From Clostridia bacterium (GTDB lineage: Bacteria; Bacillota; Clostridia; Oscillospirales; CAG-272): DNA of 64,000 nt. Positions 1-64,000 of this stretch are shown piece by piece; the first letter of the stretch is position 1; each line of letters opens with the position of its first letter. Made by a program: the position numbers and the translations under genes. Under the pieces are notes generated by a model that made no database searches, was not told the DNA's origin, and was given only the letters and a program-made list of their open reading frames with translations. The DNA lies in contig JAFTOG010000013.1 of assembly GCA_017451485.1 (NCBI GenBank), positions 64,527 to 128,526 on the forward strand, read 5' to 3'.

Positions 1-1246
1 GTTCATAGCAGAAATCAGTATCAATATCTGGCATACTTAATCTTTCAAGATTTAAGAACCTTTCAAATAAAAGATCGAATTTTATAGAATCTATATCGGT
101 GATAGAAAGCAGGTACGCAACAAGGCTGCCTGCACCCGATCCCCTTCCAGGTCCTACGGGAATACCGTTATTTTTTGCATAATTTATAAAATCCCAGACA
201 ATAAGAAAATAATCATCGTAACCCATTTTATTAATTACTGCCAGTTCATTTTCGGTTCGTTCTATATATAATTCCTTAGTGTGGGTATCCGTATAAATAA
301 TTTGACCTGTCTTTTCTCTGTTAGCAAGTCCTTCAAAGGCTAATTTTCTTAAAAATTCCTTAGAGGTTAATGGAGCACAAAAGCTATACTTTGGTAAATG
401 AATATTACCGAATTCAAATTTGAAATTACACTTTTCCGCTATTTTTACTGTGTTTTCGCAAGCAGCAGGATATGCGGAAAAAAGCTCAAACATTTCCTCG
501 GTAGATTTTAAGTAAAATTCATTAGTTGGAAATGCAATCTTGGAATTATTTGATACAGTAGAGTTAGTCTGAACTGACATCAAGATCAATTGAGAATAGG
601 CATCATCTTTGTTCAGATAGTGTACATCGTTTGTACATACTAAGGGAGCTCCGGTAAGTCTTGATAATTTAGCTAATTCCAAATTTACCTTTGCTTCTTC
701 CTCAATGCCGTGATTTTGCATTTCTAAATAAAAATCATCCTTACCAAATATCTTTTGCATATCAAGTATATGGCCTATGGCACTTTCAGTGTCACCTAAT
801 AAGATATTTTTTGGTATAAAACCGGAAAGACATGCCGATAATGCTATAAGCCCCTCACTGTGTTCTTTGAGTAGCTCAATATCAATTCTCGGCTTCATAT
901 AAAAACCTTCTGTATATCCGGCAGAAACAAGATAGGAAAGGTTCTTATAGCCAATTTCATTTTTACATAATAGGACAAGATGATAATAAGAAATATTATT
1001 AATCCTTGATTTTTCATATCTGCTACCGGGAGATAAATAAACTTCGCATCCAATAATGGGCTTTATTCCCTCCTTGATAGCAGCTTTATAAAATTCAATA
1101 ACGCCGAACATATTTCCATGATCGGTGATAGCTACAGCTTTTTGACCGTTTGCTTTTACTGCCTTTGGTATATCAGCAATTCTGCATGCACCGTCAAGTA
1201 AACTGTATTCACTATGCAGATGTAAATGTACAAAGTCCGACATCAT
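1..1246 (-). CDS. dnaE: DNA polymerase III alpha subunit, N-terminal part (cut by window edge)
   Basis: Replicative DNA polymerase of the C family. The visible 415 residues start with a PHP domain (HLHLH motif near residues 7-11, TDHG near 40) and run into the polymerase palm, stopping just after the catalytic PDIDTDF motif at residues 406-412. The rest lies outside the window. Two consecutive ATG codons (1246, 1243) follow a GGAGAG ribosome binding site, so the start could be either. It lies 8 bp downstream of whiA and is probably the end of the long nusB-whiA transcription unit. Because the PHP domain is at the extreme N-terminus with no exonuclease insertion, this is DnaE rather than PolC. 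Confidence 0.95.
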
Positions 1247-1254
1247 CTTCTCTC

Positions 1255-2118
1255 CTATTCCTCTTTTTTTATTTCTTCGTATATTTCTACAATCTTTTCA
1301 AGTCTGTGGAAAATACCGGATTTAGATATAACCGGATTGAATTTTTTACCAAGTTCTGTGTAATTCAACTCGGGAAATTCAAGACGCTTATATGCTGTTT
1401 CAGTTAATTGCTCGTTCAATTTAGATATTTTGTTGCTTTTAATAAGGTAGTTAATAGCGTTTATATATTTCTTAGACGCATCAAGGGATTTATTTATATT
1501 AGCATCATCACAGTTACTGATTCTGTTAGCTCTATTTCTGACATCTTTAATTATTTTACTGTTCATTACAGTAAATGTCGCATTATTCGCACCGATAACA
1601 GCAAGATAATCTTCTACCGTTTCACTGTCCTTAGTATAAATTACATACTTACCCTGTCTCTCTCTGATTTTGAATTTGAAGCTTAAATCAGAAAGCATAG
1701 AAAACAATTCGTTAGCCTTATTTTCGGAAGAAAAGGATAACTCCAAAAGATAAGATTTATTTGGATCGGTAACCATTCCACGAACAAGAAACAGTGATCT
1801 AAGAAAATGATACTCACAATCGGGACACTTAAATATATTGCTTTTATATTCTACAATTGTAAAATATCTAAAAAGGCTTGATTCTATTGAGATTTCACCA
1901 TTATTAAAGTAACATAAATGCTTTTTCTTAAATAAAATATCGCATAGCTTCAAGAAGTAATTTGCAATTTCGACATTTGTCGTTTTTATGTAATATCTGT
2001 CATTTTCCTTCTCTGCACAGAACAAAAAGCCGTACAGAATAGAAAACATACAGCACTTTTTATTTTTATATTCAAGCTGTAAAATTTCTTCCTTTACAGC
2101 ATTTGTAAATGAGCCCAT
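1255..2118 (-). CDS. whiA: DNA-binding protein WhiA
   Basis: WhiA-family protein of 287 residues, the usual length. The family has a degenerate LAGLIDADG homing-endonuclease-like N-terminal domain and a C-terminal helix-turn-helix; the C-terminal part here (about residues 200-287, with the [14 protein letters not shown] stretch) matches the HTH. In actinomycetes WhiA controls sporulation septation; in Bacillus it influences division and chromosome segregation. In many Firmicutes it sits in a yvcJ-yvcK-whiA group, but here it lies between murB (8 bp upstream) and dnaE (8 bp downstream). The start ATG follows AGGGAATAAT. Confidence 0.93.
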
Positions 2119-2126
2119 ATTATTCC

Positions 2127-3032
2127 CTATTCTATAAAAATAATTTCTTCTTCGAGTAAAATTCCGTATTTATTTTTTATATCCTTCTTTATCAAATCCA
2201 CAAGAGCTATTACATCTGAGAAGGATGCATTATTTGAATTTACAATAAAACCGGCATGTTTTTCGGACACTGTAGCTCCTCCTATTCTCTTTCCTTTAAG
2301 ACCTGCCTCATCTATTAGTTTTGAAGCAAATCCGTTTTTTGGACGCTTGAACGCACTCCCGGCACTTGGATAATCGAGGGGCTGAGATTTTTTTCTTTTG
2401 CTCAAATTTTCTTGCATTTTGTGGTATATATTGCTTTTATTACTTTTTCTTAATTTTAGTTCGGTTGATATGATGAAATAGTTTTTATTATCCATAAATA
2501 TAGAATGCTTTGCACTGTATTGATGTTCATCAAGTATAATATCGAATATATCAAAAGTCGAAATATCAAGTACTGTTGTTTTATATACAACATCTGATGC
2601 GGAAAAATTAAATGCAGAGGCATTCATATATACAAATCCACCAACACTACCGGGGATTCCATATGCAAATTCGATTCCTGAAAGACAATTATGATATGCA
2701 GACATACAGCAATCGGATATATCGGCACCGCAAAAGCAAATTATACTGTCATCGCAAATTGAGATACTGTTAAATTTTTTGGTTGATATAACAACTCCAG
2801 AATATCCGTTATCTGAGAATATAGTATTTGTCCCATTTCCTAAAAAAATATATTTTATTTTATCACTAACGAGAAATGTCACAATGTCCATTATTTCTTC
2901 AATTTTAGTAGGATATATGACAATATCGGCAGGACCGCCGATATTGAAGGAAACAAGCTCCTTTGTCATTTTATTCAATTCAAAATATATCTTCTTGCAA
3001 TCAAGATAAGCTATCAAATCATTATATTTCAT
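2127..3032 (-). CDS. murB: UDP-N-acetylenolpyruvoylglucosamine reductase
   Basis: Flavoenzyme that reduces UDP-GlcNAc-enolpyruvate to UDP-MurNAc with NADPH, the second committed step of peptidoglycan precursor synthesis in the cytoplasm. The FAD-binding PCMH domain shows GNGTNTIFS at residues 65-73 and YGIPGSVGG at 124-132. The C-terminal MurB domain shows GSAFKRP at 225-231, whose serine is the expected proton donor, and a glutamate-rich end. The 301-residue length fits the type II enzymes of Gram-positives. A strong AAGGAG precedes the ATG. The 57-bp gap after recN is the largest in this gene run. The dcw cluster at 49-59 kb has no murB, so this is probably the main copy. Confidence 0.95.
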   Translation of the reverse strand: MKYNDLIAYLDCKKIYFELNKMTKELVSFNIGGPADIVIYPTKIEEIMDIVTFLVSDKIKYIFLGNGTNTIFSDNGYSGVVISTKKFNSISICDDSIICFCGADISDCCMSAYHNCLSGIEFAYGIPGSVGGFVYMNASAFNFSASDVVYKTTVLDISTFDIFDIILDEHQYSAKHSIFMDNKNYFIISTELKLRKSNKSNIYHKMQENLSKRKKSQPLDYPSAGSAFKRPKNGFASKLIDEAGLKGKRIGGATVSEKHAGFIVNSNNASFSDVIALVDLIKKDIKNKYGILLEEEIIFIE

Positions 3033-3089
3033 ATTATACTCCTTAACTCAAGCGTAATATAAATATATGAAATGATTTTTAACTATGTG

Positions 3090-4805
3090 TTATTTGCTTT
3101 CGGTTTTTATTTTATTAGACTGTAATATAAGCTCTCTTGCTGCATCAAACTGCTTAGTTGTGAGATTTATTCCACCTATAATTCTGGCAATTTCATTCAC
3201 CCGTTCATCCTCGCTAAGAACAAACACCTTTGCTTCTGCTCTTTCGTCTATCTCTGTTTTCTTTATAAAATAGTGATTTTGTGCAAGTGCAGCAATCTGA
3301 GGTGAATGAGTAACACAAATTGTCTGTGTGGATAAGGATATCTCAAAGAGCTTTATTCCTATTCTTTGAGAGGTACTACCGGAAACTCCGGTATCTATCT
3401 CGTCGAAAATAACAGTACCTGCCCCGTTTTTATCACTCATAGCATTTTTTAAGGCAAGCATAATTCTGGAAAGCTCACCCCCAGATGCAATTCTATTCAT
3501 AGGAGCTAACTCTTCACCAACATTAGTAGCAATTAAAAATTCAACATCATCACAACCGTATTGATTAAGAATTACCTTGCCATTTGATTCATTCTTTCTA
3601 ACACAAATTTCAAAACGAACCTTAGGCATATCAAGAAATTTGAGTGTATCCATAACTAATACACTAAGCTTTTCTGCACCTTTAACTCGAATATTATGAA
3701 TGTCATTGGCTTTATTTAATGCATTAGTATATAATTTTTTGTACTGATGCTTAAGCTCATCTAATCTTACTTCTCCCTTTTCAAGGTTGTCAAGCTTGAT
3801 TTGTGCATCTTCCTTAAATTTAAGTATCTCAGCCTCGCTGCCACCGTATTTCCGTTTTAATTTCTGTAATAGTGAAAGTCTCTCTTCAATTCTTGAAAGC
3901 TGAATTTCAGGGGGTTCTTCGCCCTCAAAATCAGCATATTCCAACGCTTTTTCACCTATATCGGTTATTTCATAATTAAATTCCTTAAGCTTTTCAGAAA
4001 GCTCAGATGCCTCGGGAATAACATCTGATAGCCTACTCAATGAATCAATTGCCTTATCCAAAAGGTAAGTAGCACTTATTCCACTTTCATTTTTACAAAG
4101 CACCTTATATGCATTTGAAGCAAGCTTAACGATTTTTTCGGAGCTTCTCAGCTTTATTCTTTTTTCGGTAAGCTTTTTTTCCTCTTCGAGATCAGTTATT
4201 TTGGCAGATGAAATTTCTTTAATTTGAAATTTAAGAATATCATACATCATATCCTTCTGCTTATTTAATTCGTTCAAGGATGAAATTTCGCTTTTCAGGT
4301 CAGAAAGCTTTTTATACATCGCTTTATACTCATTAATAACATTTTCGATTTCTATATATTCATCCAGTAATCTTAAATGATTTGACTTATCCATAAAGCT
4401 ATGGTTTTCATTTTGACCGTGTATGTTTACAAGTAGCGGTGCAATTAACTTAAGCTGGGATAATGAAGCAGTTTTTGAATTAATTTTAACTGAGCTTCTT
4501 CCATCAACTGTAACAGTTCTTGAAACAGAAAATATATCTTCTCTATCATAATACAAGCCCTGCTCGTCACATACAGTATATACTTCCTCGGCAAGATTGG
4601 AAAAATAGGCACTTACTGTTGCTTTATCAGCTCCATGTCTTATCATTTCCTTCGATGCCTTATCGCCTAAAATTAATCCTATTGAATCTATAATTATTGA
4701 TTTTCCGGCACCTGTTTCGCCTGTAAGGACATTAAATCCTGCACCAAATTCAATATTGACATTTTTTGCAACGGCAACATTTTCAATATGTAATGAATCA
4801 AGCAT
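3090..4805 (-). CDS. recN: DNA repair protein RecN
   Basis: SMC-like ATPase of 571 residues that acts early in recombinational repair of double-strand breaks. Walker A is GETGAGKS at residues 29-36. A central coiled-coil region spans roughly residues 150-370. The C-terminal half carries the ABC signature SGGELSRIMLAL and Walker B with the D-loop (FDEIDTGVSG). It lies 15 bp downstream of argR, a linkage seen in many Firmicutes. Confidence 0.96.
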   Translation of the reverse strand: MLDSLHIENVAVAKNVNIEFGAGFNVLTGETGAGKSIIIDSIGLILGDKASKEMIRHGADKATVSAYFSNLAEEVYTVCDEQGLYYDREDIFSVSRTVTVDGRSSVKINSKTASLSQLKLIAPLLVNIHGQNENHSFMDKSNHLRLLDEYIEIENVINEYKAMYKKLSDLKSEISSLNELNKQKDMMYDILKFQIKEISSAKITDLEEEKKLTEKRIKLRSSEKIVKLASNAYKVLCKNESGISATYLLDKAIDSLSRLSDVIPEASELSEKLKEFNYEITDIGEKALEYADFEGEEPPEIQLSRIEERLSLLQKLKRKYGGSEAEILKFKEDAQIKLDNLEKGEVRLDELKHQYKKLYTNALNKANDIHNIRVKGAEKLSVLVMDTLKFLDMPKVRFEICVRKNESNGKVILNQYGCDDVEFLIATNVGEELAPMNRIASGGELSRIMLALKNAMSDKNGAGTVIFDEIDTGVSGSTSQRIGIKLFEISLSTQTICVTHSPQIAALAQNHYFIKKTEIDERAEAKVFVLSEDERVNEIARIIGGINLTTKQFDAARELILQSNKIKTESK

Positions 4806-4820
4806 ATTAAATCCTCTATA

Positions 4821-5267
4821 TTATTTACCTGAAAGCTTAGCAATTTTTTCCGCTACAAATACTGCTGTCTCCTCAGATGTTGTTACAATTACAATAGTAT
4901 CATCCCCTGCAACACACCCTAATATTTCAGTATAATTCATAGCATCAATGCCTACACCTACAGCGTGTGCAAGTCCGGGATTAGTTTTGAGAACAACATT
5001 ATTGCAAGCGTATCTTATATCCTTGATAGATGACATAAGTGCCGTGTTATATTCCATGACATCCTCAAGCTCACTTTTAGGTGCTACATATTTATATACT
5101 CCATCAACCATTACCTTAAGAAGCTTAAGCTGTCTTATATCCCTTGATGCAGTAGCCTGTGTAGCATTATAACCCTCATTTCTTAAAGCTGTAATAAGAT
5201 CCTCTTGAGTTTCAATATTGTTATTTGCAATTATTTCAAGTATTTTTTCTTGTCTTTTAGATTTCAT
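4821..5267 (-). CDS. argR: Arginine repressor
   Basis: Arginine-sensing transcription factor (ArgR/AhrC) of 148 residues. The N-terminal winged helix contains the recognition helix ATASRDIRQLKLLK near residues 36-50. The C-terminal oligomerisation and arginine-binding domain has the GCVAGDDTIVIV core, whose paired aspartates bind arginine in the family. It begins 2 bp after the tlyA stop and is followed by recN. No arginine biosynthesis gene is in the window, so its targets are elsewhere. Confidence 0.95.
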   Translation of the reverse strand: MKSKRQEKILEIIANNNIETQEDLITALRNEGYNATQATASRDIRQLKLLKVMVDGVYKYVAPKSELEDVMEYNTALMSSIKDIRYACNNVVLKTNPGLAHAVGVGIDAMNYTEILGCVAGDDTIVIVTTSEETAVFVAEKIAKLSGK

Positions 5268-5269
5268 TA

Positions 5270-6052
5270 CTATTCCCCGTCAGTTAAAACTGTCCTTTTT
5301 ATATTTTCAATATCTAATTCACTGCCGTTTTTAGAAAACACAGCTAAAAATTCAATATTTCCATCGCCACCTTTAATAGGAGATATCGTAAATCCTATAC
5401 ACTTAAGTCCACAAGTGTTAGCACTATCAATTACACGCAATACTCCAAAAAGACGGTTCTTTTTATTTTTTACGATACCACCCTTATCTATTTTGTCCTT
5501 ACCAACCTCAAATTGAGGCTTAATTAAGCCTATGTAATATCCGTTTTCCTTCAACAATGCTGAAGCAGGGTAAAGTATATAGGTTTGGGATATAAACGAG
5601 ACATCGGCAGTTATAATATCAGCCATTTCTCCGATATCCTCGTAGTTTAGGCTTCTTGCGTTATAGTTTTCTAATGATATTACTCTTTCATCCGTTAAAA
5701 GAGTTTCATCAAGCTGATTTGTGCCCGAATCTATAGCATATACACGCTTTGCACCGTGTAAAAGCATGCAATGTGTAAATCCACCGGTTGATGCACCTAT
5801 ATCTATGGCTGTTCTTCCGGTTATGTCAATTCTAAAAGAGTTTATAGCCTTTTCAAGCTTAAGTCCTCCTCTTGATACATATGGACAAGGGTCTGTTATT
5901 TCAACGGTATATTCTATATTACTGTCAATTTCTGCAGACGGCTTTATGATTTTTTCACCGTTTAACAGTACATACCCATCAGTTATCAGTGTTTTTGCCT
6001 TTTGTCTGCTTTTGACATACCCTTTTGTGTACAAATATATATCTGCTCTCAT
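5270..6052 (-). CDS. tlyA: TlyA-family rRNA 2'-O-methyltransferase (hemolysin A family)
   Basis: Putative S-adenosylmethionine-dependent ribose methyltransferase acting on rRNA. An N-terminal S4 RNA-binding domain (about residues 1-60) is followed by an FtsJ-like Rossmann domain with the SAM motif AIDIGASTGGFTHC near residues 88-101. The length of 260 residues is typical. In actinobacteria TlyA methylates 16S and 23S rRNA; the target here is inferred by family only. The ATG overlaps the ispA stop by one base. The ispA-tlyA-argR-recN order is common in Firmicutes. Confidence 0.93.
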   Translation of the reverse strand: MRADIYLYTKGYVKSRQKAKTLITDGYVLLNGEKIIKPSAEIDSNIEYTVEITDPCPYVSRGGLKLEKAINSFRIDITGRTAIDIGASTGGFTHCMLLHGAKRVYAIDSGTNQLDETLLTDERVISLENYNARSLNYEDIGEMADIITADVSFISQTYILYPASALLKENGYYIGLIKPQFEVGKDKIDKGGIVKNKKNRLFGVLRVIDSANTCGLKCIGFTISPIKGGDGNIEFLAVFSKNGSELDIENIKRTVLTDGE

Positions 6053-6933
6053 TACTTCTCTCTGTTTATAAGATATTTTGCAAAATCGATAAGAACTGTG
6101 TCCTCGTCACAAAATTTTATAATGGCTTCAATAGATTTATTTGTGTAGTAATCAACCTCGTTCTGTGCCTCGTCTATGGTCATATAGCTTAATGAGGTGT
6201 TTTTATTATTTTTTTCATCAGATCCTACAGGCTTACCTAATGTGTGAGTATCTGATATTCTATCAAGGATATCATCACGCAGCTGAAATGCAATTCCAAG
6301 GCTGATTGCAAAATCAGTAAGTTTATTTACAACCTCTGTATCAGGTGTATCACAGGAAGCAAAATATCCTAACAAACATGCACATTTAATTAAATTACCG
6401 GTTTTTAATGCATGCATTTGCTTCAACTCATCGTATGAATTGATATTATTGGCACTATCAAGATCTATCATCTGACCTCCTGCCATACCTGCATATCCGG
6501 CACATTCAGCAAGACATCCGACGGCTAAGCGTACACTCCTGTCACTTACATATGGGTTGTCAGATGCAACCTTAAAAGCATAAGTAAGTAGGGAGTCGCC
6601 GGCAAGCAGAGCCTGTGCTTCTCCAAACACCTTGTGATTTGTAAGTTTTCCCCGTCTGTAATCATCATTATCCATAGTAGGAAGATCGTCGTGAATTAAT
6701 GAATATGTGTGAATCATCTCAAGAGCACACGCATATGGAATGATAGGATCTATATTTTCACTTTTAGAAAATAGCTTATAAACCTCAATAGCAATAAAAG
6801 GTCTTATACGCTTACCGCCACCTAACAGACTGTATGACATAGATTTTTCTATACCATATCCGTTTATTTCCATATATTTTTTTAAGTATTGTTCAACTAT
6901 TTCGGCGTTACTTCTTATAAGATTCTCAATCAT
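6052..6933 (-). CDS. ispA: Polyprenyl (farnesyl) diphosphate synthase
   Basis: Short-chain trans-prenyltransferase condensing isopentenyl diphosphate with allylic diphosphates, feeding undecaprenyl phosphate and quinone synthesis. The first aspartate-rich motif DDLPTMDND and the second RDDILD are both intact. The longest frame begins at 6975, but the ATG at 6933 has a GAGGGTGA ribosome binding site and begins inside the end of xseB, an 8-bp overlap; that is the start chosen, giving 293 residues. The xseA-xseB-ispA order supports the FPP synthase call. Confidence 0.94.
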   Translation of the reverse strand: MIENLIRSNAEIVEQYLKKYMEINGYGIEKSMSYSLLGGGKRIRPFIAIEVYKLFSKSENIDPIIPYACALEMIHTYSLIHDDLPTMDNDDYRRGKLTNHKVFGEAQALLAGDSLLTYAFKVASDNPYVSDRSVRLAVGCLAECAGYAGMAGGQMIDLDSANNINSYDELKQMHALKTGNLIKCACLLGYFASCDTPDTEVVNKLTDFAISLGIAFQLRDDILDRISDTHTLGKPVGSDEKNNKNTSLSYMTIDEAQNEVDYYTNKSIEAIIKFCDEDTVLIDFAKYLINREK

Positions 6934-7165
6934 TCTTATCACCCTCGTAAAATTCCGATTCAATAAACTCACCATCTACATTAATAAGCTGTTTAACAGC
7001 ACCTTCTGCCTTCTCGAGCTTTTCATTACAGATTTTAACCAATTTTACGCCCTCTTCGAATAAGGAAAGCGATTGATCCAAGGAGGACTCTCCGCCTTCG
7101 AGAAGATTTACTATTTCCTCCAGCCTCTCCATTGCGTTTTCAAAGGATATTACTTTTTTAGGCAT
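6926..7165 (-). CDS. xseB: Exodeoxyribonuclease VII small subunit
   Basis: Small helical subunit of exonuclease VII, which degrades single-stranded DNA from both ends; several XseB bind each XseA. The sequence has the family signature FENAMERLEEIVNLLEGGE near the N-terminus. A start at 7165 is preferred to the longer frame at 7174: GGAAAGGGTGA lies before the ATG, which overlaps the xseA stop by 8 bp, suggesting translational coupling. The resulting 79 residues are the usual family size. Confidence 0.93.
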   Translation of the reverse strand: MPKKVISFENAMERLEEIVNLLEGGESSLDQSLSLFEEGVKLVKICNEKLEKAEGAVKQLINVDGEFIESEFYEGDKND

Positions 7166-8417
7166 TAATATCACCCTTTCCTTGTTTGTTAATTATTTCT
7201 GCTGTAATATCTCCATCTGAAATTTTTACAGTAATAATTTCGCCTTTTTTTATTTGTTCAATACTTTTAATTACATTACCGTTATTGCTAAAAACTGCTC
7301 CGTATCCCCTTGATAAAACTGCCAAAGGATTTAATGCAGTAAGCTGAGCACTTATTCTTTGAACATCTGCCCTGCATTCCCTGTTTTTTAAGTCCATAGA
7401 GGAATACAATCTATCACTTGATGATATAAGTCTCATTTTTTTCTGGTCAAACATTGCCATAGGATTTTTCAAAATCCCGGAGCTCATATATCCATTTATC
7501 AAATTTCTATAATCTGAAAGAGTAAACAAAATATTGTTTTTCATATTCGTATACATATTGCATACTTTATTTTTGAGTTCTATACAGTTGGGTGTAACAA
7601 GCTCTGCACCGTGAGATGGCGTTGCTGCCCTGACATCTGCCACGAAATCACATATAGTAAAATCAATCTCGTGCCCTACAGCAGATACGACTGGAATATG
7701 TGAGTTATATATTGCTCTTGCAAGACCCTCATCATTAAATCCCCATAAATCTTCTATTGAGCCTCCTCCTCTACCAATAATAATTACATCAACAGAATCA
7801 AGCAAATTAAAATGCTCAATAGCTTGTGTAAGCTCGTATGATGCATCCTTACCTTGTACAGCCGAGGGGTAAAGCAGTATATCTATAAAAGGGCACCGGT
7901 TTTTAGCTACCTTAATTATATCTCTTACAGCTGCACCTGTCGGAGATGTAATAACGCCTATTTTTTTAGGGAATTTTGGCAAAGGCTTTTTATGAGATTC
8001 ATCAAACAATCCCTCCTTCATAAGCCTTTCCTTTAATTGCTCAAAAGCAAGATATAAAGACCCGATACCATCCGGTTGCATAGAATCAACATAAAGCTGA
8101 TATGATCCTGCTTTTTCATAAACTCCGACTCTTGCGTGGACAAGCACCTTCATCCCGTTTTCCACTCTAAAATTCACTCTTGATGCATAGGAACGAAACA
8201 TAACAGCTCTTATCTCACTATTTTCATCCTTAAGAGTGAAATACATATGACCCACTGTATGATGCTTAAAATTAGATATTTCAGCCGAAATATAAAGATC
8301 CTGAAGCTGTATTTCTTCTTCAATAAGAAGCTTTATATATTCATTTACTTGTGATACAGTTTTTGAAACCGGCAAAAGCTCTCTGCCGTTATCATCAAAT
8401 CTATATGAAGCCCCCAT
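7158..8417 (-). CDS. xseA: Exodeoxyribonuclease VII large subunit
   Basis: Catalytic subunit of exonuclease VII. The N-terminal OB-fold (about residues 15-110) binds single-stranded DNA. The central catalytic domain includes GVITSPTGAAVRDI and the GRGGGSIEDLWGFNDE motif. Coiled-coil segments that carry XseB follow, and a short beta domain ends with LSRGYG. It has 419 residues, a typical length, with AGGAGGG before the ATG. It follows the TsaD paralogue by 20 bp and overlaps xseB. Confidence 0.95.
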   Translation of the reverse strand: MGASYRFDDNGRELLPVSKTVSQVNEYIKLLIEEEIQLQDLYISAEISNFKHHTVGHMYFTLKDENSEIRAVMFRSYASRVNFRVENGMKVLVHARVGVYEKAGSYQLYVDSMQPDGIGSLYLAFEQLKERLMKEGLFDESHKKPLPKFPKKIGVITSPTGAAVRDIIKVAKNRCPFIDILLYPSAVQGKDASYELTQAIEHFNLLDSVDVIIIGRGGGSIEDLWGFNDEGLARAIYNSHIPVVSAVGHEIDFTICDFVADVRAATPSHGAELVTPNCIELKNKVCNMYTNMKNNILFTLSDYRNLINGYMSSGILKNPMAMFDQKKMRLISSSDRLYSSMDLKNRECRADVQRISAQLTALNPLAVLSRGYGAVFSNNGNVIKSIEQIKKGEIITVKISDGDITAEIINKQGKGDINA

Positions 8418-8437
8418 ACAGCCCTCCTAATACCTAT

Positions 8438-9388
8438 TTATTTAGCATCGAAATATTTTTCCATTGTCAAAAGTGCTGTTCCGGATGCATTATCAGAGCT
8501 GAATTGAGGCTCTGCAAAATAGACATCGGAAAATTTATTATTCAATCTGTTTTTAATTATAGAGTTGCTAAGAACTCCTCCACCATAGACAATCTTTTGT
8601 GTGCTATATTCTTTTCTGATATTCGATGTAATTTTTTCCAGGACCTTGCCCAAAAAGTCAAATACAAAAGCACAAGTTAATTCTTTATCCATGGTGCTTT
8701 CATAGAGCTTGATCGCAAGATTTTCCAATCCAGATAAATTGCACGAGAAATCCTTAACACTAATGTTAGCCTGGGGAATTTTCTTTGTATTATTTTTCGC
8801 ATACGATTCCATTTCCTTTCCACATGGGAAATCCATACCCATGTATACACCAATTCTATCTATTGCTTGTCCGGCATGTAGATCATTACTTCCACCGACA
8901 ATATCAATTCCGTAATAGCTTCCATTGGGTGTAACCTTCACTACTTCAGTTGTACCACCCGAAACATGAAATGCTATAAAATCTTCATTTTCAATAACGA
9001 CACCACTTGAATATACTGCAGAACGAATATGACCGGCTTGATGAGAAAAATGAAAAATTGGTATATTATTCAAAGCAGCCACCATTTTTGCAACTGACTC
9101 TCCAACAAGAAAGCATGGCATATATGATCCTTCCACATCTCTTGGAAACGCCGAGTATCCTATTGCTACAATCTCATAGTCCTTAAGATTATCTCGAATC
9201 AGATCAGAAATTTTTTGCAAATTTTTTATATGGGCAAAAACAGCATCACTTTGTCTTAATCCCCGTTCTCCATTTTTTACGGGTAATAGCATTTTGAAAT
9301 TATGTAAAATATTCCCTTCATAATCGCATATGGCTACTGAAGTGGTATAATTACTTGTATCTACTCCAACAAAAACCTTGTTAGCCAT
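8438..9388 (-). CDS. TsaD/Kae1-family paralogue (peptidase M22-like), function unknown
   Basis: ASKHA-fold protein of 316 residues related to TsaD/Kae1, the threonylcarbamoyl-adenosine tRNA modification ATPase. It keeps the metal-binding HxxxH (HQAGH, residues 116-120), a GGGVLSN motif near 269-275 and an SDN near 298-300. Other hallmark motifs are altered: SGGTTEVV at 143-150 where TsaD has SGGHT, and GGSNDLHAGQAIDRIG at 155-170 where TsaD has the DDA-GEAFDK motif. It is therefore probably not the main TsaD. It starts inside the nusB stop region; the ATG at 9388 is preferred over a TTG one codon earlier. Position between nusB and xseA recurs in clostridial genomes as far as I recall. Function is not inferred. 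Confidence 0.75.
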   Translation of the reverse strand: MANKVFVGVDTSNYTTSVAICDYEGNILHNFKMLLPVKNGERGLRQSDAVFAHIKNLQKISDLIRDNLKDYEIVAIGYSAFPRDVEGSYMPCFLVGESVAKMVAALNNIPIFHFSHQAGHIRSAVYSSGVVIENEDFIAFHVSGGTTEVVKVTPNGSYYGIDIVGGSNDLHAGQAIDRIGVYMGMDFPCGKEMESYAKNNTKKIPQANISVKDFSCNLSGLENLAIKLYESTMDKELTCAFVFDFLGKVLEKITSNIRKEYSTQKIVYGGGVLSNSIIKNRLNNKFSDVYFAEPQFSSDNASGTALLTMEKYFDAK

Positions 9389-9794
9389 CAATCAAACCAC
9401 TTTTTGCAATTTTATTTAAAACACCGTTAATATAGCCCGGTGCACCTTCCTCGCAGTACTGTTTGGCAAGCTCTACTGCTTCATTTATAGAAATAGCAGG
9501 AGGTAGCTTTACATATAGCATTTCATAAACACTTAACCTTAAAATAGCTATAGTAGTTTTGGAAAGACGATTTAACTTCCAGTCCTGAAGGTATTTTTCT
9601 ATTATTTCGTCTATCGCTGATACATTTTCACATACTGATAAAAAGTTATTCTTGACGCTTTCCTCTTCGTCATCCTCACAGCAGAAATTATCATATGCAG
9701 TATTAAAATAGTCTAATGCTGTTTCTTCCTTGCTGAAGCTATATCCAAACAAAAGATTAAATGTGTTTTTTCTGATTTTTCTTTTTCCTAACAT
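9381..9794 (-). CDS. nusB: Transcription antitermination factor NusB
   Basis: All-helical RNA-binding protein of 137 residues that joins NusE (S10) at boxA of rRNA leaders to promote antitermination. The C-terminal signature is clear: RLSKTTIAILRLSVYEM, then INEAVELAKQY and GYINGVLNKIA. An acidic insertion (CCEDDEEE near residue 40) is a local oddity. It is the first gene of the long run to dnaE, with a near-consensus promoter about 40-70 bp upstream, and ends overlapping the TsaD paralogue by 8 bp. Confidence 0.94.
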   Translation of the reverse strand: MLGKRKIRKNTFNLLFGYSFSKEETALDYFNTAYDNFCCEDDEEESVKNNFLSVCENVSAIDEIIEKYLQDWKLNRLSKTTIAILRLSVYEMLYVKLPPAISINEAVELAKQYCEEGAPGYINGVLNKIAKSGLIDG

Positions 9795-9833
9795 AAAAAC
9801 CTCTTTTTATAATACTTTTCTTTTACAAATAAT

Positions 9834-9862
9834 ATTATATAATTCTAAGCAATCAAAGTCAA
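9834..9862 (-). promoter_or_regulatory. Sigma-A promoter for nusB operon
   Basis: Minus-strand TTGACT (-35, 9857-9862), a 17-bp spacer and TATAAT (-10, 9834-9839). It lies about 40 bp before the nusB ATG and is the only consensus-like promoter I find for the eleven-gene run down to dnaE. Confidence 0.8.
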
Positions 9863-9942
9863 GTGATAATATTCATTTTTTATGCATATTTTTTATTTTA
9901 ACCACTCTATTGAACGCTGTTATATTAATTTTATAAAATCTC

Positions 9943-9971
9943 TTGAAAAAATCCAGTTTTTATGATATTCT
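9943..9971 (+). promoter_or_regulatory. Promoter for plus-strand membrane protein gene
   Basis: TTGAAA (9943-9948), 17-bp spacer, TATTCT (9966-9971), followed 27 bp later by an ATG with AGGAG spacing. Divergent from the nusB promoter. Confidence 0.6.
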
Positions 9972-9998
9972 TTATATAATAAATCATAGGAGTATCAT

Positions 9999-10610
9999 AT
10001 GAGAAAAAAATTATTAGGCGATATTATTACTCTGACATGTATAATATTCGCACCTCTTACATTTTTATTAAACCTATTATGTTCTATTGTTAGCGGTCCA
10101 CAAATGCTTCCGCATTTTGGCGTTGTAGTTATATTTTTAGTTATATTATTTTTAATTAGTTCCATATTTGTTGTTATGAAAAATAATAGAATTAAAATAG
10201 TTTCGAACAAAAAAAATCCATATACTATTTCTTCAATTCTGTTTTCAGTTTTATCTTTTATAATAAATATGATAGCTTGGTTCATTAATTCCGAAGAATC
10301 AGGAAAGCTTTGGAACATCTACACTATCATAACAATAATCAGCTTTTCTGTTATTTTTTCTCTTGCTATTTTGTATACCAAGAAATTCAAATTATTTATT
10401 AAAGCTATTATGTATCTTGTGATAACTGCTGTTCCATATTTTATGATTTTAGTTTTTATATCAGGATTTTTTACAGGCACAAGAATCTTTATTCCCCTAA
10501 GCATTTATGCAGTTATATACATCGGTATTCTTATATTCTTTGGTATTAAAGAGCTTAAAAGAAAAGAAAAAGAACTTAATGAGAAGCCATACGAAAGCCA
10601 GTTTAACTAA
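9999..10610 (+). CDS. Hypothetical integral membrane protein
   Basis: I do not recognise a family. The 203 residues form about six hydrophobic segments (near residues 8-30, 40-60, 74-95, 104-122, 130-153 and 160-182), with short charged loops and a charged lysine/glutamate-rich C-terminal tail. No signal peptidase site is obvious. It has its own promoter, an AGGAG ribosome binding site and a strong terminator just after the stop, so it is a single-gene unit. It is the only plus-strand gene in the left 45 kb, inserted between the nusB unit and rpsU. Low-complexity Ile/Phe/Leu composition makes annotation by similarity unreliable. Confidence 0.75.
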   Translation: MRKKLLGDIITLTCIIFAPLTFLLNLLCSIVSGPQMLPHFGVVVIFLVILFLISSIFVVMKNNRIKIVSNKKNPYTISSILFSVLSFIINMIAWFINSEESGKLWNIYTIITIISFSVIFSLAILYTKKFKLFIKAIMYLVITAVPYFMILVFISGFFTGTRIFIPLSIYAVIYIGILIFFGIKELKRKEKELNEKPYESQFN

Positions 10611-10611
10611 C

Positions 10612-10646
10612 AAAAAGAGAGAACGAAAATTTCGTTCTCTCTTTTT
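10612..10646 (+). terminator. Rho-independent terminator (works on both strands)
   Basis: Near-perfect inverted repeat, 17-bp arms at 10612-10628 and 10630-10646, with A5 at one side and T5 at the other. It begins 2 bp after the stop of the plus-strand membrane protein gene. Confidence 0.88.
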
Positions 10647-10686
10647 GATTTATATAAGAACGATTGAGTAAAATAGTCTTTTTGAA

Positions 10687-10719
10687 AAAATTAAAAGGGG
10701 ACTGAATATCAGTCCCCTT
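10687..10719 (-). terminator. Rho-independent terminator of rpsU
   Basis: Minus-strand hairpin with 11-bp arms (10695-10705 and 10709-10719; AAGGGGACTGA), followed on that strand by TTTTAATTTTTT. It lies 20 bp after the rpsU stop. Confidence 0.92.
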
Positions 10720-10739
10720 CGAAGTTTAAGAATTACAAA

Positions 10740-10916
10740 TTATTTATATTTGCGCTTTCTTGCTGCTTCAGATTTTTTCTTTCTCTTTACGCTAGGCTTC
10801 TCGTAATGCTCTCTCTTACGAAGCTCCATAAGAACTCCGGATCTTGCGCACTGACGCTTAAATCTACGAAGTGCACTATCAAGTGATTCGTTTTCTTTTA
10901 CTCTGATTTCTGCCAT
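10740..10916 (-). CDS. rpsU: Small ribosomal subunit protein bS21
   Basis: Basic 58-residue protein of the 30S subunit, too short for many ORF callers. The sequence starts [19 protein letters not shown] and continues with [20 protein letters not shown] and a lysine/arginine-rich tail, all diagnostic of S21. The ribosome binding site is a strong G-rich GGGGGGAGGG. It has its own consensus promoter and terminator, so it forms a separate unit downstream of leuS. Confidence 0.97.
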
Positions 10917-10963
10917 CTATATCCCTCCCCCCGCTTAAAGCAAAGAGCTTAAATCTCTTTAGT

Positions 10964-10992
10964 ATTATATTACAAAGTGTCTTGCTTGTCAA
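10964..10992 (-). promoter_or_regulatory. Perfect-consensus sigma-A promoter for rpsU
   Basis: Minus-strand TTGACA (10987-10992), 17-bp spacer and TATAAT (10964-10969). It lies about 28 bp downstream of the leuS stop and gives an untranslated leader of roughly 40 nt. Confidence 0.9.
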
Positions 10993-11019
10993 TAGTAAAT
11001 TTGTATTTTTTTGAAAAAT

Positions 11020-13455
11020 TTATTTAACAACAATATTTACAATCTTTCCCGGAACATAAATTTCCTTAACTATAGTTTTTCCTACTATTGCTTCTGCTAC
11101 CTTCTCGTCATTTTTAGCGATTGCAATAGCAGAATCCTTGTCTATAGTCTTTTCAATAGTGATCGTTCCACGGAGTCTGCCGTTTACCTGTACGGCAATC
11201 TCTATTGTATCATCCACTGTCTTTGCTTCATCAAATTTAGGCCAGGATTCATATGCGATAGTGTTATTGTGACCCATAATAGACCAAATTTCTTCACCAA
11301 TGTGGGGACAAATACAGGATATCATTTTTATAAAGCCTTCTGCGTAAGCTTTTGGACATTTTCCTTCCTTATACACTGCATTAACAAATATCATCATCTG
11401 AGATATAGCTGTATTAAATGCAAGCTTCTCAAAATCCTCCGTTACCTTTTTTACAGTTTTATGATATGTTTTTTCGAGCTCGGGAACTTCAACGCTTGTA
11501 AGATTTTCTTCTTCAGTAAAAAATGCCCATACACGGTTAAGGAAACGCTTAGCACCCTCTACACCTGCATCACTCCATGGCTTTGATACCTCAAGAGGAC
11601 CCATAAACATTTCATAAAGGCGAAGTGTGTCTGCTCCGTAATCACGAACTACATCACTCGGATTTACAACAAACTCGGGAAAACGCTTACCCATCTTAAT
11701 ACCGTTTGCACCGAGAATCATACCCTGGTGAACAAGCTTCTTAAATGGCTCTTTAGTAGGTGCAAGTCCCTTATTATATAAGTATCTGTTCCAGATCCTT
11801 GAGTAAATAAGGTGACCCACAGCGTGCTCCGGTCCACCTATATATAGGTCAACAGGCATCCAATGCTTGAGCAATTCCTTGTTCGCAAATTCTTCATTAT
11901 TATTTGGGTCGATGTAACGGAGGAAGTACCAGCTTGAGCCAGCAGAACCGGGCATTGTAGAGGTTTCTCTTGTACCATTAACACCGTCTTTATTATACTT
12001 TTTCCATTCTGTAGCATTTTCAAGAGGTGCCTGACCGTTCTTTCCCTTATAATCCTCAAGCTCTGGAAGAACAAGAGGAAGCTCCTTGTCATCAAGAACA
12101 TGAATTGTACCATCTTCTTTATGTACTACAGGAACAGGCTCACCCCAGAAACGCTGTCTTGCAAATATCCACTCTCTGAAATGGTAGTTAACAGTTCTCT
12201 TTGCGACACCAAGCTTTTCAAGCTTTGATGTAATAGCCTCCTTAGCCTCTTCAACAGTAAGTCCTGAAAATTCCTCGGAGTTTATAAGCTTATATCCCTT
12301 TCCAAGATATTCGCCCTTTTCAAATGCTTTTTCTGAAACATCAACATGACCAAGCTTTTCATCACCGTCAATAACTTGAATCATATCTATATTATGAGCA
12401 ATTGCATATTCAAAATCTCTTTGGTCATGAGAAGGAACAGCCATTACAGCACCTGTACCGTAGTTAGCAAGAACAAAATCACCGATAAACATTCTTACTT
12501 CCTTACCGTTTACAGGGTTAATACATGTAACACCCTTGAGCTCACATCCGGATTTGGTTTTGTTAAGCTCGGTTCTGTCCATATCATTTTTCTTTAAGGT
12601 TTCGTCAATATACGCCTGTACCTCTTCTTTGTTTTCAACTCTGGGCATAAGCTCTTTAACAACATCGCCGTCCGGAGCAAGAACCATAAATGTAATACCG
12701 TATATTGTCTCAATGCAGGTTGTGAAAATAGAAAATTCTCCACCACCTACAATATTAAATTTAACCTCAACACCTGTAGACTTACCAATCCAGTTTTTCT
12801 GCATAAGCTTGGTTGATTCGGGCCAATCTATTTCCTCAAGACCCTCTAAAAGCTCCTCTGCAAAGGCAGGCTGGTTGATAACCCACTGTTTCATATTCTT
12901 TCTGACAACGGGATAACCACCTCTTTCGGATTTACCGTCAATAACCTCATCATTTGAAAGAACTGTACCAAGCTCTTCGCACCAGTTTACAGGCATATCA
13001 ATGTACTGAGCATAGCCATCAAGATACAACTGCTTGAATATCCACTGTGTCCACTTATAAAATTCAGGGTCACTCGTAGCAATCATCTTACTCCAGTCAT
13101 AATCAAAGCCAAGCTCCTTAAGCTGCTTTGAAAATGTCTTAATATTTTCCTGGGTAAATCCATTAGGATGATTTCCTGTTTTTACGGCATACTGCTCTGC
13201 AGGAAGACCGAATGAATCGTATCCCATAGGATGAAGAACATTATAGCCCTGCATTCTCTTCATTCTTGATACTATGTCAGTAGCAGTATAGCCTTCGGGA
13301 TGACCAGCATGCAAACCAACACCGGACGGATAAGGGAACATATCTAAAGCATAAAATTTCGGCTTTGAAAAGTCCCAAACATCTGTCTTAAAGGTCTCAT
13401 TCTTCTCCCAGTACTCCTGCCATTTTTTTTCAATTGATAAATAATCGTACTTCAT
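11020..13455 (-). CDS. leuS: Leucine--tRNA ligase
   Basis: Class I synthetase charging tRNA-Leu, 811 residues. The HIGH-equivalent HAGH is at residues 49-52, the WIGKS segment near 222-226 leads into the CP1 editing domain, and anticodon-binding and C-terminal domains follow. Two motifs are unusual: the KMSKS loop reads KMGKR at 587-591, and the threonine-rich editing motif reads TTCIETIYG at 245-253, where bacterial LeuRS normally has TTRPDT. The editing-domain aspartate motif HDQRD is kept at 343-347. It is the last gene of the dprA-leuS run, 21 bp after rsfS. No T-box leader precedes it. I see no terminator before the rpsU promoter. Confidence 0.95.
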   Translation of the reverse strand: MKYDYLSIEKKWQEYWEKNETFKTDVWDFSKPKFYALDMFPYPSGVGLHAGHPEGYTATDIVSRMKRMQGYNVLHPMGYDSFGLPAEQYAVKTGNHPNGFTQENIKTFSKQLKELGFDYDWSKMIATSDPEFYKWTQWIFKQLYLDGYAQYIDMPVNWCEELGTVLSNDEVIDGKSERGGYPVVRKNMKQWVINQPAFAEELLEGLEEIDWPESTKLMQKNWIGKSTGVEVKFNIVGGGEFSIFTTCIETIYGITFMVLAPDGDVVKELMPRVENKEEVQAYIDETLKKNDMDRTELNKTKSGCELKGVTCINPVNGKEVRMFIGDFVLANYGTGAVMAVPSHDQRDFEYAIAHNIDMIQVIDGDEKLGHVDVSEKAFEKGEYLGKGYKLINSEEFSGLTVEEAKEAITSKLEKLGVAKRTVNYHFREWIFARQRFWGEPVPVVHKEDGTIHVLDDKELPLVLPELEDYKGKNGQAPLENATEWKKYNKDGVNGTRETSTMPGSAGSSWYFLRYIDPNNNEEFANKELLKHWMPVDLYIGGPEHAVGHLIYSRIWNRYLYNKGLAPTKEPFKKLVHQGMILGANGIKMGKRFPEFVVNPSDVVRDYGADTLRLYEMFMGPLEVSKPWSDAGVEGAKRFLNRVWAFFTEEENLTSVEVPELEKTYHKTVKKVTEDFEKLAFNTAISQMMIFVNAVYKEGKCPKAYAEGFIKMISCICPHIGEEIWSIMGHNNTIAYESWPKFDEAKTVDDTIEIAVQVNGRLRGTITIEKTIDKDSAIAIAKNDEKVAEAIVGKTIVKEIYVPGKIVNIVVK

Positions 13456-13476
13456 TGTTGTTATATGCCTCTCATT

Positions 13477-13875
13477 TTATGAATTCAAAATTTCATTAAT
13501 ATCAATTTCATCACAGTCAGCCCAAAGTCTGTCAAGCTTATAAAAATCTCTTGCCTCCTCTGAAAAGATGTGTATAATTACATCCTTACAGTCAAGAACC
13601 TTCCATTCGTTGCTATCGTTACCCTCGAGTCTGATATCCTGTAATCCTGCTACGCCAAGCTTAAATTCAAGCTCATCAGCAAGTGACCTGATTTGTGTAG
13701 AGGATCTACCGTTACAGATAACAAAATAATCTGCTATTATGGTTTTAGAATCAATCTTAAGAACCTTTAAGTCACTGGCCTTCTTAGAATCTAATATCTT
13801 AGTTGCTATTTTTGCAATTTCGTCTGCTCCTTTTCCAATAAGAACGCCCTCTTTTACTTCAAAAATATTTTCCAT
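13477..13875 (-). CDS. rsfS: Ribosomal silencing factor RsfS
   Basis: RsfS/Iojap protein that binds ribosomal protein L14 and blocks 30S-50S joining under nutrient limitation. The hallmark segment IADYFVICNGRSSTQIRSLA lies near residues 39-58, followed by the DIIHIF-type core (VIIHIFSEEARDFYKLDRLW). The start at 13875 is preferred over a frame extending to 13899, because AAGGAGG sits just before this ATG and the extension would overlap yqeK. It yields 132 residues. The nadD-yqeK-rsfS order is standard in Firmicutes. Confidence 0.94.
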   Translation of the reverse strand: MENIFEVKEGVLIGKGADEIAKIATKILDSKKASDLKVLKIDSKTIIADYFVICNGRSSTQIRSLADELEFKLGVAGLQDIRLEGNDSNEWKVLDCKDVIIHIFSEEARDFYKLDRLWADCDEIDINEILNS

Positions 13876-13885
13876 AGGCTCCTCC

Positions 13886-14512
13886 TTAAATTTTTGCAAA
13901 GCAGCTTTTATTTTTGATAAAGAAATTTCGTGTTTCTATAGTATCCTTATCAATCTGCTTGTTTTCATCTATTAAATTTTTTATAGTCATATCAAAGGAC
14001 ATAATCAAGGTTTTGCGAAGGACCTCAAACTTATCCTCTTTTTTCTTTTTCAAATTCTTATAAAAATATTTGCGTAATTTTTTACAATCGCCAAAAGTCC
14101 GTGTTGGTTCTATATAATCAGCAAGGTATATCAACGACTCAAATATATTCATCCCCGATTTACCGGTAGTATGATACAAAATTGCTGTGTATATTTGATC
14201 ATCAACTATTTCAGTACCAAATTTTTGTTTTGCAAACTCGCATCCTGTTTTAGCATGTAGAAGCTTAGGTGCTATATCCTTGTTTACATCAATTTTGTAT
14301 TTATCACATAGTTCAAGGTGCTCTTCGGTGGTTAATTTTTTTGTTATATCATGTAAAAGACCTGCAAGAGCCAATCTTTCACACTCGGAAGGAATAAAAA
14401 TTTCACCTAATCGATATGCCTCTTCTTCTACTCCTAAGGTGTGGTTATACCTTTTATTTCCCTGCATTTCTTTAATTAGAAGACGAATTTCCTCTATTTT
14501 ATTTTTGTCCAC
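13886..14512 (-). CDS. yqeK: YqeK-family HD-domain hydrolase (symmetrical Ap4A hydrolase)
   Basis: HD-domain metal-dependent phosphohydrolase of 208 residues. The HD motif is LLHDITKKL near residues 50-58, with further conserved histidines in LLHAKTGCEF and AILYHTTGKSGM. Characterised YqeK enzymes cleave diadenosine tetraphosphate symmetrically. The frame starts with GTG at 14512, 6 bp after the nadD stop; no ATG fits better. The C-terminal 50 residues are lysine-rich and extend past the core domain. Confidence 0.88.
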   Translation of the reverse strand: MDKNKIEEIRLLIKEMQGNKRYNHTLGVEEEAYRLGEIFIPSECERLALAGLLHDITKKLTTEEHLELCDKYKIDVNKDIAPKLLHAKTGCEFAKQKFGTEIVDDQIYTAILYHTTGKSGMNIFESLIYLADYIEPTRTFGDCKKLRKYFYKNLKKKKEDKFEVLRKTLIMSFDMTIKNLIDENKQIDKDTIETRNFFIKNKSCFAKI

Positions 14513-14518
14513 CTTAAA

Positions 14519-15127
14519 TCACTCTTTTCTGTATAAACCTTTTTTTGTGATATATTCCATTACACCGTCTGTAATAAGGCCGTTAATTGATAATGTTGCT
14601 ATTCTTTCTCTTATTTCACTTGATGAAAGCTCAATAGCATCCAAATCAAGAATATGAGCCTCTGTGTTATATTTTTCCCTGTACTCTACCATCTTTTTAT
14701 TAAGACGCTTTTCTGTTTCTTCATCATCTTCTCGCCTCATACAAACAATTTTGGCATTTGTCAAAATATATTCGGCGTTATACCATGAATCGAGTGTAAG
14801 CATCATATCAGTTCCACATAATAGATAAATTTCCTCGTTTCCTTTGTTTTTGAAATATCGAATGGTATCAGAAGTATAGCTTTTACCTTCTCTCTTTAAT
14901 TCGACATCGGAAACCTCTATTAAATCAGACAATCCTAAAAATGCGAGCTTGCACATTTCCAGCCTATCAATACCACTGACAGTTGACACACGGATTTTAT
15001 GTGGAGGAGTGCTTGTGGGAATAATATACATTCTATCTACGCTGAATTTTTTTAGAAACGCCTCACACGCATGCATATGACCTATATGAGGAGGGTCAAA
15101 TGTACCCCCATATATACATATCCTCAT
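14519..15127 (-). CDS. nadD: Nicotinate-nucleotide adenylyltransferase
   Basis: Transfers AMP from ATP to nicotinate mononucleotide in NAD biosynthesis. The nucleotidyltransferase fold shows GGTFDPPHIGHMHAC at residues 8-22 with the HxGH catalytic motif, and SSSEIRERIA near the C-terminus, matching the family's ISSTxIR. Length is 202 residues. Its ATG overlaps the yhbY stop (ATGA), indicating coupling. Confidence 0.95.
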   Translation of the reverse strand: MRICIYGGTFDPPHIGHMHACEAFLKKFSVDRMYIIPTSTPPHKIRVSTVSGIDRLEMCKLAFLGLSDLIEVSDVELKREGKSYTSDTIRYFKNKGNEEIYLLCGTDMMLTLDSWYNAEYILTNAKIVCMRREDDEETEKRLNKKMVEYREKYNTEAHILDLDAIELSSSEIRERIATLSINGLITDGVMEYITKKGLYRKE

Positions 15128-15426
15128 CTTATTTTGCTTAAATCGATCTTTCTGTTTTTCTCCTGTGAGGATACTTTAAAAAGAACGATTTTAGTTCCTA
15201 TTGTCTGTACTACCTCTGCTCCGGTTTTTTCTGCAATTTCTGTTGCAGTATCCTTTAATGATGTAGGACAGGTTTCAAGAAGTTTAATTTTTATCAGCTC
15301 TCGTGCTTCAAGGGCGTTACCTAACTGGAAACATATTTCATCGCTTATACCACCCTTACCTATTTGAAAAATTGTTTCCAGATTGCTAGCGAGAGATTTT
15401 AAGTATGCTCTTTGTTTACTTGTCAT
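15124..15426 (-). CDS. yhbY: YhbY-family RNA-binding (CRM domain) protein
   Basis: Single CRM-domain protein of 100 residues linked to 50S assembly in bacteria. The family signature FQIGKGGISDEI lies near residues 20-31, and the body has LLETCPTSLKDTATEIAEKT followed by the final beta strand GAEVVQTIGTKIVLF. It overlaps both rdgB upstream and nadD downstream by 4 bp, a tightly coupled arrangement. Confidence 0.92.
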   Translation of the reverse strand: MTSKQRAYLKSLASNLETIFQIGKGGISDEICFQLGNALEARELIKIKLLETCPTSLKDTATEIAEKTGAEVVQTIGTKIVLFKVSSQEKNRKIDLSKIR

Positions 15427-16016
15427 TTCAATACCTTTGAAAGCTCATTTATAAAGTGACGCATTGCCACTCCTCTATGGCTTACCTCATTTTTCTTTGA
15501 TAAATCTATTTCAGCAAAGGTTTTGCCAAAGGGCTCATAGTAAAATAACGGATCATATCCAAAGCCCTTATCTCCACATCGTTCATGCAAAATTTGACCG
15601 TAACATTCTCCCTTAACTACAAAATCCTTTGAGTGATCAGGAAATACGCAAGCAATTGCACAAACATACTTTGCTTTTCTGTTTGTTTCATTTTCAAGCT
15701 TTTTAAGAATAAGGTCGTTATTATCCTCATCATTTCCACCGGAATAGCGTGCTGAATATATTCCGGGCTCCCCATCGAGAGCATCAACACAAAGGCCGGA
15801 ATCATCTGCCACACCGATGTACCCATATTTGGCGGGAACAGATGCCTTGCAAATGGCATTTTCCTCAAATGTCTTTCCGTTTTCCTCTATTTCACCGTAA
15901 ACACCGATATCATCAAGAGAAAGTACCTCTATTTCACTCTTGAATGCATCCCTAATGAGACCTCTAAGTTCATTAATCTTTTTCTTATTTCTTGAAGCTA
16001 ATACTATTTTAATCAT
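15423..16016 (-). CDS. rdgB: dITP/XTP pyrophosphatase (RdgB/HAM1)
   Basis: Housecleaning nucleotidase hydrolysing non-canonical purine triphosphates (dITP, XTP) to monophosphates. The N-terminal SRNKKKINELRGL and the catalytic DDSGLCVDALDGEPGIYSAR segment (near residues 68-87) are intact, as are GYDPLFYY and the C-terminal SHRGVAMR. Length 197 residues, typical. It starts 3 bp after the ftsY stop. Confidence 0.95.
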   Translation of the reverse strand: MIKIVLASRNKKKINELRGLIRDAFKSEIEVLSLDDIGVYGEIEENGKTFEENAICKASVPAKYGYIGVADDSGLCVDALDGEPGIYSARYSGGNDEDNNDLILKKLENETNRKAKYVCAIACVFPDHSKDFVVKGECYGQILHERCGDKGFGYDPLFYYEPFGKTFAEIDLSKKNEVSHRGVAMRHFINELSKVLK

Positions 16017-16019
16017 ATC

Positions 16020-16925
16020 CTACTCAAACAACGCATCTATAAAATCGTCTGCGTTAAACTTTTCCATATCGTCTATCTGCTCTCCAACACCAATGAATTT
16101 AACAGGAATATCAAGCTCCTTTTTGATCGAGAACACTATACCACCCTTGGCAGTACCGTCAAGCTTAGTAAGAACGAGACCTGTGATATCTGCAGCATTC
16201 TTAAATTCCTTAGCCTGATTTATAGCATTTTGACCTGTTGTGGAATCAAGAACAAGCATAGTTTCTCTGGATGAATCAGGAAGCTCTCTGGCAATAACCC
16301 TATTGATTTTTGCAAGCTCATCCATTAGATTTTTCTTATTATGGAGTCTGCCGGCTGTATCAATAATAAGTACATCTGCCTGTCGTTTTTTTGATGCGTT
16401 AATAGCGTCAAAAACAACGGCTGCAGGGTCAGAGCCTTCTGTATGTTTTATAAGATCAACACCTGCTCTCTTGGTCCATACCTCAAGTTGGTCAATAGCT
16501 GCAGCTCTGAAGGTATCAGCTGCAGCAACAACAACCTTTTTGTGATCTTTTTTAAGAGAAGATGCTATTTTACCGATAGATGTAGTTTTACCCACACCAT
16601 TAACACCTATAATAAGCACAACTGTAATTCCATCACAGTAATTGATGTCCTCACCCTCGCCTATCATATTGTGCATTATTTCTTTAAGGAGATCCTTAAC
16701 CTCATCAGAATCCTTAAGCCCTCTTTCCTTTATCTCAGTGCGAAGTGTATCAAGAATTTCCTCAGTTGTTGAAATGCCTACATCGGCACAGATAAGAATT
16801 TCTTCAAGCTCATCCATAAGATCCTCATCTATTCTGCGTAAGCTCTTAAACAAATCCGAAAATGGCTTGAATAAAAGATTTTTGGTCTTAGAAAGACCTT
16901 TCTTTAGTTTTTCAAAAAATGACAT
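16020..16925 (-). CDS. ftsY: Signal recognition particle receptor FtsY
   Basis: SRP-type GTPase that receives ribosome-nascent chain-SRP complexes at the membrane. The helical N domain (about residues 15-95) precedes the G domain with GVNGVGKTTSIGKIA near 110-124, DTFRAAAIDQLEVW, DTAGRLHNK and TKLDGTAKGG. The 301-residue protein lacks the long acidic A domain of enterobacteria, as expected in Firmicutes. It follows smc by 14 bp, the usual rnc-smc-ftsY neighbourhood. Confidence 0.96.
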   Translation of the reverse strand: MSFFEKLKKGLSKTKNLLFKPFSDLFKSLRRIDEDLMDELEEILICADVGISTTEEILDTLRTEIKERGLKDSDEVKDLLKEIMHNMIGEGEDINYCDGITVVLIIGVNGVGKTTSIGKIASSLKKDHKKVVVAAADTFRAAAIDQLEVWTKRAGVDLIKHTEGSDPAAVVFDAINASKKRQADVLIIDTAGRLHNKKNLMDELAKINRVIARELPDSSRETMLVLDSTTGQNAINQAKEFKNAADITGLVLTKLDGTAKGGIVFSIKKELDIPVKFIGVGEQIDDMEKFNADDFIDALFE

Positions 16926-16939
16926 AATAATTTTCCTTT

Positions 16940-19900
16940 TTACTTAGTTGCAACGGGTTGTGCAAGTATTTTCTCCTTACCTACACTGTTTACATCCATA
17001 GTAAGAACCTTGGATATGCCCTTCTGTGGCATAGTAACACCATAAAGCTTATCAGCTATTTCCATAGTACCACGACGGTGAGTGATTACTATAAACTGTG
17101 TCTGTTTTGAATATCTCTTAATATACTGACCGAATCTTGCTACATTAACTTCATCAAGTGCAGCCTCAATCTCGTCAAATATACAGAAGGGTGTAGGATT
17201 AACCTTAAGAATAGCAAAAATCAAGGCAATGGCTACAAATGCCTGTTCTCCACCGGATAGTAGCATAAGGCTCTTAATAACCTTACCTGGAGGAGCAGCT
17301 TTAATTTCAATTCCACAGTTGAGAACATCCTCGGGATCGGTGAGAGAAAGCTCAGCATGTCCACCTCCAAAGAGCTCCTTGAAAACCTGATTAAAGTTTT
17401 CATTTACTGCGTTGAAGGACTGAACGAAGCTATTTTTCATATCAATTTCCAAATCAGCAATAATATTAAGAAGCTCATCTCTTGCCTTTGTGATATCAGT
17501 TATTTGCTCATTCATGGCATCATAGCGTTCTTTAACCTCTTTATATTCCTCAATCGCATTTGGATTAACAGAGCCAAGAACACGCATTTTATTTTTACAT
17601 TCGGTAGCAACTGCAAAAATCTCTTTTCTGTTTTCCTCATTTACCTCAGGATATCCGAGATCAACTGCTGTTGTATATGTAAGTCCGTAATCCTCATAAA
17701 TTTTTTCTACCATTTTGTCAAAGCTAAGCTTCAACTGCTCGAGCTTATTACCACTGTTTGTCATAGAAATAACGACAGTTTCTTTTCTTGCATTAACAGA
17801 TTTTGTCTTATTTGCAAGCTCATTACGCTTTTGTTCAAGCTCCTCTGTAAGAGAGAGTAATCTGTCATGCTCAGCCTCAAGACTGTCAAGTCTTTCCTTG
17901 GCCTCTTCAAAAAGTGCTCTGTTTTGTGAGGTTTTCTCAGATGATGAGCTAACCTCATTCTGGAGTCTTTGCATCTTTTCGGTTCTTTCACCGATTTCAT
18001 TATTTATTTCTTGAAGCCTGATATTAGAGTCATTAACAGCGTTTTCTGCAGATTCAATGTCTTTATTAACCTCAGAAACCCTAATACGGCTTCCGGTAAC
18101 CATTTCGAGCATTTCCTCGGCTTTGGCAGAAAATTCATTTTTTTCTATATCAAGTTCAATTCTTCTTGCAGATATTTCGGCAATTCTTTTGTCAAGAGTT
18201 TCTTTATTATCTTTAAGAAGCTTAAGCTCTACAACACCCTTTTCTCTTTCCTCTGCAATTTTAATATTATCGCTTTCAAGGCTTTCTATAAGATTCTTAT
18301 TTACACCCATCTGGGCAATAAGAGTTTCGTATTCAGTCTTTTCTGCCCTATATACCGTATCTGTTATGTTGTATTGCTGTTTAATCTCGGAACGTCTGGA
18401 TGTAAGACTGCGGAGTGCCTCTCCAAGAGCCTGTCCCTCTTTCTTTACAACATCTATCTTAGAACTTGATTTTTCCTTTTCCTCCTGCATACGCTTTATG
18501 TCCGCAGAACGAGAAAGCATTGAATTATCATGCCTTACTGAACCACCTGTAAATGAACCACCAACATTAATCTGCTGACCATCAAGAGTAACTACCCTTA
18601 TACGGTATCTCTGATCTCTCGCCATTTCCGTAGCATTATCAATATTATCAAACACAACAGTTCGGCCAAGTAGAGACGAAAATATCTTATCAAATTTAGA
18701 GTCAAATTTTATAAGCTCATTTGCAACGCCAACGTAGCCCTTATACCTTTTCGCATTCTGCATTTCCTGTGTAGGTGTTTGTCCACTTACCGAGCTTATT
18801 GGATAGAATGTAGCACGACCTGCTTTGTTAGCCTTAAGCCTTGCAATGCACGCCTTGGCTGTATCTTCGTTGTCAACAACAATATGCTGTAGACCAACCC
18901 CAAGTGCTGTTTCTATTGCAGTCACATATTGTTCATTTACCCCTATAAGAGTAGAAATAGGTCCGTATACCTTACCGGCACCGGTAATTTCTCCTTTTTT
19001 ATAGGAATTCATTATGTAAGCAACACTCTTTGTATATCCTTCAAAAAGCTCCTCCATGCTTTGAAGAGCTTTTATTCTTTCCTCAAGGGACAAAACCTCA
19101 GATCTTAATCCGTTAAGCTCATCTCTTAATGTCTCATATCTCTTGTTCTTTTCCTCAAAAGAGCTTTCTATGTTAGTAAGCTCCTCATCCATAGCACTTA
19201 ATGAGGATTCATATTGAGCAAGTGTAGCACATGATGATTCAGCCTTTACAGAAAGGGCATCAAGTATCTTTCTATAATTTTCTATTTCTCCTGAGATTGA
19301 TCTGGATTTTTCATTTCCGGAGCTTGTCGAGGATTCGATAATAGATACTCGTACCTTGATCTCGTCTCTTTCGGTTTCAAGAGCCTTCTGCTCCTCAAAA
19401 AGTGAATTTATTTCATTTACAGCATTATCTCTTTTAGAGACAAGCATTGCATATTCTGTTTCATATGAGGATTGCTCCTTTTGAGCCTCATTCAACCTTT
19501 GACGAATGTTCTCAAGAGCCTGAAGCTTTACATCTATTTCTTTTAGACAAATGTCTTTTTTTGCCTCAAACTTTTCAATCTCAGTAATTTCAGCACCGGA
19601 AGAAAGCTTTGCATATTCTACATTTTTCTCCATTGATATCAATTCCTGATTCAATGTATTTATTGTATTATTGCAAGCCCTTATCTCACTGTATATATCA
19701 CCGGACCTCTGTCTTGTCTCTTGGAGCTTTTCAAAAAGTATACCATCCTGTTCCTCAAGCTGTGCTATTGAATCTTCTACCATATCGTACTCATGTGATG
19801 TCATACGGTAAATTTCAGTAGTTTTTTCTATATCTTTCTTAGTGCTTTGAGAATCATAAATCCACAGAGAAACATCTGCTACCTTTTTTCTCTCATAAAG

Positions 19901-20557
19901 CTCATTATATTTTTTAGCTTTTTCTGCATCCTTTTCAAGAGGACCTATACGGTTTTCAAGCTCGTGGAATATATCGTATACACGGTCCATATTTTCCTGA
20001 GTATGCTTAAGCTTTCTTTCTGCCTCATCCTTCTTATATCTGTACTTTGAGATACCTGCAGCTTCCTCGAAAATATGGCGTCTATCCTCACTCTTTTTAG
20101 AGATAATTTCGGCAACTCTACCCTGTCCAATAATAGAATATCCCTCACGACCTACACCTGTATTCATAAAGAGCTCGTAAATATCCCTTAAGCGTACCTG
20201 CTGTTTATTTATAAGATATTCACTTTCACCAACTCGGAAATAACGCCTTGTAACGGTAATTTCATCGTAAGGACTGTTAAGTCTTCCTTCCTCCGATGAG
20301 TTATCAAAGGTTACCGAAACCTCTGCATAGCTCATAGGCTTACGAACCTCTGTACCGATAAAGATTACATCTTCCATCCTTGAACCACGGATGCTTTTAG
20401 ATGAAAGCTCACCCAAAACCCATTTCATAGCGTCAGTAATATTGGATTTACCACTTCCGTTAGGTCCGACAATTACTGTTGCACCGTCATCAAAATGAAG
20501 AACTGTTTTGTCCGGGAAGGACTTGAAGCCTTGTAGCTCCAATGATTTCAGATACAT
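16940..20557 (-). CDS. smc: Chromosome partition protein SMC
   Basis: Condensin ATPase of 1205 residues that organises and segregates the chromosome with ScpAB (not in the window). Walker A is GPNGSGKSN at residues 31-39. Two long coiled coils (about 170-500 and 670-1000) flank a hinge domain near 510-660 that includes GGSFTGGS. The C-terminal head has LLSGGEQAFVAIAL and Walker B with the catalytic glutamate, FCIFDEIEAALDE. The start overlaps the Elp3-like gene by 10 bp after a GGAGGA site. Confidence 0.97.
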   Translation of the reverse strand: MYLKSLELQGFKSFPDKTVLHFDDGATVIVGPNGSGKSNITDAMKWVLGELSSKSIRGSRMEDVIFIGTEVRKPMSYAEVSVTFDNSSEEGRLNSPYDEITVTRRYFRVGESEYLINKQQVRLRDIYELFMNTGVGREGYSIIGQGRVAEIISKKSEDRRHIFEEAAGISKYRYKKDEAERKLKHTQENMDRVYDIFHELENRIGPLEKDAEKAKKYNELYERKKVADVSLWIYDSQSTKKDIEKTTEIYRMTSHEYDMVEDSIAQLEEQDGILFEKLQETRQRSGDIYSEIRACNNTINTLNQELISMEKNVEYAKLSSGAEITEIEKFEAKKDICLKEIDVKLQALENIRQRLNEAQKEQSSYETEYAMLVSKRDNAVNEINSLFEEQKALETERDEIKVRVSIIESSTSSGNEKSRSISGEIENYRKILDALSVKAESSCATLAQYESSLSAMDEELTNIESSFEEKNKRYETLRDELNGLRSEVLSLEERIKALQSMEELFEGYTKSVAYIMNSYKKGEITGAGKVYGPISTLIGVNEQYVTAIETALGVGLQHIVVDNEDTAKACIARLKANKAGRATFYPISSVSGQTPTQEMQNAKRYKGYVGVANELIKFDSKFDKIFSSLLGRTVVFDNIDNATEMARDQRYRIRVVTLDGQQINVGGSFTGGSVRHDNSMLSRSADIKRMQEEKEKSSSKIDVVKKEGQALGEALRSLTSRRSEIKQQYNITDTVYRAEKTEYETLIAQMGVNKNLIESLESDNIKIAEEREKGVVELKLLKDNKETLDKRIAEISARRIELDIEKNEFSAKAEEMLEMVTGSRIRVSEVNKDIESAENAVNDSNIRLQEINNEIGERTEKMQRLQNEVSSSSEKTSQNRALFEEAKERLDSLEAEHDRLLSLTEELEQKRNELANKTKSVNARKETVVISMTNSGNKLEQLKLSFDKMVEKIYEDYGLTYTTAVDLGYPEVNEENRKEIFAVATECKNKMRVLGSVNPNAIEEYKEVKERYDAMNEQITDITKARDELLNIIADLEIDMKNSFVQSFNAVNENFNQVFKELFGGGHAELSLTDPEDVLNCGIEIKAAPPGKVIKSLMLLSGGEQAFVAIALIFAILKVNPTPFCIFDEIEAALDEVNVARFGQYIKRYSKQTQFIVITHRRGTMEIADKLYGVTMPQKGISKVLTMDVNSVGKEKILAQPVATK

Positions 20558-21570
20558 AGTCCATCCTCCTTTGCCTTAATTTCTATGTCAAAGGATTTAA
20601 GTTTTTCATCTTCAATTACATGAATTTTCTTAAATCCGTATTTTTGTCTTAAATAATCTGTGTTTTTTCTCTTATTTCCTATGACCTGAGATGTGGCTCC
20701 CTTTGGGCAGATTAACAATATATTTCCACCCTTTATTCCGTCAAGACACGCCTCAATCCTTTTAAGATATAATGCACTTTTTACCATTTCACCAATTGAC
20801 GGATGATTTGGTCCTGCAAAATATGTGTCGTCAGAATGTAAATTATCGCTTTCACACAGACCGATGCGTATACATTCAACTCCGTGTCTTAAAAACACAT
20901 CCAATACATTGCCACTTCTCTTAACAGCTTCCTCAACTGATAATGGAGTGTACTCTCCCCTAAGGGTTACATCCTTTAATACTGTATTGTTAAATACAAT
21001 GGTAGGATATATACGGGACGCAACTGCTCCAAGCCTACATATTTGTTCGGCACAGTATATCTCATCCTCAGGGGACGCTGTTGGTAAACCTATCATCATC
21101 TGACCAACAAAAGGAATATTAGCTTCATTTAGCAGCTCTGTTGCTCTTACCGTATCTTCTGATGTATGACCTCTTTTAAGGTAACTTAGTACATCATTAT
21201 TCATTGACTGGATGCCAAGCTCTACAAAACTTACCGAATAATTCTTCAATATGGAAATTATGTCGATATTTATGTAATCCGGGCGTGTGGACATACGAAT
21301 ACCTGTAACTCGTCCGTTATTTACATATCCTTGTGCTATATCAAGTAATTTTATCATAAGAGCCCTGTCAATACCGGTAAAAGAACCACCAAAAAATGCT
21401 ATTTCGCATTCAGTGTCCTCTCCAACGGTACTAAGCACACTCTCAATAGTATATTTCACATTATTTTCCTCAAATTTTTCAGCTCCAGAAATGTATCTCT
21501 GATTGCAAAAAATACATTGATTCGGACATCCGAGATGTGGAATAAAAATTGGAATATTTATGTGATTCAT
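20548..21570 (-). CDS. Elp3-like radical SAM protein without acetyltransferase domain
   Basis: Radical SAM enzyme of 340 residues similar to the N-terminal domain of the Elp3 family. The iron-sulfur motif CPNQCIFC places cysteines at residues 15, 19 and 22. The FFGGSFTGID stretch near 58-67 and the STRPDYIN and LGIQSM motifs are characteristic of the family. The KAT/GNAT domain found in true Elp3 is absent. It overlaps rnc by 4 bp and smc by 10 bp. A position between rnc and smc is typical of clostridial genomes. Substrate unknown; a tRNA-related role is only a guess from the family. Confidence 0.85.
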   Translation of the reverse strand: MNHINIPIFIPHLGCPNQCIFCNQRYISGAEKFEENNVKYTIESVLSTVGEDTECEIAFFGGSFTGIDRALMIKLLDIAQGYVNNGRVTGIRMSTRPDYINIDIISILKNYSVSFVELGIQSMNNDVLSYLKRGHTSEDTVRATELLNEANIPFVGQMMIGLPTASPEDEIYCAEQICRLGAVASRIYPTIVFNNTVLKDVTLRGEYTPLSVEEAVKRSGNVLDVFLRHGVECIRIGLCESDNLHSDDTYFAGPNHPSIGEMVKSALYLKRIEACLDGIKGGNILLICPKGATSQVIGNKRKNTDYLRQKYGFKKIHVIEDEKLKSFDIEIKAKEDGLCI

Positions 21571-22286
21571 CTTATAGCAAACAGTTCCAGAGCTTCTTTA
21601 GCTGCCTTCTGCTCTGCCTCTCTTTTTGTTTTTCCTATTCCTCTGCCAATCACATTGGAATTAAGCTTTGCCTCAACCTCAAAGGTTTTATTGTGGTCCG
21701 GACCACTCTCTCCGACGCAAATATATTGTAATCTGTCCTTTCCAGACGCTTGTATAAATTGTTGTAAGCTGGTTTTATAATCCAAGGAAACTTGATTTTT
21801 AGATGCTTCAGATATTTCCTCGGATATAAGGGGCATCAAAAATTTAGATACTACATCAACAGAATGATTTGAATCAAGATATATTGCAGCAAGTAAAGCC
21901 TCAAAGGTATTTTCAAGTATTTTAGGATTTGTTCTTCCGTTTTCCTCTTCACCCTTACCCAAAAGAATATATTTTCCCAATCCGATTTTGTTCGCTAATG
22001 ATGCAAGAGATTTTGAGCAAACTACGGCAGCTCTGATCTTTGTCAAATATCCCTCTGGATTATCCACAAATTTTTCAAAAATATATCTGCTTGTAATGAA
22101 GGAAAGTACACTGTCACCTAAAAATTCAAGGCGTTCATTACACTCGATTTTTTTCTTATGAACACCGGTCTTCTGTTCATTTGCATAAGATGAGTGTGTA
22201 AGTGCAGTTTTTATGATTGTAATGTCATTAAATTTGTACCCAATTTCCTTTTCAAGAAATTCTATGGGCAAGGGATAGCTAACCAT
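21567..22286 (-). CDS. rnc: Ribonuclease III
   Basis: Endonuclease cleaving double-stranded RNA in rRNA maturation and mRNA turnover. The catalytic domain shows NERLEFLGDSVLSF near residues 48-61 and the second acidic site ENTFEALLAAIYLDSN. The C-terminal dsRNA-binding domain spans about residues 165-235 (DYKTSLQQFIQ to KKEAEQ-like KREAEQKAAKEAL). Length 239, typical. It follows plsX by 17 bp; no acpP lies between them. Confidence 0.96.
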   Translation of the reverse strand: MVSYPLPIEFLEKEIGYKFNDITIIKTALTHSSYANEQKTGVHKKKIECNERLEFLGDSVLSFITSRYIFEKFVDNPEGYLTKIRAAVVCSKSLASLANKIGLGKYILLGKGEEENGRTNPKILENTFEALLAAIYLDSNHSVDVVSKFLMPLISEEISEASKNQVSLDYKTSLQQFIQASGKDRLQYICVGESGPDHNKTFEVEAKLNSNVIGRGIGKTKREAEQKAAKEALELFAIR

Positions 22287-22303
22287 TTTATATGCCTCTC
22301 CTA

Positions 22304-23305
22304 TTATTTTGCCTCGGCTAAAAGCTCCTTAGTTACTTCTTCAATAATACCTGATGAAGCGTATTCGACAGCCTGGTAAATTGTATTTTTAATTTCTTTA
22401 GATTTCGAACTTCCGTGAGCCTTAATTACAGGCTTTGCAAGTCCTAAAAGAACTGCTCCACCATATTCTGACGAGTCAAAATCCTTTTTGAGCTTTTTAA
22501 GCTCTTTTTTCATAAATAAATAAGACAGCTTGGTTTTCAAATTTACAGTAAACATTTTCTTAAGCCTTGAAAATACAAGTTTTCCCATTCCTTCTATAAG
22601 CTTAATGGTAATATTTCCTGTAAAGCCATCGGTAACAAGCACATCACATGGAGCATTTGGAAGCTCTCTTGATTCAACATTACCGATAAAATTAATATCT
22701 GTCCTTGCTTTAAGTAGTGCATATGCCTCCTGAGCCAAAGGTGTTCCCTTATGCTCCTCAGTGCCGTTATTGAGCAATCCAACTCTTGGATTCTCAATGC
22801 CAAAAACCTTCTTCATATATGCAGAGCCTATAACTGCCCACTGAGAAAGTAAATCAGCAGTTACTGTTGGGTTAGCACCGGAATCAAGCATAAGCAAGCC
22901 ATTTCCAAAAGGCAAAACACTTGCAATAGCACTTCTTCTTACGCCTTTTATCTTTCTGACAATAAGAGTTGATGCTGCATGTAATGCACCTGTGCTTCCT
23001 GCACTTACAAATGCATCAACAGTTCCTTCCTTAAGTGCCTTAAGACCTACAGCAATTGAGCTATTATTTTTTTCTTTCATAACAACCATTGGATCATCTT
23101 CCATGGTAACATATACTTCTGTATGTATAATCTTAACATTTTTGGGTTTAACAGCTTCTAATTCGTTAAAACAGTCATTAATTTTATTTTCATCGCCTAT
23201 TAATGCAATCTCAACATCCTTAAGACCCTGTGCTGCCTCATATACTCCTTTTACAACCTGAAATGGAGCATTATCTCCACCCATTGCGTCAACTGCTATA
23301 ATCAT
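22304..23305 (-). CDS. plsX: Phosphate acyltransferase PlsX
   Basis: Makes acyl-phosphate from acyl-ACP, the donor for PlsY in phosphatidic acid synthesis; peripheral at the cytoplasmic membrane. The N-terminus is AVDAMGGDNAPFQVVKG and the body has SAGSTGALHAAS, LLNNGTEEHKGT and LVTDGFTGNITIKLIEG, all family hallmarks. 333 residues. AGGAGG precedes the ATG. No fapR lies upstream and no acpP downstream. Confidence 0.96.
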   Translation of the reverse strand: MIIAVDAMGGDNAPFQVVKGVYEAAQGLKDVEIALIGDENKINDCFNELEAVKPKNVKIIHTEVYVTMEDDPMVVMKEKNNSSIAVGLKALKEGTVDAFVSAGSTGALHAASTLIVRKIKGVRRSAIASVLPFGNGLLMLDSGANPTVTADLLSQWAVIGSAYMKKVFGIENPRVGLLNNGTEEHKGTPLAQEAYALLKARTDINFIGNVESRELPNAPCDVLVTDGFTGNITIKLIEGMGKLVFSRLKKMFTVNLKTKLSYLFMKKELKKLKKDFDSSEYGGAVLLGLAKPVIKAHGSSKSKEIKNTIYQAVEYASSGIIEEVTKELLAEAK

Positions 23306-23319
23306 AAGGTCCTCCTAAG

Positions 23320-24651
23320 CTATATAAAATTTTTAATATTGTCTATCGTTTGCAGTGCTCTTTTGGCTATTTCTTCATTTCTTGCCTTTTTGCCTCCCTT
23401 AACCTTTCGGTCTAAGGAAGCAACAATACCAAAATTTGCATTCATAGGCTGGAAATTACCGGAAATATTGCCTCCACTTACATAATGAGAAAGAGCTCCT
23501 ATTACTGTTTTATCAGTAAAGTCGATTTGGTTCTCGCCGAGAGCCAATCTTGCGGCATTTAATCCTGCAACAAAGCCAGACGAGGCAGATTCGATATACC
23601 CCTCTACTCCCGTCATTTGCCCTGCAAAAAATACATTTTTATTGCTAACAAGAGAGTAATAACAATTAAGTATACCGGGGGAATTAAGATATGTATTACG
23701 GTGCATAACACCGTATCTTAAATAATTGGCGTTTTCAAGTCCCGGGATAAGAGAAAAGACTCTTTTCTGCTCTGCGAATTTCAAATGTGTCTGAAAGCCC
23801 ACAATGTTATACATCGTCCCATCATTGTTTTCTTTACGAAGCTGTACTACTGCATAATATGTTTGCTTTGTTTCGGGATGTTCAATTCCTACCGGCTTAA
23901 GAGGTCCGTAAAGTAAAGTTTCGTACCCCCTTTTTGCCATCAACTCAACGGGCATGCATCCCTCAAATACAGTCAGCTTTTGATCTTTATCAACGCCGTG
24001 GAGCTCGGCCTCTTCGGCAGTTATAAGGGCATTGTAAAACACCCTGTACTCTTCCTCATTCATAGGACAGTTGATATAATCGGCATCGCCTTTATTGTAC
24101 CGTGAGGCAAAAAAAGCCTTTTCCATATCTATAGAGGAAAAATCAACTATCGGTGCAGCAGCATCATAGAAATGTAAATCCTTTAAGCCTATAACATCCT
24201 TGATATGACTTGCCAATGCGTCCGAGGTAAGAGGACCGGATGCTACAACATTAATCTCGTCCGGATTAATTTCAGTAATTTCCTCATTTACAACCTCTAT
24301 CATTGGATGATTTTTAAGCTTTTCCGTAATGTAGGTGGAAAATTTCTCTCTGTCTACTGCTAATGCCGAGCCTGCTGCTACTCTATTTTTGTCAGCTGAT
24401 TCCATAATTATAGAATCCATTGCTCTCAATTCTGCCTTCAACACCCCAATTGCGTTTGACAAATCATCTGAACGAAGGGAGTTTGAGCATACAAGCTCTG
24501 CAAAGTGAGAATTTGTATGTGCTGGAGTAAATTTTTGAGGCTTCATTTCATATAACTTTACTTTTACTCCTCTTTTAGCAGCCTGATATGCGGCCTCACA
24601 GCCTGCAAGTCCGGCACCTATTACATTAATGTGTGGAGCTTTATCAATCAT
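23320..24651 (-). CDS. trmFO: tRNA m5U54 methyltransferase TrmFO (folate/FAD dependent)
   Basis: Flavoprotein that methylates U54 of tRNA with methylenetetrahydrofolate as carbon donor, the Gram-positive counterpart of TrmA. The dinucleotide fold is at the N-terminus: VIGAGLAGCEAAYQAAKRG, residues 10-28. ELVCSNSLRSDDLSNAIGVL and the C-terminal GQMTGVEGYIES and NANFGI segments are diagnostic. 443 residues. It overlaps the topA stop by 8 bp; topA-trmFO is a classical Firmicutes pair. Confidence 0.96.
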   Translation of the reverse strand: MIDKAPHINVIGAGLAGCEAAYQAAKRGVKVKLYEMKPQKFTPAHTNSHFAELVCSNSLRSDDLSNAIGVLKAELRAMDSIIMESADKNRVAAGSALAVDREKFSTYITEKLKNHPMIEVVNEEITEINPDEINVVASGPLTSDALASHIKDVIGLKDLHFYDAAAPIVDFSSIDMEKAFFASRYNKGDADYINCPMNEEEYRVFYNALITAEEAELHGVDKDQKLTVFEGCMPVELMAKRGYETLLYGPLKPVGIEHPETKQTYYAVVQLRKENNDGTMYNIVGFQTHLKFAEQKRVFSLIPGLENANYLRYGVMHRNTYLNSPGILNCYYSLVSNKNVFFAGQMTGVEGYIESASSGFVAGLNAARLALGENQIDFTDKTVIGALSHYVSGGNISGNFQPMNANFGIVASLDRKVKGGKKARNEEIAKRALQTIDNIKNFI

Positions 24652-26911
24652 TGTTAGATTTTTCCTTATAATTACATTTTGGATTTCTGCAAATGAATAT
24701 ATCCTTGTTTTTCTTTTTCAAAAGCATATCTCCGCATATTGGACATTTTCTATCAGTTGGCATATCCCAAACAGAAAAATCACATTCAGGATAATCAGAG
24801 CAGCTATAGAATTCCTTGCCACTTTTTCCTTCTCTTTCAAGAATCTCTTTACCACACTTAGGGCACATAATACCTGTAGGATTTGTTTTTGCCTTGGTAA
24901 ACTTACATGTGGGATAATTTGAGCAAGCATAAAAAGTGCCGAATTTTCCCTGTCTAATTATCATATCCGAGCCACAAATCTCACACTTGAAATCAGCAAT
25001 TTTTATCTCTGGCTGTTCTTTTATACTACCGTCTTTATTAAGTGTCTTTGTATTTTTACACTTCGGATAATCAGGGCATGCAGCAAACTTACCGAATTTT
25101 CCATTCTTGATGATCATGGTTTTCCCACATTTTTCGCATATGATATCAGTCTGCTCAACGGGAATTTCAACATCATTCTTTTCTAAGGTGTCCATTGCCT
25201 TATCAAGCTCAACCTTAAAATCATCATAAAAATGGGAAAGAACCTCTTCTAAGCTTACATTGCCGTGCTCAATGGTGTCAAGCATATCTTCCATATGAGC
25301 AGTAAACTTGTAATCCATAATATCTGTGAAATAGCTGTTCATTATCTTGGTAGTAACCTCACCTAAAGGTGTTGGTTTAAGAAACCTGCCTTCTCTTTCT
25401 ACATATCCTCTCGAAATGATGACTGTAATAGTAGGTGTATATGTGCTTGGACGTCCAATTCCTTTTTCCTTAAAAAAGTCAATAAGAGTAGCCTCATCGT
25501 ATCTTAACGGAGGCTCAGTAAAATGCTGTTTTGGCTCTATTGACGATATTACAAAATCGTCACCCTTCTGAATATCCGGAATTTTAGCATTCTTTTCAGG
25601 ATCAAATGCATCATCGGTATTTTTTACAGTTTCATAAGTGGATTCCTCGTATATAGCCATATATCCGGGGAATTTAACAGAATATCCACTGGAACGGAAA
25701 ATATAACCGTTATTTTCAAAATCGGCAATTACAGTATTTATTTCAGCAGATGCCATTTGGCTGGCTATAAATCTATCCCAAATAAGCTTATAAAGCTTAA
25801 ATTGATCAGGGGTGAGTGCCCTTTTAATTTTTATTGGCTCAAATTCGAGGTAAGATGGACGGATCGCCTCATGAGCATCCTGGGCATCTCCCTTAGATTT
25901 ATAATACCTTGTCTTTGATGGATAGTATTCCTTTCCGTACTTAGAGATTATAAAATCCTTAGCGTTACTCTGTGCTTCGGCAGAAACTCTCAAAGAGTCT
26001 GTACGCATATAAGTGATTAGACCGTGAGTACCGTTGAACTCACTTCCAAGATTTATACCCTCATAAAGCTCCTGTGCAACCTTCATTGTTCTCTGGGATT
26101 GGAAATTATATCTTCTTGATGCTTCCTGGAGCAAAGATGATGTAATAAACGGAGGTGCAGGAGCACGATGTTTTGTTCCTTCCTTTACTTCGCAAGCATT
26201 GAATTTACTATTTTTAACTGCAGAAAGTATTTCGTCTACCTGTTTTTGATTTTTAATTTTGATTTTTTTCTTTGTATCACCGTAAAAGTGAGCTTGAATA
26301 TTCTTTCCGTTATTTCCTTTAAGCTCTGTAGAAATAGTCCAGTACTCTGCAGGAACAAAGGAGTTAATTTCCTGCTCTCTTTCCACGATAATCTTTGTGG
26401 CCACAGATTGAACTCTACCGGCAGACAAACCGCTTTTTACCGTTTTCCACAAAATAGGGCTTATTTTGTAGCCCACTATTCTATCAAGAATTCTTCTTGC
26501 CTGCTGTGAATTTACAATATTCATATCGATATCCCGAGGATGCTTTATACCATCTCTTACAGCAGATTTGGTTATTTCGTTAAATGAGACTCTTTTGGCT
26601 TTATTGCTATATTCACCAAGAACGGATGCAAGATGCCAAGATATTGCCTCCCCCTCACGGTCAGGGTCAGTTGCTAAATATATTTTGTCTGCATTTTTAG
26701 CTTCTTTTTTCAGCTCCTTGATAAGGTCGCCCTTACCTCTTATGTTAATATAATGTGCTGAAAAACCGTTATCTATATCTATACCCAGGGTGGATTTAGG
26801 TAAATCTCTTACATGTCCAACCGAAGCAATTACTTTGTAGTTAGAACCAAGATAACTCTTTACAGCTCCGATTTTACCCGGAGACTCAAGTATTACAAGG
26901 TTATTTGCCAT
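24644..26911 (-). CDS. topA: DNA topoisomerase I
   Basis: Type IA topoisomerase relaxing negative supercoils, 755 residues. The Toprim domain starts with LESPGKIGAVKSYLG (catalytic Glu9; Lys13) and has DPDREGEAISWH near residue 101. The active-site tyrosine lies in GLITYMRTDSLR near residue 300. The C-terminal 190 residues carry four four-cysteine zinc ribbons (CEKCG, CEICG, CPKCG and CPICG modules). The ATG follows GAGGAAAATGTA, 18 bp after dprA. Confidence 0.96.
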   Translation of the reverse strand: MANNLVILESPGKIGAVKSYLGSNYKVIASVGHVRDLPKSTLGIDIDNGFSAHYINIRGKGDLIKELKKEAKNADKIYLATDPDREGEAISWHLASVLGEYSNKAKRVSFNEITKSAVRDGIKHPRDIDMNIVNSQQARRILDRIVGYKISPILWKTVKSGLSAGRVQSVATKIIVEREQEINSFVPAEYWTISTELKGNNGKNIQAHFYGDTKKKIKIKNQKQVDEILSAVKNSKFNACEVKEGTKHRAPAPPFITSSLLQEASRRYNFQSQRTMKVAQELYEGINLGSEFNGTHGLITYMRTDSLRVSAEAQSNAKDFIISKYGKEYYPSKTRYYKSKGDAQDAHEAIRPSYLEFEPIKIKRALTPDQFKLYKLIWDRFIASQMASAEINTVIADFENNGYIFRSSGYSVKFPGYMAIYEESTYETVKNTDDAFDPEKNAKIPDIQKGDDFVISSIEPKQHFTEPPLRYDEATLIDFFKEKGIGRPSTYTPTITVIISRGYVEREGRFLKPTPLGEVTTKIMNSYFTDIMDYKFTAHMEDMLDTIEHGNVSLEEVLSHFYDDFKVELDKAMDTLEKNDVEIPVEQTDIICEKCGKTMIIKNGKFGKFAACPDYPKCKNTKTLNKDGSIKEQPEIKIADFKCEICGSDMIIRQGKFGTFYACSNYPTCKFTKAKTNPTGIMCPKCGKEILEREGKSGKEFYSCSDYPECDFSVWDMPTDRKCPICGDMLLKKKNKDIFICRNPKCNYKEKSNND

Positions 26912-26929
26912 TACATTTTCCTCACAAAT

Positions 26930-28195
26930 TTACAATTTTACATAGAAACCACCGGGTAATCCTTTAATAAGCCCGTTCATTTCCAAATTAAACATAATAA
27001 CGCTTAGAGTAGATATACTGTATCCAAAGCCGATAAAATTCTCTTCAGTCACCATTACACCTTGATCCATAGCGTCATATATCTTTCTTTCATCCACAGT
27101 AAGAGCTGAAAGATCATATTTTTTGGGATCGATATAATCGACCTCTTTATTCTTATTTTGCCGTCTGAAAATACCCAGCACCTTTTTGGTTAGCCCTTCT
27201 TCTTCCTTATCCGAGGTATTTTCATATAAACGATTTTCATCAAAGGATGATGCAACCTTATACGAATTCAATTTTTTTACCCTTGGTAAAATCTTTGCAG
27301 CTGTAAGATTTATACAACAGCTGTAGTAATCGAGAAATTGCTCAAGAATATCAACAGCATTATCAGCTACAATTGCTCCATCCTTAATAAGCTTATTCGG
27401 ACCAAGACTTAAATATTGTCCTCCGGGACCGGGAACAGCAAAAACCTTTCTTTTTTGTTTTTTAGCAAGTCTTGCTGTAATCATAGAGCCACTATGATCG
27501 CTTCCTTCAACCACGACTACTCCTTGTGATAATCCGCTTATCAATCTATTACGCACAGGAAAATGATAAGCATTAGGAGGTGTGTTTGGTGGATATTCGG
27601 TTATTATAGCTCCATTCTCAATTATTCTTTCATAAAGATACTGATTGGCTTTTGGATAAATAACATCTATGCCGGAGCCAAGAACAGCAATAGTAACTCC
27701 ACCTGCATCAAGAGTACCTCTTTGAGCAGTTCCGTCTATACCGAGAGCCATACCGCTGACAGTGAACGCTCCTCCCTTTGATAAGCAATAACCGAGATTG
27801 TATGCCATTTTTTCGCCTCTGACGGACATTCTTCTTGTGCCCACTATTCCTATTGTAAGCTCACCCTCCAATTCAGGTAGATTTCCCAAGCAATAAATCA
27901 CAGCAGGAAAATCATCTAAGCATCTCAATGCTCCGGGAAAATCGTAATCATCGCAGGTATATATTTCCACACCGTTTTCATCGCACCAGCGTTTAACCTC
28001 TATCGCATGATCAAGATTTTTGTCGTAGATTTTAGACTTTTGTGTACCATCAAGACAACTACATGCCATGATAGCACCATCATCACTTTGGTATATTGCT
28101 TCTATAGAGCCAAAATGATCCAAAAGATTTCTATATAAATTAGTTCCCTCACCTAAATGTAACGAAAGCCAGAGCCATAGTATTGTCTTGTCCAT
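26930..28195 (-). CDS. dprA: DNA processing protein DprA
   Basis: Loads RecA on incoming single-stranded DNA during natural transformation. A SAM-like N-terminal region is followed by the extended Rossmann fold: GIVGTRRMSVRGEKMAYNLG, SGMALGIDGTAQRGTL, GSGIDVIYPKAN, FPVRNRLISGLS and GSMITARLAKKQ. A winged-helix DML1-like domain ends the protein (about residues 355-420). A linker near 300-340 is charged and poorly conserved. The start at 28195 follows GGAGGTCGTT and is preferred over the longer frame at 28216. It is the first gene of the long run to leuS. Confidence 0.94.
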   Translation of the reverse strand: MDKTILWLWLSLHLGEGTNLYRNLLDHFGSIEAIYQSDDGAIMACSCLDGTQKSKIYDKNLDHAIEVKRWCDENGVEIYTCDDYDFPGALRCLDDFPAVIYCLGNLPELEGELTIGIVGTRRMSVRGEKMAYNLGYCLSKGGAFTVSGMALGIDGTAQRGTLDAGGVTIAVLGSGIDVIYPKANQYLYERIIENGAIITEYPPNTPPNAYHFPVRNRLISGLSQGVVVVEGSDHSGSMITARLAKKQKRKVFAVPGPGGQYLSLGPNKLIKDGAIVADNAVDILEQFLDYYSCCINLTAAKILPRVKKLNSYKVASSFDENRLYENTSDKEEEGLTKKVLGIFRRQNKNKEVDYIDPKKYDLSALTVDERKIYDAMDQGVMVTEENFIGFGYSISTLSVIMFNLEMNGLIKGLPGGFYVKL

Positions 28196-28232
28196 AACGA
28201 CCTCCAAAAGATGCAACGTTTATATTATATAT

Positions 28233-28261
28233 ATAATATCACCTATAAGATGAAAAGTCAA
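28233..28261 (-). promoter_or_regulatory. Promoter for the dprA-topA-...-leuS run
   Basis: Minus-strand TTGACT (28256-28261), 17-bp spacer, TATTAT (28233-28238), about 38 bp before the dprA ATG. A second AT-rich TATAAT lies just downstream, without a matching -35. Confidence 0.72.
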
Positions 28262-28273
28262 TAAAAAATAAAA

Positions 28274-29098
28274 TTATTTGGAAATTTCCCACATAAGGAT
28301 GGCGGAAGCAATAGATACATTCAAGGATTCGGTATTTTTTTGAATAGGAATAAAGAGTGTATCGGTACAATGCTCTATTGTTTCTTTACATAAGCCATGT
28401 CCCTCGTTACCTAAAACGAAAACATCATTCTTTGTAATCTGATCCTTGCCAAGAACCAGTGAATCCTTACCTAATGCAGTACCAAGTACCCTTCTTCCGT
28501 GCTTTTTAAGACAATCAATAGTTTTAGTAATATTCTCGATAATATCCATATTGAGCTTAAAAATTGCCCCCATAGATGACCTTACGACCTTCGGGGAATA
28601 TATATCCACGCAATCTGATGTAATAATCAGCCTATCTATTCCAAAAGCTACAGCATTTCTGAGAATTGTCCCAATATTCCCCGGATCTCGTACCGATTCA
28701 AGAACAAGAATTTTTTCATCATTTTCTATATTTTCAACGAAATTTATAAATGAATGATTATTGTATAAATATTCACAAACAGTAATGATTCCCTGTGGTG
28801 CATTTTCAGTGGTAAGCTTTTTAAAATTACATTCATCAACACATATAACAGAAGTTCCCTGCTTTTGGCATTTTTTAATTTTCTCTTGTATTTCAAGGGG
28901 AAAGTCTGTATTGTTATTTATAACTATATATCTGATTTCAGCATTAAAGTCATAAGCCTCAAGAAACAATTTGATCCCATCACAAATGAATAATTTTTCT
29001 TCATTTCTGTATTTTTTATTTTGTAATTTACTGATTTTTAATATAGTGGAATTTGTTTTACCGCTGACTAACGGGGTGTTAAAAATCAAATGGTTCAT
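28274..29098 (-). CDS. SpoU/TrmH-family RNA 2'-O-methyltransferase
   Basis: SPOUT-class methyltransferase of 274 residues. An N-terminal substrate-binding domain (about residues 10-95) precedes the knotted SpoU domain with LVLESVRDPGNIGTILRNA, FVLGNEGHGL and the motif III segment IPIQKNTESLNVSIASAI. It resembles the RlmB/YsgA group; the exact target nucleotide cannot be assigned. A start at 29098 follows GAGGTATATT; the longer frame at 29128 would begin inside the rplT terminator, so it is rejected. It has no clear own promoter and may depend on read-through from rplT. Confidence 0.88.
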   Translation of the reverse strand: MNHLIFNTPLVSGKTNSTILKISKLQNKKYRNEEKLFICDGIKLFLEAYDFNAEIRYIVINNNTDFPLEIQEKIKKCQKQGTSVICVDECNFKKLTTENAPQGIITVCEYLYNNHSFINFVENIENDEKILVLESVRDPGNIGTILRNAVAFGIDRLIITSDCVDIYSPKVVRSSMGAIFKLNMDIIENITKTIDCLKKHGRRVLGTALGKDSLVLGKDQITKNDVFVLGNEGHGLCKETIEHCTDTLFIPIQKNTESLNVSIASAILMWEISK

Positions 29099-29113
29099 AA
29101 TATACCTCATAGT

Positions 29114-29144
29114 GAAAAAACTCGGCATAAGCCGAGTTTTTTAT
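29114..29144 (-). terminator. Rho-independent terminator of infC-rpmI-rplT
   Basis: Minus-strand stem ACTCGGC/GCCGAGT (29131-29137 and 29120-29126) with a 4-nt loop and a following T6 run. It starts 7 bp after the rplT stop. Confidence 0.9.
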
Positions 29145-29150
29145 TTTAAA

Positions 29151-29504
29151 TTAAAGAGCTGCCTTAGCCTTTTCTACAATAGCAGCAAAAGCTTCCTTAT
29201 CGGAAACAGCAAGCTCTGCAAGCATCTTTCTGTTGAGGTCGATACCAGCAAGCTTGAGACCGTGCATAAGCTTGGAGTAATTGATACCACATACCTTAGC
29301 CTGTGCAGAAATTCTTGTAATCCAAAGAGAGCGGAAATCTCTCTTCTTCATCTTTCGGCCTGCAAATGCATAGTTGCCACTCTTCATAACAGCCTGCTTA
29401 GCCATCTTGAAGTGTCTGCTCTTAGCACCCCAGTATCCCTTTGCCATCTTTAATATTTTATTTCTTCTCTTACGAGTCATCATTGCGCCTTTAACTCTAG
29501 CCAT
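29151..29504 (-). CDS. rplT: Large ribosomal subunit protein bL20
   Basis: Basic 117-residue 23S rRNA-binding protein needed early in 50S assembly. The N-terminus [19 protein letters not shown] and the core [17 protein letters not shown] are diagnostic. In Firmicutes L20 represses its own operon through the infC leader. AAGGAGG precedes the ATG. Last gene of infC-rpmI-rplT. Confidence 0.98.
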
Positions 29505-29539
29505 TTTTCAAAATCCTCCTTAACTAATTTAGCACAGAC

Positions 29540-29734
29540 TTATTTATTAATAAGCTTTTTGATTGTGGGAGCCATGCTCTCGCTCAAATAAGAACCGGAA
29601 CGAAGGTTTCTCTTACGCTTTGCAGTCTTAAGACCGAGATTATGACGATGCTGTGAATGGAACATTTTTACTTTGCCTGTGCCGGTCAAAGAAAATCTTT
29701 TGCTTGATGCCTTATGTGTTTTGATCTTTCCCAT
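29540..29734 (-). CDS. rpmI: Large ribosomal subunit protein bL35
   Basis: Small basic 50S protein, 64 residues. It starts MGKIKTHKASSKRFSLTGTG and has the lysine/arginine-rich middle HRHNLGLKTAKRKRNLR typical of L35. AAAGGA precedes the ATG. Between infC and rplT as in most bacteria. Confidence 0.97.
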   Translation of the reverse strand: MGKIKTHKASSKRFSLTGTGKVKMFHSQHRHNLGLKTAKRKRNLRSGSYLSESMAPTIKKLINK

Positions 29735-29774
29735 GATATTTTTTCCTTTCAGTACTTAATATACAATGTTAAAA

Positions 29775-30290
29775 TTATTTTTTAATGGGTGAAATAATAA
29801 CACTCATCTTTCTACCATCGAGTGCAGGTGCCTTATCAATAGAACCATACTCAGAGCATGTTTCAACGAATTTACCGATGAGTTCAACACCAACATCAGT
29901 ATGAGCCATCTCTCTTCCTCTAAAGGAAATTACAACTCTTACCTTGTCTCCACCCTTTAAGAAACGGATTGCATTATTTGCCTTTGTATTGAAGTCGTGT
30001 GTATCAATTCTACAAGAAAGCTGAACCTCTTTTACTTCTATTGTCTGTTGCTTTTTCTTAGCTTCTTTTTCTTTCTTGTCTCTTTCGTAACGATACTTTC
30101 CGTAATCCATAATACGGCATACGGGAGGAACCGCTGTGGGAGCAATAAGTACAAGGTCGAGTCCCATAGTATATGCTTTATCCAAAGCAGCAGATGAGGA
30201 CATTACGCCAAGCTGTTCTCCACTATCGGAAACAACTCTGACTTCCTTTAACTTAATTTCTTCATTGATAGACAATTCTTTCGTGCTAAT
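29775..30290 (-). CDS. infC: Translation initiation factor IF-3 (ATT start codon)
   Basis: IF-3 discriminates against non-canonical initiation and keeps 30S and 50S apart. The N-terminal domain begins STKELSINEEIKLKEVRVV, contains DSGEQLGVM, and the lysine-rich linker (KYRYERDKKEKEAKKKQQ) leads to the C-terminal domain with GDKVRVVISFRGREMAH. The longest frame begins at an ATG (30305), but that ATG overlaps the GGAGGTG sequence at 30298-30303. With a 6-nt spacing to ATT at 30288-30290, the real start is most likely ATT, giving 171 residues. A rare start in infC is known from E. coli and Bacillus, where IF-3 autoregulates its own initiation. A structured leader precedes it. Confidence 0.93.
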   Translation of the reverse strand: MSTKELSINEEIKLKEVRVVSDSGEQLGVMSSSAALDKAYTMGLDLVLIAPTAVPPVCRIMDYGKYRYERDKKEKEAKKKQQTIEVKEVQLSCRIDTHDFNTKANNAIRFLKGGDKVRVVISFRGREMAHTDVGVELIGKFVETCSEYGSIDKAPALDGRKMSVIISPIKK

Positions 30291-30305
30291 ATTATGCACC
30301 TCCAT

Positions 30306-30452
30306 TTAATCTTATTAAAAAATAAAAATAGTGCGAAAGAAACATTTTCTCCGCACACAATAAGATACATTCATAGTACTGAATGTATATACCTATTAAC
30401 CACAATCTACCTATGTAATTGGGTGAGAACGGAGAGTTCTACTTCTTTTTGC
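30306..30452 (-). promoter_or_regulatory. infC leader RNA, candidate L20-type autoregulatory attenuator
   Basis: About 160 nt of leader between the promoter and infC. On the minus strand it holds a small AGAAC/GTTCT hairpin (30426-30440), a 9-bp hairpin (30365-30388), then a terminator-like stem GTGCG...CGCAC (30331-30356) followed by a T-rich tract (30317-30330). Firmicutes infC-rpmI-rplT operons are controlled by L20 binding such a leader and causing termination. The assignment is by position and hairpin order; sequence identity to the known motif was not tested. Confidence 0.7.
30317..30356 (-). terminator. Intrinsic terminator-like stem in the infC leader
   Basis: Minus strand: GTGCG, bulge, AGAAA, ATG loop, TTTCT, CGCAC, then TATTTTTATTTTTT. 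It lies upstream of the gene, so it is best read as a conditional attenuator rather than a simple stop signal. Confidence 0.7.
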
Positions 30453-30458
30453 TACGCT

Positions 30459-30487
30459 ATTATAACATAGTGTTTTCTCTTTGTCAA
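30459..30487 (-). promoter_or_regulatory. Perfect-consensus sigma-A promoter of infC operon
   Basis: Minus-strand TTGACA (30482-30487), 17-bp spacer, TATAAT (30459-30464). One of two exact-consensus promoters in the window, the other being rpsU. Confidence 0.92.
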
Positions 30488-30520
30488 GTGTTTTTTTACA
30501 TTTTTCTGATTTTTATAGAG

Positions 30521-30554
30521 CCAAACACACGCAAGAAATTTTGCGTGTGTTTGG
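30521..30554 (-). other. Strong hairpin after the GH3 gene, no T-tract
   Basis: A perfect 14-bp inverted repeat (CCAAACACACGCAA at 30521-30534 and its complement at 30541-30554) with a 6-nt loop, 14 bp after the GH3 stop. The following minus-strand bases are not T-rich, so it is not a standard terminator, although it separates the GH3 gene from the infC promoter. Confidence 0.75.
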
Positions 30555-30567
30555 TCAATAATCTCAT

Positions 30568-32949
30568 TTATTTTCTATTCTTGATTACAAAGTTACTTTT
30601 TAGTACTGTTCTGAGAATACGGACAGCACATGCCTGTGCATCAGCTTTGGGAAGTGTTCCGTCTATAAGACCGTCAAGTATTTTTTGTCTATGACATCCG
30701 GGCATTATAAGATCATTACCTGCTACAGGATGTTCTTTGGGAACAGCAGCATTATTCCAGTCTGTCATAACCATACCGTCAAATCCCCATTCACCTCTCA
30801 AAATACCGTTAAGTAAATCAAAATTAGTTGCTGCAAACTGACCGTTTATCTTGTTGTATGCTGTCATTATTGCAAGAGGTGCACTTTCGGTAACTGCTAT
30901 CTTAAATGGCTTGAGATATATTTCACGAAGAGCTCTTTCACTTACTCGGCTATCTGAAATTCCTCTTTCATATTCCATGTTATTACAAGCATAATGCTTT
31001 ACTGTAGTATATCTTCCTGTGGGATCACCATTCTCATCATATTGTACACCGAAGGTAATATATGCACCTATGTTACCTGCAAGTAAGGGATCCTCGGACA
31101 TATATTCAAAATTTCTGCCGTTTAATGGATTTCTGTGAATATTAACACCCGGAGCAAGCCAGCCCTCTATATCAGCCACCTCCAGATCATTCCTTACACA
31201 TTCACCAAGTCGATATGCTGCATCAAGATCCCAGGAGTTAGCAAGACAGGTTCCTGATGGATACGATACCATCTCCTTTGCCATATCGGTATCATCGCTT
31301 TCGGGAGTGTTGAATATAGCAAGACGAACACCGGAAGGACCGTCTGCACATGCGTTTGTGGGTATCTTATATTTATCGCTGGTCCACATTTCTCCGGCGG
31401 CACCCTTTACCTTGATAGACATACTACCAACATTTGCATTAGCATCGGAGCCACTATAAATTACACCGTTAAGAATGCAGGAAAGCTCTTCGTCACTGAA
31501 CTGAGCAACAACATCCTCGATATCTGCTTTTCCATCATACACATCCTCAAGTGTGTAAAGCTTGCCGTCATTTTTAGGAACAAGAAGCTTGGGCTTGGCA
31601 TCCTCATATCTTGTGCAAACCTCTGCTTTCACACTATCGCAATCAATTGTAAACACCTGTGCCTTCTCTATTTCCTTTTGCTCTCCACTGTATGTATAAG
31701 GTGTATATCCCTTCTTGCTGATAAGATTAAGTGTGCCATCAGCAGGAGAAAGTCTGTTGCATGTTTTAACGCAAATAATTTCCTTTTCAATCTCAATTAC
31801 AAAAGCAACCTTAGTATTTCTGGAGGAATTACCGTATCTCACCACATACTTACCGGGCTCAAGTATAAACATCGCCCTTTCCTCATCGTATGATGCCATA
31901 TCCGCAAGATCAAAGGAAAGTATAAGCTCCTCATTTTCACCGGGCTCAAGGCAGTCTGTCTTAGCATATGTACAAAGATCCTGATATGCTTTTTCAAGCT
32001 TACCGTCGGGACAGGAAACATAGCACTGTACTACTTCCTTACCGGCTACCTTTCCTGTATTAGTTACCTCAACGCAAAAATCAACCAATGTTCCGTCAAC
32101 ATCGATATCATATGCCTTCATCTTGAAGCTTGTATAAGAGAGACCAAAGCCAAAGGGATATCTGGGTTCAACACCGAAAGTATCAAAATATCGATAACCG
32201 ACATAAATTCCTTCGTTATATGGTATTACAGTTGTATCTACACCCTCACAGGTGGGGTAATCCTCATATTTCTTTGCCCATGTAGTAGAAAGTCTACCAC
32301 TGGGACAAGTCCTACCGCTTACAATGTCTGCAACAGCATTACCAAACTGTTCTCCACAAAGAGAAACATCAAGGATAGAATCAATATTCAAGCCTTCGAT
32401 AGATGTAAGATCCATAACGCCACAGACATTAAGGAGCAATACAGTATGCTCAAACGCATCAGAGACCTTTTTAATAAGCTCTACTTCCTGGGAATGAAGC
32501 TTATGAAAGCCCTCCTCATTCTTAAGGTCATCACTTTCACCACTGCATCTACCGATAGTTACAATGGCAACATTGGAGGATTTTGAAGCTTCATCAATCT
32601 CTTCATCGGATATTTCAAATTCATTGAATCTGTATACCCACTTGAACCAATCTCTGTTTACTCCTCTGTATTCGCTGTCATGAGCCTCTGCCCACTTGAT
32701 TGCAATCTTCCTTACATTAGAGTTAAGCTTATAGCCTGCATTCTCCAAGCCCTGGAAAATCTGTACAGTAGGCTGAGCCATCATATCACCTGAACCCCAT
32801 CCCATTCTGAAGCATCTATAGGATGTAATACCAAAAAGAGCTATCTCCTTATCTAAGGGTATAGGAAGTGTTGCATTTTCATTTTTCAAAAGAACCATTC
32901 CGTCTGCCGCTGCGTTACGGGCAAAATTTACCTTTTCCTGTCTTAACAT
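30568..32949 (-). CDS. GH3 beta-glucosidase with inverted domain order
   Basis: Glycoside hydrolase family 3, 793 residues. Domains are in reversed order: the (alpha/beta)6 sandwich domain comes first (ADGMVLLKNENATLPI near residues 15-30), then a fibronectin III-like domain (FGLSYTSFK, VTNTGKVAGKEVVQCYV, about 265-350), and the TIM-barrel domain last. The barrel shows DGPSGVR, APGVNIHRNPLNGRNFEYMS, KHYACNN and the nucleophile motif GFDGMVMTDW (Asp730). No signal peptide, so probably cytoplasmic and acting on imported beta-glucosides. This order is known from Ruminococcus albus and Butyrivibrio enzymes. It has its own promoter. Exact substrate not assignable. Confidence 0.93.
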   Translation of the reverse strand: MLRQEKVNFARNAAADGMVLLKNENATLPIPLDKEIALFGITSYRCFRMGWGSGDMMAQPTVQIFQGLENAGYKLNSNVRKIAIKWAEAHDSEYRGVNRDWFKWVYRFNEFEISDEEIDEASKSSNVAIVTIGRCSGESDDLKNEEGFHKLHSQEVELIKKVSDAFEHTVLLLNVCGVMDLTSIEGLNIDSILDVSLCGEQFGNAVADIVSGRTCPSGRLSTTWAKKYEDYPTCEGVDTTVIPYNEGIYVGYRYFDTFGVEPRYPFGFGLSYTSFKMKAYDIDVDGTLVDFCVEVTNTGKVAGKEVVQCYVSCPDGKLEKAYQDLCTYAKTDCLEPGENEELILSFDLADMASYDEERAMFILEPGKYVVRYGNSSRNTKVAFVIEIEKEIICVKTCNRLSPADGTLNLISKKGYTPYTYSGEQKEIEKAQVFTIDCDSVKAEVCTRYEDAKPKLLVPKNDGKLYTLEDVYDGKADIEDVVAQFSDEELSCILNGVIYSGSDANANVGSMSIKVKGAAGEMWTSDKYKIPTNACADGPSGVRLAIFNTPESDDTDMAKEMVSYPSGTCLANSWDLDAAYRLGECVRNDLEVADIEGWLAPGVNIHRNPLNGRNFEYMSEDPLLAGNIGAYITFGVQYDENGDPTGRYTTVKHYACNNMEYERGISDSRVSERALREIYLKPFKIAVTESAPLAIMTAYNKINGQFAATNFDLLNGILRGEWGFDGMVMTDWNNAAVPKEHPVAGNDLIMPGCHRQKILDGLIDGTLPKADAQACAVRILRTVLKSNFVIKNRK

Positions 32950-32985
32950 ATTAAGTTACTCCTAACATGAATTTTTTCTTATTTA

Positions 32986-33014
32986 ATTTTATCATAAGAA
33001 ATAAAAATAGTCAA
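32986..33014 (-). promoter_or_regulatory. Promoter for the GH3 gene
   Basis: Minus-strand TTGACT (33009-33014), 17-bp spacer, TAAAAT (32986-32991). It abuts the T-tract of the glnS terminator; the ATG follows about 36 bp later with a TAGGAG site. Confidence 0.72.
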
Positions 33015-33043
33015 TAAAAAACAGGGATTTCGCCCTGTTTTTT
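33013..33043 (-). terminator. Rho-independent terminator of gltX-glnS
   Basis: Minus-strand stem ACAGGG/CCCTGT (33033-33038 and 33021-33026) extended by A/T pairs and followed by TTTTTTATT, just after the glnS stop. Confidence 0.88.
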
Positions 33044-33049
33044 ACCGAT

Positions 33050-34702
33050 TTATTTTTTAGGATAGCTGTCCTTAAGTCCAACGATTCTGTTAAATGTATT
33101 TTCATATTTGGAATCCTTGCAGTAATAACCGTTACGCACAAACTGATATTTCTCTCCCTTGGGAGCATCTGCAACAGATTTTTCAACAAGTGCCTTTTCA
33201 ACCTTAATAAGTGAATTGGGGTTAAGATAGTCATTGTATGTCTTATCATCGGGAATATCGGAAAGGTTTTCGATAGTAAAGAGCTTATCGTAAAGCATAA
33301 GATCAACCTCTTTAGCATTTCCTGCACTTATCCAATGGATAGTTCCCTTAACCTTTCTTCCATCAACGGGGTTTCCATTTCCGGATTCAAGATCTGCTGT
33401 ACAGTGAATTTCTACTACTTTACCGTTTTCATCCTTTATTATTTCATTACACTTAACAATGTAAGCACCCATAAGACGGACCTCTCCATTCGGCTTCATT
33501 CTGAAGAACTTAGGAGGAGGTACCTCTTCAAAGTCACTCCTGTCAATAAATACCTCACGGGTAAACATAAGGTCTCTTGTACCGGAATTTTCATCATTAG
33601 GATTATTGGATACAGGGAAAAATTCAACCCTACCCTCTTCATAGTTAGTGATAATTACCTTTACAGGATCAGTAACGCAGATTCTTCTCTGTACTGTCAT
33701 GTTAAGCTCTTCACGGATACAGTGCTCAAGAAGCTCAATATCTACTATGCTGTACGCCTTCGCAACTCCTGCACGGCTTACAAAATCAATAATTGATTCC
33801 GGAGTATATCCTCTTCTTCTAAGTCCACAAAGTGTGGGCATTCTCGGGTCATCCCAACCGTCAACAAGTCCGTTTTCCACAAGGTAACGAAGGTATCTCT
33901 TACTCATTACAGTATAAGTAACATTAAGCCTTGCAAACTCTCTCTGCTTAGGCTTCTTTTCAAAACCTATATTATCAACCACCCACTCATAAAGGGGTCT
34001 GTGATTTTCAAACTCAAGTGAGCATAGAGAGTGTGTAATACCCTCAAGTGCATCCTGAATAGGATGTGCATAGTCATAAAGCGGATATATGCACCATTTA
34101 TCTCCCTGACGGTGATGATGTGCTCTTAATATTCTATAAATTGCTGGATCCCTCATATTGATGTTTGAAGATGCCATATCGATTTTTGCACGAAGAGTTT
34201 TAGAGCCATCGGGAAATTCTCCATTCTTCATTCTTTCAAAGAGATCAAGATTTTCCTCAATGCTTCTATCTCTGTAAGGGCTATTTTTACCGGGCTCGGT
34301 CAATGTACCACGGTACTCTTTAAGCTCCTCTGCACTAAGATCACATACATAAGCCTTGCCATCCTTAATGAGCTTTACCGCATATTCATAGCACTTATCA
34401 AAATAGTCAGAGCCATAGAAAACGCCGCCTGTAGGTGTAGCACCAAGCCAGTTAAGATCCTCATAAATACTGTTTACATATTCCGTATCCTCTTTTGAAG
34501 GATTGGTATCATCATATCTTAAATTAAAATTTCCACCGTACTTCTTTGCGGTCTGGGAGTTAATCCAGATAGCCTTTGCACTACCGATATGCAAATATCC
34601 ATTAGGCTCAGGAGGAAATCTTGTGTGAATTTTATCGCTAAAGCCATTTGCAATATCCTCATCAATAATGTCATGTATAAAATTAGAGCTCATTTCTTCC
34701 AT
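33050..34702 (-). CDS. glnS: Glutamine--tRNA ligase
   Basis: Class I synthetase that charges tRNA-Gln directly, 550 residues. The N-terminus has FPPEPNGYLHIGSAKAIWIN (HIGH motif near residues 37-40), and the KMSKS equivalent is VMSKR near residue 270. The two-barrel anticodon-binding domain fills the C-terminal half. Most Firmicutes lack this enzyme and use GatCAB transamidation; GlnRS is patchy and transfer-derived in Clostridia. It begins 12 bp after gltX, and AGAGG precedes the ATG. Confidence 0.95.
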   Translation of the reverse strand: MEEMSSNFIHDIIDEDIANGFSDKIHTRFPPEPNGYLHIGSAKAIWINSQTAKKYGGNFNLRYDDTNPSKEDTEYVNSIYEDLNWLGATPTGGVFYGSDYFDKCYEYAVKLIKDGKAYVCDLSAEELKEYRGTLTEPGKNSPYRDRSIEENLDLFERMKNGEFPDGSKTLRAKIDMASSNINMRDPAIYRILRAHHHRQGDKWCIYPLYDYAHPIQDALEGITHSLCSLEFENHRPLYEWVVDNIGFEKKPKQREFARLNVTYTVMSKRYLRYLVENGLVDGWDDPRMPTLCGLRRRGYTPESIIDFVSRAGVAKAYSIVDIELLEHCIREELNMTVQRRICVTDPVKVIITNYEEGRVEFFPVSNNPNDENSGTRDLMFTREVFIDRSDFEEVPPPKFFRMKPNGEVRLMGAYIVKCNEIIKDENGKVVEIHCTADLESGNGNPVDGRKVKGTIHWISAGNAKEVDLMLYDKLFTIENLSDIPDDKTYNDYLNPNSLIKVEKALVEKSVADAPKGEKYQFVRNGYYCKDSKYENTFNRIVGLKDSYPKK

Positions 34703-34714
34703 TAAATTTACCTC

Positions 34715-36400
34715 TCAAAGTGAATTTATCATCTTTTCTATTCTTGCAATAATTCTGTCGTATCCGAGTATCTGCATTACGCTGTACATATCAGGAGAGT
34801 TTTCCTTACCTGTAACAGCAATTCTAATAAACATGCTGATATCGGACACATTTCCTCTAAAAGCATCGGGATTTTCTTTATATGCCCTCATATCTGAAGC
34901 GTATCCAAGCATATCGGCAATATCCTTAATTTTATCAAACCAGGTATTCATGTCGTCATGGATATCATATGTCTTTACAAATTCGGATAGTGTCACTTTG
35001 ATATCTTTTCTATCGAATCTCTCAGGATATGAATTTTTTATCTCAAAAAGCTCATCAAAGAAAAAGTCTATATAAGGACGAACATCTCTCCAAACAGAAA
35101 GATCCTTTCTAGGCTTTTTACCACCTCTACCAATAGCGAATATCTTTTTTGTATAGTCGGGATCAGCCGTCATAACACTATAAAGCTCAGTATCGAAATC
35201 CTTAGCCCATTCGCTTGAGAGAGTATAAACCTTATCTGCACTCATTCTGGATATGACATTTTTGGAAACATCATTCAGCTTTGCAAAGTCAAAAAGGCAT
35301 CCTGATGTTGACATTTTTTTGATATTAAACGGGAAATCGGTATATGGCTTATCAGGATTTTGCATATGCCACTCCTCATAGTTTGAATTAAGTAATGTCA
35401 TAACATACTCACAAACAGCATCAGGACAATAACCCATTGATGTATAATCATCCATATTGGCTCCCATGTCTCGTTTAGAGAGCTTCTTTTTGTTTCCGTT
35501 TTCATCTATTCTCATTATCTGAGCAATATGCATATATTTTGGAAGCTTAAAGCCAAGATAAGAGAAAAGCTGAATATGTTTCGCAAGGCTTGGAAGCCAC
35601 TCCTCACCACGAATAACATGAGTTGTGCCCATAAGATGATCATCAACTGCATGTGCAAAATGATAGGTAGGAATTCCATCCGATTTGAGCAGTACAAAAT
35701 CCTCATCATTTTCGGGTATTTCAAGTGTACCCTTTACAAGGTCAGTAAATTTTATTTTTTTGTTGGGATCACAATTCGCAAGTATTCTCAATACAAATGG
35801 GTGTCCCAATTCAAGATGTCTTTCAACCTCTTCAATTGTAAAATTACGCCTTTCTAACATTTCAGCACGCTTTGCTTCCGATTCAGCTTGCCAGTCTGTA
35901 TTCTTTATTTCTTCCTTCTTGTTTACCGCCTGTAACTCATCAAGCTCCTCTTCGGTTGTAAAGCATGGATAAGCCTTTCCCTCGGATACAAGCTGCTTAG
36001 CATACACTTGATAAATGCCACCACGGAGACTCTGTTTATAAGGACCGTAAATACCGTAATCAGAAATGCTACCATTCTCATCCAAAATGGCACCCTCATC
36101 AAAATTTATACCGTATTTTGCAAGAGTTTTTATAAGTCCCTCAGCTGCACCCTCAACCTCACGCTTAGAATCAGTATCTTCAATTCGAAGATAGAATACT
36201 CCACCTGATTGGTGAGCCAATCGTTCTCCAACAGTAGAAGGAAAAAGTCCACCAAAATGAACAAATCCGGTAGGACTTGGAGCAAATCTTGTTACCTTTG
36301 CACCCTCTTTAAGATTTCTTGCAGGATATTTGGACTCGAGCTCATCCCTTGTCATTTTTACATTTGGAAATAATAAATCAGCAAGATAATTGTAATCCAT
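34715..36400 (-). CDS. gltX: Glutamate--tRNA ligase
   Basis: Class I synthetase charging tRNA-Glu, 561 residues, longer than the common 480-500. An N-terminal extension of about 38 residues precedes RFAPSPTGFVHFGG, in which the HIGH position reads HFGG. The KMSKS motif reads KKLSKRD near residue 300. LRIEDTDSKRE and the C-terminal helical anticodon domain are present. GAGGT precedes the ATG. It shares a transcript with glnS, so if glnS is active this GluRS need not misacylate tRNA-Gln. Confidence 0.94.
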   Translation of the reverse strand: MDYNYLADLLFPNVKMTRDELESKYPARNLKEGAKVTRFAPSPTGFVHFGGLFPSTVGERLAHQSGGVFYLRIEDTDSKREVEGAAEGLIKTLAKYGINFDEGAILDENGSISDYGIYGPYKQSLRGGIYQVYAKQLVSEGKAYPCFTTEEELDELQAVNKKEEIKNTDWQAESEAKRAEMLERRNFTIEEVERHLELGHPFVLRILANCDPNKKIKFTDLVKGTLEIPENDEDFVLLKSDGIPTYHFAHAVDDHLMGTTHVIRGEEWLPSLAKHIQLFSYLGFKLPKYMHIAQIMRIDENGNKKKLSKRDMGANMDDYTSMGYCPDAVCEYVMTLLNSNYEEWHMQNPDKPYTDFPFNIKKMSTSGCLFDFAKLNDVSKNVISRMSADKVYTLSSEWAKDFDTELYSVMTADPDYTKKIFAIGRGGKKPRKDLSVWRDVRPYIDFFFDELFEIKNSYPERFDRKDIKVTLSEFVKTYDIHDDMNTWFDKIKDIADMLGYASDMRAYKENPDAFRGNVSDISMFIRIAVTGKENSPDMYSVMQILGYDRIIARIEKMINSL

Positions 36401-36430
36401 AGTTTACCTCAACAAAATAATTATTTATGT

Positions 36431-36460
36431 ATTATATCACATTAAAACTTGAATGTCCAT
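36431..36460 (-). promoter_or_regulatory. Extended -10 promoter for gltX-glnS
   Basis: Minus-strand TATAAT (36431-36436) preceded by TGA, forming an extended -10 element. The -35 is weak: TGGACA with an 18-bp spacer. Confidence 0.55.
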
Positions 36461-36504
36461 ATGAAAATAAATTTTTCCAAAAGAAAAAAACTCAAATGAA
36501 AATA

Positions 36505-36541
36505 AATAGAAAAAGCAAGCCACAAAAAAGAGACTTGCTTT
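36505..36541 (-). terminator. Terminator of the glycogen operon
   Basis: Minus-strand stem AAAGCAAG/CTTGCTTT (36534-36541 and 36512-36519) followed by TTCTATTTATTTT, about 40 bp after the GH13 stop. Confidence 0.78.
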
Positions 36542-36581
36542 ATCTACATTTTGCAAAAAATCATACACAGGGTCGAACATT

Positions 36582-38486
36582 TTACTCAATTTCATCAAAA
36601 TTAAGACTAAGTTTATTCATATATCCTTTACCCTTCAAAATATATGGTGTATTAGGTTTTACAACCCTGATGTGTTTATTTCTTACAAGATCCTTCAAGC
36701 TATGTGATGATTTCATCCTGAATTTTTTATTTTTGGAACGGTTAATTACTGTAATTATAAACTCTCTCTTCTCATATCTTGCAAATGCTAAAATATCTTC
36801 ATCACATCTTATAATTTTAATTAGCCCCTTTTTATAAACTTTATTATCAGTTCTTACAGAACCGATAAGCTTATAAAATTCTGTAAGGGTGTTATCCTCT
36901 CTTCCCCAAGGGAAAGGCTTTCTGTTAAATGGATCTCTATATCCCTCCATTCCAGCTTCATCACCGTAAAAAATACATGGTATGCCTGGCATGGTAGCAA
37001 TAATTGTATACGCAAGCTTAAGTCTATTTACTGCTTCCTTGTATTGCTTTGCATTCAATTTTTTACATACTAGTTCATCATTGGTATAATTTTGAGAACT
37101 TTCTCCGGCTAAAACAGTAAGTATTCTTTCCGTATCATGAGTACCAAGAATATTCATAAGTAAGTTTGCAGCTTTAGGAGTATAATGTGAATACAAGGTT
37201 GTGCATGTGTTTTCAAAATTTTTACAATCACCCTTAAGAATATAGTCTATAATAGCATTTTTAAGAGGATAATTCATAACGGAATCAAGCTCATATCCGT
37301 TAAAATAATTTTTCCTTTGATTATATGATATCTTATTTGAAGCATCCTCCCAAACCTCACCGTATATAATACCATTTGGATTAATATTCTTAAGTTTTTT
37401 ATTAAAGGATCTCAAAAATCTATCACTTAACTCATCTGCAACATCCAGACGGAATCCTGCAATTCCCTTATTCATCCATTTTTCAACTACACCGTCTTTG
37501 CCCATTATAAAGCTTCGGTATGACTGTGAATCAGACATTACACGGGGTAATATTTCTATATTCCACCAGCATTCATACTCATCCGGATAATTTCTGAAAT
37601 TATACCACTTATAATATTTAGAGTTTTTGGACTGATAAGCTCCAATATTATCGTATGTTCCCTTTTTATTGAAGTAAACACTGTCAGATCCTGTATGGTT
37701 AAATACGCCGTCCAAAATTATAGATATATTACGCTTTTTAGCCTCATTAACAAGATAATCAAGAGCACTGTCACCACCAAACATAGAGTCAACTCTCATA
37801 TAATCAGCAGTATCATATTTATGATTTGAATATGCCTCAAATATCGGACTTAAATATATACACTTAACCCCTAATGATTTAATATAATCAAGCTTTTCGG
37901 CTACTCCAAACAGGTCGCCTCCAAAAAATGTATTATTTTCTACATAAGCTCCGGGATATTCCGGATATTCAAGAACGCCATTATCCCAATCAGTATTTAA
38001 AATAGCATTTTTCTTAACCGAACATTTACCACTTGACTTAAATCTGTCTACAAATATATGATACATAATTCCACCATACAACCAGTCAGGATGTTTTTTG
38101 GTATTATTGTATACCAAAAGTTGTATGTATCCTAAATTATCATTTTTAAGCTTATATAGGTCGCCATTCAAGTTCTTAAATCCGTAATATTCAGTTTTTT
38201 TACTATGTTTAATCTCGTATTTATAGTAATATAACCCTACAGAAAAAGATGGAATATCAAGCACACACTCATAGATATTATGAGTATCATTCTTTCTCTT
38301 CCATTCCATAGGTATACACTGATAGAATTGCTTTTGCATTCCATCTGCATGAATCTGCATGGAAACCTGATCTACTTCTATATTAATAGGAATAAATATA
38401 TTTACGGAAATAGGGCTACGCTTGGCAAAAGTGCCAAGGTAGCCTACATCCTTTTTACCTTCATATTTTTTTTCAAAAATATTCAT
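36582..38486 (-). CDS. GH13 alpha-amylase family enzyme (neopullulanase/maltodextrinase-like)
   Basis: Glycoside hydrolase family 13, 634 residues, no signal peptide. An N-terminal beta-sandwich (about residues 1-125) precedes the barrel. Conserved regions are visible: DGVFNHTGSD, GFRLDVADE with the nucleophile Asp, IIYGEVWED with the acid/base Glu, and ILGTHDTER with the transition-state His-Asp. Last gene of the glycogen cluster, 4 bp after glgP, so it probably trims alpha-1,6 or alpha-1,4 linked glycogen or maltodextrin inside the cell. Neopullulanase, cyclomaltodextrinase and debranching roles cannot be separated by eye. Confidence 0.88.
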   Translation of the reverse strand: MNIFEKKYEGKKDVGYLGTFAKRSPISVNIFIPINIEVDQVSMQIHADGMQKQFYQCIPMEWKRKNDTHNIYECVLDIPSFSVGLYYYKYEIKHSKKTEYYGFKNLNGDLYKLKNDNLGYIQLLVYNNTKKHPDWLYGGIMYHIFVDRFKSSGKCSVKKNAILNTDWDNGVLEYPEYPGAYVENNTFFGGDLFGVAEKLDYIKSLGVKCIYLSPIFEAYSNHKYDTADYMRVDSMFGGDSALDYLVNEAKKRNISIILDGVFNHTGSDSVYFNKKGTYDNIGAYQSKNSKYYKWYNFRNYPDEYECWWNIEILPRVMSDSQSYRSFIMGKDGVVEKWMNKGIAGFRLDVADELSDRFLRSFNKKLKNINPNGIIYGEVWEDASNKISYNQRKNYFNGYELDSVMNYPLKNAIIDYILKGDCKNFENTCTTLYSHYTPKAANLLMNILGTHDTERILTVLAGESSQNYTNDELVCKKLNAKQYKEAVNRLKLAYTIIATMPGIPCIFYGDEAGMEGYRDPFNRKPFPWGREDNTLTEFYKLIGSVRTDNKVYKKGLIKIIRCDEDILAFARYEKREFIITVINRSKNKKFRMKSSHSLKDLVRNKHIRVVKPNTPYILKGKGYMNKLSLNFDEIE

Positions 38487-38490
38487 TGAA

Positions 38491-40911
38491 TTATTTTACA
38501 CTCTTTATCTTCCAAATGTTTTCAGCATATTCCTTTATACTACGGTCAGCTGCAAAATAACCTGCCTGAGCAATGTTGATAAGCGACATCTTATCCCAGT
38601 TTTCTCTGCTGTTATACTCTTTGATAACTTCTTCAGATTTAATAAAATATGAGTCAAAGTCAGCAAGACACATATAGGGGTCAGAAATGCCGTAACCACC
38701 GATAAGATAGTTGGCAATATTGCTAAAGGAAACCCCATTGAAGCCCTTATTCAAACGGTCAACTGTCTTTCTAATTCTTACACTGTTAGCATAGTAGTCA
38801 AGAGATCTATAGCCCTTATCCCAAAGGTCATTAACCTCTTTTGCATCAAGACCGAAAATGAAGATGTTTTCATCACCAACAGCTTCCTTCATCTCAACAT
38901 TAGCACCGTCAAGAGTACCTATTGTAAGAGCACCGTTAATCATAAATTTCATACAGCCTGTTCCACTTGCTTCCTTTCCTGCCATAGAAATCTGTTCACT
39001 GATATCGGTAGCGGGCATAAGAACCTCTGCAGTGCTAACATTGTAGTCCTCAAGGTACACAACATTAATCTTATCCTTAACACGGGGATTTTTCTTAATA
39101 TCCTCGCTGAGATTCCAAATAAGCTTAATAATATCCTTAGCCATATAGTATCCGGGAGCAGCCTTACCACCAAAAATAAATGTTCTGGGTGTAAATTCCT
39201 TTTCGGGGTGCTCTTCTATGTCAACATAATAGCAAATAATCTTAAGAACATTGAGAAGCTGGCGCTTATACTCATGCATTCTCTTAACCTGTACATCAAA
39301 CACGGAATTAGGATCAATTGTTGTTCCTGTTTTATTAAATAGGTACTTTGAGAATTTGATCTTATTATTCTCTTTTATTTCCTTAAGCTTTGCATGCACA
39401 GTCTTATCATCGGCATACTTAACTAAATTGGAAAGCTCAAGTGAGTTTTTAACAAAACCGTCTCCTATGCAATCTGTAATCAATGAAGAAAGCTCAGGGT
39501 TGGAATAACACAGCCATCTTCTATGAGCAATACCGTTGGTTACATTTGTAAATTTCTCAGGTGTTGCCTTGTAATAATCATTAAATACTGTCTTCTTGAG
39601 AATTTCAGAGTGAAGTGCAGAAACGCCGTTTACGGTATGGGAAGCTGCAACACTAAGATTAGCCATTCTTACCTGTGAGTAAGCAATAATAGCCATTTTT
39701 GAAATTCTATCCCAATCTCCGGGATAAATCTTCCAAAGATCATCGCAAAGACGACGGTTAATTTCCTTAACAATCATATGAATTCTGGGGAGTCTAAAGC
39801 TAAAGAGATCCTCATTCCAGCACTCAAGAGCCTCAGGCATTACAGTATGGTTAGTATAGGATATAGTCTTTGTAACAACATTCCATGCATTTTCCCAAGT
39901 ATAATTGTATACATCCATAAGGATTCTCATAAGCTCAGGAACGCAAAGTGCAGGATGTGTATCATTAATATGAATAGCAACCTTATCTGCAAACTCTTCA
40001 AGTGAACCGTATGCAGCAAGATGATCGCTGATAATGCTCTGCAAGGATGCAGAAACAAGAAAATACTGCTGTGTAAGTCTTAAAAGCTTACCTTCTGTAT
40101 GGTTATCGGAGGGGTAAAGAACCTTTGAGATAACATCAGCACTTGATGTCTGTGCAATGGCCTTAACATACTCACCCTGAGAGAAAAGATTCATATTAAA
40201 GTGAGTTATATCATGAGCCTTCCAGAGACGAAGTCTGTTTACTGCATCATCAGCACCTGATATCATCATATCATAAGGAACTGCCTCTACCTCTTCGTAA
40301 TTTTCATATTTAATTCCAAGGCGACCGTTTTCCCAAACCTCGTTGATTCGACCGCCAAAACGAATAGTAAATTTCTTATCTGTTCTCGGAACAAGCCAGC
40401 CTTCTCCACCGGGTAACCACTCGTCAGGGAGCTCTATCTGGTTACCATCAATAATTTTTTGCTTAAAAAGTCCGTACTGATAAAGAATAGAAAATCCATC
40501 TGCTGGGTAATTAAGAGATGTAAGGGAATCCATGAAACATGCAGCTAAGCGACCCAAACCTCCGTTTCCAAGACCCGGATTGGGCTCCATTTCATATATT
40601 TCTTCAATATCAAATCCAAATTCATTAAGTATTGAGGCATAATCGTCTGCAATACCGAGATTGCGAAGATTATTCTTAAGAGAACGGCCAAGTAAAAATT
40701 CCATACATAAATAGTATATCTTCTTTGCCTTCTCATCTCTTACTTTATGCTTGAAATTAGATCTTTTTTGTGTAAGAATATCTCTTACGGTAAGGATTGT
40801 AGCCTTATAAATTTGTTCTTTATTTGCGTCCTCGGATGTTACGCCAAAATATCTTGAAAGCTTACTTTCAAGTGCAAGTTTCATTGTCTGTTTTGTCAAA
40901 TTCTGTTTCAT
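38491..40911 (-). CDS. glgP: Glycogen/maltodextrin phosphorylase
   Basis: GT35 phosphorylase releasing glucose-1-phosphate from alpha-1,4 glucan ends, 806 residues. Family stretches are NGGLGRLAACFMDSL near residue 120, NDTHPALCVPELMR and EYKRQLLNVLK. The pyridoxal-phosphate lysine lies in SGTGCMKFMINGALTIGTLDG; most homologues have Asn where this has Cys. In the glg operon between glgA and GH13, separated from glgA by a 114-bp gap that holds a strong hairpin. Confidence 0.95.
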   Translation of the reverse strand: MKQNLTKQTMKLALESKLSRYFGVTSEDANKEQIYKATILTVRDILTQKRSNFKHKVRDEKAKKIYYLCMEFLLGRSLKNNLRNLGIADDYASILNEFGFDIEEIYEMEPNPGLGNGGLGRLAACFMDSLTSLNYPADGFSILYQYGLFKQKIIDGNQIELPDEWLPGGEGWLVPRTDKKFTIRFGGRINEVWENGRLGIKYENYEEVEAVPYDMMISGADDAVNRLRLWKAHDITHFNMNLFSQGEYVKAIAQTSSADVISKVLYPSDNHTEGKLLRLTQQYFLVSASLQSIISDHLAAYGSLEEFADKVAIHINDTHPALCVPELMRILMDVYNYTWENAWNVVTKTISYTNHTVMPEALECWNEDLFSFRLPRIHMIVKEINRRLCDDLWKIYPGDWDRISKMAIIAYSQVRMANLSVAASHTVNGVSALHSEILKKTVFNDYYKATPEKFTNVTNGIAHRRWLCYSNPELSSLITDCIGDGFVKNSLELSNLVKYADDKTVHAKLKEIKENNKIKFSKYLFNKTGTTIDPNSVFDVQVKRMHEYKRQLLNVLKIICYYVDIEEHPEKEFTPRTFIFGGKAAPGYYMAKDIIKLIWNLSEDIKKNPRVKDKINVVYLEDYNVSTAEVLMPATDISEQISMAGKEASGTGCMKFMINGALTIGTLDGANVEMKEAVGDENIFIFGLDAKEVNDLWDKGYRSLDYYANSVRIRKTVDRLNKGFNGVSFSNIANYLIGGYGISDPYMCLADFDSYFIKSEEVIKEYNSRENWDKMSLINIAQAGYFAADRSIKEYAENIWKIKSVK

Positions 40912-40987
40912 TATTACCTAAAATCTCCTCTAAATTGCGCGATTGTGTCGACGAAATGCAACATATTTTGCATCATTTTAACAAGGA

Positions 40988-41013
40988 CTGTCCCGCAGAA
41001 ATCTGCGGGACAG
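40988..41013 (-). other. Intercistronic hairpin between glgA and glgP
   Basis: Perfect 12-bp inverted repeat CTGTCCCGCAGA/TCTGCGGGACAG (40988-40999 and 41002-41013) with a 2-base centre; flanking AACAA/TTGTT (40980-40984 and 41019-41023) could extend it. No good T-tract follows on the minus strand. A second ATGCAA/TTGCAT repeat lies just downstream near 40955-40975. It may stabilise the upstream mRNA or partly attenuate glgP. Confidence 0.7.
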
Positions 41014-41025
41014 ATTCTTTGTTAA

Positions 41026-42465
41026 TTAATATTCGCTACACACATTTTTGTACAGATCCATGTACTTCTCTGCAGAAATATTCCACGAGAAATCCACATC
41101 CATAACAGTTTTGACAAGAGTTTTCCATTTTTTCTTGTCATAATAAAGGTCTACAGCACGCTTTACAGCATCTTTCATCTCATGCGCATTGTAGTTAGCA
41201 AAGGTAAAACCATTGCCCTCGCCCGTATATTTATTGTAAGGCTTAATGGTGTCATAAAGTCCACCTGTTTCACGAACTACCGGAATAGTTCCGTATCTTG
41301 ATGCTATCATCTGAGACAAGCCACAGGGCTCACTCTTAGAAGGCATAAGGAATATATCAGAGCCTGCATAGATTTTCTTTGAAAGATCCTTGTTAAATTC
41401 AAAGAATATCTTAACCTGCTCAGGATAACGAGTCTGAATATCTCTTAAATATTCCTCTATTTCCTTTTCACCTGTTCCAAGAAGAACAAACTGAACGCCA
41501 AGATCAATTATCTCATGAAGAATATAGTTTACAAGGTCAAAGCCCTTATGAGACGCAAGTCTTGAAACCATAGAAACCACAGGTATATCCGGATTTTCAG
41601 GAAGTCCTGCAAGCTTTTGAAGCTCCTTTTTACATATTGCTTTTCCCTTTATATCATCAAAAGAATATTTCTTTGCAATAACATCATCTGTTGCAGGGTT
41701 ATAATAGTTTATGTCTATTCCGTTTACAATGCCCGATAGCTTTGAGGAATACATATGGAGTACATGATGTAAACCACTTGAATAAAACTCAGTTTGAATT
41801 TCATTTGAATATCTCTGGCTTACTGTAGATACTCTATCTGTGCAAACTATTGCTCCCTTTGTAAGGTTAATGCAACCATTATATTCCATAATACCACGGT
41901 CACCCCATGTATCAAGACCAAATACATCATCAAGAATATCCATTCCGTAAATTCCCTGATAATCTATATTATGGATTGTATATACAGTTTTTATTCTCGC
42001 ATACTTTGTATTCTGGCTGTATTTTCTCTTAAGATACACAATGCTCATTGCACTCTGCCAATCATTACAATGTAAAACATCGGGATAAAAATCAACTAAA
42101 GGCATAATATCCAATGCTGCTTTACTGAAAAATGAATATCTTTCTCCGTCGTCAAAATCACCGTATATGGTTGCTCTGTTGAAGTAATATTCATTATCAA
42201 TAAAATAATATGTTACCCCATCACGATTACATGAGAATAATCCGCAATACTGGTTTCTCCAAGAAAGATGAACTACAGTCTCACCTACAAAGGTCAACTG
42301 ATCTGCAAATTTCTCCTTAACGCTCTTGAATAAAGGTAATACAACTCTAACATCATTGTCAGGGCTGTTCTTAACGAGAGCTGCGGGTAATGAGCCCAAT
42401 ACGTCTCCAAGGCCTCCTGTTGAAATAAAAGGAATAGCCTCAGATCCAACAAAAAGTATTTTCAT
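41026..42465 (-). CDS. glgA: Glycogen synthase (ADP-glucose)
   Basis: GT5 enzyme extending glycogen from ADP-glucose, 479 residues. The N-terminus aligns with the family but reads FISTGGLGDVLGS, putting Ser at position 15 where E. coli and plant enzymes have the substrate-binding Lys of KTGGL. Other hallmarks are present: HCNDWQSAM, YTIHNIDYQG, SRLASHKGFDL and the C-terminal PSKSEPCGLSQMIASRYG with the catalytic Glu. AAGGAG precedes the ATG, 9 bp after glgD. Confidence 0.94.
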   Translation of the reverse strand: MKILFVGSEAIPFISTGGLGDVLGSLPAALVKNSPDNDVRVVLPLFKSVKEKFADQLTFVGETVVHLSWRNQYCGLFSCNRDGVTYYFIDNEYYFNRATIYGDFDDGERYSFFSKAALDIMPLVDFYPDVLHCNDWQSAMSIVYLKRKYSQNTKYARIKTVYTIHNIDYQGIYGMDILDDVFGLDTWGDRGIMEYNGCINLTKGAIVCTDRVSTVSQRYSNEIQTEFYSSGLHHVLHMYSSKLSGIVNGIDINYYNPATDDVIAKKYSFDDIKGKAICKKELQKLAGLPENPDIPVVSMVSRLASHKGFDLVNYILHEIIDLGVQFVLLGTGEKEIEEYLRDIQTRYPEQVKIFFEFNKDLSKKIYAGSDIFLMPSKSEPCGLSQMIASRYGTIPVVRETGGLYDTIKPYNKYTGEGNGFTFANYNAHEMKDAVKRAVDLYYDKKKWKTLVKTVMDVDFSWNISAEKYMDLYKNVCSEY

Positions 42466-42474
42466 ATTTTCTCC

Positions 42475-43608
42475 TTAAATCATCTTGCCCTTTGCAAGGT
42501 AGAAGGGTAATGTTTCATCACCTGAAAGAACCTTATTATCTCTTACAACAACATTCTTATCTGCAATTACACAGTTAAGCTGAACATTCTCACCTGTAAA
42601 TGTATCCTGGAAAAGTATACTGTTCTTAACTACTGAACCCTTACCGATTTTTACACCACGGAACAATATACAGTTTTCTACCTCACCGTATATCTGACAT
42701 CCATCGGCAATCATAGAATTCTTGATCTTGGACTCGGGGCTGTAATATGTGGGTGCAGAATTACGAACCTTTGTAAGAACAGGACGGTTCTTTTCGCCGA
42801 AGAGCTGTTTTCGAATATCCTTATCTTTAATAAGATCCATATTACTCTTATAGTAATCCTCAGGAGATGAAATACAAGCAAAATATCCATCGTATCTGTA
42901 TACTCTGAAGTTAGATCTGTTAAGGTTTCTTAGCAATACATCCTTATTAAAGCTTGTGTGATCATGAGCAATTGCATCAAGAACTATCTCCTGCAGATAT
43001 TCTCTGCTCATAACCATAATATTAAGGTTAATATCCGAATAACCCTCAAAGGATGTGGGATATACCTTAACATCAGTAACTCTGCCGTTATCATCAGAAT
43101 CGATAAGAACATTGCGTTTAGCTGCAAGCTTGTCAAGATAAACCTTCTTAACAGCCATTGTAATATCAGCTTTATTATCAATATGGTTTTTAATCATATC
43201 GTTAAGATCTATATTGCAAATAACATCGCAGTCAGATAAAACTACATAATCATCTGTAATTTTGCTGATTGAATAGTTTACACTCTTTAACGCCTCAAGT
43301 CTGGTATTATATAGATCGTTAACACTGTTAGCGAAGGATGTGATAAAGGGAGGAAGTATTTTAATACCTCCTGATCTTCTTGCAAGATCCCAGTCCTTAC
43401 CTGCTCCGATATGGTCCATAAGGGACTGATAGTTATAGTGTGTAATAACACTTATATTACTGATGCCGGAATTTACCATATTTGACAATGCAAAGTCAAT
43501 AAGTCTGTATCTGCATCCGAACGGAACTGAAGCCAGAGTTCTGTTTCTTGTTAGTTCCGGAATATTTGCATCATGTACATTTGAAAAAATAATTCCTGCT
43601 ACTGACAT
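42475..43608 (-). CDS. glgD: Glucose-1-phosphate adenylyltransferase, regulatory subunit GlgD
   Basis: Paralogue of GlgC that forms hetero-oligomers with it in Firmicutes and raises activity. The nucleotidyltransferase and left-handed beta-helix domains are recognisable (SVPFGCRYRLIDFALSNMVN), but the N-terminal GGxGxRL nucleotide loop of GlgC is replaced by IIFSNVHDANIPELTRN. It is therefore probably not catalytic alone. The start at 43608 (MSVAGIIFSN) follows GGAGGCCGAACAT, 13 bp after the glgC stop; the longer frame to 43650 would overlap glgC. 377 residues. Confidence 0.93.
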   Translation of the reverse strand: MSVAGIIFSNVHDANIPELTRNRTLASVPFGCRYRLIDFALSNMVNSGISNISVITHYNYQSLMDHIGAGKDWDLARRSGGIKILPPFITSFANSVNDLYNTRLEALKSVNYSISKITDDYVVLSDCDVICNIDLNDMIKNHIDNKADITMAVKKVYLDKLAAKRNVLIDSDDNGRVTDVKVYPTSFEGYSDINLNIMVMSREYLQEIVLDAIAHDHTSFNKDVLLRNLNRSNFRVYRYDGYFACISSPEDYYKSNMDLIKDKDIRKQLFGEKNRPVLTKVRNSAPTYYSPESKIKNSMIADGCQIYGEVENCILFRGVKIGKGSVVKNSILFQDTFTGENVQLNCVIADKNVVVRDNKVLSGDETLPFYLAKGKMI

Positions 43609-43621
43609 ATGTTCGGCCTCC

Positions 43622-44836
43622 TTAGTTCTCGTTGACGGAAACGCCGTCACCGTAATCGTTATTTACCATTGCCCCTGCCTCAATAACTAAATTTTCAGCA
43701 AGTGTGAGATCACTACCGACTATTGCAATACCCTTTGCAGTAGCCTTATCTTCTCCGACAACTGCACCGGATGAAATTACAGTATTGCTGTCTATAATTG
43801 AATATATTACCTTGGCACCTGACTTAATAACAGCACCACTCATTATAACGGCATCTTTGACAATTGCACCCTTTTCAACCTTAACACCGTTAGCGAGAAC
43901 AGAGTTTTCTACTACACCGTCAATTTCGCAACCCTCAGTAATCATAGAATTAACTACAACTGCGTCGTCACCAACAAAATGTGGGGGCTCAGCATAGTTT
44001 CTTGAGAATATTCTCCAATTTTTATCGTGAATGTTGAAATTAGGATTCTCACCAAGAAGATCCATATTTGCTTCCCAAAGACTGTCGATTGTACCAACAT
44101 CCTTCCAATATCCAACAAAGGGATATGCATACATCATCTTTCCGTCGTTAAGCATATTGGGAATAATATTCTTACCAAAGTCATTTGCGGAGCCGGGAGT
44201 ATTTTCATCTGCTATAAGATATTCTTCAAGCACCTTGCGATTGAATATATAAATACCCATAGATGCCTTTGTGCTTGTAGGATGCTTAGGTTTCTCCTGA
44301 AACTCTGTAATTTTACCTGTTTCATCAGTAACCATAATACCAAAACGGCTGGCCTCAGAAAGAGGAACCTCCAAAACCGCAATAGTACAATCCGCTCCTG
44401 TAGCCTTGTGAGACTGAAGCATAGCATTATAGTCCATTTTATATATATGGTCACCGGACAAAATAATTACATAATCCGGATCATATCTATTAATAAAACC
44501 AAGGTTCTGATATATAGCATTTGCAGTACCCTTATACCAATCAGCACCTTTTTTTCCCTGATATGGGGGGAGAACCATTACTCCTCCGTTAAGTCTATCA
44601 AGATCCCATGGCTGTCCGTTACCTATGTATTCATTTAATACAAGAGGCTGATACTGTGTAAGAACACCGACGGTATCAATTCCCGAATTAATACAGTTAG
44701 ACATAGGAAAGTCGATTATCCTATATTTTCCTCCAAACGGTACTGCGGGTTTTGCGGTTTTTTCAGTAAGCGTATACAAACGGCTACCCTGTCCACCTGC
44801 CAAAAGCATTGCAACACATTCTTTTTTCTTGTACAT
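43622..44836 (-). CDS. glgC: Glucose-1-phosphate adenylyltransferase, catalytic subunit
   Basis: Makes ADP-glucose from glucose-1-phosphate and ATP, the committed step of glycogen synthesis. The loop [20 protein letters not shown] near residues 13-32, [14 protein letters not shown], the [12 protein letters not shown] motif and the beta-helical C-terminus are all present. 404 residues. First gene of glgC-glgD-glgA-glgP-GH13, with a promoter about 100 bp upstream. GAGGATAGCT precedes the ATG. No branching enzyme (glgB) gene is in the cluster. Confidence 0.96.
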
Positions 44837-44938
44837 AGCTATCCTCTATCCTTTCTTACTCTTATACAATTAATAGTGCAAAAAGAGTTATTTATATTCA
44901 CCGTCAACCAGTTGTACGATGGTATTTCTACATATATA

Positions 44939-44967
44939 ATTATATAATAATAATTAGTTTTTTTCAA
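44939..44967 (-). promoter_or_regulatory. Promoter of the glycogen operon
   Basis: Minus-strand TTGAAA (44962-44967), 17-bp spacer, TATAAT (44939-44944). The leader before glgC is roughly 100 nt. I see no clear operator in it. Confidence 0.75.
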
Positions 44968-45058
44968 GGGCTTTTATTCATATTGTTCAAATTTTTATAC
45001 CAAAAAACGCCATTTACAATGTATTTTCAACAAAAAACAACTTTAATGGACCCTAATA

Positions 45059-45631
45059 TTATCTTTTATATTCAGACCGAAGTATAGATGCGTAACCTAC
45101 TGTTCTATATTTGCCTTTTACAAAAAGCATATCTCGATGATATCCCTCAAATTTCATTCCAAGCTTACGCATTACCGACAAGCTTGCATCATTGCCATAC
45201 ATAAATTTAGCTTCAACTCTATTTATTTTCATAGTATTGAAAGCAAAATCAATTACAGCCTCTGCCGCCTCGGTTGCAAGTCCCATGTTCCAATATTCTG
45301 GATTAATAACATAACCTATTTCAGCTACATTATTTTCCTGATCTATTTTGGTAAAGCCACATGTACCTATCATTTTATTATTAAACTTATATACCAATGC
45401 CCAATCGTTATATTCTCCAGACTTATACTTTGATATAACATAATCAATAAATTCCTTTGTATACTCCTGACTCTTATGAGTTTCCCATAACAAAAATTCA
45501 GATGTTTTTGGATTAGCAGAATATTCGTATACATCCTTAGCGTCTGAACGTTTAAGCTCTCTTAAAAGCAGCCTGTCCGTTTCAAGAGCAGGTATCTTAG
45601 CAAAAAGTCTTGAAAGAAAGTTGAATTTCAT
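45059..45631 (-). CDS. GNAT-family N-acetyltransferase (RimJ/RimL-like)
   Basis: Acetyl-CoA-dependent acetyltransferase of the Acetyltransf_3 group, 190 residues. ETDRLLLRELKRSDAKDVYEY near residues 17-37 is the family N-terminal signature; IGYVINPEYWNMGLATEAAEA carries the acetyl-CoA loop, and SLSVMRKLGMKFEG follows. The substrate is not predictable; RimJ/RimL relatives modify ribosomal proteins or small molecules. The start at 45631 is preferred to a TTG 4 codons upstream because GGAGATC overlaps the longer frame. A terminator-like hairpin sits in its short leader. Confidence 0.88.
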   Translation of the reverse strand: MKFNFLSRLFAKIPALETDRLLLRELKRSDAKDVYEYSANPKTSEFLLWETHKSQEYTKEFIDYVISKYKSGEYNDWALVYKFNNKMIGTCGFTKIDQENNVAEIGYVINPEYWNMGLATEAAEAVIDFAFNTMKINRVEAKFMYGNDASLSVMRKLGMKFEGYHRDMLFVKGKYRTVGYASILRSEYKR

Positions 45632-45651
45632 ATAGATCTCCAATTAAATAT

Positions 45652-45687
45652 AAAAAAATCCGACACTCACATGGAGAATAAATCGGA
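45652..45687 (-). promoter_or_regulatory. Terminator-like hairpin in the GNAT gene leader
   Basis: Minus strand: TCCGA, a 19-nt loop that can form an inner CTC/GAG pairing, TCGGA, then seven T residues. It lies between the promoter and the ATG, so it could act as an attenuator. The stem is short (5 bp). Confidence 0.5.
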
Positions 45688-45698
45688 ATATATACGAT

Positions 45699-45727
45699 AT
45701 TATATATTAAAATATAAAATTAGTCAA
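45699..45727 (-). promoter_or_regulatory. Promoter for the GNAT gene
   Basis: Minus-strand TTGACT (45722-45727), 17-bp spacer, TATAAT (45699-45704). Divergent from the proC promoter about 30 bp away. Confidence 0.8.
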
Positions 45728-45757
45728 CAGAAAATTGTAAATATTTTTACAGTTTTA

Positions 45758-45786
45758 TTGATATTAGAGATTTTTTATGATACAAT
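45758..45786 (+). promoter_or_regulatory. Promoter for proC
   Basis: TTGATA (45758-45763), 17-bp spacer, TACAAT (45781-45786). Expected transcript start is near 45793, leaving a leader of about 25 nt to the chosen start at 45818. Confidence 0.7.
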
Positions 45787-45817
45787 AATTGCATAATTAA
45801 TGAAAAAAGGTATTAAA

Positions 45818-46618
45818 ATGGTTAAAATAGCATTTATAGGAGCCGGAAATATGGCTTCTGCCATTGTAAATGGTATAGTAAAATCAAAAATTATAATTTC
45901 TGATAACATTTATTTATACGATAAAAATCCTACTCAATATACTAAATTTCCTGATGGATGCAAATCTGTTGATAATATAACAAAAGCATGTGAAAATGCT
46001 GATTATATTTTTTTATCTGTTAAGCCACAGAATATTAAAGAGGTTCTTGCAGAAATTAAGGAAATTTGTTCCAACAATAAAGTCTTTATTTCAATATGTG
46101 CCGGTATTACAATCAATTCTATCGAAAATACACTCGGTCGTGTAAAAATCGTAAGAACTATGCCTAATACTCCTTTGCTGATTGGACATGGGGTTACTGC
46201 ACTATGCAGAAATAATGAAGTTACCGATAATGAATTTTCATTTGTCACTTCTCTTTTCGCTTCCTCCGGATTTACAACTGAGTTAAATGAGGACAAAATA
46301 AATGCAATAACTGCTGTAACATCCAGCTCACCGGCATATGTTTATTATTTTATAAAATCAATGCTCGAGGGTGCAATCAGACTTGGATTAGAGGATGATA
46401 ATCTCCTTGAAATGATTTGTAAAACATTTATAGGCTCAGCAACAATGGTTATGAAGGATAATAGAAGTGTTGATGAACTAATTAGAATGGTAAAATCACC
46501 TAATGGAACAACAGAAAAAGCCCTTAATGTTTTTGAGGAGAACGAAATACTTGAAATAATATGTAAAGCGATGAAATCCTGTGCCGATAGGGCTGATGAG
46601 CTTACAAAATCAAATTAA
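45818..46618 (+). CDS. proC: Pyrroline-5-carboxylate reductase
   Basis: Last step of proline synthesis, reducing pyrroline-5-carboxylate with NAD(P)H in the cytoplasm. The N-terminal Rossmann motif is FIGAGNMASAIVNG. VRTMPNTPLLIGHGVTAL, the AVTSSSPAYVYYFI catalytic region and the C-terminal MVKSPNGTTEKAL are typical. The start at 45818 follows AAAGGT, while the ATG at 45800 has no ribosome binding site and would lie at the very 5' end of the transcript. 266 residues. Co-transcribed with the downstream membrane gene. Confidence 0.95.
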   Translation: MVKIAFIGAGNMASAIVNGIVKSKIIISDNIYLYDKNPTQYTKFPDGCKSVDNITKACENADYIFLSVKPQNIKEVLAEIKEICSNNKVFISICAGITINSIENTLGRVKIVRTMPNTPLLIGHGVTALCRNNEVTDNEFSFVTSLFASSGFTTELNEDKINAITAVTSSSPAYVYYFIKSMLEGAIRLGLEDDNLLEMICKTFIGSATMVMKDNRSVDELIRMVKSPNGTTEKALNVFEENEILEIICKAMKSCADRADELTKSN

Positions 46619-46628
46619 TGGAGTTTTT

Positions 46629-47690
46629 ATGAAAAAGTACGATGATAATTACATAGAGGAAGCAGAAGAAAATGAATCCTCCCCGAAGAAGAAAAAAAGA
46701 TTTAATGTCTTTGATTGGTATTATGCCCGAGAGGGAAAGGGCGTTGATGAAGATGGATTTATTGCATTAGACAAGCCTACTCTAAAAAACTTTTTCAAGC
46801 TTTTATGGAGAAAGCTTGGTAAGCTTATGAGCTGTAATCTTTTCTTTGTTTTTTCAAACTTTCCTTTAGCATTTTTAATAATATCAATGGCAGGTCTCCT
46901 TACAACACAATCAATCCATCCATATCACCAATCAGCATTAACACTGAACGGATTGTCTCTTTATGAGAGTGACGGAGCAATTATGACATTTAATTCTCTG
47001 TATGGAACACAAATTAATATAACAGCAATTAATACCCCAACTATTATTTTCTTCTGTTTAGGATTTTTAACTATTTTCACTTGGGGATTTTCAAAGGTTG
47101 GCACAACATATATATATAGAAATCTTATGAAGGGCGAGGCGGTATTTCCCTTCTCCGATGCAATGTATGTAATAAAAAGAAATATTAAACAATCCTTGAT
47201 TTTCGGTATAATAGACTTCATATTTATTGCAATGTTTATATACAATATCAGCTTTCTCTTGGCGAATTATACAATTTCAGCCATGAATTCATTTATGTTC
47301 TTCTTCACTCTGGTAATGTGTGTATTGTATTTCTTTATGCGTCCGTATATTTATACAATGATTTTCACATTCAAGCTTTCAATGGGAAAAATAATAAAAA
47401 ATGCATTCTACTTTATCATCTTAGGTATAAAGAGAAACTTTATGGCTTTGTTCGGAACAATTGCATTTGTACTTCTTAATCTACTTATATTCAAAGTGTT
47501 TATGCCTATCGGAATCATACTTCCATTTATACTTACAATAGCGATAGTGGATCTTGTAGGAGTATATGCATCATATCCTATAATAAAAAAATATATGATA
47601 GATCCTCAAATAACAAAGAAATCCGGAGAAAATGAGGATTTAGACGAGGAAAACGCTGAATATAGTGAAGAGATAACCGAAGAAAACTAA
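46629..47690 (+). CDS. DUF624/YesL-like integral membrane protein
   Basis: Membrane protein of 353 residues with an acidic and lysine-rich N-terminal tail (about 50 residues) and a C-terminal acidic tail rich in Glu. About six hydrophobic segments lie between residues 65 and 325. The pattern GTTYIYRNLMKGEAVFPFSD followed by a basic loop and a hydrophobic stretch resembles DUF624 (YesL) proteins, whose function is unknown. The start at 46629 follows TGGAG, 10 bp after the proC stop; the longer frame from 46581 overlaps proC. The pairing with proC carries no obvious functional meaning. Confidence 0.75.
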   Translation: MKKYDDNYIEEAEENESSPKKKKRFNVFDWYYAREGKGVDEDGFIALDKPTLKNFFKLLWRKLGKLMSCNLFFVFSNFPLAFLIISMAGLLTTQSIHPYHQSALTLNGLSLYESDGAIMTFNSLYGTQINITAINTPTIIFFCLGFLTIFTWGFSKVGTTYIYRNLMKGEAVFPFSDAMYVIKRNIKQSLIFGIIDFIFIAMFIYNISFLLANYTISAMNSFMFFFTLVMCVLYFFMRPYIYTMIFTFKLSMGKIIKNAFYFIILGIKRNFMALFGTIAFVLLNLLIFKVFMPIGIILPFILTIAIVDLVGVYASYPIIKKYMIDPQITKKSGENEDLDEENAEYSEEITEEN

Positions 47691-47691
47691 T

Positions 47692-47728
47692 AAAAAAATC
47701 ATAACTGCATTGGCAGTTATGATTTTTT
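47692..47728 (+). terminator. Bidirectional Rho-independent terminator
   Basis: ATCATAACTGC/GCAGTTATGAT stem with a 4-nt loop, flanked by A-run and T-run, directly after the DUF624-like stop. It also terminates the converging deacetylase gene. Confidence 0.92.
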
Positions 47729-47764
47729 CTTTATACCGATTAATAGAAATACTACTGTCGGTTT

Positions 47765-48466
47765 TTAATTTTGCAAAAGCTCACTGACCGTTACAAGGTT
47801 AAAGCCCATTTCCTGCAATTTCGGTATAATGATATTCAACGCCTCAGGGGTATTATTCTCCCCGGAAATATAATCATGGAATAAAATTATATCACCACTT
47901 TTAATATTTTTTATTACAGCATTAACCATATCATCTGCCGAACTATGCGCCCAATCTTTTGTGTCGATTGTCCACAAAACAATTTTATAATTCTTATCCT
48001 TCGCTATTTTCAACAATTTATTATCATACAAACCACAAGGAGGTCTTAACAGCTTCGAATCAGTTTCATAAAAATCGTCCAGTGCATCTTCAGTATCTTC
48101 TATTTCTTTTTTAATGTCACTTAACGACATAGATTTTAATATAGAATGAGAGTAGGTATGGTTACCTATTTCATGCCCTTGGTTAACTATTTTACAAAAA
48201 GCATCAGGGTAATTTTTTACATTTATACCAACAACAAAGAAGGTAGATTTTACATTATATTTTTCTAAAACTTCCAATATTCTCTTAGTATTCTTTGGAT
48301 GTGGACCATCATCAAATGTAATTGCAATTTTCATTTGATTATTTGTATTTGACTTAAACACAACTTTATTTTCTGCATTTGCATAACATCCTAAAAACAC
48401 TATTAAACATCCAATAAGTGCCATAAATACAAGACTTTTTACAATTTTATGAAATTTCAATTTCAT
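47765..48466 (-). CDS. Polysaccharide deacetylase (NodB domain), membrane-anchored or secreted
   Basis: CE4-family metal-dependent deacetylase, 233 residues. An N-terminal hydrophobic segment (about residues 10-28) acts as a signal or anchor. The NodB motifs are complete: TFDDGPH, HTYSH (metal-binding HxxxH), RPPCG, DTKDWAH and ILFHD. Substrate is probably peptidoglycan amino sugars; PdaB-like sporulation and general roles are both possible. It overlaps the upstream deacetylase gene by 20 bp, so the two are translationally linked. Confidence 0.88.
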   Translation of the reverse strand: MKLKFHKIVKSLVFMALIGCLIVFLGCYANAENKVVFKSNTNNQMKIAITFDDGPHPKNTKRILEVLEKYNVKSTFFVVGINVKNYPDAFCKIVNQGHEIGNHTYSHSILKSMSLSDIKKEIEDTEDALDDFYETDSKLLRPPCGLYDNKLLKIAKDKNYKIVLWTIDTKDWAHSSADDMVNAVIKNIKSGDIILFHDYISGENNTPEALNIIIPKLQEMGFNLVTVSELLQN

Positions 48467-49229
48467 CTACTGTTCCGAATCTATATCCTTCTTTTTTTAA
48501 CTCTTGTATAAGACATTTCATAATTTCTGCATTTGTAGAAGATGTTGGATGAAGTAATAAAATTTCTCCATTATGAAGGTGAGACATCACTTTATCCATT
48601 GCCTTATCAGGAGCCATTTGATTTCTATTATCCCAGTCTGCATACGCAAAGGACCACATTACTGTTTTGTATCCAAGCTTCTCAGCCCACTCTAAATTTT
48701 CAATACTTAGCTTTCCCTCGGGAGGTCTATAAAATTTTGACATCTCGACTCCGAAATTCTCCTTGAACAGCTCCTCCAAAGAAGCAAGCTCCCGTCTGAA
48801 AATTTCTATATCTGCTACCCTACTCATATCTCTATGCTTACAAGTGTGATTACCGATAAGATGTCCCTCATTAATCATTCTTTCAACAAGATTCTTGTTT
48901 GAATAGATTAGATTATCAAGTATAAAAAATGTTGCCTTAACATCTTCTTCCTTCAGAATATCTAATATTTTTTCAATATTTCCATTCTCATATCCTGCGT
49001 CGAAGGTTAAATACAATACCTTTTCATCATTTGAAAATGAGGAATGCTTTTTATCTATCCATATTAGATTTTGGTTCTCCCCTATTTCAGATAAATAACT
49101 ATCCAATACGGGCTGTGTATGGTCGTTTGTTCTCTTACAGTACCATCCTATTGTGCTATTTGCATTCACCGAAAGTGTCAATATTGAAATTAATATTAAT
49201 ATAGAAAGAATTTTCACTACTGATCGCAA
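48447..49229 (-). CDS. pdaA: PdaA-like delta-lactam-biosynthetic de-N-acetylase
   Basis: CE4-family deacetylase that in Bacillus PdaA removes the acetyl group of muramic acid during spore cortex delta-lactam formation. The motif 1 variant TFDAGYENG is characteristic of PdaA. NHTCKH, YRPPEGKLS and LLLHPTSSTNAE follow. The start is taken as TTG at 49229, where GAGGTG sits 5-6 nt upstream and the hydrophobic signal (VVKILSILILISILTLSV) begins at once; the frame continues to 49250 without a better site. 260 residues. It implies the organism forms spores or keeps sporulation genes. Confidence 0.85.
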   Translation of the reverse strand: MRSVVKILSILILISILTLSVNANSTIGWYCKRTNDHTQPVLDSYLSEIGENQNLIWIDKKHSSFSNDEKVLYLTFDAGYENGNIEKILDILKEEDVKATFFILDNLIYSNKNLVERMINEGHLIGNHTCKHRDMSRVADIEIFRRELASLEELFKENFGVEMSKFYRPPEGKLSIENLEWAEKLGYKTVMWSFAYADWDNRNQMAPDKAMDKVMSHLHNGEILLLHPTSSTNAEIMKCLIQELKKEGYRFGTVDEIEIS

Positions 49230-49363
49230 ATTATCACCTCGCTTTTGCAATTATATTATTTGCACTATGTCAGATAATAATCTTAAAAAAATATGTATTA
49301 ATTGCATTATTTATCTTTTAGATGTAAATAATAGCTATATAAATTAAGTAAAGGAGATAAGAT

Positions 49364-49534
49364 ATGAATAAAAAAACATCTATAAGTGGTATTTTCAAGG
49401 GAATGGCATTAGGAGCTGTTGTTGCAACTGCAGTTACAATGGCTATAACAAACAAAAAGGAAGTAACTAAAAAGGCTAAACAAATAATAAACACAACGAC
49501 AGACAGCATTTCCTCTTTTATGAAAACAACTTAA
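49364..49534 (+). CDS. Small membrane-anchored protein (YtxH-like)
   Basis: 56-residue protein below many ORF cut-offs. MNKKTSISGIFKGMALGAVV opens a hydrophobic helix (about residues 9-28), followed by a lysine-rich, helical tail ending in SSFMKTT. The architecture resembles small YtxH-type proteins, which is a description and not a function. AAGGAG at ideal spacing supports translation. It is divergent from pdaA and converges on murG, with a structured terminator after it. Confidence 0.75.
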   Translation: MNKKTSISGIFKGMALGAVVATAVTMAITNKKEVTKKAKQIINTTTDSISSFMKTT

Positions 49535-49540
49535 ATACTT

Positions 49541-49610
49541 AGCAAAAAAAGCAGATGCCACAAGTGAAGTGAACCCCATTTAGTTCACAAGGAGCAACTG
49601 CTTTTTTGTT
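49541..49610. terminator. Branched terminator-like inverted repeat between small ORF and murG
   Basis: Outer arms AAAAAAGCAG (49545-49554) and CTGCTTTTTT (49598-49607); inner arms GTGAAC (49569-49574) and GTTCAC (49583-49588). It can terminate both strands. The 43-nt internal region is longer than needed for termination and less AT-rich than the surroundings. Confidence 0.72.
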
Positions 49611-49629
49611 ATTAACAATAGTTGAATAA

Positions 49630-50697
49630 TTATATATCCATTAGTTTTTTTATTTCTCTATAAATTATTTTATTTGAATCTCTAATACAAAATTCAGCTA
49701 TTTTATTGGATAGCTCATTTCTCTTTTTATCGTCGTTAAGTAACATATTAACAATATCCGGAACCTCAGATATGTTCTCTTCTTCTACAAGATAGGAAGC
49801 TCCCTTATCTGCTAATATCTTTGCGTTTTTATATTGATGATTATCCGTAACATTGGGTGACGGTATAAAAACAGTACATTTTCTGTTATACGCCATTTCA
49901 GCTATGCTGATAGCTCCTGCCCTACATATTACTATATCAACCATATCAAGAACCTCGGCCATATTATCAATATAATCTCTTAGTTCTATATTATCATTCC
50001 TATGCAGTCCGGCATTTTTTAGCTCTTGCTTACACTTACTATATTCTCTGACACCGCATCCCCAAATCAATTTAATATTTCGGTTTTCAATACTCTTAGC
50101 TATCAATAGAGCACATTCATTCATTTTTTCGGCACCTAAAGAGCCTCCAAAACACAAAACCGTCCTTACCTTCCTTCTTGATGTACTACAATATGCACTG
50201 TTCAAAAAGCTTTGTAAAAAAGGTATACCACATACTACTACATTTTTTCCCTCAAAATATTTTTTGCTTTCTGCATAATTAATAAATATCACATCAGCAT
50301 ATTTTGACATCATTCTTGTCGACTTACCGGGATAGGCATTTGACTCATGTATTGCTGTTTTTATTCCCATTTTACTTGCTGTCCTGATTACCGGATAACA
50401 TGAATATCCTCCTGTTCCAATAACTAAGTCAGGAGAAAAATCTTTTATGATTTTTTTACATTGACTAATAGATTTTACAGTATAATATACCGTTTTAATA
50501 TTCGATAATAATGATTTTTTCAGTCCCCTGGCACTGATTATATATTTAGGATATGGGACAAGCTTATTTTCTATTCCCTTCTCTGTAGCAATATACGCAA
50601 ATATGGCATTTTGGCAATTTCTCTTAATTGTCTCTGCAATTGCGAGTGCAGGATTTACATGACCTGCCGTTCCACCACCACACAGTAAAACCCTCAT
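49630..50697 (-). CDS. murG: UDP-GlcNAc:undecaprenyl-PP-MurNAc-pentapeptide GlcNAc transferase
   Basis: Converts lipid I to lipid II on the inner face of the membrane. The N-terminal GGGTAGHVNPALAIAE and the later GTGGYSCYP glycine-rich loops are present, as are HESNAYPGKSTR and CRAGAISIAEMA. 355 residues. AGGAGG precedes the ATG, which overlaps the ftsW stop (ATGA). Last gene of the dcw cluster; no ftsQ, ftsA or ftsZ follows. Confidence 0.96.
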   Translation of the reverse strand: MRVLLCGGGTAGHVNPALAIAETIKRNCQNAIFAYIATEKGIENKLVPYPKYIISARGLKKSLLSNIKTVYYTVKSISQCKKIIKDFSPDLVIGTGGYSCYPVIRTASKMGIKTAIHESNAYPGKSTRMMSKYADVIFINYAESKKYFEGKNVVVCGIPFLQSFLNSAYCSTSRRKVRTVLCFGGSLGAEKMNECALLIAKSIENRNIKLIWGCGVREYSKCKQELKNAGLHRNDNIELRDYIDNMAEVLDMVDIVICRAGAISIAEMAYNRKCTVFIPSPNVTDNHQYKNAKILADKGASYLVEEENISEVPDIVNMLLNDDKKRNELSNKIAEFCIRDSNKIIYREIKKLMDI

Positions 50698-51878
50698 AGT
50701 AGCCTCCTATTTACCTGTCTTGAGCTTCTTGAAATTGAAAGTAGTATACCCATTTCCACAAGAAGTATAACGAGTGAGCTACCACCATAGGAGAAAAATG
50801 GCAAGGATATGCCGGTATTAGGTATAAGGTCTGTTACCACTGCCATATTCAAAAATGCCTGTATTCCAACTTGGCTTGTAATACCAAACGCTACAAGTGA
50901 CGAATAGATATCAGTACAATGAAAAGCTACAGCATAGCCCCGCCATATCAGAACAATAAACAATCCTACAAGTATGATGGCTCCTATAAATCCCATTTCC
51001 TCGCACCATATAGTAAATATAAAGTCGTTCTGAGGCTCGGAAACATAACTGTATTTTTGTATACTATTCATATAGCCCAATCCAAAAAAACCACCTGACC
51101 CAATTGCATAAAGCCCCTGTGTTGTTTGCCACTTATCACTAAGTACATCTGCATTAGGATCAAGAAACGATTGAATTCTTTTCATAGCATAGCTGTTGGT
51201 TAGCAAAAATACAGTTGCTCCTGCTATAGCTGTTATACCGTATATTACAGACATTTTTTTCAAATTTGTTCCGTATACAAAAAGAACAAAAAGTCCTATT
51301 AAGGCAATAATAAAAGTTCCCGATAAATGTTTTTCTAACAAAACAAGTCCACAGGCACCGAATAAAAAAAGGCCCGGGATTATAATTTCTTTTACAACAC
51401 CCTTTTTATCATTTTGCCGTTCCAGATACCATGCCAGCATTATAATTATTCCCAGTTTCATAAGCTCCGATGGTTGAAATGATAAGGGTGTTCCGGGTAT
51501 TCCCAACCACCGTTTTGCAACTCCCTCGGAAAATCCACCGAAAAGAACTATTACAAGTAATAAAATACATATTCCGTAAAAATAAGGCGACGCTTTTTTA
51601 TATGTGCTAACGGGAATAAAGCTAATTCCATACATAGCTAAGCTTCCTATACCTATATATATTCCCTGTCTTTTTATGTAATATGCTCCATCATCATAAT
51701 GAGATAAAGCATATGGATACCCTGCACTATATACCATCATTGCCCCGAGAATAAGTAAAATCACTATAACCGACAGCAAAATGTAGTCCACTTTATTTTT
51801 TACACTCGAAGGTATATTCTCATTTGTAGGTATCTCGGGTTTTAGATCTTTTCCATAAGATATACTAATTTTGCTCAT
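50694..51878 (-). CDS. ftsW: SEDS-family peptidoglycan glycosyltransferase FtsW/SpoVE
   Basis: Polytopic SEDS protein that polymerises lipid II together with a class B PBP. About ten membrane segments; the family signature YSFVSEPQNDFIFT-like segment (SYVSEPQNDFIFTIWCEEMG) and PNTGISLPFFSYGGSS are clear. The start at 51878 overlaps the mraY stop (ATGA) and gives 394 residues; the longer frame would overlap mraY by 34 bp. Its neighbours suggest a division or spore-septum role; FtsW and SpoVE cannot be separated by sequence alone. Confidence 0.92.
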   Translation of the reverse strand: MSKISISYGKDLKPEIPTNENIPSSVKNKVDYILLSVIVILLILGAMMVYSAGYPYALSHYDDGAYYIKRQGIYIGIGSLAMYGISFIPVSTYKKASPYFYGICILLLVIVLFGGFSEGVAKRWLGIPGTPLSFQPSELMKLGIIIMLAWYLERQNDKKGVVKEIIIPGLFLFGACGLVLLEKHLSGTFIIALIGLFVLFVYGTNLKKMSVIYGITAIAGATVFLLTNSYAMKRIQSFLDPNADVLSDKWQTTQGLYAIGSGGFFGLGYMNSIQKYSYVSEPQNDFIFTIWCEEMGFIGAIILVGLFIVLIWRGYAVAFHCTDIYSSLVAFGITSQVGIQAFLNMAVVTDLIPNTGISLPFFSYGGSSLVILLVEMGILLSISRSSRQVNRRLL

Positions 51879-52873
51879 ACAAGTAATCCCAAAAATGCAA
51901 TAATACAAAAAATACTGTTCACCACAGCAAATACTGATACAATTTTTACTTCACTCCAGCCACACTTTTCAAAATGATGATGCAGTGGAGCTATTTTGAA
52001 TAATCTTTTTCCTTTGCTTATTTTGAAATAAGCAACCTGTAATATGTCAGAAAATGCTTCTATAACAAATACCGTGTTATATATTAAGGCAATAATAATA
52101 TTTCCCGTAAGAAAAACAGTGGATGCGATAATTCCACCAAAATAAAGAGAGCCGGTATCCCCCATAAATACCTTAGCAGGGTAGAAATTATAAGTTAAAA
52201 AACCCAAGGATGAACCAATTAACAGTGCACTTATAAAGGATAATGGATAATTACCTGATATAAACACGGAACAACACACAAGAAAAAGCCCTATTGTAAA
52301 TGTTATTATGGAAGCAAGTCCGTCTATACCATCCGTTAAATTTACGCTATTTACGATACCTATGAGAAAAACATAAAGCAGTCCATAGTATGCAAATCCT
52401 AAATCGAGAGAAAAATTAAAAAATGGTATTGTCAAAACTGTATTAATTCCAACGGTCATACTCATTGTAATCAAAAAAACAAAGCAAAACACCGATTGGA
52501 GAAGAAATTTCATAAACGGCGTTAAACCCTCATTACGGTTCTTTCTCATTTTTGCTACATCATCTATCATACCAATCATACCATTCAGAAGACCGTATAC
52601 CATTATATTAATGGATATCAAAAAATTCTGTCTATCCATCCTTGGAAAAAACACAATGGCATATACCAAAAAACATAAAAGTCCGGATATGATAAAGGAT
52701 ATACCACCCATTGTAGGTGTTCCCTCTTTATTTTTGTGCCATCTTGGACCTATATCAAGGATTTTTTGACCTATATGCTTAGACGCAAGGACCGGTATTA
52801 ATCGCTTAAGAAAATACACAGTTAATATAAAAGTAAGTAATGTAAATACAACAAAAACAATAGTATAATTCAT
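51875..52873 (-). CDS. mraY: Phospho-MurNAc-pentapeptide transferase
   Basis: Transfers phospho-MurNAc-pentapeptide to undecaprenyl phosphate, making lipid I. Ten membrane segments; the catalytic loops show NLTDGIDGLA, FMGDTGSLYFGG and the histidine-rich PLHHHFEKCG. 332 residues. The start overlaps the murF stop (ATGA). murD, usually next, is absent. Confidence 0.96.
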   Translation of the reverse strand: MNYTIVFVVFTLLTFILTVYFLKRLIPVLASKHIGQKILDIGPRWHKNKEGTPTMGGISFIISGLLCFLVYAIVFFPRMDRQNFLISINIMVYGLLNGMIGMIDDVAKMRKNRNEGLTPFMKFLLQSVFCFVFLITMSMTVGINTVLTIPFFNFSLDLGFAYYGLLYVFLIGIVNSVNLTDGIDGLASIITFTIGLFLVCCSVFISGNYPLSFISALLIGSSLGFLTYNFYPAKVFMGDTGSLYFGGIIASTVFLTGNIIIALIYNTVFVIEAFSDILQVAYFKISKGKRLFKIAPLHHHFEKCGWSEVKIVSVFAVVNSIFCIIAFLGLLV

Positions 52874-54210
52874 TTCACCAGCTCTTTCATTTCATTAATA
52901 ATTTCTTCCATCCTTATACTGCGACTTCCCTTAAATAATATGGCGTCTCCATTTCCATAATTCGATAGTATATATTGTGCTAATGTATTTTTATCATTAA
53001 TCACTTCTCCACCACAGTAGCCATCCGTATATTTTTCTCCACTTTCTCCGTAAACAATCAAGGAGTGTATACCTATATCTTTAGCATATTCACCTATTCT
53101 ATAATGATATTCATCACTATAATCTCCCATTTCCTTCATTAAACCAAGCACAAGATTTGGGGAAAATTTTTTTAATTTACAGTAATTATTGAAGCTTTCT
53201 ATCGCACTTTTCATACCCTCATAGGATGCGTTATAACAATCAACGATCAGGCATATGTTATTTATGCATAATATTTCCTCACGCATTTTTGTATTGGTAA
53301 AATGCTTTAATGCATTTGAAATTCTTTTATGCTCTATGCCATATATATTCCCAACTGAATAAGCAAAAAGTGAATTAGTTATATTATGTTTTGAAAAAGT
53401 AGGTAAAAATATTCGTCCCAAATCAAAACATTTATTGTAAACAGAATATTCAACACCACATTTTTGGTATACAATATTTTCCGCTGAAAAATCTCCTCTG
53501 GCACCGATATATATGGAAGAAAGATTATTTTTGGGTATCTTTATGAATCTTTTTTCATATGGTAATATACAATATTTTTTTGTATACTCCAATATTTCTG
53601 TCTTTGCATCGAATATTTCGTTAACTGAGCCAAGTAAGCCTATATGTGCACTGCCTGAATTTGTAATTATGCTTGTTTCAGGTCTACATAATTCAGCAAG
53701 ATATGCAATCTCCCCTCTTGCTCTCATCCCCATTTCCACTATACAAAATTCTTCGTCAGAGCATGACAACAGAGTTTTAGCCACTCCTATTTCATTATTT
53801 TCATTTTCAAGAGTAGCTGTAACACTGTATTTTTCAGACATAACAGTTTTAATCATTTCTTTTACGGTTGTTTTACCGACACTACCTGTAATACCTATTA
53901 TTTTAATGCTTTTAGCATAATTCTTAGCTATAAGACCAAGTGCCTTTTTAGAATCTTCCACTCTCAGATATACGCCATTTGGAATAGTCGTCACTGCATC
54001 TGTTATTATAAGCTCTGCACCCTTTGATCTTGCCTCATCAATAAAAGCATTACCGTCATACTTCTCTCCTCTTATAGCAATATAACAGCATCCAGGACAG
54101 CATTCCTTAGAGTTCCATACTATTTTACTGATTTCCTTATTCTCGCCAATATAAGTACCTTCAATTATATGTGCTATCTGCTGTATTGTAAATTTATTTT
54201 TGGGTTTCAT
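52870..54210 (-). CDS. murF: UDP-MurNAc-tripeptide--D-Ala-D-Ala ligase
   Basis: Adds D-Ala-D-Ala to the UDP-MurNAc-tripeptide in the cytoplasm. 446 residues. The ATP-binding GITGSVGKTTVKEMI is near residues 104-118, followed by ENENNEIGVAKTLL, EMGMRARGEIAYLAEL and a C-terminal VLGLMKEMGD segment typical of the family. It overlaps murE by 17 bp. Confidence 0.95.
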   Translation of the reverse strand: MKPKNKFTIQQIAHIIEGTYIGENKEISKIVWNSKECCPGCCYIAIRGEKYDGNAFIDEARSKGAELIITDAVTTIPNGVYLRVEDSKKALGLIAKNYAKSIKIIGITGSVGKTTVKEMIKTVMSEKYSVTATLENENNEIGVAKTLLSCSDEEFCIVEMGMRARGEIAYLAELCRPETSIITNSGSAHIGLLGSVNEIFDAKTEILEYTKKYCILPYEKRFIKIPKNNLSSIYIGARGDFSAENIVYQKCGVEYSVYNKCFDLGRIFLPTFSKHNITNSLFAYSVGNIYGIEHKRISNALKHFTNTKMREEILCINNICLIVDCYNASYEGMKSAIESFNNYCKLKKFSPNLVLGLMKEMGDYSDEYHYRIGEYAKDIGIHSLIVYGESGEKYTDGYCGGEVINDKNTLAQYILSNYGNGDAILFKGSRSIRMEEIINEMKELVK

Positions 54211-55675
54211 ATTTTAACAGCGTTTCCTTAATTATTTCTTTCTCGCTGAAAAAGTGCTTACCATTTTGGTCTATTTCGTAGTTTTCATGTCCTTTGCCAA
54301 GAATGAGCAAAATATTATCTTTACTCATCCTGATTCCAAACTCTATGGCATCTTTTCTGTCGGGAACTATATAAAACATACTGTTTCTGTCTATTCCTTT
54401 TTCTATATCCATTATTATATCAAGCTTATCCTCGTTTCTTGGATTGTCGGATGTTATAATTGTTACATCTGCCATTTTAGTTGCTATTTTACCCATAAGA
54501 GCTCTCTTGCTTTTATCTCTGTTTCCTCCACAACCAAAAATCACAATTATTTTTTTATCACTGAATAATCGTCTTACTGAAGCAATTATTTTCTCAAAAG
54601 CCATGGGGGAGTGTGCATAATCAATAAATATTCCTTCTGCCACACATTCCATTCTTCCTTCAATTTTCAATAAGCCGTCACATCCTTTTTGTATACTTTC
54701 ACCATCTACACCCAATAGATATGCACCACTTGAGGCTGCCATAGAATTATACAATGAATACTCACCACACATTATGGTTTTTATATTAAGTGAAGTATTT
54801 TTATTTTCACATATTAAAGTGTAAGATGTACCAGCAGTGTCTATATTAATATTTTCAGCTCTAAAATCACATCTTCTGCTTGTGCCATATGTAACAAATT
54901 CTCTATTAATAAATTTCGGGATTTTTTCTCCATATTTATCATCTCCGTTTATTAATGCAAGTCTGCATTTACAGAATAATTTGATTTTTGAAAAGAAATA
55001 ATTATCCATGCTCTTATGGAAATCCAGATGTTCCCTTGATAGATTTGTAAATATTCCAAGCTCAAATTCTATGGGATATAACTTGGATAGCTCCAACGCA
55101 TGGGATGAAGCCTCCATCACTATATACTCAACACCAGCATTTCTCATAATGTCAAATACTTTATACAATACCTCAGGGTCCGGGGTAGTCATTGCTGATG
55201 TAATATCAACAGTCTCCCCTCCTCCACCATAATCAACTTTTTCTCCATTGATAATGCATTTAATTGAAGATATAAGACCAACACTTTTTCCTGCCGATTT
55301 CAATATTTCATATAAAAAATATGAGGTTGAGGTTTTTCCGTTTGTGCCTGTTATACCTATTATTTTAATATTTTTTGTAGGATTATTATAAAAATTATCC
55401 CACATTACAGCCAAAGTCCTGCGTGAATTATATGTAAGAATAGTTTTTTCATGCTCATAATATATATTTTCATCATCTGTTATTATACAACTACAGCCCG
55501 CATTCAATGCATCTGATATATAATTATTACCATTTCTGTTGATACCCTTTATTGCTATAAAAACAGTATCTTCTCCTGCTTTTCGTGAATCGGAGCAAAT
55601 GTTATTTATCTCTAAATCAAGACAAACCTTAGATCTTATTATCTCCGTCCCCTCCATTAATCTAAAAAGTCTCAT
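54194..55675 (-). CDS. murE: UDP-MurNAc-dipeptide--meso-diaminopimelate ligase
   Basis: Adds the third residue of the stem peptide. ATP-binding GITGTNGKTSTSYFL; SSHALELSKL; and the third-residue selectivity motif TSDNPRNED, where DNPR is diagnostic of meso-DAP enzymes. This implies meso-DAP type peptidoglycan. The ATG at 55675 follows AAGGAG one base after the PBP stop, and is preferred over the frame to 55690. 493 residues. Confidence 0.94.
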   Translation of the reverse strand: MRLFRLMEGTEIIRSKVCLDLEINNICSDSRKAGEDTVFIAIKGINRNGNNYISDALNAGCSCIITDDENIYYEHEKTILTYNSRRTLAVMWDNFYNNPTKNIKIIGITGTNGKTSTSYFLYEILKSAGKSVGLISSIKCIINGEKVDYGGGGETVDITSAMTTPDPEVLYKVFDIMRNAGVEYIVMEASSHALELSKLYPIEFELGIFTNLSREHLDFHKSMDNYFFSKIKLFCKCRLALINGDDKYGEKIPKFINREFVTYGTSRRCDFRAENINIDTAGTSYTLICENKNTSLNIKTIMCGEYSLYNSMAASSGAYLLGVDGESIQKGCDGLLKIEGRMECVAEGIFIDYAHSPMAFEKIIASVRRLFSDKKIIVIFGCGGNRDKSKRALMGKIATKMADVTIITSDNPRNEDKLDIIMDIEKGIDRNSMFYIVPDRKDAIEFGIRMSKDNILLILGKGHENYEIDQNGKHFFSEKEIIKETLLKYETQK

Positions 55676-55676
55676 A

Positions 55677-57911
55677 CTACTCCTTTTCATCTGTGTGCAT
55701 TAAGTATATTGTTACTATATCTCCCTCCTTCAGCTGTTCTCCTGAGGTGGGATATTGAGATATCACTCTTACGCTATCTCCTGCTTTGAAATTTTTACTT
55801 CCTATTATTTTTATATTGAGGTTGTTATATGATAAAAGAATATTAGCCTCCTGAGGCGATTTCCCAATAAGATTAGGAACAACCGTAACCTTCGTATTCT
55901 CTTCATTATTAGTTGTATAAAGAAGTATTTTACCTGTCTTTTCATAAATTATACTATCAGCATACGGAATTTGCGATATTACAGTATCTCCATCACCGAT
56001 TATTTCATAAGCTATACCACTTTTCTCTATTTGTGATACAGCGTCATCTACCGATAGATCAGTATATTTTTCCACTTTAATTTGTCTATGCTCTTCATCC
56101 CGTTCATTGTATTGTGCTTCGACACCCATATATGGTAAAATCAGCTCCATTAACCTTGATACATAAGGAGCAGCCACGACACTACCGTACGCACTACCGA
56201 TACTTGGCTCATCAACAATTATTATTACAGCCACCTGTGCATCCTCACTTGGTGCATAGGCTATGCAGGAAGATACTCTATAGGAGGTATTACCTGAAGA
56301 ATCATATTTGTCTTTTTTTTCAGATGTACCTGTTTTTGCTGCTATGCTATATCCTGGAACATATGCATTTTTGGCACCTCCTTCACCGTCAACACCCTCC
56401 TTTAATATTTGTGAAATAGTAGCACAAACTTTAGAATCAAGTATATTTTCACTTTTATTTACTTCATATTCATATATAATATTACCGTCATTATCCACAA
56501 TACTATCCAAAAGATGAGGCGTTACACAATAACCTCCGTTTGCAACTGTACTAATAGCTCTTAATTGCTGTATCGGAGTTGTTTTGAATGTCTGTCCAAA
56601 AGAATATACAGCTAAGGATACATTTGAAAAATTATCATATGAATGATAATAACCCGTAGCCTCAGACGGTAGATCTATTCCTGTTTTACCCATATATCCA
56701 AATCTTTGAAAATAGCTGTAAAAGGTTCCTCTGCCTATTCTCATAGATAAGGTCATCATTGCAGGGTTACATGATTGCTGTAATGCTTGTGCAAAATTTA
56801 TGCTTCCGTGACCCTTACGCTTATGACAGCTGATTGCTCTGTAATATCCGTCTATCTTGAGTGAGCCGGTACAATTAAAGCCTGACTCCACAGTCGCTAC
56901 TCCTTCCTGCAATGCCACAGATGTAGTAACAAGCTTAAATGTTGAGCCCGGCTCATATAATTCTGACACTGCTTTATTGCTCCACATTCTAAAAAGAAGG
57001 TCCAGGTATTCTTGTCTGTATTCCTTTGAATTTTTTTCAAAGGAATTAAGCTTATTTTGAGATAAACTATCAAGTGTATATGGATCATTTAAGTCAAACG
57101 AAGGATAAGTAGCCATAGCTAATACAGCACCGGTTTTAGGGTCCATAACTATTCCTGTTGCTCTATTGCACGCACCGGATTCTGTAGCTGCATCTTTTAA
57201 TTGCACCTCTAATTGCTTTTGTATATAAAAGTCTATAGTTGTGCAAATATTATATCCGTTTTCACTTTCTATATATTCCTCATATTGAAATGGCATATCG
57301 TTGCTTTTAGCGTCCTGTGCTGTTATATATTTGCCACCTGTACCCTCCAGAATGTTGTTATACACCTTTTCAAGTCCGTATATTCCCACTCCGTCTGCAT
57401 TTACAAAACCCAAAGTATGGGATGCCAAATCCGAATACGGATAATATCTTTTTGCACTTGCATTAAGCTTAATTTGCTCCTCTAATGAGTTTTTATCTAT
57501 ATATTCTCTTACTTTGTCCGAAGACTCTTTATCAAGGCTGTTAGATATTATTTGATATTTGTATCCCTTTTTATTAGCTTTTTCCAATATAGTGTTATAA
57601 TCTGCACCTGTGATTTCGGATAAATTCTTAGCTATAAATTCGGGGTTACTAATATTTTTAGGGCAAATATAAAGAACCCAAACCGTTTTGTTTGTTGCAA
57701 GTACTCTACCGTTAGAATCATATATTGTACCTCTTAAAGGATTTACATTGGTTTCCACTGTCATCTGGTCTATAACTGATTGCTGATATTGATTATAATT
57801 CATTATTTGTAATTTAAATAATGTAAAACAAATAACTAAAGCAATCAAAAGATATAACAAAAGTAAAAACACGCCCCTTTTAGAGGCTTTTTCAGGCAAA
57901 TAATTAACCAT
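55677..57911 (-). CDS. Class B penicillin-binding protein (FtsI/SpoVD type) with PASTA domains
   Basis: D,D-transpeptidase that cross-links septal or spore-septum peptidoglycan. N-terminal membrane anchor (about residues 12-32), dimerisation domain with NPLRGTIYDSNGRVLA, then the transpeptidase domain with the active-site STFK near residue 325, SCN and KTGTSE. Two PASTA domains (about 605-670 and 675-740) end the protein. SpoVD and PBP2x-type FtsI both carry PASTA domains, so the division/sporulation role stays open. The start at 57911 follows GGAGTATATT and is preferred over a GTG at 57929. A strong terminator lies just upstream. Confidence 0.92.
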   Translation of the reverse strand: MVNYLPEKASKRGVFLLLLYLLIALVICFTLFKLQIMNYNQYQQSVIDQMTVETNVNPLRGTIYDSNGRVLATNKTVWVLYICPKNISNPEFIAKNLSEITGADYNTILEKANKKGYKYQIISNSLDKESSDKVREYIDKNSLEEQIKLNASAKRYYPYSDLASHTLGFVNADGVGIYGLEKVYNNILEGTGGKYITAQDAKSNDMPFQYEEYIESENGYNICTTIDFYIQKQLEVQLKDAATESGACNRATGIVMDPKTGAVLAMATYPSFDLNDPYTLDSLSQNKLNSFEKNSKEYRQEYLDLLFRMWSNKAVSELYEPGSTFKLVTTSVALQEGVATVESGFNCTGSLKIDGYYRAISCHKRKGHGSINFAQALQQSCNPAMMTLSMRIGRGTFYSYFQRFGYMGKTGIDLPSEATGYYHSYDNFSNVSLAVYSFGQTFKTTPIQQLRAISTVANGGYCVTPHLLDSIVDNDGNIIYEYEVNKSENILDSKVCATISQILKEGVDGEGGAKNAYVPGYSIAAKTGTSEKKDKYDSSGNTSYRVSSCIAYAPSEDAQVAVIIIVDEPSIGSAYGSVVAAPYVSRLMELILPYMGVEAQYNERDEEHRQIKVEKYTDLSVDDAVSQIEKSGIAYEIIGDGDTVISQIPYADSIIYEKTGKILLYTTNNEENTKVTVVPNLIGKSPQEANILLSYNNLNIKIIGSKNFKAGDSVRVISQYPTSGEQLKEGDIVTIYLMHTDEKE

Positions 57912-57960
57912 AATATACTCCATAATCACCCATTCTCATGAAATATATACGCAATAAGTA

Positions 57961-57997
57961 ATAAAAAAAGACCTTGTTGAACAAGGTCTTTTTTTAT
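57961..57997 (-). terminator. Strong terminator inside the dcw cluster
   Basis: Near-perfect inverted repeat, arms 57963-57978 and 57980-57995 (core AAGACCTTGTT) with flanking A7 and T7. It lies after the ftsL-position gene and about 50 bp before the PBP start. I see no consensus promoter between it and the PBP gene, so expression of the downstream wall genes needs read-through or a weak promoter. Confidence 0.88.
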
Positions 57998-58009
57998 TAT
58001 TTTTTTGAA

Positions 58010-58321
58010 TTAGAATCCACCGAATCCAAATGCAAATACCATAGCCATCATTGTAAATACAATGGTTAAAATAACAGATGCAACAGGAAACTCATTTTTG
58101 AATATTCTTTTTGTTATAGGTGCCTGATAAGAAGTGTCTTGCACTTTCTTTCCACTTTCATTATTATCAATCTTCATATAACGGGTCTGCTGAAGGTCGT
58201 CAATCTCCCTGTATTTCTTTTTGCTTTTCTTTTCCTTTTCTTTATAAGAGCGCTCCACAACATTTTCCGAAACATCGGATGATCTTTTTGCGCCATAATT
58301 TTTTCTTATTGTTCCGTACAT
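58010..58321 (-). CDS. Small membrane protein in the ftsL position
   Basis: 103-residue protein between rsmH and the class B PBP, where FtsL usually lies. A lysine/glutamate-rich cytoplasmic region (about residues 1-75) is followed by a single hydrophobic helix (80-101, VASVILTIVFTMMAMVFAFG) and then a stop. True FtsL has a short cytoplasmic part, a TM helix and an extracellular coiled coil; the coiled coil is missing here. Sequence similarity to FtsL is not visible, so only the position supports the link. GGAGG precedes the ATG. Confidence 0.7.
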   Translation of the reverse strand: MYGTIRKNYGAKRSSDVSENVVERSYKEKEKKSKKKYREIDDLQQTRYMKIDNNESGKKVQDTSYQAPITKRIFKNEFPVASVILTIVFTMMAMVFAFGFGGF

Positions 58322-58341
58322 TGTAAGTTCCTCCGTAGTTG

Positions 58342-59277
58342 TTAAATTTTCTCTGCTACTCTGAGTTTAGCACTCTTAGATCTTAAATTTAATTTTAGTT
58401 CTTCAGCTGTTGCTGTTATAGGCTTCTTGGTTATTATCTTAAGCTTCGGCTTATTTCCACAGACACATACTGGAAAATCTGCAGGACATGTACATCCTCG
58501 GGCATAATCGTTAAATTTATTTTTAACTATTCTGTCTTCAAGAGAGTGAAATGTCATAATAACGATTCTTCCACCATTGTTTAATTTAGGAACTGCTGCT
58601 TCAATTGCTGGATTTATTACATCAAGCTCATGATTTACTTCAATCCTTATTGCCTGAAATGTTCTTTTTGCAGGATGCTGAGCTTCTTTTTTTGCTGCTC
58701 CCACAGGAATGGCACTTTTTATGATGTTCGCCAACTCAGTTGTGGTCTTGATAGGTGCTTGTTCCCTTGTAGAAACTATCTTTCTTGCTATTTGAGGAGC
58801 AAATCTCTCTTCGCCGTAGTCGTAAATGACTCTTTTTAGCTCTGATTCGCTGTATGTATTGATAACATCATAGGCTGAAAATGGATTTTGCACATTCATT
58901 CTCATATCAAGCTCTGCCTCGGTATTATAGGAAAAGCCTCTCTCGGGAGTATCAAGCTGAAAGGATGAGACACCTAGATCCATAATGACACCGTCAACAG
59001 AATCAATACCTAAATCATTTAGTATTCTTCCAAGCTCACAGAAATTACTTTTTATAAGTATAGAACGACATCCATACTTTTCAAATTTTTCTTTACAGGC
59101 TGCAAGGGCGTCATCGTCCTGGTCTATTGAAATCAATTTACCTGAGTCAAGTCTTTTAAGAATTTCCTCAGAGTGACCGCCACCACCGGCTGTGCAGTCC
59201 ACATAGATACCGTAAGGTTTTATATTAAGCGAATCAATACATTCACTAAGCATAACCGAAAAGTGTAAAAAATCCAT
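58342..59277 (-). CDS. rsmH: 16S rRNA (cytosine1402-N4)-methyltransferase
   Basis: SAM-dependent methylation of C1402 in the 30S decoding centre. The N-terminal HFSVMLSECID, the SAM motif VDCTAGGGGHSEEIL near residues 28-42, GVIMDLGVSSFQLDTPERGFS and the C-terminal ALRVNHELDVI-like RIEVNHELDVI and MTFHSLEDRIVK are diagnostic. 311 residues. It follows mraZ by 11 bp. Confidence 0.96.
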   Translation of the reverse strand: MDFLHFSVMLSECIDSLNIKPYGIYVDCTAGGGGHSEEILKRLDSGKLISIDQDDDALAACKEKFEKYGCRSILIKSNFCELGRILNDLGIDSVDGVIMDLGVSSFQLDTPERGFSYNTEAELDMRMNVQNPFSAYDVINTYSESELKRVIYDYGEERFAPQIARKIVSTREQAPIKTTTELANIIKSAIPVGAAKKEAQHPAKRTFQAIRIEVNHELDVINPAIEAAVPKLNNGGRIVIMTFHSLEDRIVKNKFNDYARGCTCPADFPVCVCGNKPKLKIITKKPITATAEELKLNLRSKSAKLRVAEKI

Positions 59278-59288
59278 TTGTCCTTCCT

Positions 59289-59711
59289 TTAGAAGCCAAG
59301 CTCCATCATAAGTTCTTTAATCTTATTCATATCGACACTCTTGCTCTTCTCCTCAAAGACCTCCTGTGCCCATATTTCAATATGAGTACCAACACCCATA
59401 ACAAGAACATTTTTTTCAATACCAACCTTATCCTTAAGGAATGAAGGTATTACTATTCTTCCCTGTACATCGGGCTGTACATCAACTGTATTGGAATAAA
59501 TTGCTCTTATAAAATCGTCGAACTTTAAGCTTGGGAGCTGAGAAATCTTTTCTTCATATTTTGCCCATTCCACATCCGAATAAACAAGAATACATTTGTT
59601 AAAATCATTGTAAGTAAGTTTGAAGGAACCGCCCAGCTCGTCCTTGAACTTTGCCGGAACAAACATTCTGTTTTTTGAATCAACTGTATGTTCATATCTG
59701 CCGTAAAGCAT
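59289..59711 (-). CDS. mraZ: Transcriptional regulator MraZ
   Basis: AbrB-like regulator binding upstream of the dcw cluster, usually repressing it. 140 residues, two repeats of the MraZ fold: HTVDSKNRMFVPAKFKDELG near residues 7-26 and VDVQPDVQGRIVIPSFLKDK near 75-94. GAAAGGAGG precedes the ATG. First gene of the cluster, with promoter and direct repeats just upstream. Confidence 0.96.
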   Translation of the reverse strand: MLYGRYEHTVDSKNRMFVPAKFKDELGGSFKLTYNDFNKCILVYSDVEWAKYEEKISQLPSLKFDDFIRAIYSNTVDVQPDVQGRIVIPSFLKDKVGIEKNVLVMGVGTHIEIWAQEVFEEKSKSVDMNKIKELMMELGF

Positions 59712-59731
59712 TCGGTTTTCCTCCTTTCACT

Positions 59732-59769
59732 CCACTTTTCTCCGTTTTTGCTCCACTTTTAACCACTTT
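59732..59769 (-). promoter_or_regulatory. MraZ-type direct repeats at the mraZ promoter
   Basis: On the minus strand AAAGTGG occurs at 59763-59769, 59753-59759 and 59732-59738, with a degenerate AAAACGG at 59742-59748. Spacing is 10-11 bp, one helical turn. AAAGTGG-like boxes in tandem are the MraZ target described in mollicutes, and TGGG-type repeats in E. coli. They sit across the likely transcription start. Confidence 0.78.
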
Positions 59770-59778
59770 ACTGTCATT

Positions 59779-59807
59779 ATTATATACTATTGATAAATAA
59801 AATGCAA
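59779..59807 (-). promoter_or_regulatory. Promoter of the mraZ/dcw operon
   Basis: Minus-strand TTGCAT (59802-59807), 17-bp spacer, TATAAT (59779-59784). The AAAGTGG repeats begin 10 bp downstream of the -10. Confidence 0.82.
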
Positions 59808-60004
59808 GAGTTTTTTCAAATTTTTTTCGCATTTTTTCAACAAATTGTAAATTTTTCATAAATTTTGATCATAAAATAAAAATATATGCAGGTATAGTTA
59901 AAAGGACAGTATATGTTGAAACAATAAACAAATAAGCCGATTGGCATCATCCACCACCGTATTCTTTAATTACTTTAATTTTTCAAGTCAGTTTCTATTT
60001 CAAC

Positions 60005-60035
60005 AAAAAAGGTATCTACCTTGCGATAGATACCT
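60005..60035 (-). terminator. Rho-independent terminator of uvrC-rsmD-coaD
   Basis: Minus-strand stem AGGTATCTA/TAGATACCT (60027-60035 and 60010-60018), followed by TTTTTTG, about 20 bp after the coaD stop. Confidence 0.88.
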
Positions 60036-60054
60036 AATTTATGTATTAGAATGG

Positions 60055-60552
60055 TTATAATTCTTTATTTGTTTTCTTTGCCTCATAATATTCCATAATT
60101 TTATCATATGCTTTCGGAGGAATTAAAGCACTGATGTCGTCTCCTCTTAAAAGCTTATCTTTAACAAGGCTGGAGCTAACACTCTTCATTTCTCCGTGAC
60201 TTCTTATAAAAATAGTTTCAAAGCTCGAATCATAAGATTTCATTATATTTGCCAGCTTTTTTTCGTATTCTTCATCACTTGTTGAGCGTATACCTCTTAT
60301 AATCTTATCTATACCGTGCTCATGCATATAATTTACGGTAAGACCGTCATAGGCGTCCACCTTAACATTTGGAATATCAGAAAGTGCCAGCTTCATAATT
60401 TCCTTTTTCTCTTCAAGAGTAAAGGTGTATTCCTTTTCGCTGTTAATCAGTGCTACAACATAAAACTCATCAAAAAACTGACATGCCTTTTTAATTATTT
60501 CCATATGACCTACGGTAATTGGGTCAAAGCTCCCTGTCATTATAGCCTTCAT
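60055..60552 (-). CDS. coaD: Phosphopantetheine adenylyltransferase
   Basis: Penultimate step of coenzyme A synthesis, adding AMP to 4'-phosphopantetheine. MTGSFDPITVGHMEIIKKA near the N-terminus contains the TxGH nucleotide motif, and IIRGIRSTSDEEYEKKLAN carries the second family signature. 165 residues. It overlaps the end of rsmD by 29 bp. A second ATG four codons in (60540) follows GAAGG and is an alternative start; family alignment favours 60552. Confidence 0.95.
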   Translation of the reverse strand: MKAIMTGSFDPITVGHMEIIKKACQFFDEFYVVALINSEKEYTFTLEEKKEIMKLALSDIPNVKVDAYDGLTVNYMHEHGIDKIIRGIRSTSDEEYEKKLANIMKSYDSSFETIFIRSHGEMKSVSSSLVKDKLLRGDDISALIPPKAYDKIMEYYEAKKTNKEL

Positions 60553-61120
60553 AATTATTTTCCGCCTTATATCTTAGTAAAGTTATATAGCTTACAGAAT
60601 ACTTAGATTTTTTTTGAATCTCAAATCTGTAGACTAAATCCTCCTCACCGTCAAATATATCCTCATATCCACTTTCACAAACAATGATACAGCCGTCTGA
60701 CATTACATCGGCATTAATAAGCTTACGCAAAATACCACAGATAATTTTTTCCTTATAGGGAGGGTCAATGAATATTATATCATACTTTTCCTTTCCTGCC
60801 AAGCCCCTAATCATCTGATTATAATCACAGGCAGAAATTCTGCATCTATCAAACAACTTGGTTTTCTTTGCATTTCTTATTACGATGTCTATGGCATCTC
60901 TTGATACATCGCAAAATGTAGCCTTCTTTGCTCCCCTGCTGAGAGCCTCCAGTCCCATTTGTCCGCTTCCCGCAAAAAGGTCGAGCACACAAGTGTTATC
61001 TACCTCAAACTGTATCATGGAAAAAACAGCCTCTTTAACTCTTTGAGTAGTAGGTCTTGTAGCCTCTCCTTCAAGTGTTTCAAGATTCATTCCTCTTGCT
61101 GTTCCTGTAATTATTTTCAT
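60524..61120 (-). CDS. rsmD: 16S rRNA (guanine966-N2)-methyltransferase
   Basis: SAM-dependent m2G966 methylation in helix 31. ITGTARGMNLETLEG at the N-terminus, the SAM motif VLDLFAGSGQMGLEALSRGA near residues 44-63, and the catalytic FIDPPY are all present. 198 residues. GAGGTG precedes the ATG. The rsmD-coaD pairing is near-universal in bacteria. Confidence 0.95.
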   Translation of the reverse strand: MKIITGTARGMNLETLEGEATRPTTQRVKEAVFSMIQFEVDNTCVLDLFAGSGQMGLEALSRGAKKATFCDVSRDAIDIVIRNAKKTKLFDRCRISACDYNQMIRGLAGKEKYDIIFIDPPYKEKIICGILRKLINADVMSDGCIIVCESGYEDIFDGEEDLVYRFEIQKKSKYSVSYITLLRYKAENNYEGYNDREL

Positions 61121-61132
61121 ATTGCACCTCTA

Positions 61133-62971
61133 TTATTTTTTGAAAAAATCTACTATATTTTTGGCATCAGTTTGACTGATTGACCGTACTGATGCAAGTT
61201 CTTCCTCTGTTGCATTTCTGATGGCTGATACAGTTTTGAAATGAGCAAGTAAGGCTTTAGCCTTAGCTGGGCCGATCCCCTTTATACTTTCAAAGGCAGA
61301 ATGCTTCATAGTTTTACGCTTGGCACTATCCATTTTTGAAACGGTAAATCTATGTACCTCCTCCTGTAGCTTGTACACAAAAACAAATACAGACTGCTCC
61401 TTTGCTATACTTATTTCCTCTGTATCAGTCACGATTGTTCTTGTTTTATGGTGCTCATCCTTTACCATTCCAAACACTGGAATAATAATACTCATTTTAT
61501 CAAGGACTTCTTTAACTGCACCCACATGAGTCATGCCGCCGTCCAGAAGAATCAAATCAGGGCGTTTCGAGTAGCTTCCACTCTCGTCGTCAAGATGAGA
61601 TAACCGTCTTTCTATTACCTCACGCATTGCCGAATAATCATCTATGCCATCTTGATTTTTTATTTTGAAAACACGATAATCCTTCTTTTGTAGCTTACCG
61701 TCGTCCCATACTATCATTCCGGCTGTTATATGTTCCTTGCCAAGATTAGAAATATCATATGCCTCTATTCTCTCGGGTAATTCTTCCAAGCAAAGCATTT
61801 CAGCAAGCTTTGTTAGTACACCGATATCGTGTTCTGATTTTATTTTATACTGCCTTGACTGCTCCTCAGCATTAAGAGTTACCATTTCGCATAATCTTTT
61901 ATGCTCTCCCTTTTGAGGTATCTTAACATTTATTGCTCTTTTAGCTACTAATCTCAGATATTCCTCAATCAATACTCTCTCGTCTTCTGCGAGTTGGAAG
62001 GATAGAAAGATCTCAGTAGGTATATATTCCCGCCTTTCATAAAGCTCACAAATAAACGATGACATATACTCATAATCATCCCCAACTGTAAGCTCAGATG
62101 CACCAAATATAAATGTTTCGCTATCGGCTATGATTCCGGATCTTATATAAAAAATTGATATACATGTACTGAGTTCATTTGAAAATGTTGCAATTATGTC
62201 ATATTCATCATCAGGAGAGCCAACTACCTTTTGTCCTTCTCCAAGATGCTTCATAGCCTCTATAGTATCCCTGCATCTTGCAGCATCCTCAAATCTCTCA
62301 TTCTCTGCATGAGAATACATTTGCTCGGTTAATGAAGCTATTGCATCTTTAGTGTTGCCCCTCAAAATTTTTGCAGCACATTGCATGATACCATAATAGT
62401 CCCTCTGAGATATACTGTTATCGCACGGAGCAACACACCTACCAAGCTGCTTGTATATACACGGTCTTTCTTTTCCTATATCCTTTGGAAAGCTTCTCTT
62501 ACATACAGGTAGCATAAGGGATTTTTCAATAGACTCTATGATGTTATATACAACAGACATACCTGAATACGGTCCATAATATCTTGCCCCATCAGCAAGT
62601 CTTTTTCTTGTCACGTGAAGCCTCGGATAATCCTCGTTCATAGTTACTTTGATATAGGGATATGATTTAGAGTCCTTGAGCAGTATGTTATACTTGGGTG
62701 AATACTGCTTTATTTTTACATTTTCAAGTGCAAGAGCTTCTATTTCCGTATCGCATAGCACTATCTCAAAATCGTATACATTAGACACCATCCTTACAGT
62801 TTTAAGATTAGCATCTGATGATAAGTGAAAATACTGTGATACTCTATCCTTTAGAGATCGGGATTTTCCAACATAAATAACAGTTCCCTTCCTGTCCTTC
62901 ATAATGTAAATTCCCGGAGTACGGGGTAAATTATTCGACTTGTTTCTAAGATATTCAATTCTTGATTCCAA
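61133..62971 (-). CDS. uvrC: Excinuclease ABC subunit C (TTG start)
   Basis: Nucleotide excision repair nuclease making both incisions, 612 residues. GIY-YIG domain at residues 12-90 (TPGIYIMKDRKGTVIYVGKS), a cysteine-containing region near 165-185, UVR domain about 200-235, the RNase H-like UvrC domain with AYDISNLG and LILLDGGMTHVGAV, and C-terminal helix-hairpin-helix (IKGIGPAKAKALLAHF). The frame begins with TTG after a G6 ribosome binding site, with no nearby ATG. It follows the ptsH terminator. Confidence 0.96.
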   Translation of the reverse strand: MESRIEYLRNKSNNLPRTPGIYIMKDRKGTVIYVGKSRSLKDRVSQYFHLSSDANLKTVRMVSNVYDFEIVLCDTEIEALALENVKIKQYSPKYNILLKDSKSYPYIKVTMNEDYPRLHVTRKRLADGARYYGPYSGMSVVYNIIESIEKSLMLPVCKRSFPKDIGKERPCIYKQLGRCVAPCDNSISQRDYYGIMQCAAKILRGNTKDAIASLTEQMYSHAENERFEDAARCRDTIEAMKHLGEGQKVVGSPDDEYDIIATFSNELSTCISIFYIRSGIIADSETFIFGASELTVGDDYEYMSSFICELYERREYIPTEIFLSFQLAEDERVLIEEYLRLVAKRAINVKIPQKGEHKRLCEMVTLNAEEQSRQYKIKSEHDIGVLTKLAEMLCLEELPERIEAYDISNLGKEHITAGMIVWDDGKLQKKDYRVFKIKNQDGIDDYSAMREVIERRLSHLDDESGSYSKRPDLILLDGGMTHVGAVKEVLDKMSIIIPVFGMVKDEHHKTRTIVTDTEEISIAKEQSVFVFVYKLQEEVHRFTVSKMDSAKRKTMKHSAFESIKGIGPAKAKALLAHFKTVSAIRNATEEELASVRSISQTDAKNIVDFFKK

Positions 62972-62999
62972 AATATTCCCCCCATTTCAAGCATGCTGT

Positions 63000-63031
63000 A
63001 AATAAATAGGCGATAGTCAAAAACCATCGCC
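63000..63031 (-). terminator. Terminator of ptsH
   Basis: Minus-strand GGCGAT/ATCGCC stem (63026-63031 and 63009-63014), 11-nt loop, followed by TATTTATTT. Moderate strength. Confidence 0.7.
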
Positions 63032-63044
63032 AATATGTATTCAG

Positions 63045-63308
63045 TTAGTCATTAAGACCTGTTGTAATGAACTCTGTAAGACCCTCAATAGCCTCTTCTT
63101 CATCAACTCCATCGGAAATAAGTGTGATATTAGTACCTTTAACAATACCCATCGAAAGCACGCCAAGTAAGCTCTTAGCATTAATTCTGCGTCCACCCTC
63201 TTCAAGCCAGATTGTAGCCTTGTATGAATTTGCCTTTTGAATAAAAAATGTTGCAGGTCTTGCATGCAATCCAACATCATTAACTATTGTAACATCTCTT
63301 GATAACAT
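63045..63308 (-). CDS. ptsH: Phosphocarrier protein HPr
   Basis: Small PTS phosphocarrier, 87 residues. The catalytic histidine is in GLHARPAT (His16), and the regulatory serine region INAKSLLGVLSMGI carries the Ser46-equivalent phosphorylated by HPr kinase in Firmicutes. The active histidine distinguishes it from Crh. Separate from ptsI, with its own promoter and AGGAG site. The ATG is at 63308. Confidence 0.95.
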   Translation of the reverse strand: MLSRDVTIVNDVGLHARPATFFIQKANSYKATIWLEEGGRRINAKSLLGVLSMGIVKGTNITLISDGVDEEEAIEGLTEFITTGLND

Positions 63309-63352
63309 ATAAATCTCCTCTAATGATTGGCTTTCCTAAATACCTATTTTGT

Positions 63353-63381
63353 ATTATAACAAAATTATTTTCAAAAATCAA
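63353..63381 (-). promoter_or_regulatory. Promoter of ptsH
   Basis: Minus-strand TTGATT (63376-63381), 17-bp spacer, TATAAT (63353-63358), about 45 bp before the ATG. Confidence 0.78.
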
Positions 63382-63480
63382 TAGTTTTCATTATTTTTTC
63401 TCTTTTATATAAAAAAAATATAAACTACATATCAATTATTGGATAAGATGTACAATTTATTATAAAATTTCTTTTTATAC

Positions 63481-63509
63481 TTGCAATTATTCCATTTTTA
63501 TCTTATAAT
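63481..63509 (+). promoter_or_regulatory. Promoter of glyQS
   Basis: TTGCAA (63481-63486), 17-bp spacer, TATAAT (63504-63509). The leader to the ATG at 63556 is about 40 nt, too short for a T-box, although T-box control is common for glycyl-tRNA synthetase genes in Firmicutes. Confidence 0.8.
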
Positions 63510-63555
63510 ATAAAGGATTATATTCGTGCAAATATACTATGAAGGTGGTCTATAT

Positions 63556-64000
63556 ATGAAAAACACAGAAAAAACAATGGAAAAAGTTGTTGCGTTATGC
63601 AAAAACAGAGGCTTTGTATATCCCGGCTCCGAGATATACGGTGGACTTGCTAACTCCTGGGATTTCGGCCCTCTTGGAGTTGAATTCAAAAACAATGTTA
63701 AAAATGCTTGGTGGAAAAAATTTGTAAGAGAATGCAAATATAATGTTGGTCTTGACAGTGCTATTATTATGAATCCTCAGGTTTGGGTTGCTTCCGGTCA
63801 TGTTGGTGGCTTCTCTGATCCTCTTATGGATTGCAAGCAGTGTAAAACAAGACACCGTGCTGATAAGCTTATTGAGGATTGGGCAGCGGCAAACGCCCCC
63901 TCCTTCAATCCTGCAGGTATGTCCAATGAAGAAATGTTTAGCTTCATCAAGGAGAAAAAGATAGTTTGTCCCTCATGTGGCAGTGGCGATTTCACAGACA
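63556..64000 (+). CDS. glyQS: Glycine--tRNA ligase, homodimeric type (cut by window end)
   Basis: Class II synthetase of the single-chain alpha2 type. The visible 148 residues start MKNTEKTMEKVVALCKNRGF and show YPGSEIYGGLANSWDFGPLG, the family N-terminal motif, then SGHVGGFSDPLMDCKQCK and CPSCGSGDFTD, cysteine pairs suggesting zinc binding. The C-terminal part is outside the window. GAAGGTGGT lies before the ATG. Own promoter, divergent from ptsH. Confidence 0.94.
   Translation, partial: MKNTEKTMEKVVALCKNRGFVYPGSEIYGGLANSWDFGPLGVEFKNNVKNAWWKKFVRECKYNVGLDSAIIMNPQVWVASGHVGGFSDPLMDCKQCKTRHRADKLIEDWAAANAPSFNPAGMSNEEMFSFIKEKKIVCPSCGSGDFTD

Follow-up and report, generated by a model that had tools for sequence, protein, structure and literature searches.

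Gene organization at the nusB locus

The window, by which we mean the whole 64,000-nucleotide stretch of DNA that was analysed, carries on its minus strand (8438..9388) a coding sequence that starts at an ATG at 9388, ends with a stop codon at 8440-8438 and specifies a protein of 316 amino acids; a TTG at 9391 would add one residue. The protein is TsaD/Kae1-like and encoded behind nusB, and it is given here the working name KAEP. Residue numbers follow the 317-amino-acid sequence P0001 that begins at the TTG, such that its residue 2 is the ATG methionine. On the plus strand of 8438-9388, frame 1 is interrupted by stops and there are just short open reading frames of 109 and 68 amino acids. The nusB gene (9381..9794, minus strand) lies directly upstream, and the KAEP ATG at 9388 overlaps its stop codon by 8 nt (ATGGCTAA). 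On the other side, xseA (exodeoxyribonuclease VII large subunit; 7158..8417, minus strand) starts 20 nt past the KAEP stop, and the operon context continues on the same strand with xseB (6926..7174) and ispA (6052..6975; name recognised by eye). Two minus-strand genes beyond recN, at 1255-3032, look by eye like whiA and murB, and the spo genes that neighbour recN in Bacillus were not seen in positions 1-3100 of the window.

How constant is this arrangement? A total of 86 KAEP loci were compared, which represent 85 places (L154 is the same place as L040) and are best-scoring or hand-picked loci rather than a random sample. Upstream sequence is available for 84 of them (83 places), and in all 84 nusB lies directly upstream on the same strand; with start codons chosen by us, the two genes overlap in 58 of these loci and are at most 20 nt apart in 77. 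The first recognised gene downstream of KAEP is xseA in 52 of the 86 loci, folD in 14 and nfnA in 10, and the remaining 10 show another gene, a larger gap or the end of the contig. The sole constant neighbour of KAEP is therefore nusB, beyond which no partner was found, the downstream gene being variable. Inspection of nusB in 20 KAEP-less genomes reveals that it is followed directly by xseA in 16, by folD in one, by nfnA in one and by an unidentified frame in two. Because nusB leads straight to xseA in most of these genomes, KAEP is gained or lost as a single gene behind nusB, and its losses are clean. The tight packing behind nusB is not specific to KAEP, because xseA is equally close to nusB where KAEP is absent. 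No nusB-KAEP fusion was found in the 84 loci that carry both genes.

Several features of the downstream genes were recorded in passing. An NfnA/NfnB-like pair stands directly behind KAEP in several families (L042, L043, L045, L047, L048, L051, L055, L109 and L116) and directly behind nusB in the KAEP-less genome G199 (L142); its domains are DHODB_Fe-S_bind/NAD_binding_1 and Fer4_20/Pyr_redox_2, a combination for which NfnA/NfnB is presumably the name. At locus L044 (1243-5716) the genes behind KAEP resemble, by eye, subunits of an electron-bifurcating hydrogenase. Replacement of FolD by KAEP was considered and rejected, since folD is present elsewhere in the same genome.

Distribution of KAEP

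With profile A1 at E <= 1e-40, 195 of the 398 phylum genomes sampled gave a KAEP match. Within the order, a strong match was read by eye in about 137 of 197 genomes, and 60 of the 197 were taken as KAEP-less by eye, with G081 and several incomplete genomes being doubtful. A contig scan with one protein as query returned two relatives (94% and 61%), and the KAEP at locus L004 shares 94% identity with that of the window. Six phylum matches (G562, G198, G506, G493, G404 and G432) are marked as containing a single stop within the aligned region; of these, G198 was inspected and has a full KAEP frame of 318 amino acids.

In Sedimentibacter sp. MB31-C6 and Acetoanaerobium noterae, KAEP likewise lies between nusB and xseA; RefSeq labels the Sedimentibacter protein a 'hypothetical protein', and the A. 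noterae record has no annotated feature at the KAEP position. The 2.6-Mb record of A. noterae that is labelled a plasmid looks chromosomal, and a 13,652-bp Sedimentibacter 'plasmid' (NZ_CP142397.1, L155) that carries Asp23, nusB, KAEP, xseA and xseB may be a misassembled piece of chromosome. No KAEP relatives were found in viral contigs. Four records titled 'UNVERIFIED: Bacteriophage sp.' (MT835629.1, MT837784.1, MT835679.1 and MT838889.1; L157-L160) carry KAEP in the order nusB-KAEP-xseA, three of them with xseB-ispA too, and look like fragments of bacterial chromosomes, not phage. Among the papers listed by searches of open-licence PubMed Central, there was no description that we recognised as the KAEP gene; gcp CD0152 of C. 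difficile (PMC3510511) is taken to be TsaD, judged from its name.

A link with sporulation was also considered and rejected. Across the 197 genomes of the order, KAEP was compared with SpoIVA (TIGR02836): 123 genomes have both, 14 have KAEP alone, 54 have SpoIVA alone and 6 have neither (Fisher p = 1), where 20 of the 23 SpoIVA-less genomes were listed and the other three are counted as having SpoIVA.

Relationship to TsaD and Kae1

KAEP scores 71.7 bits against PF00814 (cut-off 24.8), and the AlphaFold2 prediction on A1 (mean pLDDT 94, pTM 0.90) matches human OSGEP, archaeal Kae1 and the TsaDs of E. coli, Salmonella and A. aeolicus best among PDB entries, at Z 33-34.5 and rmsd 2.0-2.5 over 290-303 residues. 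For this reason, the likeness to Kae1/TsaD is far beyond chance. Further fold matches are T. maritima TsaD, Qri7 and TsaN at Z 26-30, followed by HypF, GdmN and TobZ at Z 17-22, about the level of the acyl-CoA dehydratase activators (20-21). KAEP is thus predicted to have the full two-lobed Kae1/TsaD ASKHA fold; its residues were matched to TsaD/Kae1 sites by sequence alignment, not on model coordinates. The proposal of the sequence-only reading, that a TsaD/Kae1 paralogue lies between nusB and xseA, is borne out by the minus-strand frame, the PF00814 match and the fold.

The more specific models do not claim the protein. P0001 scores 106.7 bits with TIGR03723 (TsaD; cut-off 296.1) and 120.1 bits with the wider TsaD/Kae1 model TIGR00329 (cut-off 207.8), and no NCBIfam model exceeds its cut-off on it. 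A quick maximum-likelihood tree was made of 55 KAEPs, which represent 54 places (L011 and L102 are the same KAEP), and 38 TsaDs, comprising 36 from the phylum (L085 and L086 being identical) and those of S. Typhimurium and T. maritima. A single branch, with SH-aLRT support of 100, separates the KAEPs from the TsaDs. When M. jannaschii Kae1 is included there are three lineages, and the program warns of long branches meeting, which bears on the order among them. Mean identities are 32% for Kae1-TsaD, 24% for Kae1-KAEP and 25% for TsaD-KAEP (Kae1 being that of M. jannaschii). With a profile built from 18 KAEPs from across the phylum, the scores are 160.5 bits for T. maritima TsaD, 158.8 for M. 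jannaschii Kae1 and 145-146 for E. coli TsaD. KAEP is no recent copy of the local TsaD. Its branches are longer than those of TsaD, meaning faster evolution, which can also be compatible with relaxed constraint. Among 31 aligned KAEPs there are 51 invariant columns, and in the 55 KAEPs 49 positions are conserved at 95% or more.

Which t6A genes accompany KAEP? A PF00814 search of the 2.01-Mb assembly gives three genes, TsaD, TsaB and KAEP. The TsaD, on contig C38, is canonical (332 amino acids, with ESSCDET, SGGHT and DDAAGECFDK); TsaB (L002) is a separate gene on contig C30 and adjoins TsaE, recognised by eye; and the single YrdC-domain match found with PF01300 is Sua5. Because TsaD, TsaB and TsaE, the proteins whose genes the sequence-only reading had proposed to look for, are all encoded in the same genome together with Sua5, KAEP is a true extra paralogue and not the sole TsaD-like gene. 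TsaD exceeds the TIGR03723 cut-off in 60 of 61 phylum genomes, and several genomes without KAEP keep TsaD, which suggests that KAEP would be dispensable for t6A. Replacement of TsaD by KAEP was first suspected in G232, a 98% complete genome with no TIGR03723 match at E <= 1e-60, and was ruled out when PF00814 revealed a partial TsaD, a 172-amino-acid frame cut by the end of its contig.

Across the 197 genomes of the order, PF01300 has one match in 180, two in 14 and none in three, and no dedicated YrdC partner for KAEP was found among them. Two of the three genomes with no match (G057 and G141) carry KAEP, and missing contigs may explain the absence of a match there. Sua5/YrdC frames of ~540-560 amino acids occur in G624, G097, G126, G598, G150, G072 and others, as against ~350 in most of those listed, and their length suggests a fusion or a long extra domain.

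Active-site residues

Residues were first compared in the 55 KAEPs and then in a second set of 37 further KAEPs, which includes the lowest-scoring phylum matches, was read position by position and was examined after a DTSxYTT pattern failed in four of six extra loci. All segments named below lie on the minus strand and were placed by alignment. Two metal-ligand histidines are in HQAGH (residues 117-121; 9029..9043), and the third metal ligand, D300, is in SSDNASG (residues 298-304; 8480..8500). Where readable in both sets, H117 is present in 91/91, H121 in 92/92 and D300 in 89/89; the second set alone gives 36/36, 37/37 and 34/34 (E. coli H111, H115 and D300). In E. coli numbers, positions invariant in the 55 KAEPs as in TsaD/Kae1 are H111, H115, D300, S136-G137-G138, D159, G163, D167, P178, G180, S212-G213, GGV and N301. 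The GGV belongs to GGVLSN (residues 271-276; 8564..8581; GGGVLSN at 270-276); in the first set GGV is complete in 55/55 and N276 present in 47/55, and in the second set 34/35 have the second Gly and the Val. Thus HxxxH (H117-QAG-H121), GGGVxxN and SGGTTEVV (residues 144-151), as read originally from the sequence, are all present, and NDLHAGQAIDR (169-179) does stand where a canonical DDA-GEAFDK would be expected.

Around this core the residues are fixed but different. Six positions common to at least 37 of 38 TsaDs and to M. jannaschii Kae1 are changed in all 55 KAEPs of the first set, namely E7>D, P44>Q, G83>S, L84>Y, L88>F and M304>G (E. coli numbers). The second set repeats E7>D (35/35), L84>Y (36/36), L88>F (36/36) and M304>G (34/34); position 83 is Ser in 34/36 and Ala in 2/36 (S89 of KAEP in 89/91 overall), and position 44 is Gln in 32/35 with Pro kept in 3/35 (Q47 of KAEP in 87/90 overall). 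Five of the six TsaD/Kae1-identical positions are therefore replaced in every KAEP read there (89-91 proteins).

DTSNYTTS (residues 11-18; 9338..9361) replaces ETSCDET of TsaD, with D11 and Y15 in 90/90 and T16 in 55/55 of the first and 27/35 of the second set. RQSDAVFAH (46-54; 9230..9256) replaces VPEIASRxH, with H54 in 55/55, and PRDVEGSYMPCF (83-94; 9110..9145) replaces the GPGL loop common to TsaD and Kae1, with Y90, P92 and F94 in 91/91. HVSGGTT (142-148; 8948..8968) keeps SGG and has Thr for His139 of TsaD; H142, SGG and this Thr are each found in 92/92. DLHAGQAIDR (170-179; 8855..8884) replaces DDAAGEAFDK, with D170, G174, Q175, D178 and R179 in 91/91, and G304, for the Met of TsaD and Kae1, is found in 89/89. 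Relative to TsaD alone, D11>Y (90/90), H139>T (92/92) and E164>Q, K168>R and Y177>F (91/91 each) hold throughout, R49>F holds in 53/55 and 32/35, and E12>T in 55/55 but 27/35, with no Glu at position 12 in 90 KAEPs. C10 of TsaD is kept in 6/55 first-set and 9/35 second-set KAEPs. Among KAEPs there are exceptions to Thr at 12, to Gln at 44 and to Ser at 83, and positions 10 and 44 are not diagnostic, because Pro persists at 44 in 3/35 second-set KAEPs and Cys stands at 10 in nine. Near the metal site, H142 is a His without exception; TsaD mostly shows Val at this position, and M. jannaschii Kae1 shows Tyr, which we take to be a metal ligand in Kae1.

Do these changes argue against t6A? Kae1 makes t6A, and the M. 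jannaschii protein reads SGGNT for SGGHT and DIAVGNCLDQ for DDA-GEAFDK, and is without C10 and E12 of TsaD (LEGTAEKTG). Because Kae1 still makes t6A without C10 and E12, the active-site change of KAEP would not in itself exclude that reaction. The departures from SGGHT and GEAFDK had been read as a sign against t6A, and that argument falls, M. jannaschii Kae1 differing there too. The broader suggestion of a different substrate keeps its footing in the presence of a second Kae1-type protein with a changed site, but the two motifs prove little alone; better evidence for a non-t6A role is provided by the five positions identical in TsaD/Kae1 and never so in KAEPs, together with the unconserved TsaB-contact helix. 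The description of the motifs as altered ATPase motifs is right in that their surroundings are changed and strongly conserved, but 'ATPase' is loose, as in TsaD the site is considered to accommodate the intermediate TC-AMP (PMC11648230). The E12A mutation in E. coli TsaD abolishes t6A (PMC4330362), C10A costs ~60% in A. aeolicus TsaD (PMC11648230, which describes the role of the ETSCD motif), the cleft mutation D43A inactivates Qri7 (PMC3695523) and mutation of the metal motif kills t6A (PMC11648230).

The TsaB-contact helix

The helix of TsaD that contacts TsaB (E. coli 92-104; the region of R/K96, S97 and F100) is variable in the 55 KAEPs, and K/R96 is present in 38/38 TsaDs. This variability seems to indicate that KAEP is independent of TsaB, or that a partner varies along with it. 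Qri7 is a homodimer and works without TsaB, and a co-varying dimer face could pass for a variable helix. By an alignment made by eye, E. coli TsaD 92-104 probably corresponds to the Qri7 dimer residues K130-A135 (PMC3695523). E. coli TsaD requires S97 and F100 to bind TsaB (PMC4330362), and t6A is lost in K130A and V134R, two mutants of the Qri7 dimer (PMC3695523). The median pI is 6.8 for KAEP and 5.8 for TsaD, and the predicted charge gives no clear sign on whether KAEP would bind RNA.

Proposed function of KAEP

We hypothesize that KAEP forms a third Kae1/TsaD superfamily lineage, next to bacterial TsaD and archaeal-eukaryotic Kae1, and is a separate metal- and adenylate-dependent (threonyl)carbamoyl-type transferase that would act on an acceptor other than A37 and without TsaB, a reading to which we give a probability of roughly 0.45. 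A more specific version, to be held slightly more tentatively, is that KAEP may be a (threonyl)carbamoyl-adenylate transferase not described before, which would stand alone and have an acceptor of its own; this could be a metabolite, a nucleotide, an RNA site or a protein, possibly tied to NusB. In either version we infer catalysis, the transfer chemistry, the donor and the non-A37 acceptor. Catalysis is suggested because the metal motif is retained and its mutation kills t6A in the system described in PMC11648230, and a different reaction is argued for by surroundings of the active site that are fixed but different. The protein would bind a divalent metal via H117, H121, D300 and perhaps H142, hold an adenylate on the conserved SGG/GGV core, and pass on a carbamoyl or threonylcarbamoyl group, the acceptor being something other than tRNA A37; TsaB would not take part, and the protein would work singly or as a homodimer. 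As donor, the simplest candidate is threonylcarbamoyl-AMP made by Sua5 and shared with TsaD, because Sua5 is the only YrdC-domain protein found in the genome; the KAEP-bearing genomes G057 and G141, which have no YrdC match, do not help this idea of a shared donor. A precedent for a TsaD-type enzyme with another acceptor is provided by TsaN, the TsaD domain of which is reported to modify ATP and ADP (PMC11648230).

An alternative hypothesis is that KAEP is an auxiliary t6A-type isoenzyme that modifies A37 or a related adenosine, serves a subset of tRNAs or uses a different amino acid. Its fold and metal site are the same as in TsaD/Kae1, archaeal Kae1 makes t6A with a very different active-site motif, there is usually one shared Sua5 per genome, and TsaC reportedly takes hydroxynorvaline and serine as substrates (PMC11648230). 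However, at five positions common to TsaD and Kae1 none of the KAEPs read there has the common residue, the helix with S97 and F100 that binds TsaB in E. coli (PMC4330362) is unconserved, t6A is lost in Qri7 K130A and V134R (PMC3695523), and several KAEP-less genomes keep TsaD, all of which makes the isoenzyme unlikely.

Could KAEP instead be a nucleotide-binding regulator that transfers no group, for example an ATP or metal sensor that works with or on NusB in rRNA antitermination? The association with nusB, the one constant neighbour in 84/84 loci with overlap in 58/84 and a varying downstream side, speaks for such a regulator, but xseA is just as close to nusB in KAEP-less genomes, so the coupling may be ordinary operon packing. 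Given further that no nusB-KAEP fusion occurs in 84 loci, that the TsaB-type partner face is unconserved and that an invariant metal site is unusual for a pure regulator, we regard this role as rather improbable. Poorer prospects still attach to some other ASKHA enzyme, such as a kinase, an acyl-adenylate hydrolase or a metallopeptidase ('M22 glycoprotease'): the ASKHA core is common to these proteins and KAEP has weak matches to ROK glucokinase and pantothenate kinase models, but the kinase-model matches are far below cut-off and those to Kae1/TsaD are much stronger in both sequence and fold. A decaying or non-functional TsaD duplicate, which loss of KAEP in many genomes, its faster evolution than TsaD and the six matches with one stop in the matched stretch (G198, the one inspected, being whole at 318 amino acids) might suggest, is already disfavoured and very improbable given 51 invariant columns in 31 KAEPs, 49 positions conserved at 95% or more in 55, and the same active-site residues, bar the exceptions given above, in 37 further KAEPs.

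Kae1/TsaD proteins are, to our knowledge, among the few universal proteins, and related sequences readily end up labelled as t6A enzymes or as 'glycoprotease'. A strongly conserved third lineage by nusB in 195 of 398 genomes probably marks an uncharacterised modification reaction, and neither annotation nor studies of essentiality should count KAEP as a second enzyme for t6A. If the transferase hypothesis is true, the Kae1 active site would have one more use in KAEP, which about half of the phylum genomes sampled carry and others have cleanly lost.

Comparison with known systems

Bacterial TsaD (YgjD/Gcp, TIGR03723) shares with KAEP its fold, at Z 33-34 for the E. coli, Salmonella and A. aeolicus proteins and 26-30 for that of T. 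maritima, and the residues H111/H115/D300, SGG, D159, G163, D167 and GGV are kept. In contrast, identity is ~25%, ETSCDET, GPGL, SGGHT, GEAFDK and Met304 are replaced in KAEP, and the TsaB-contact helix is conserved in TsaD and unconserved in KAEP. Kae1/OSGEP (TIGR03722) is like KAEP in fold (human OSGEP, Z 34.5) and in the residue two before the SGG serine, which is His in KAEP and Tyr in Kae1, whereas M. jannaschii Kae1 is 24% identical and differs at the equivalents of E7, G83-L84, L88 and M304, and mostly at P44. TsaB has a truncated C-lobe that is described as not supporting nucleotide and metal binding (PMC9654439); KAEP, unlike it, has a full-length predicted fold with the metal ligands. 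The carbamoyltransferases HypF, TobZ and GdmN are distantly similar in their Kae1-like fold (Z 17-22), but KAEP is a single domain of 316 amino acids with neither a YrdC nor an acylphosphatase module, and HypF_C_2 (PF22521) reaches 24.9 bits on it, under the cut-off of 27. Finally, TsaN, the TsaD-TsaC-Sua5-TcdA protein of P. salinus (PDB 8ide), resembles KAEP in its TsaD-type domain (Z 27.1) and differs in being a fusion, where KAEP is a single domain.
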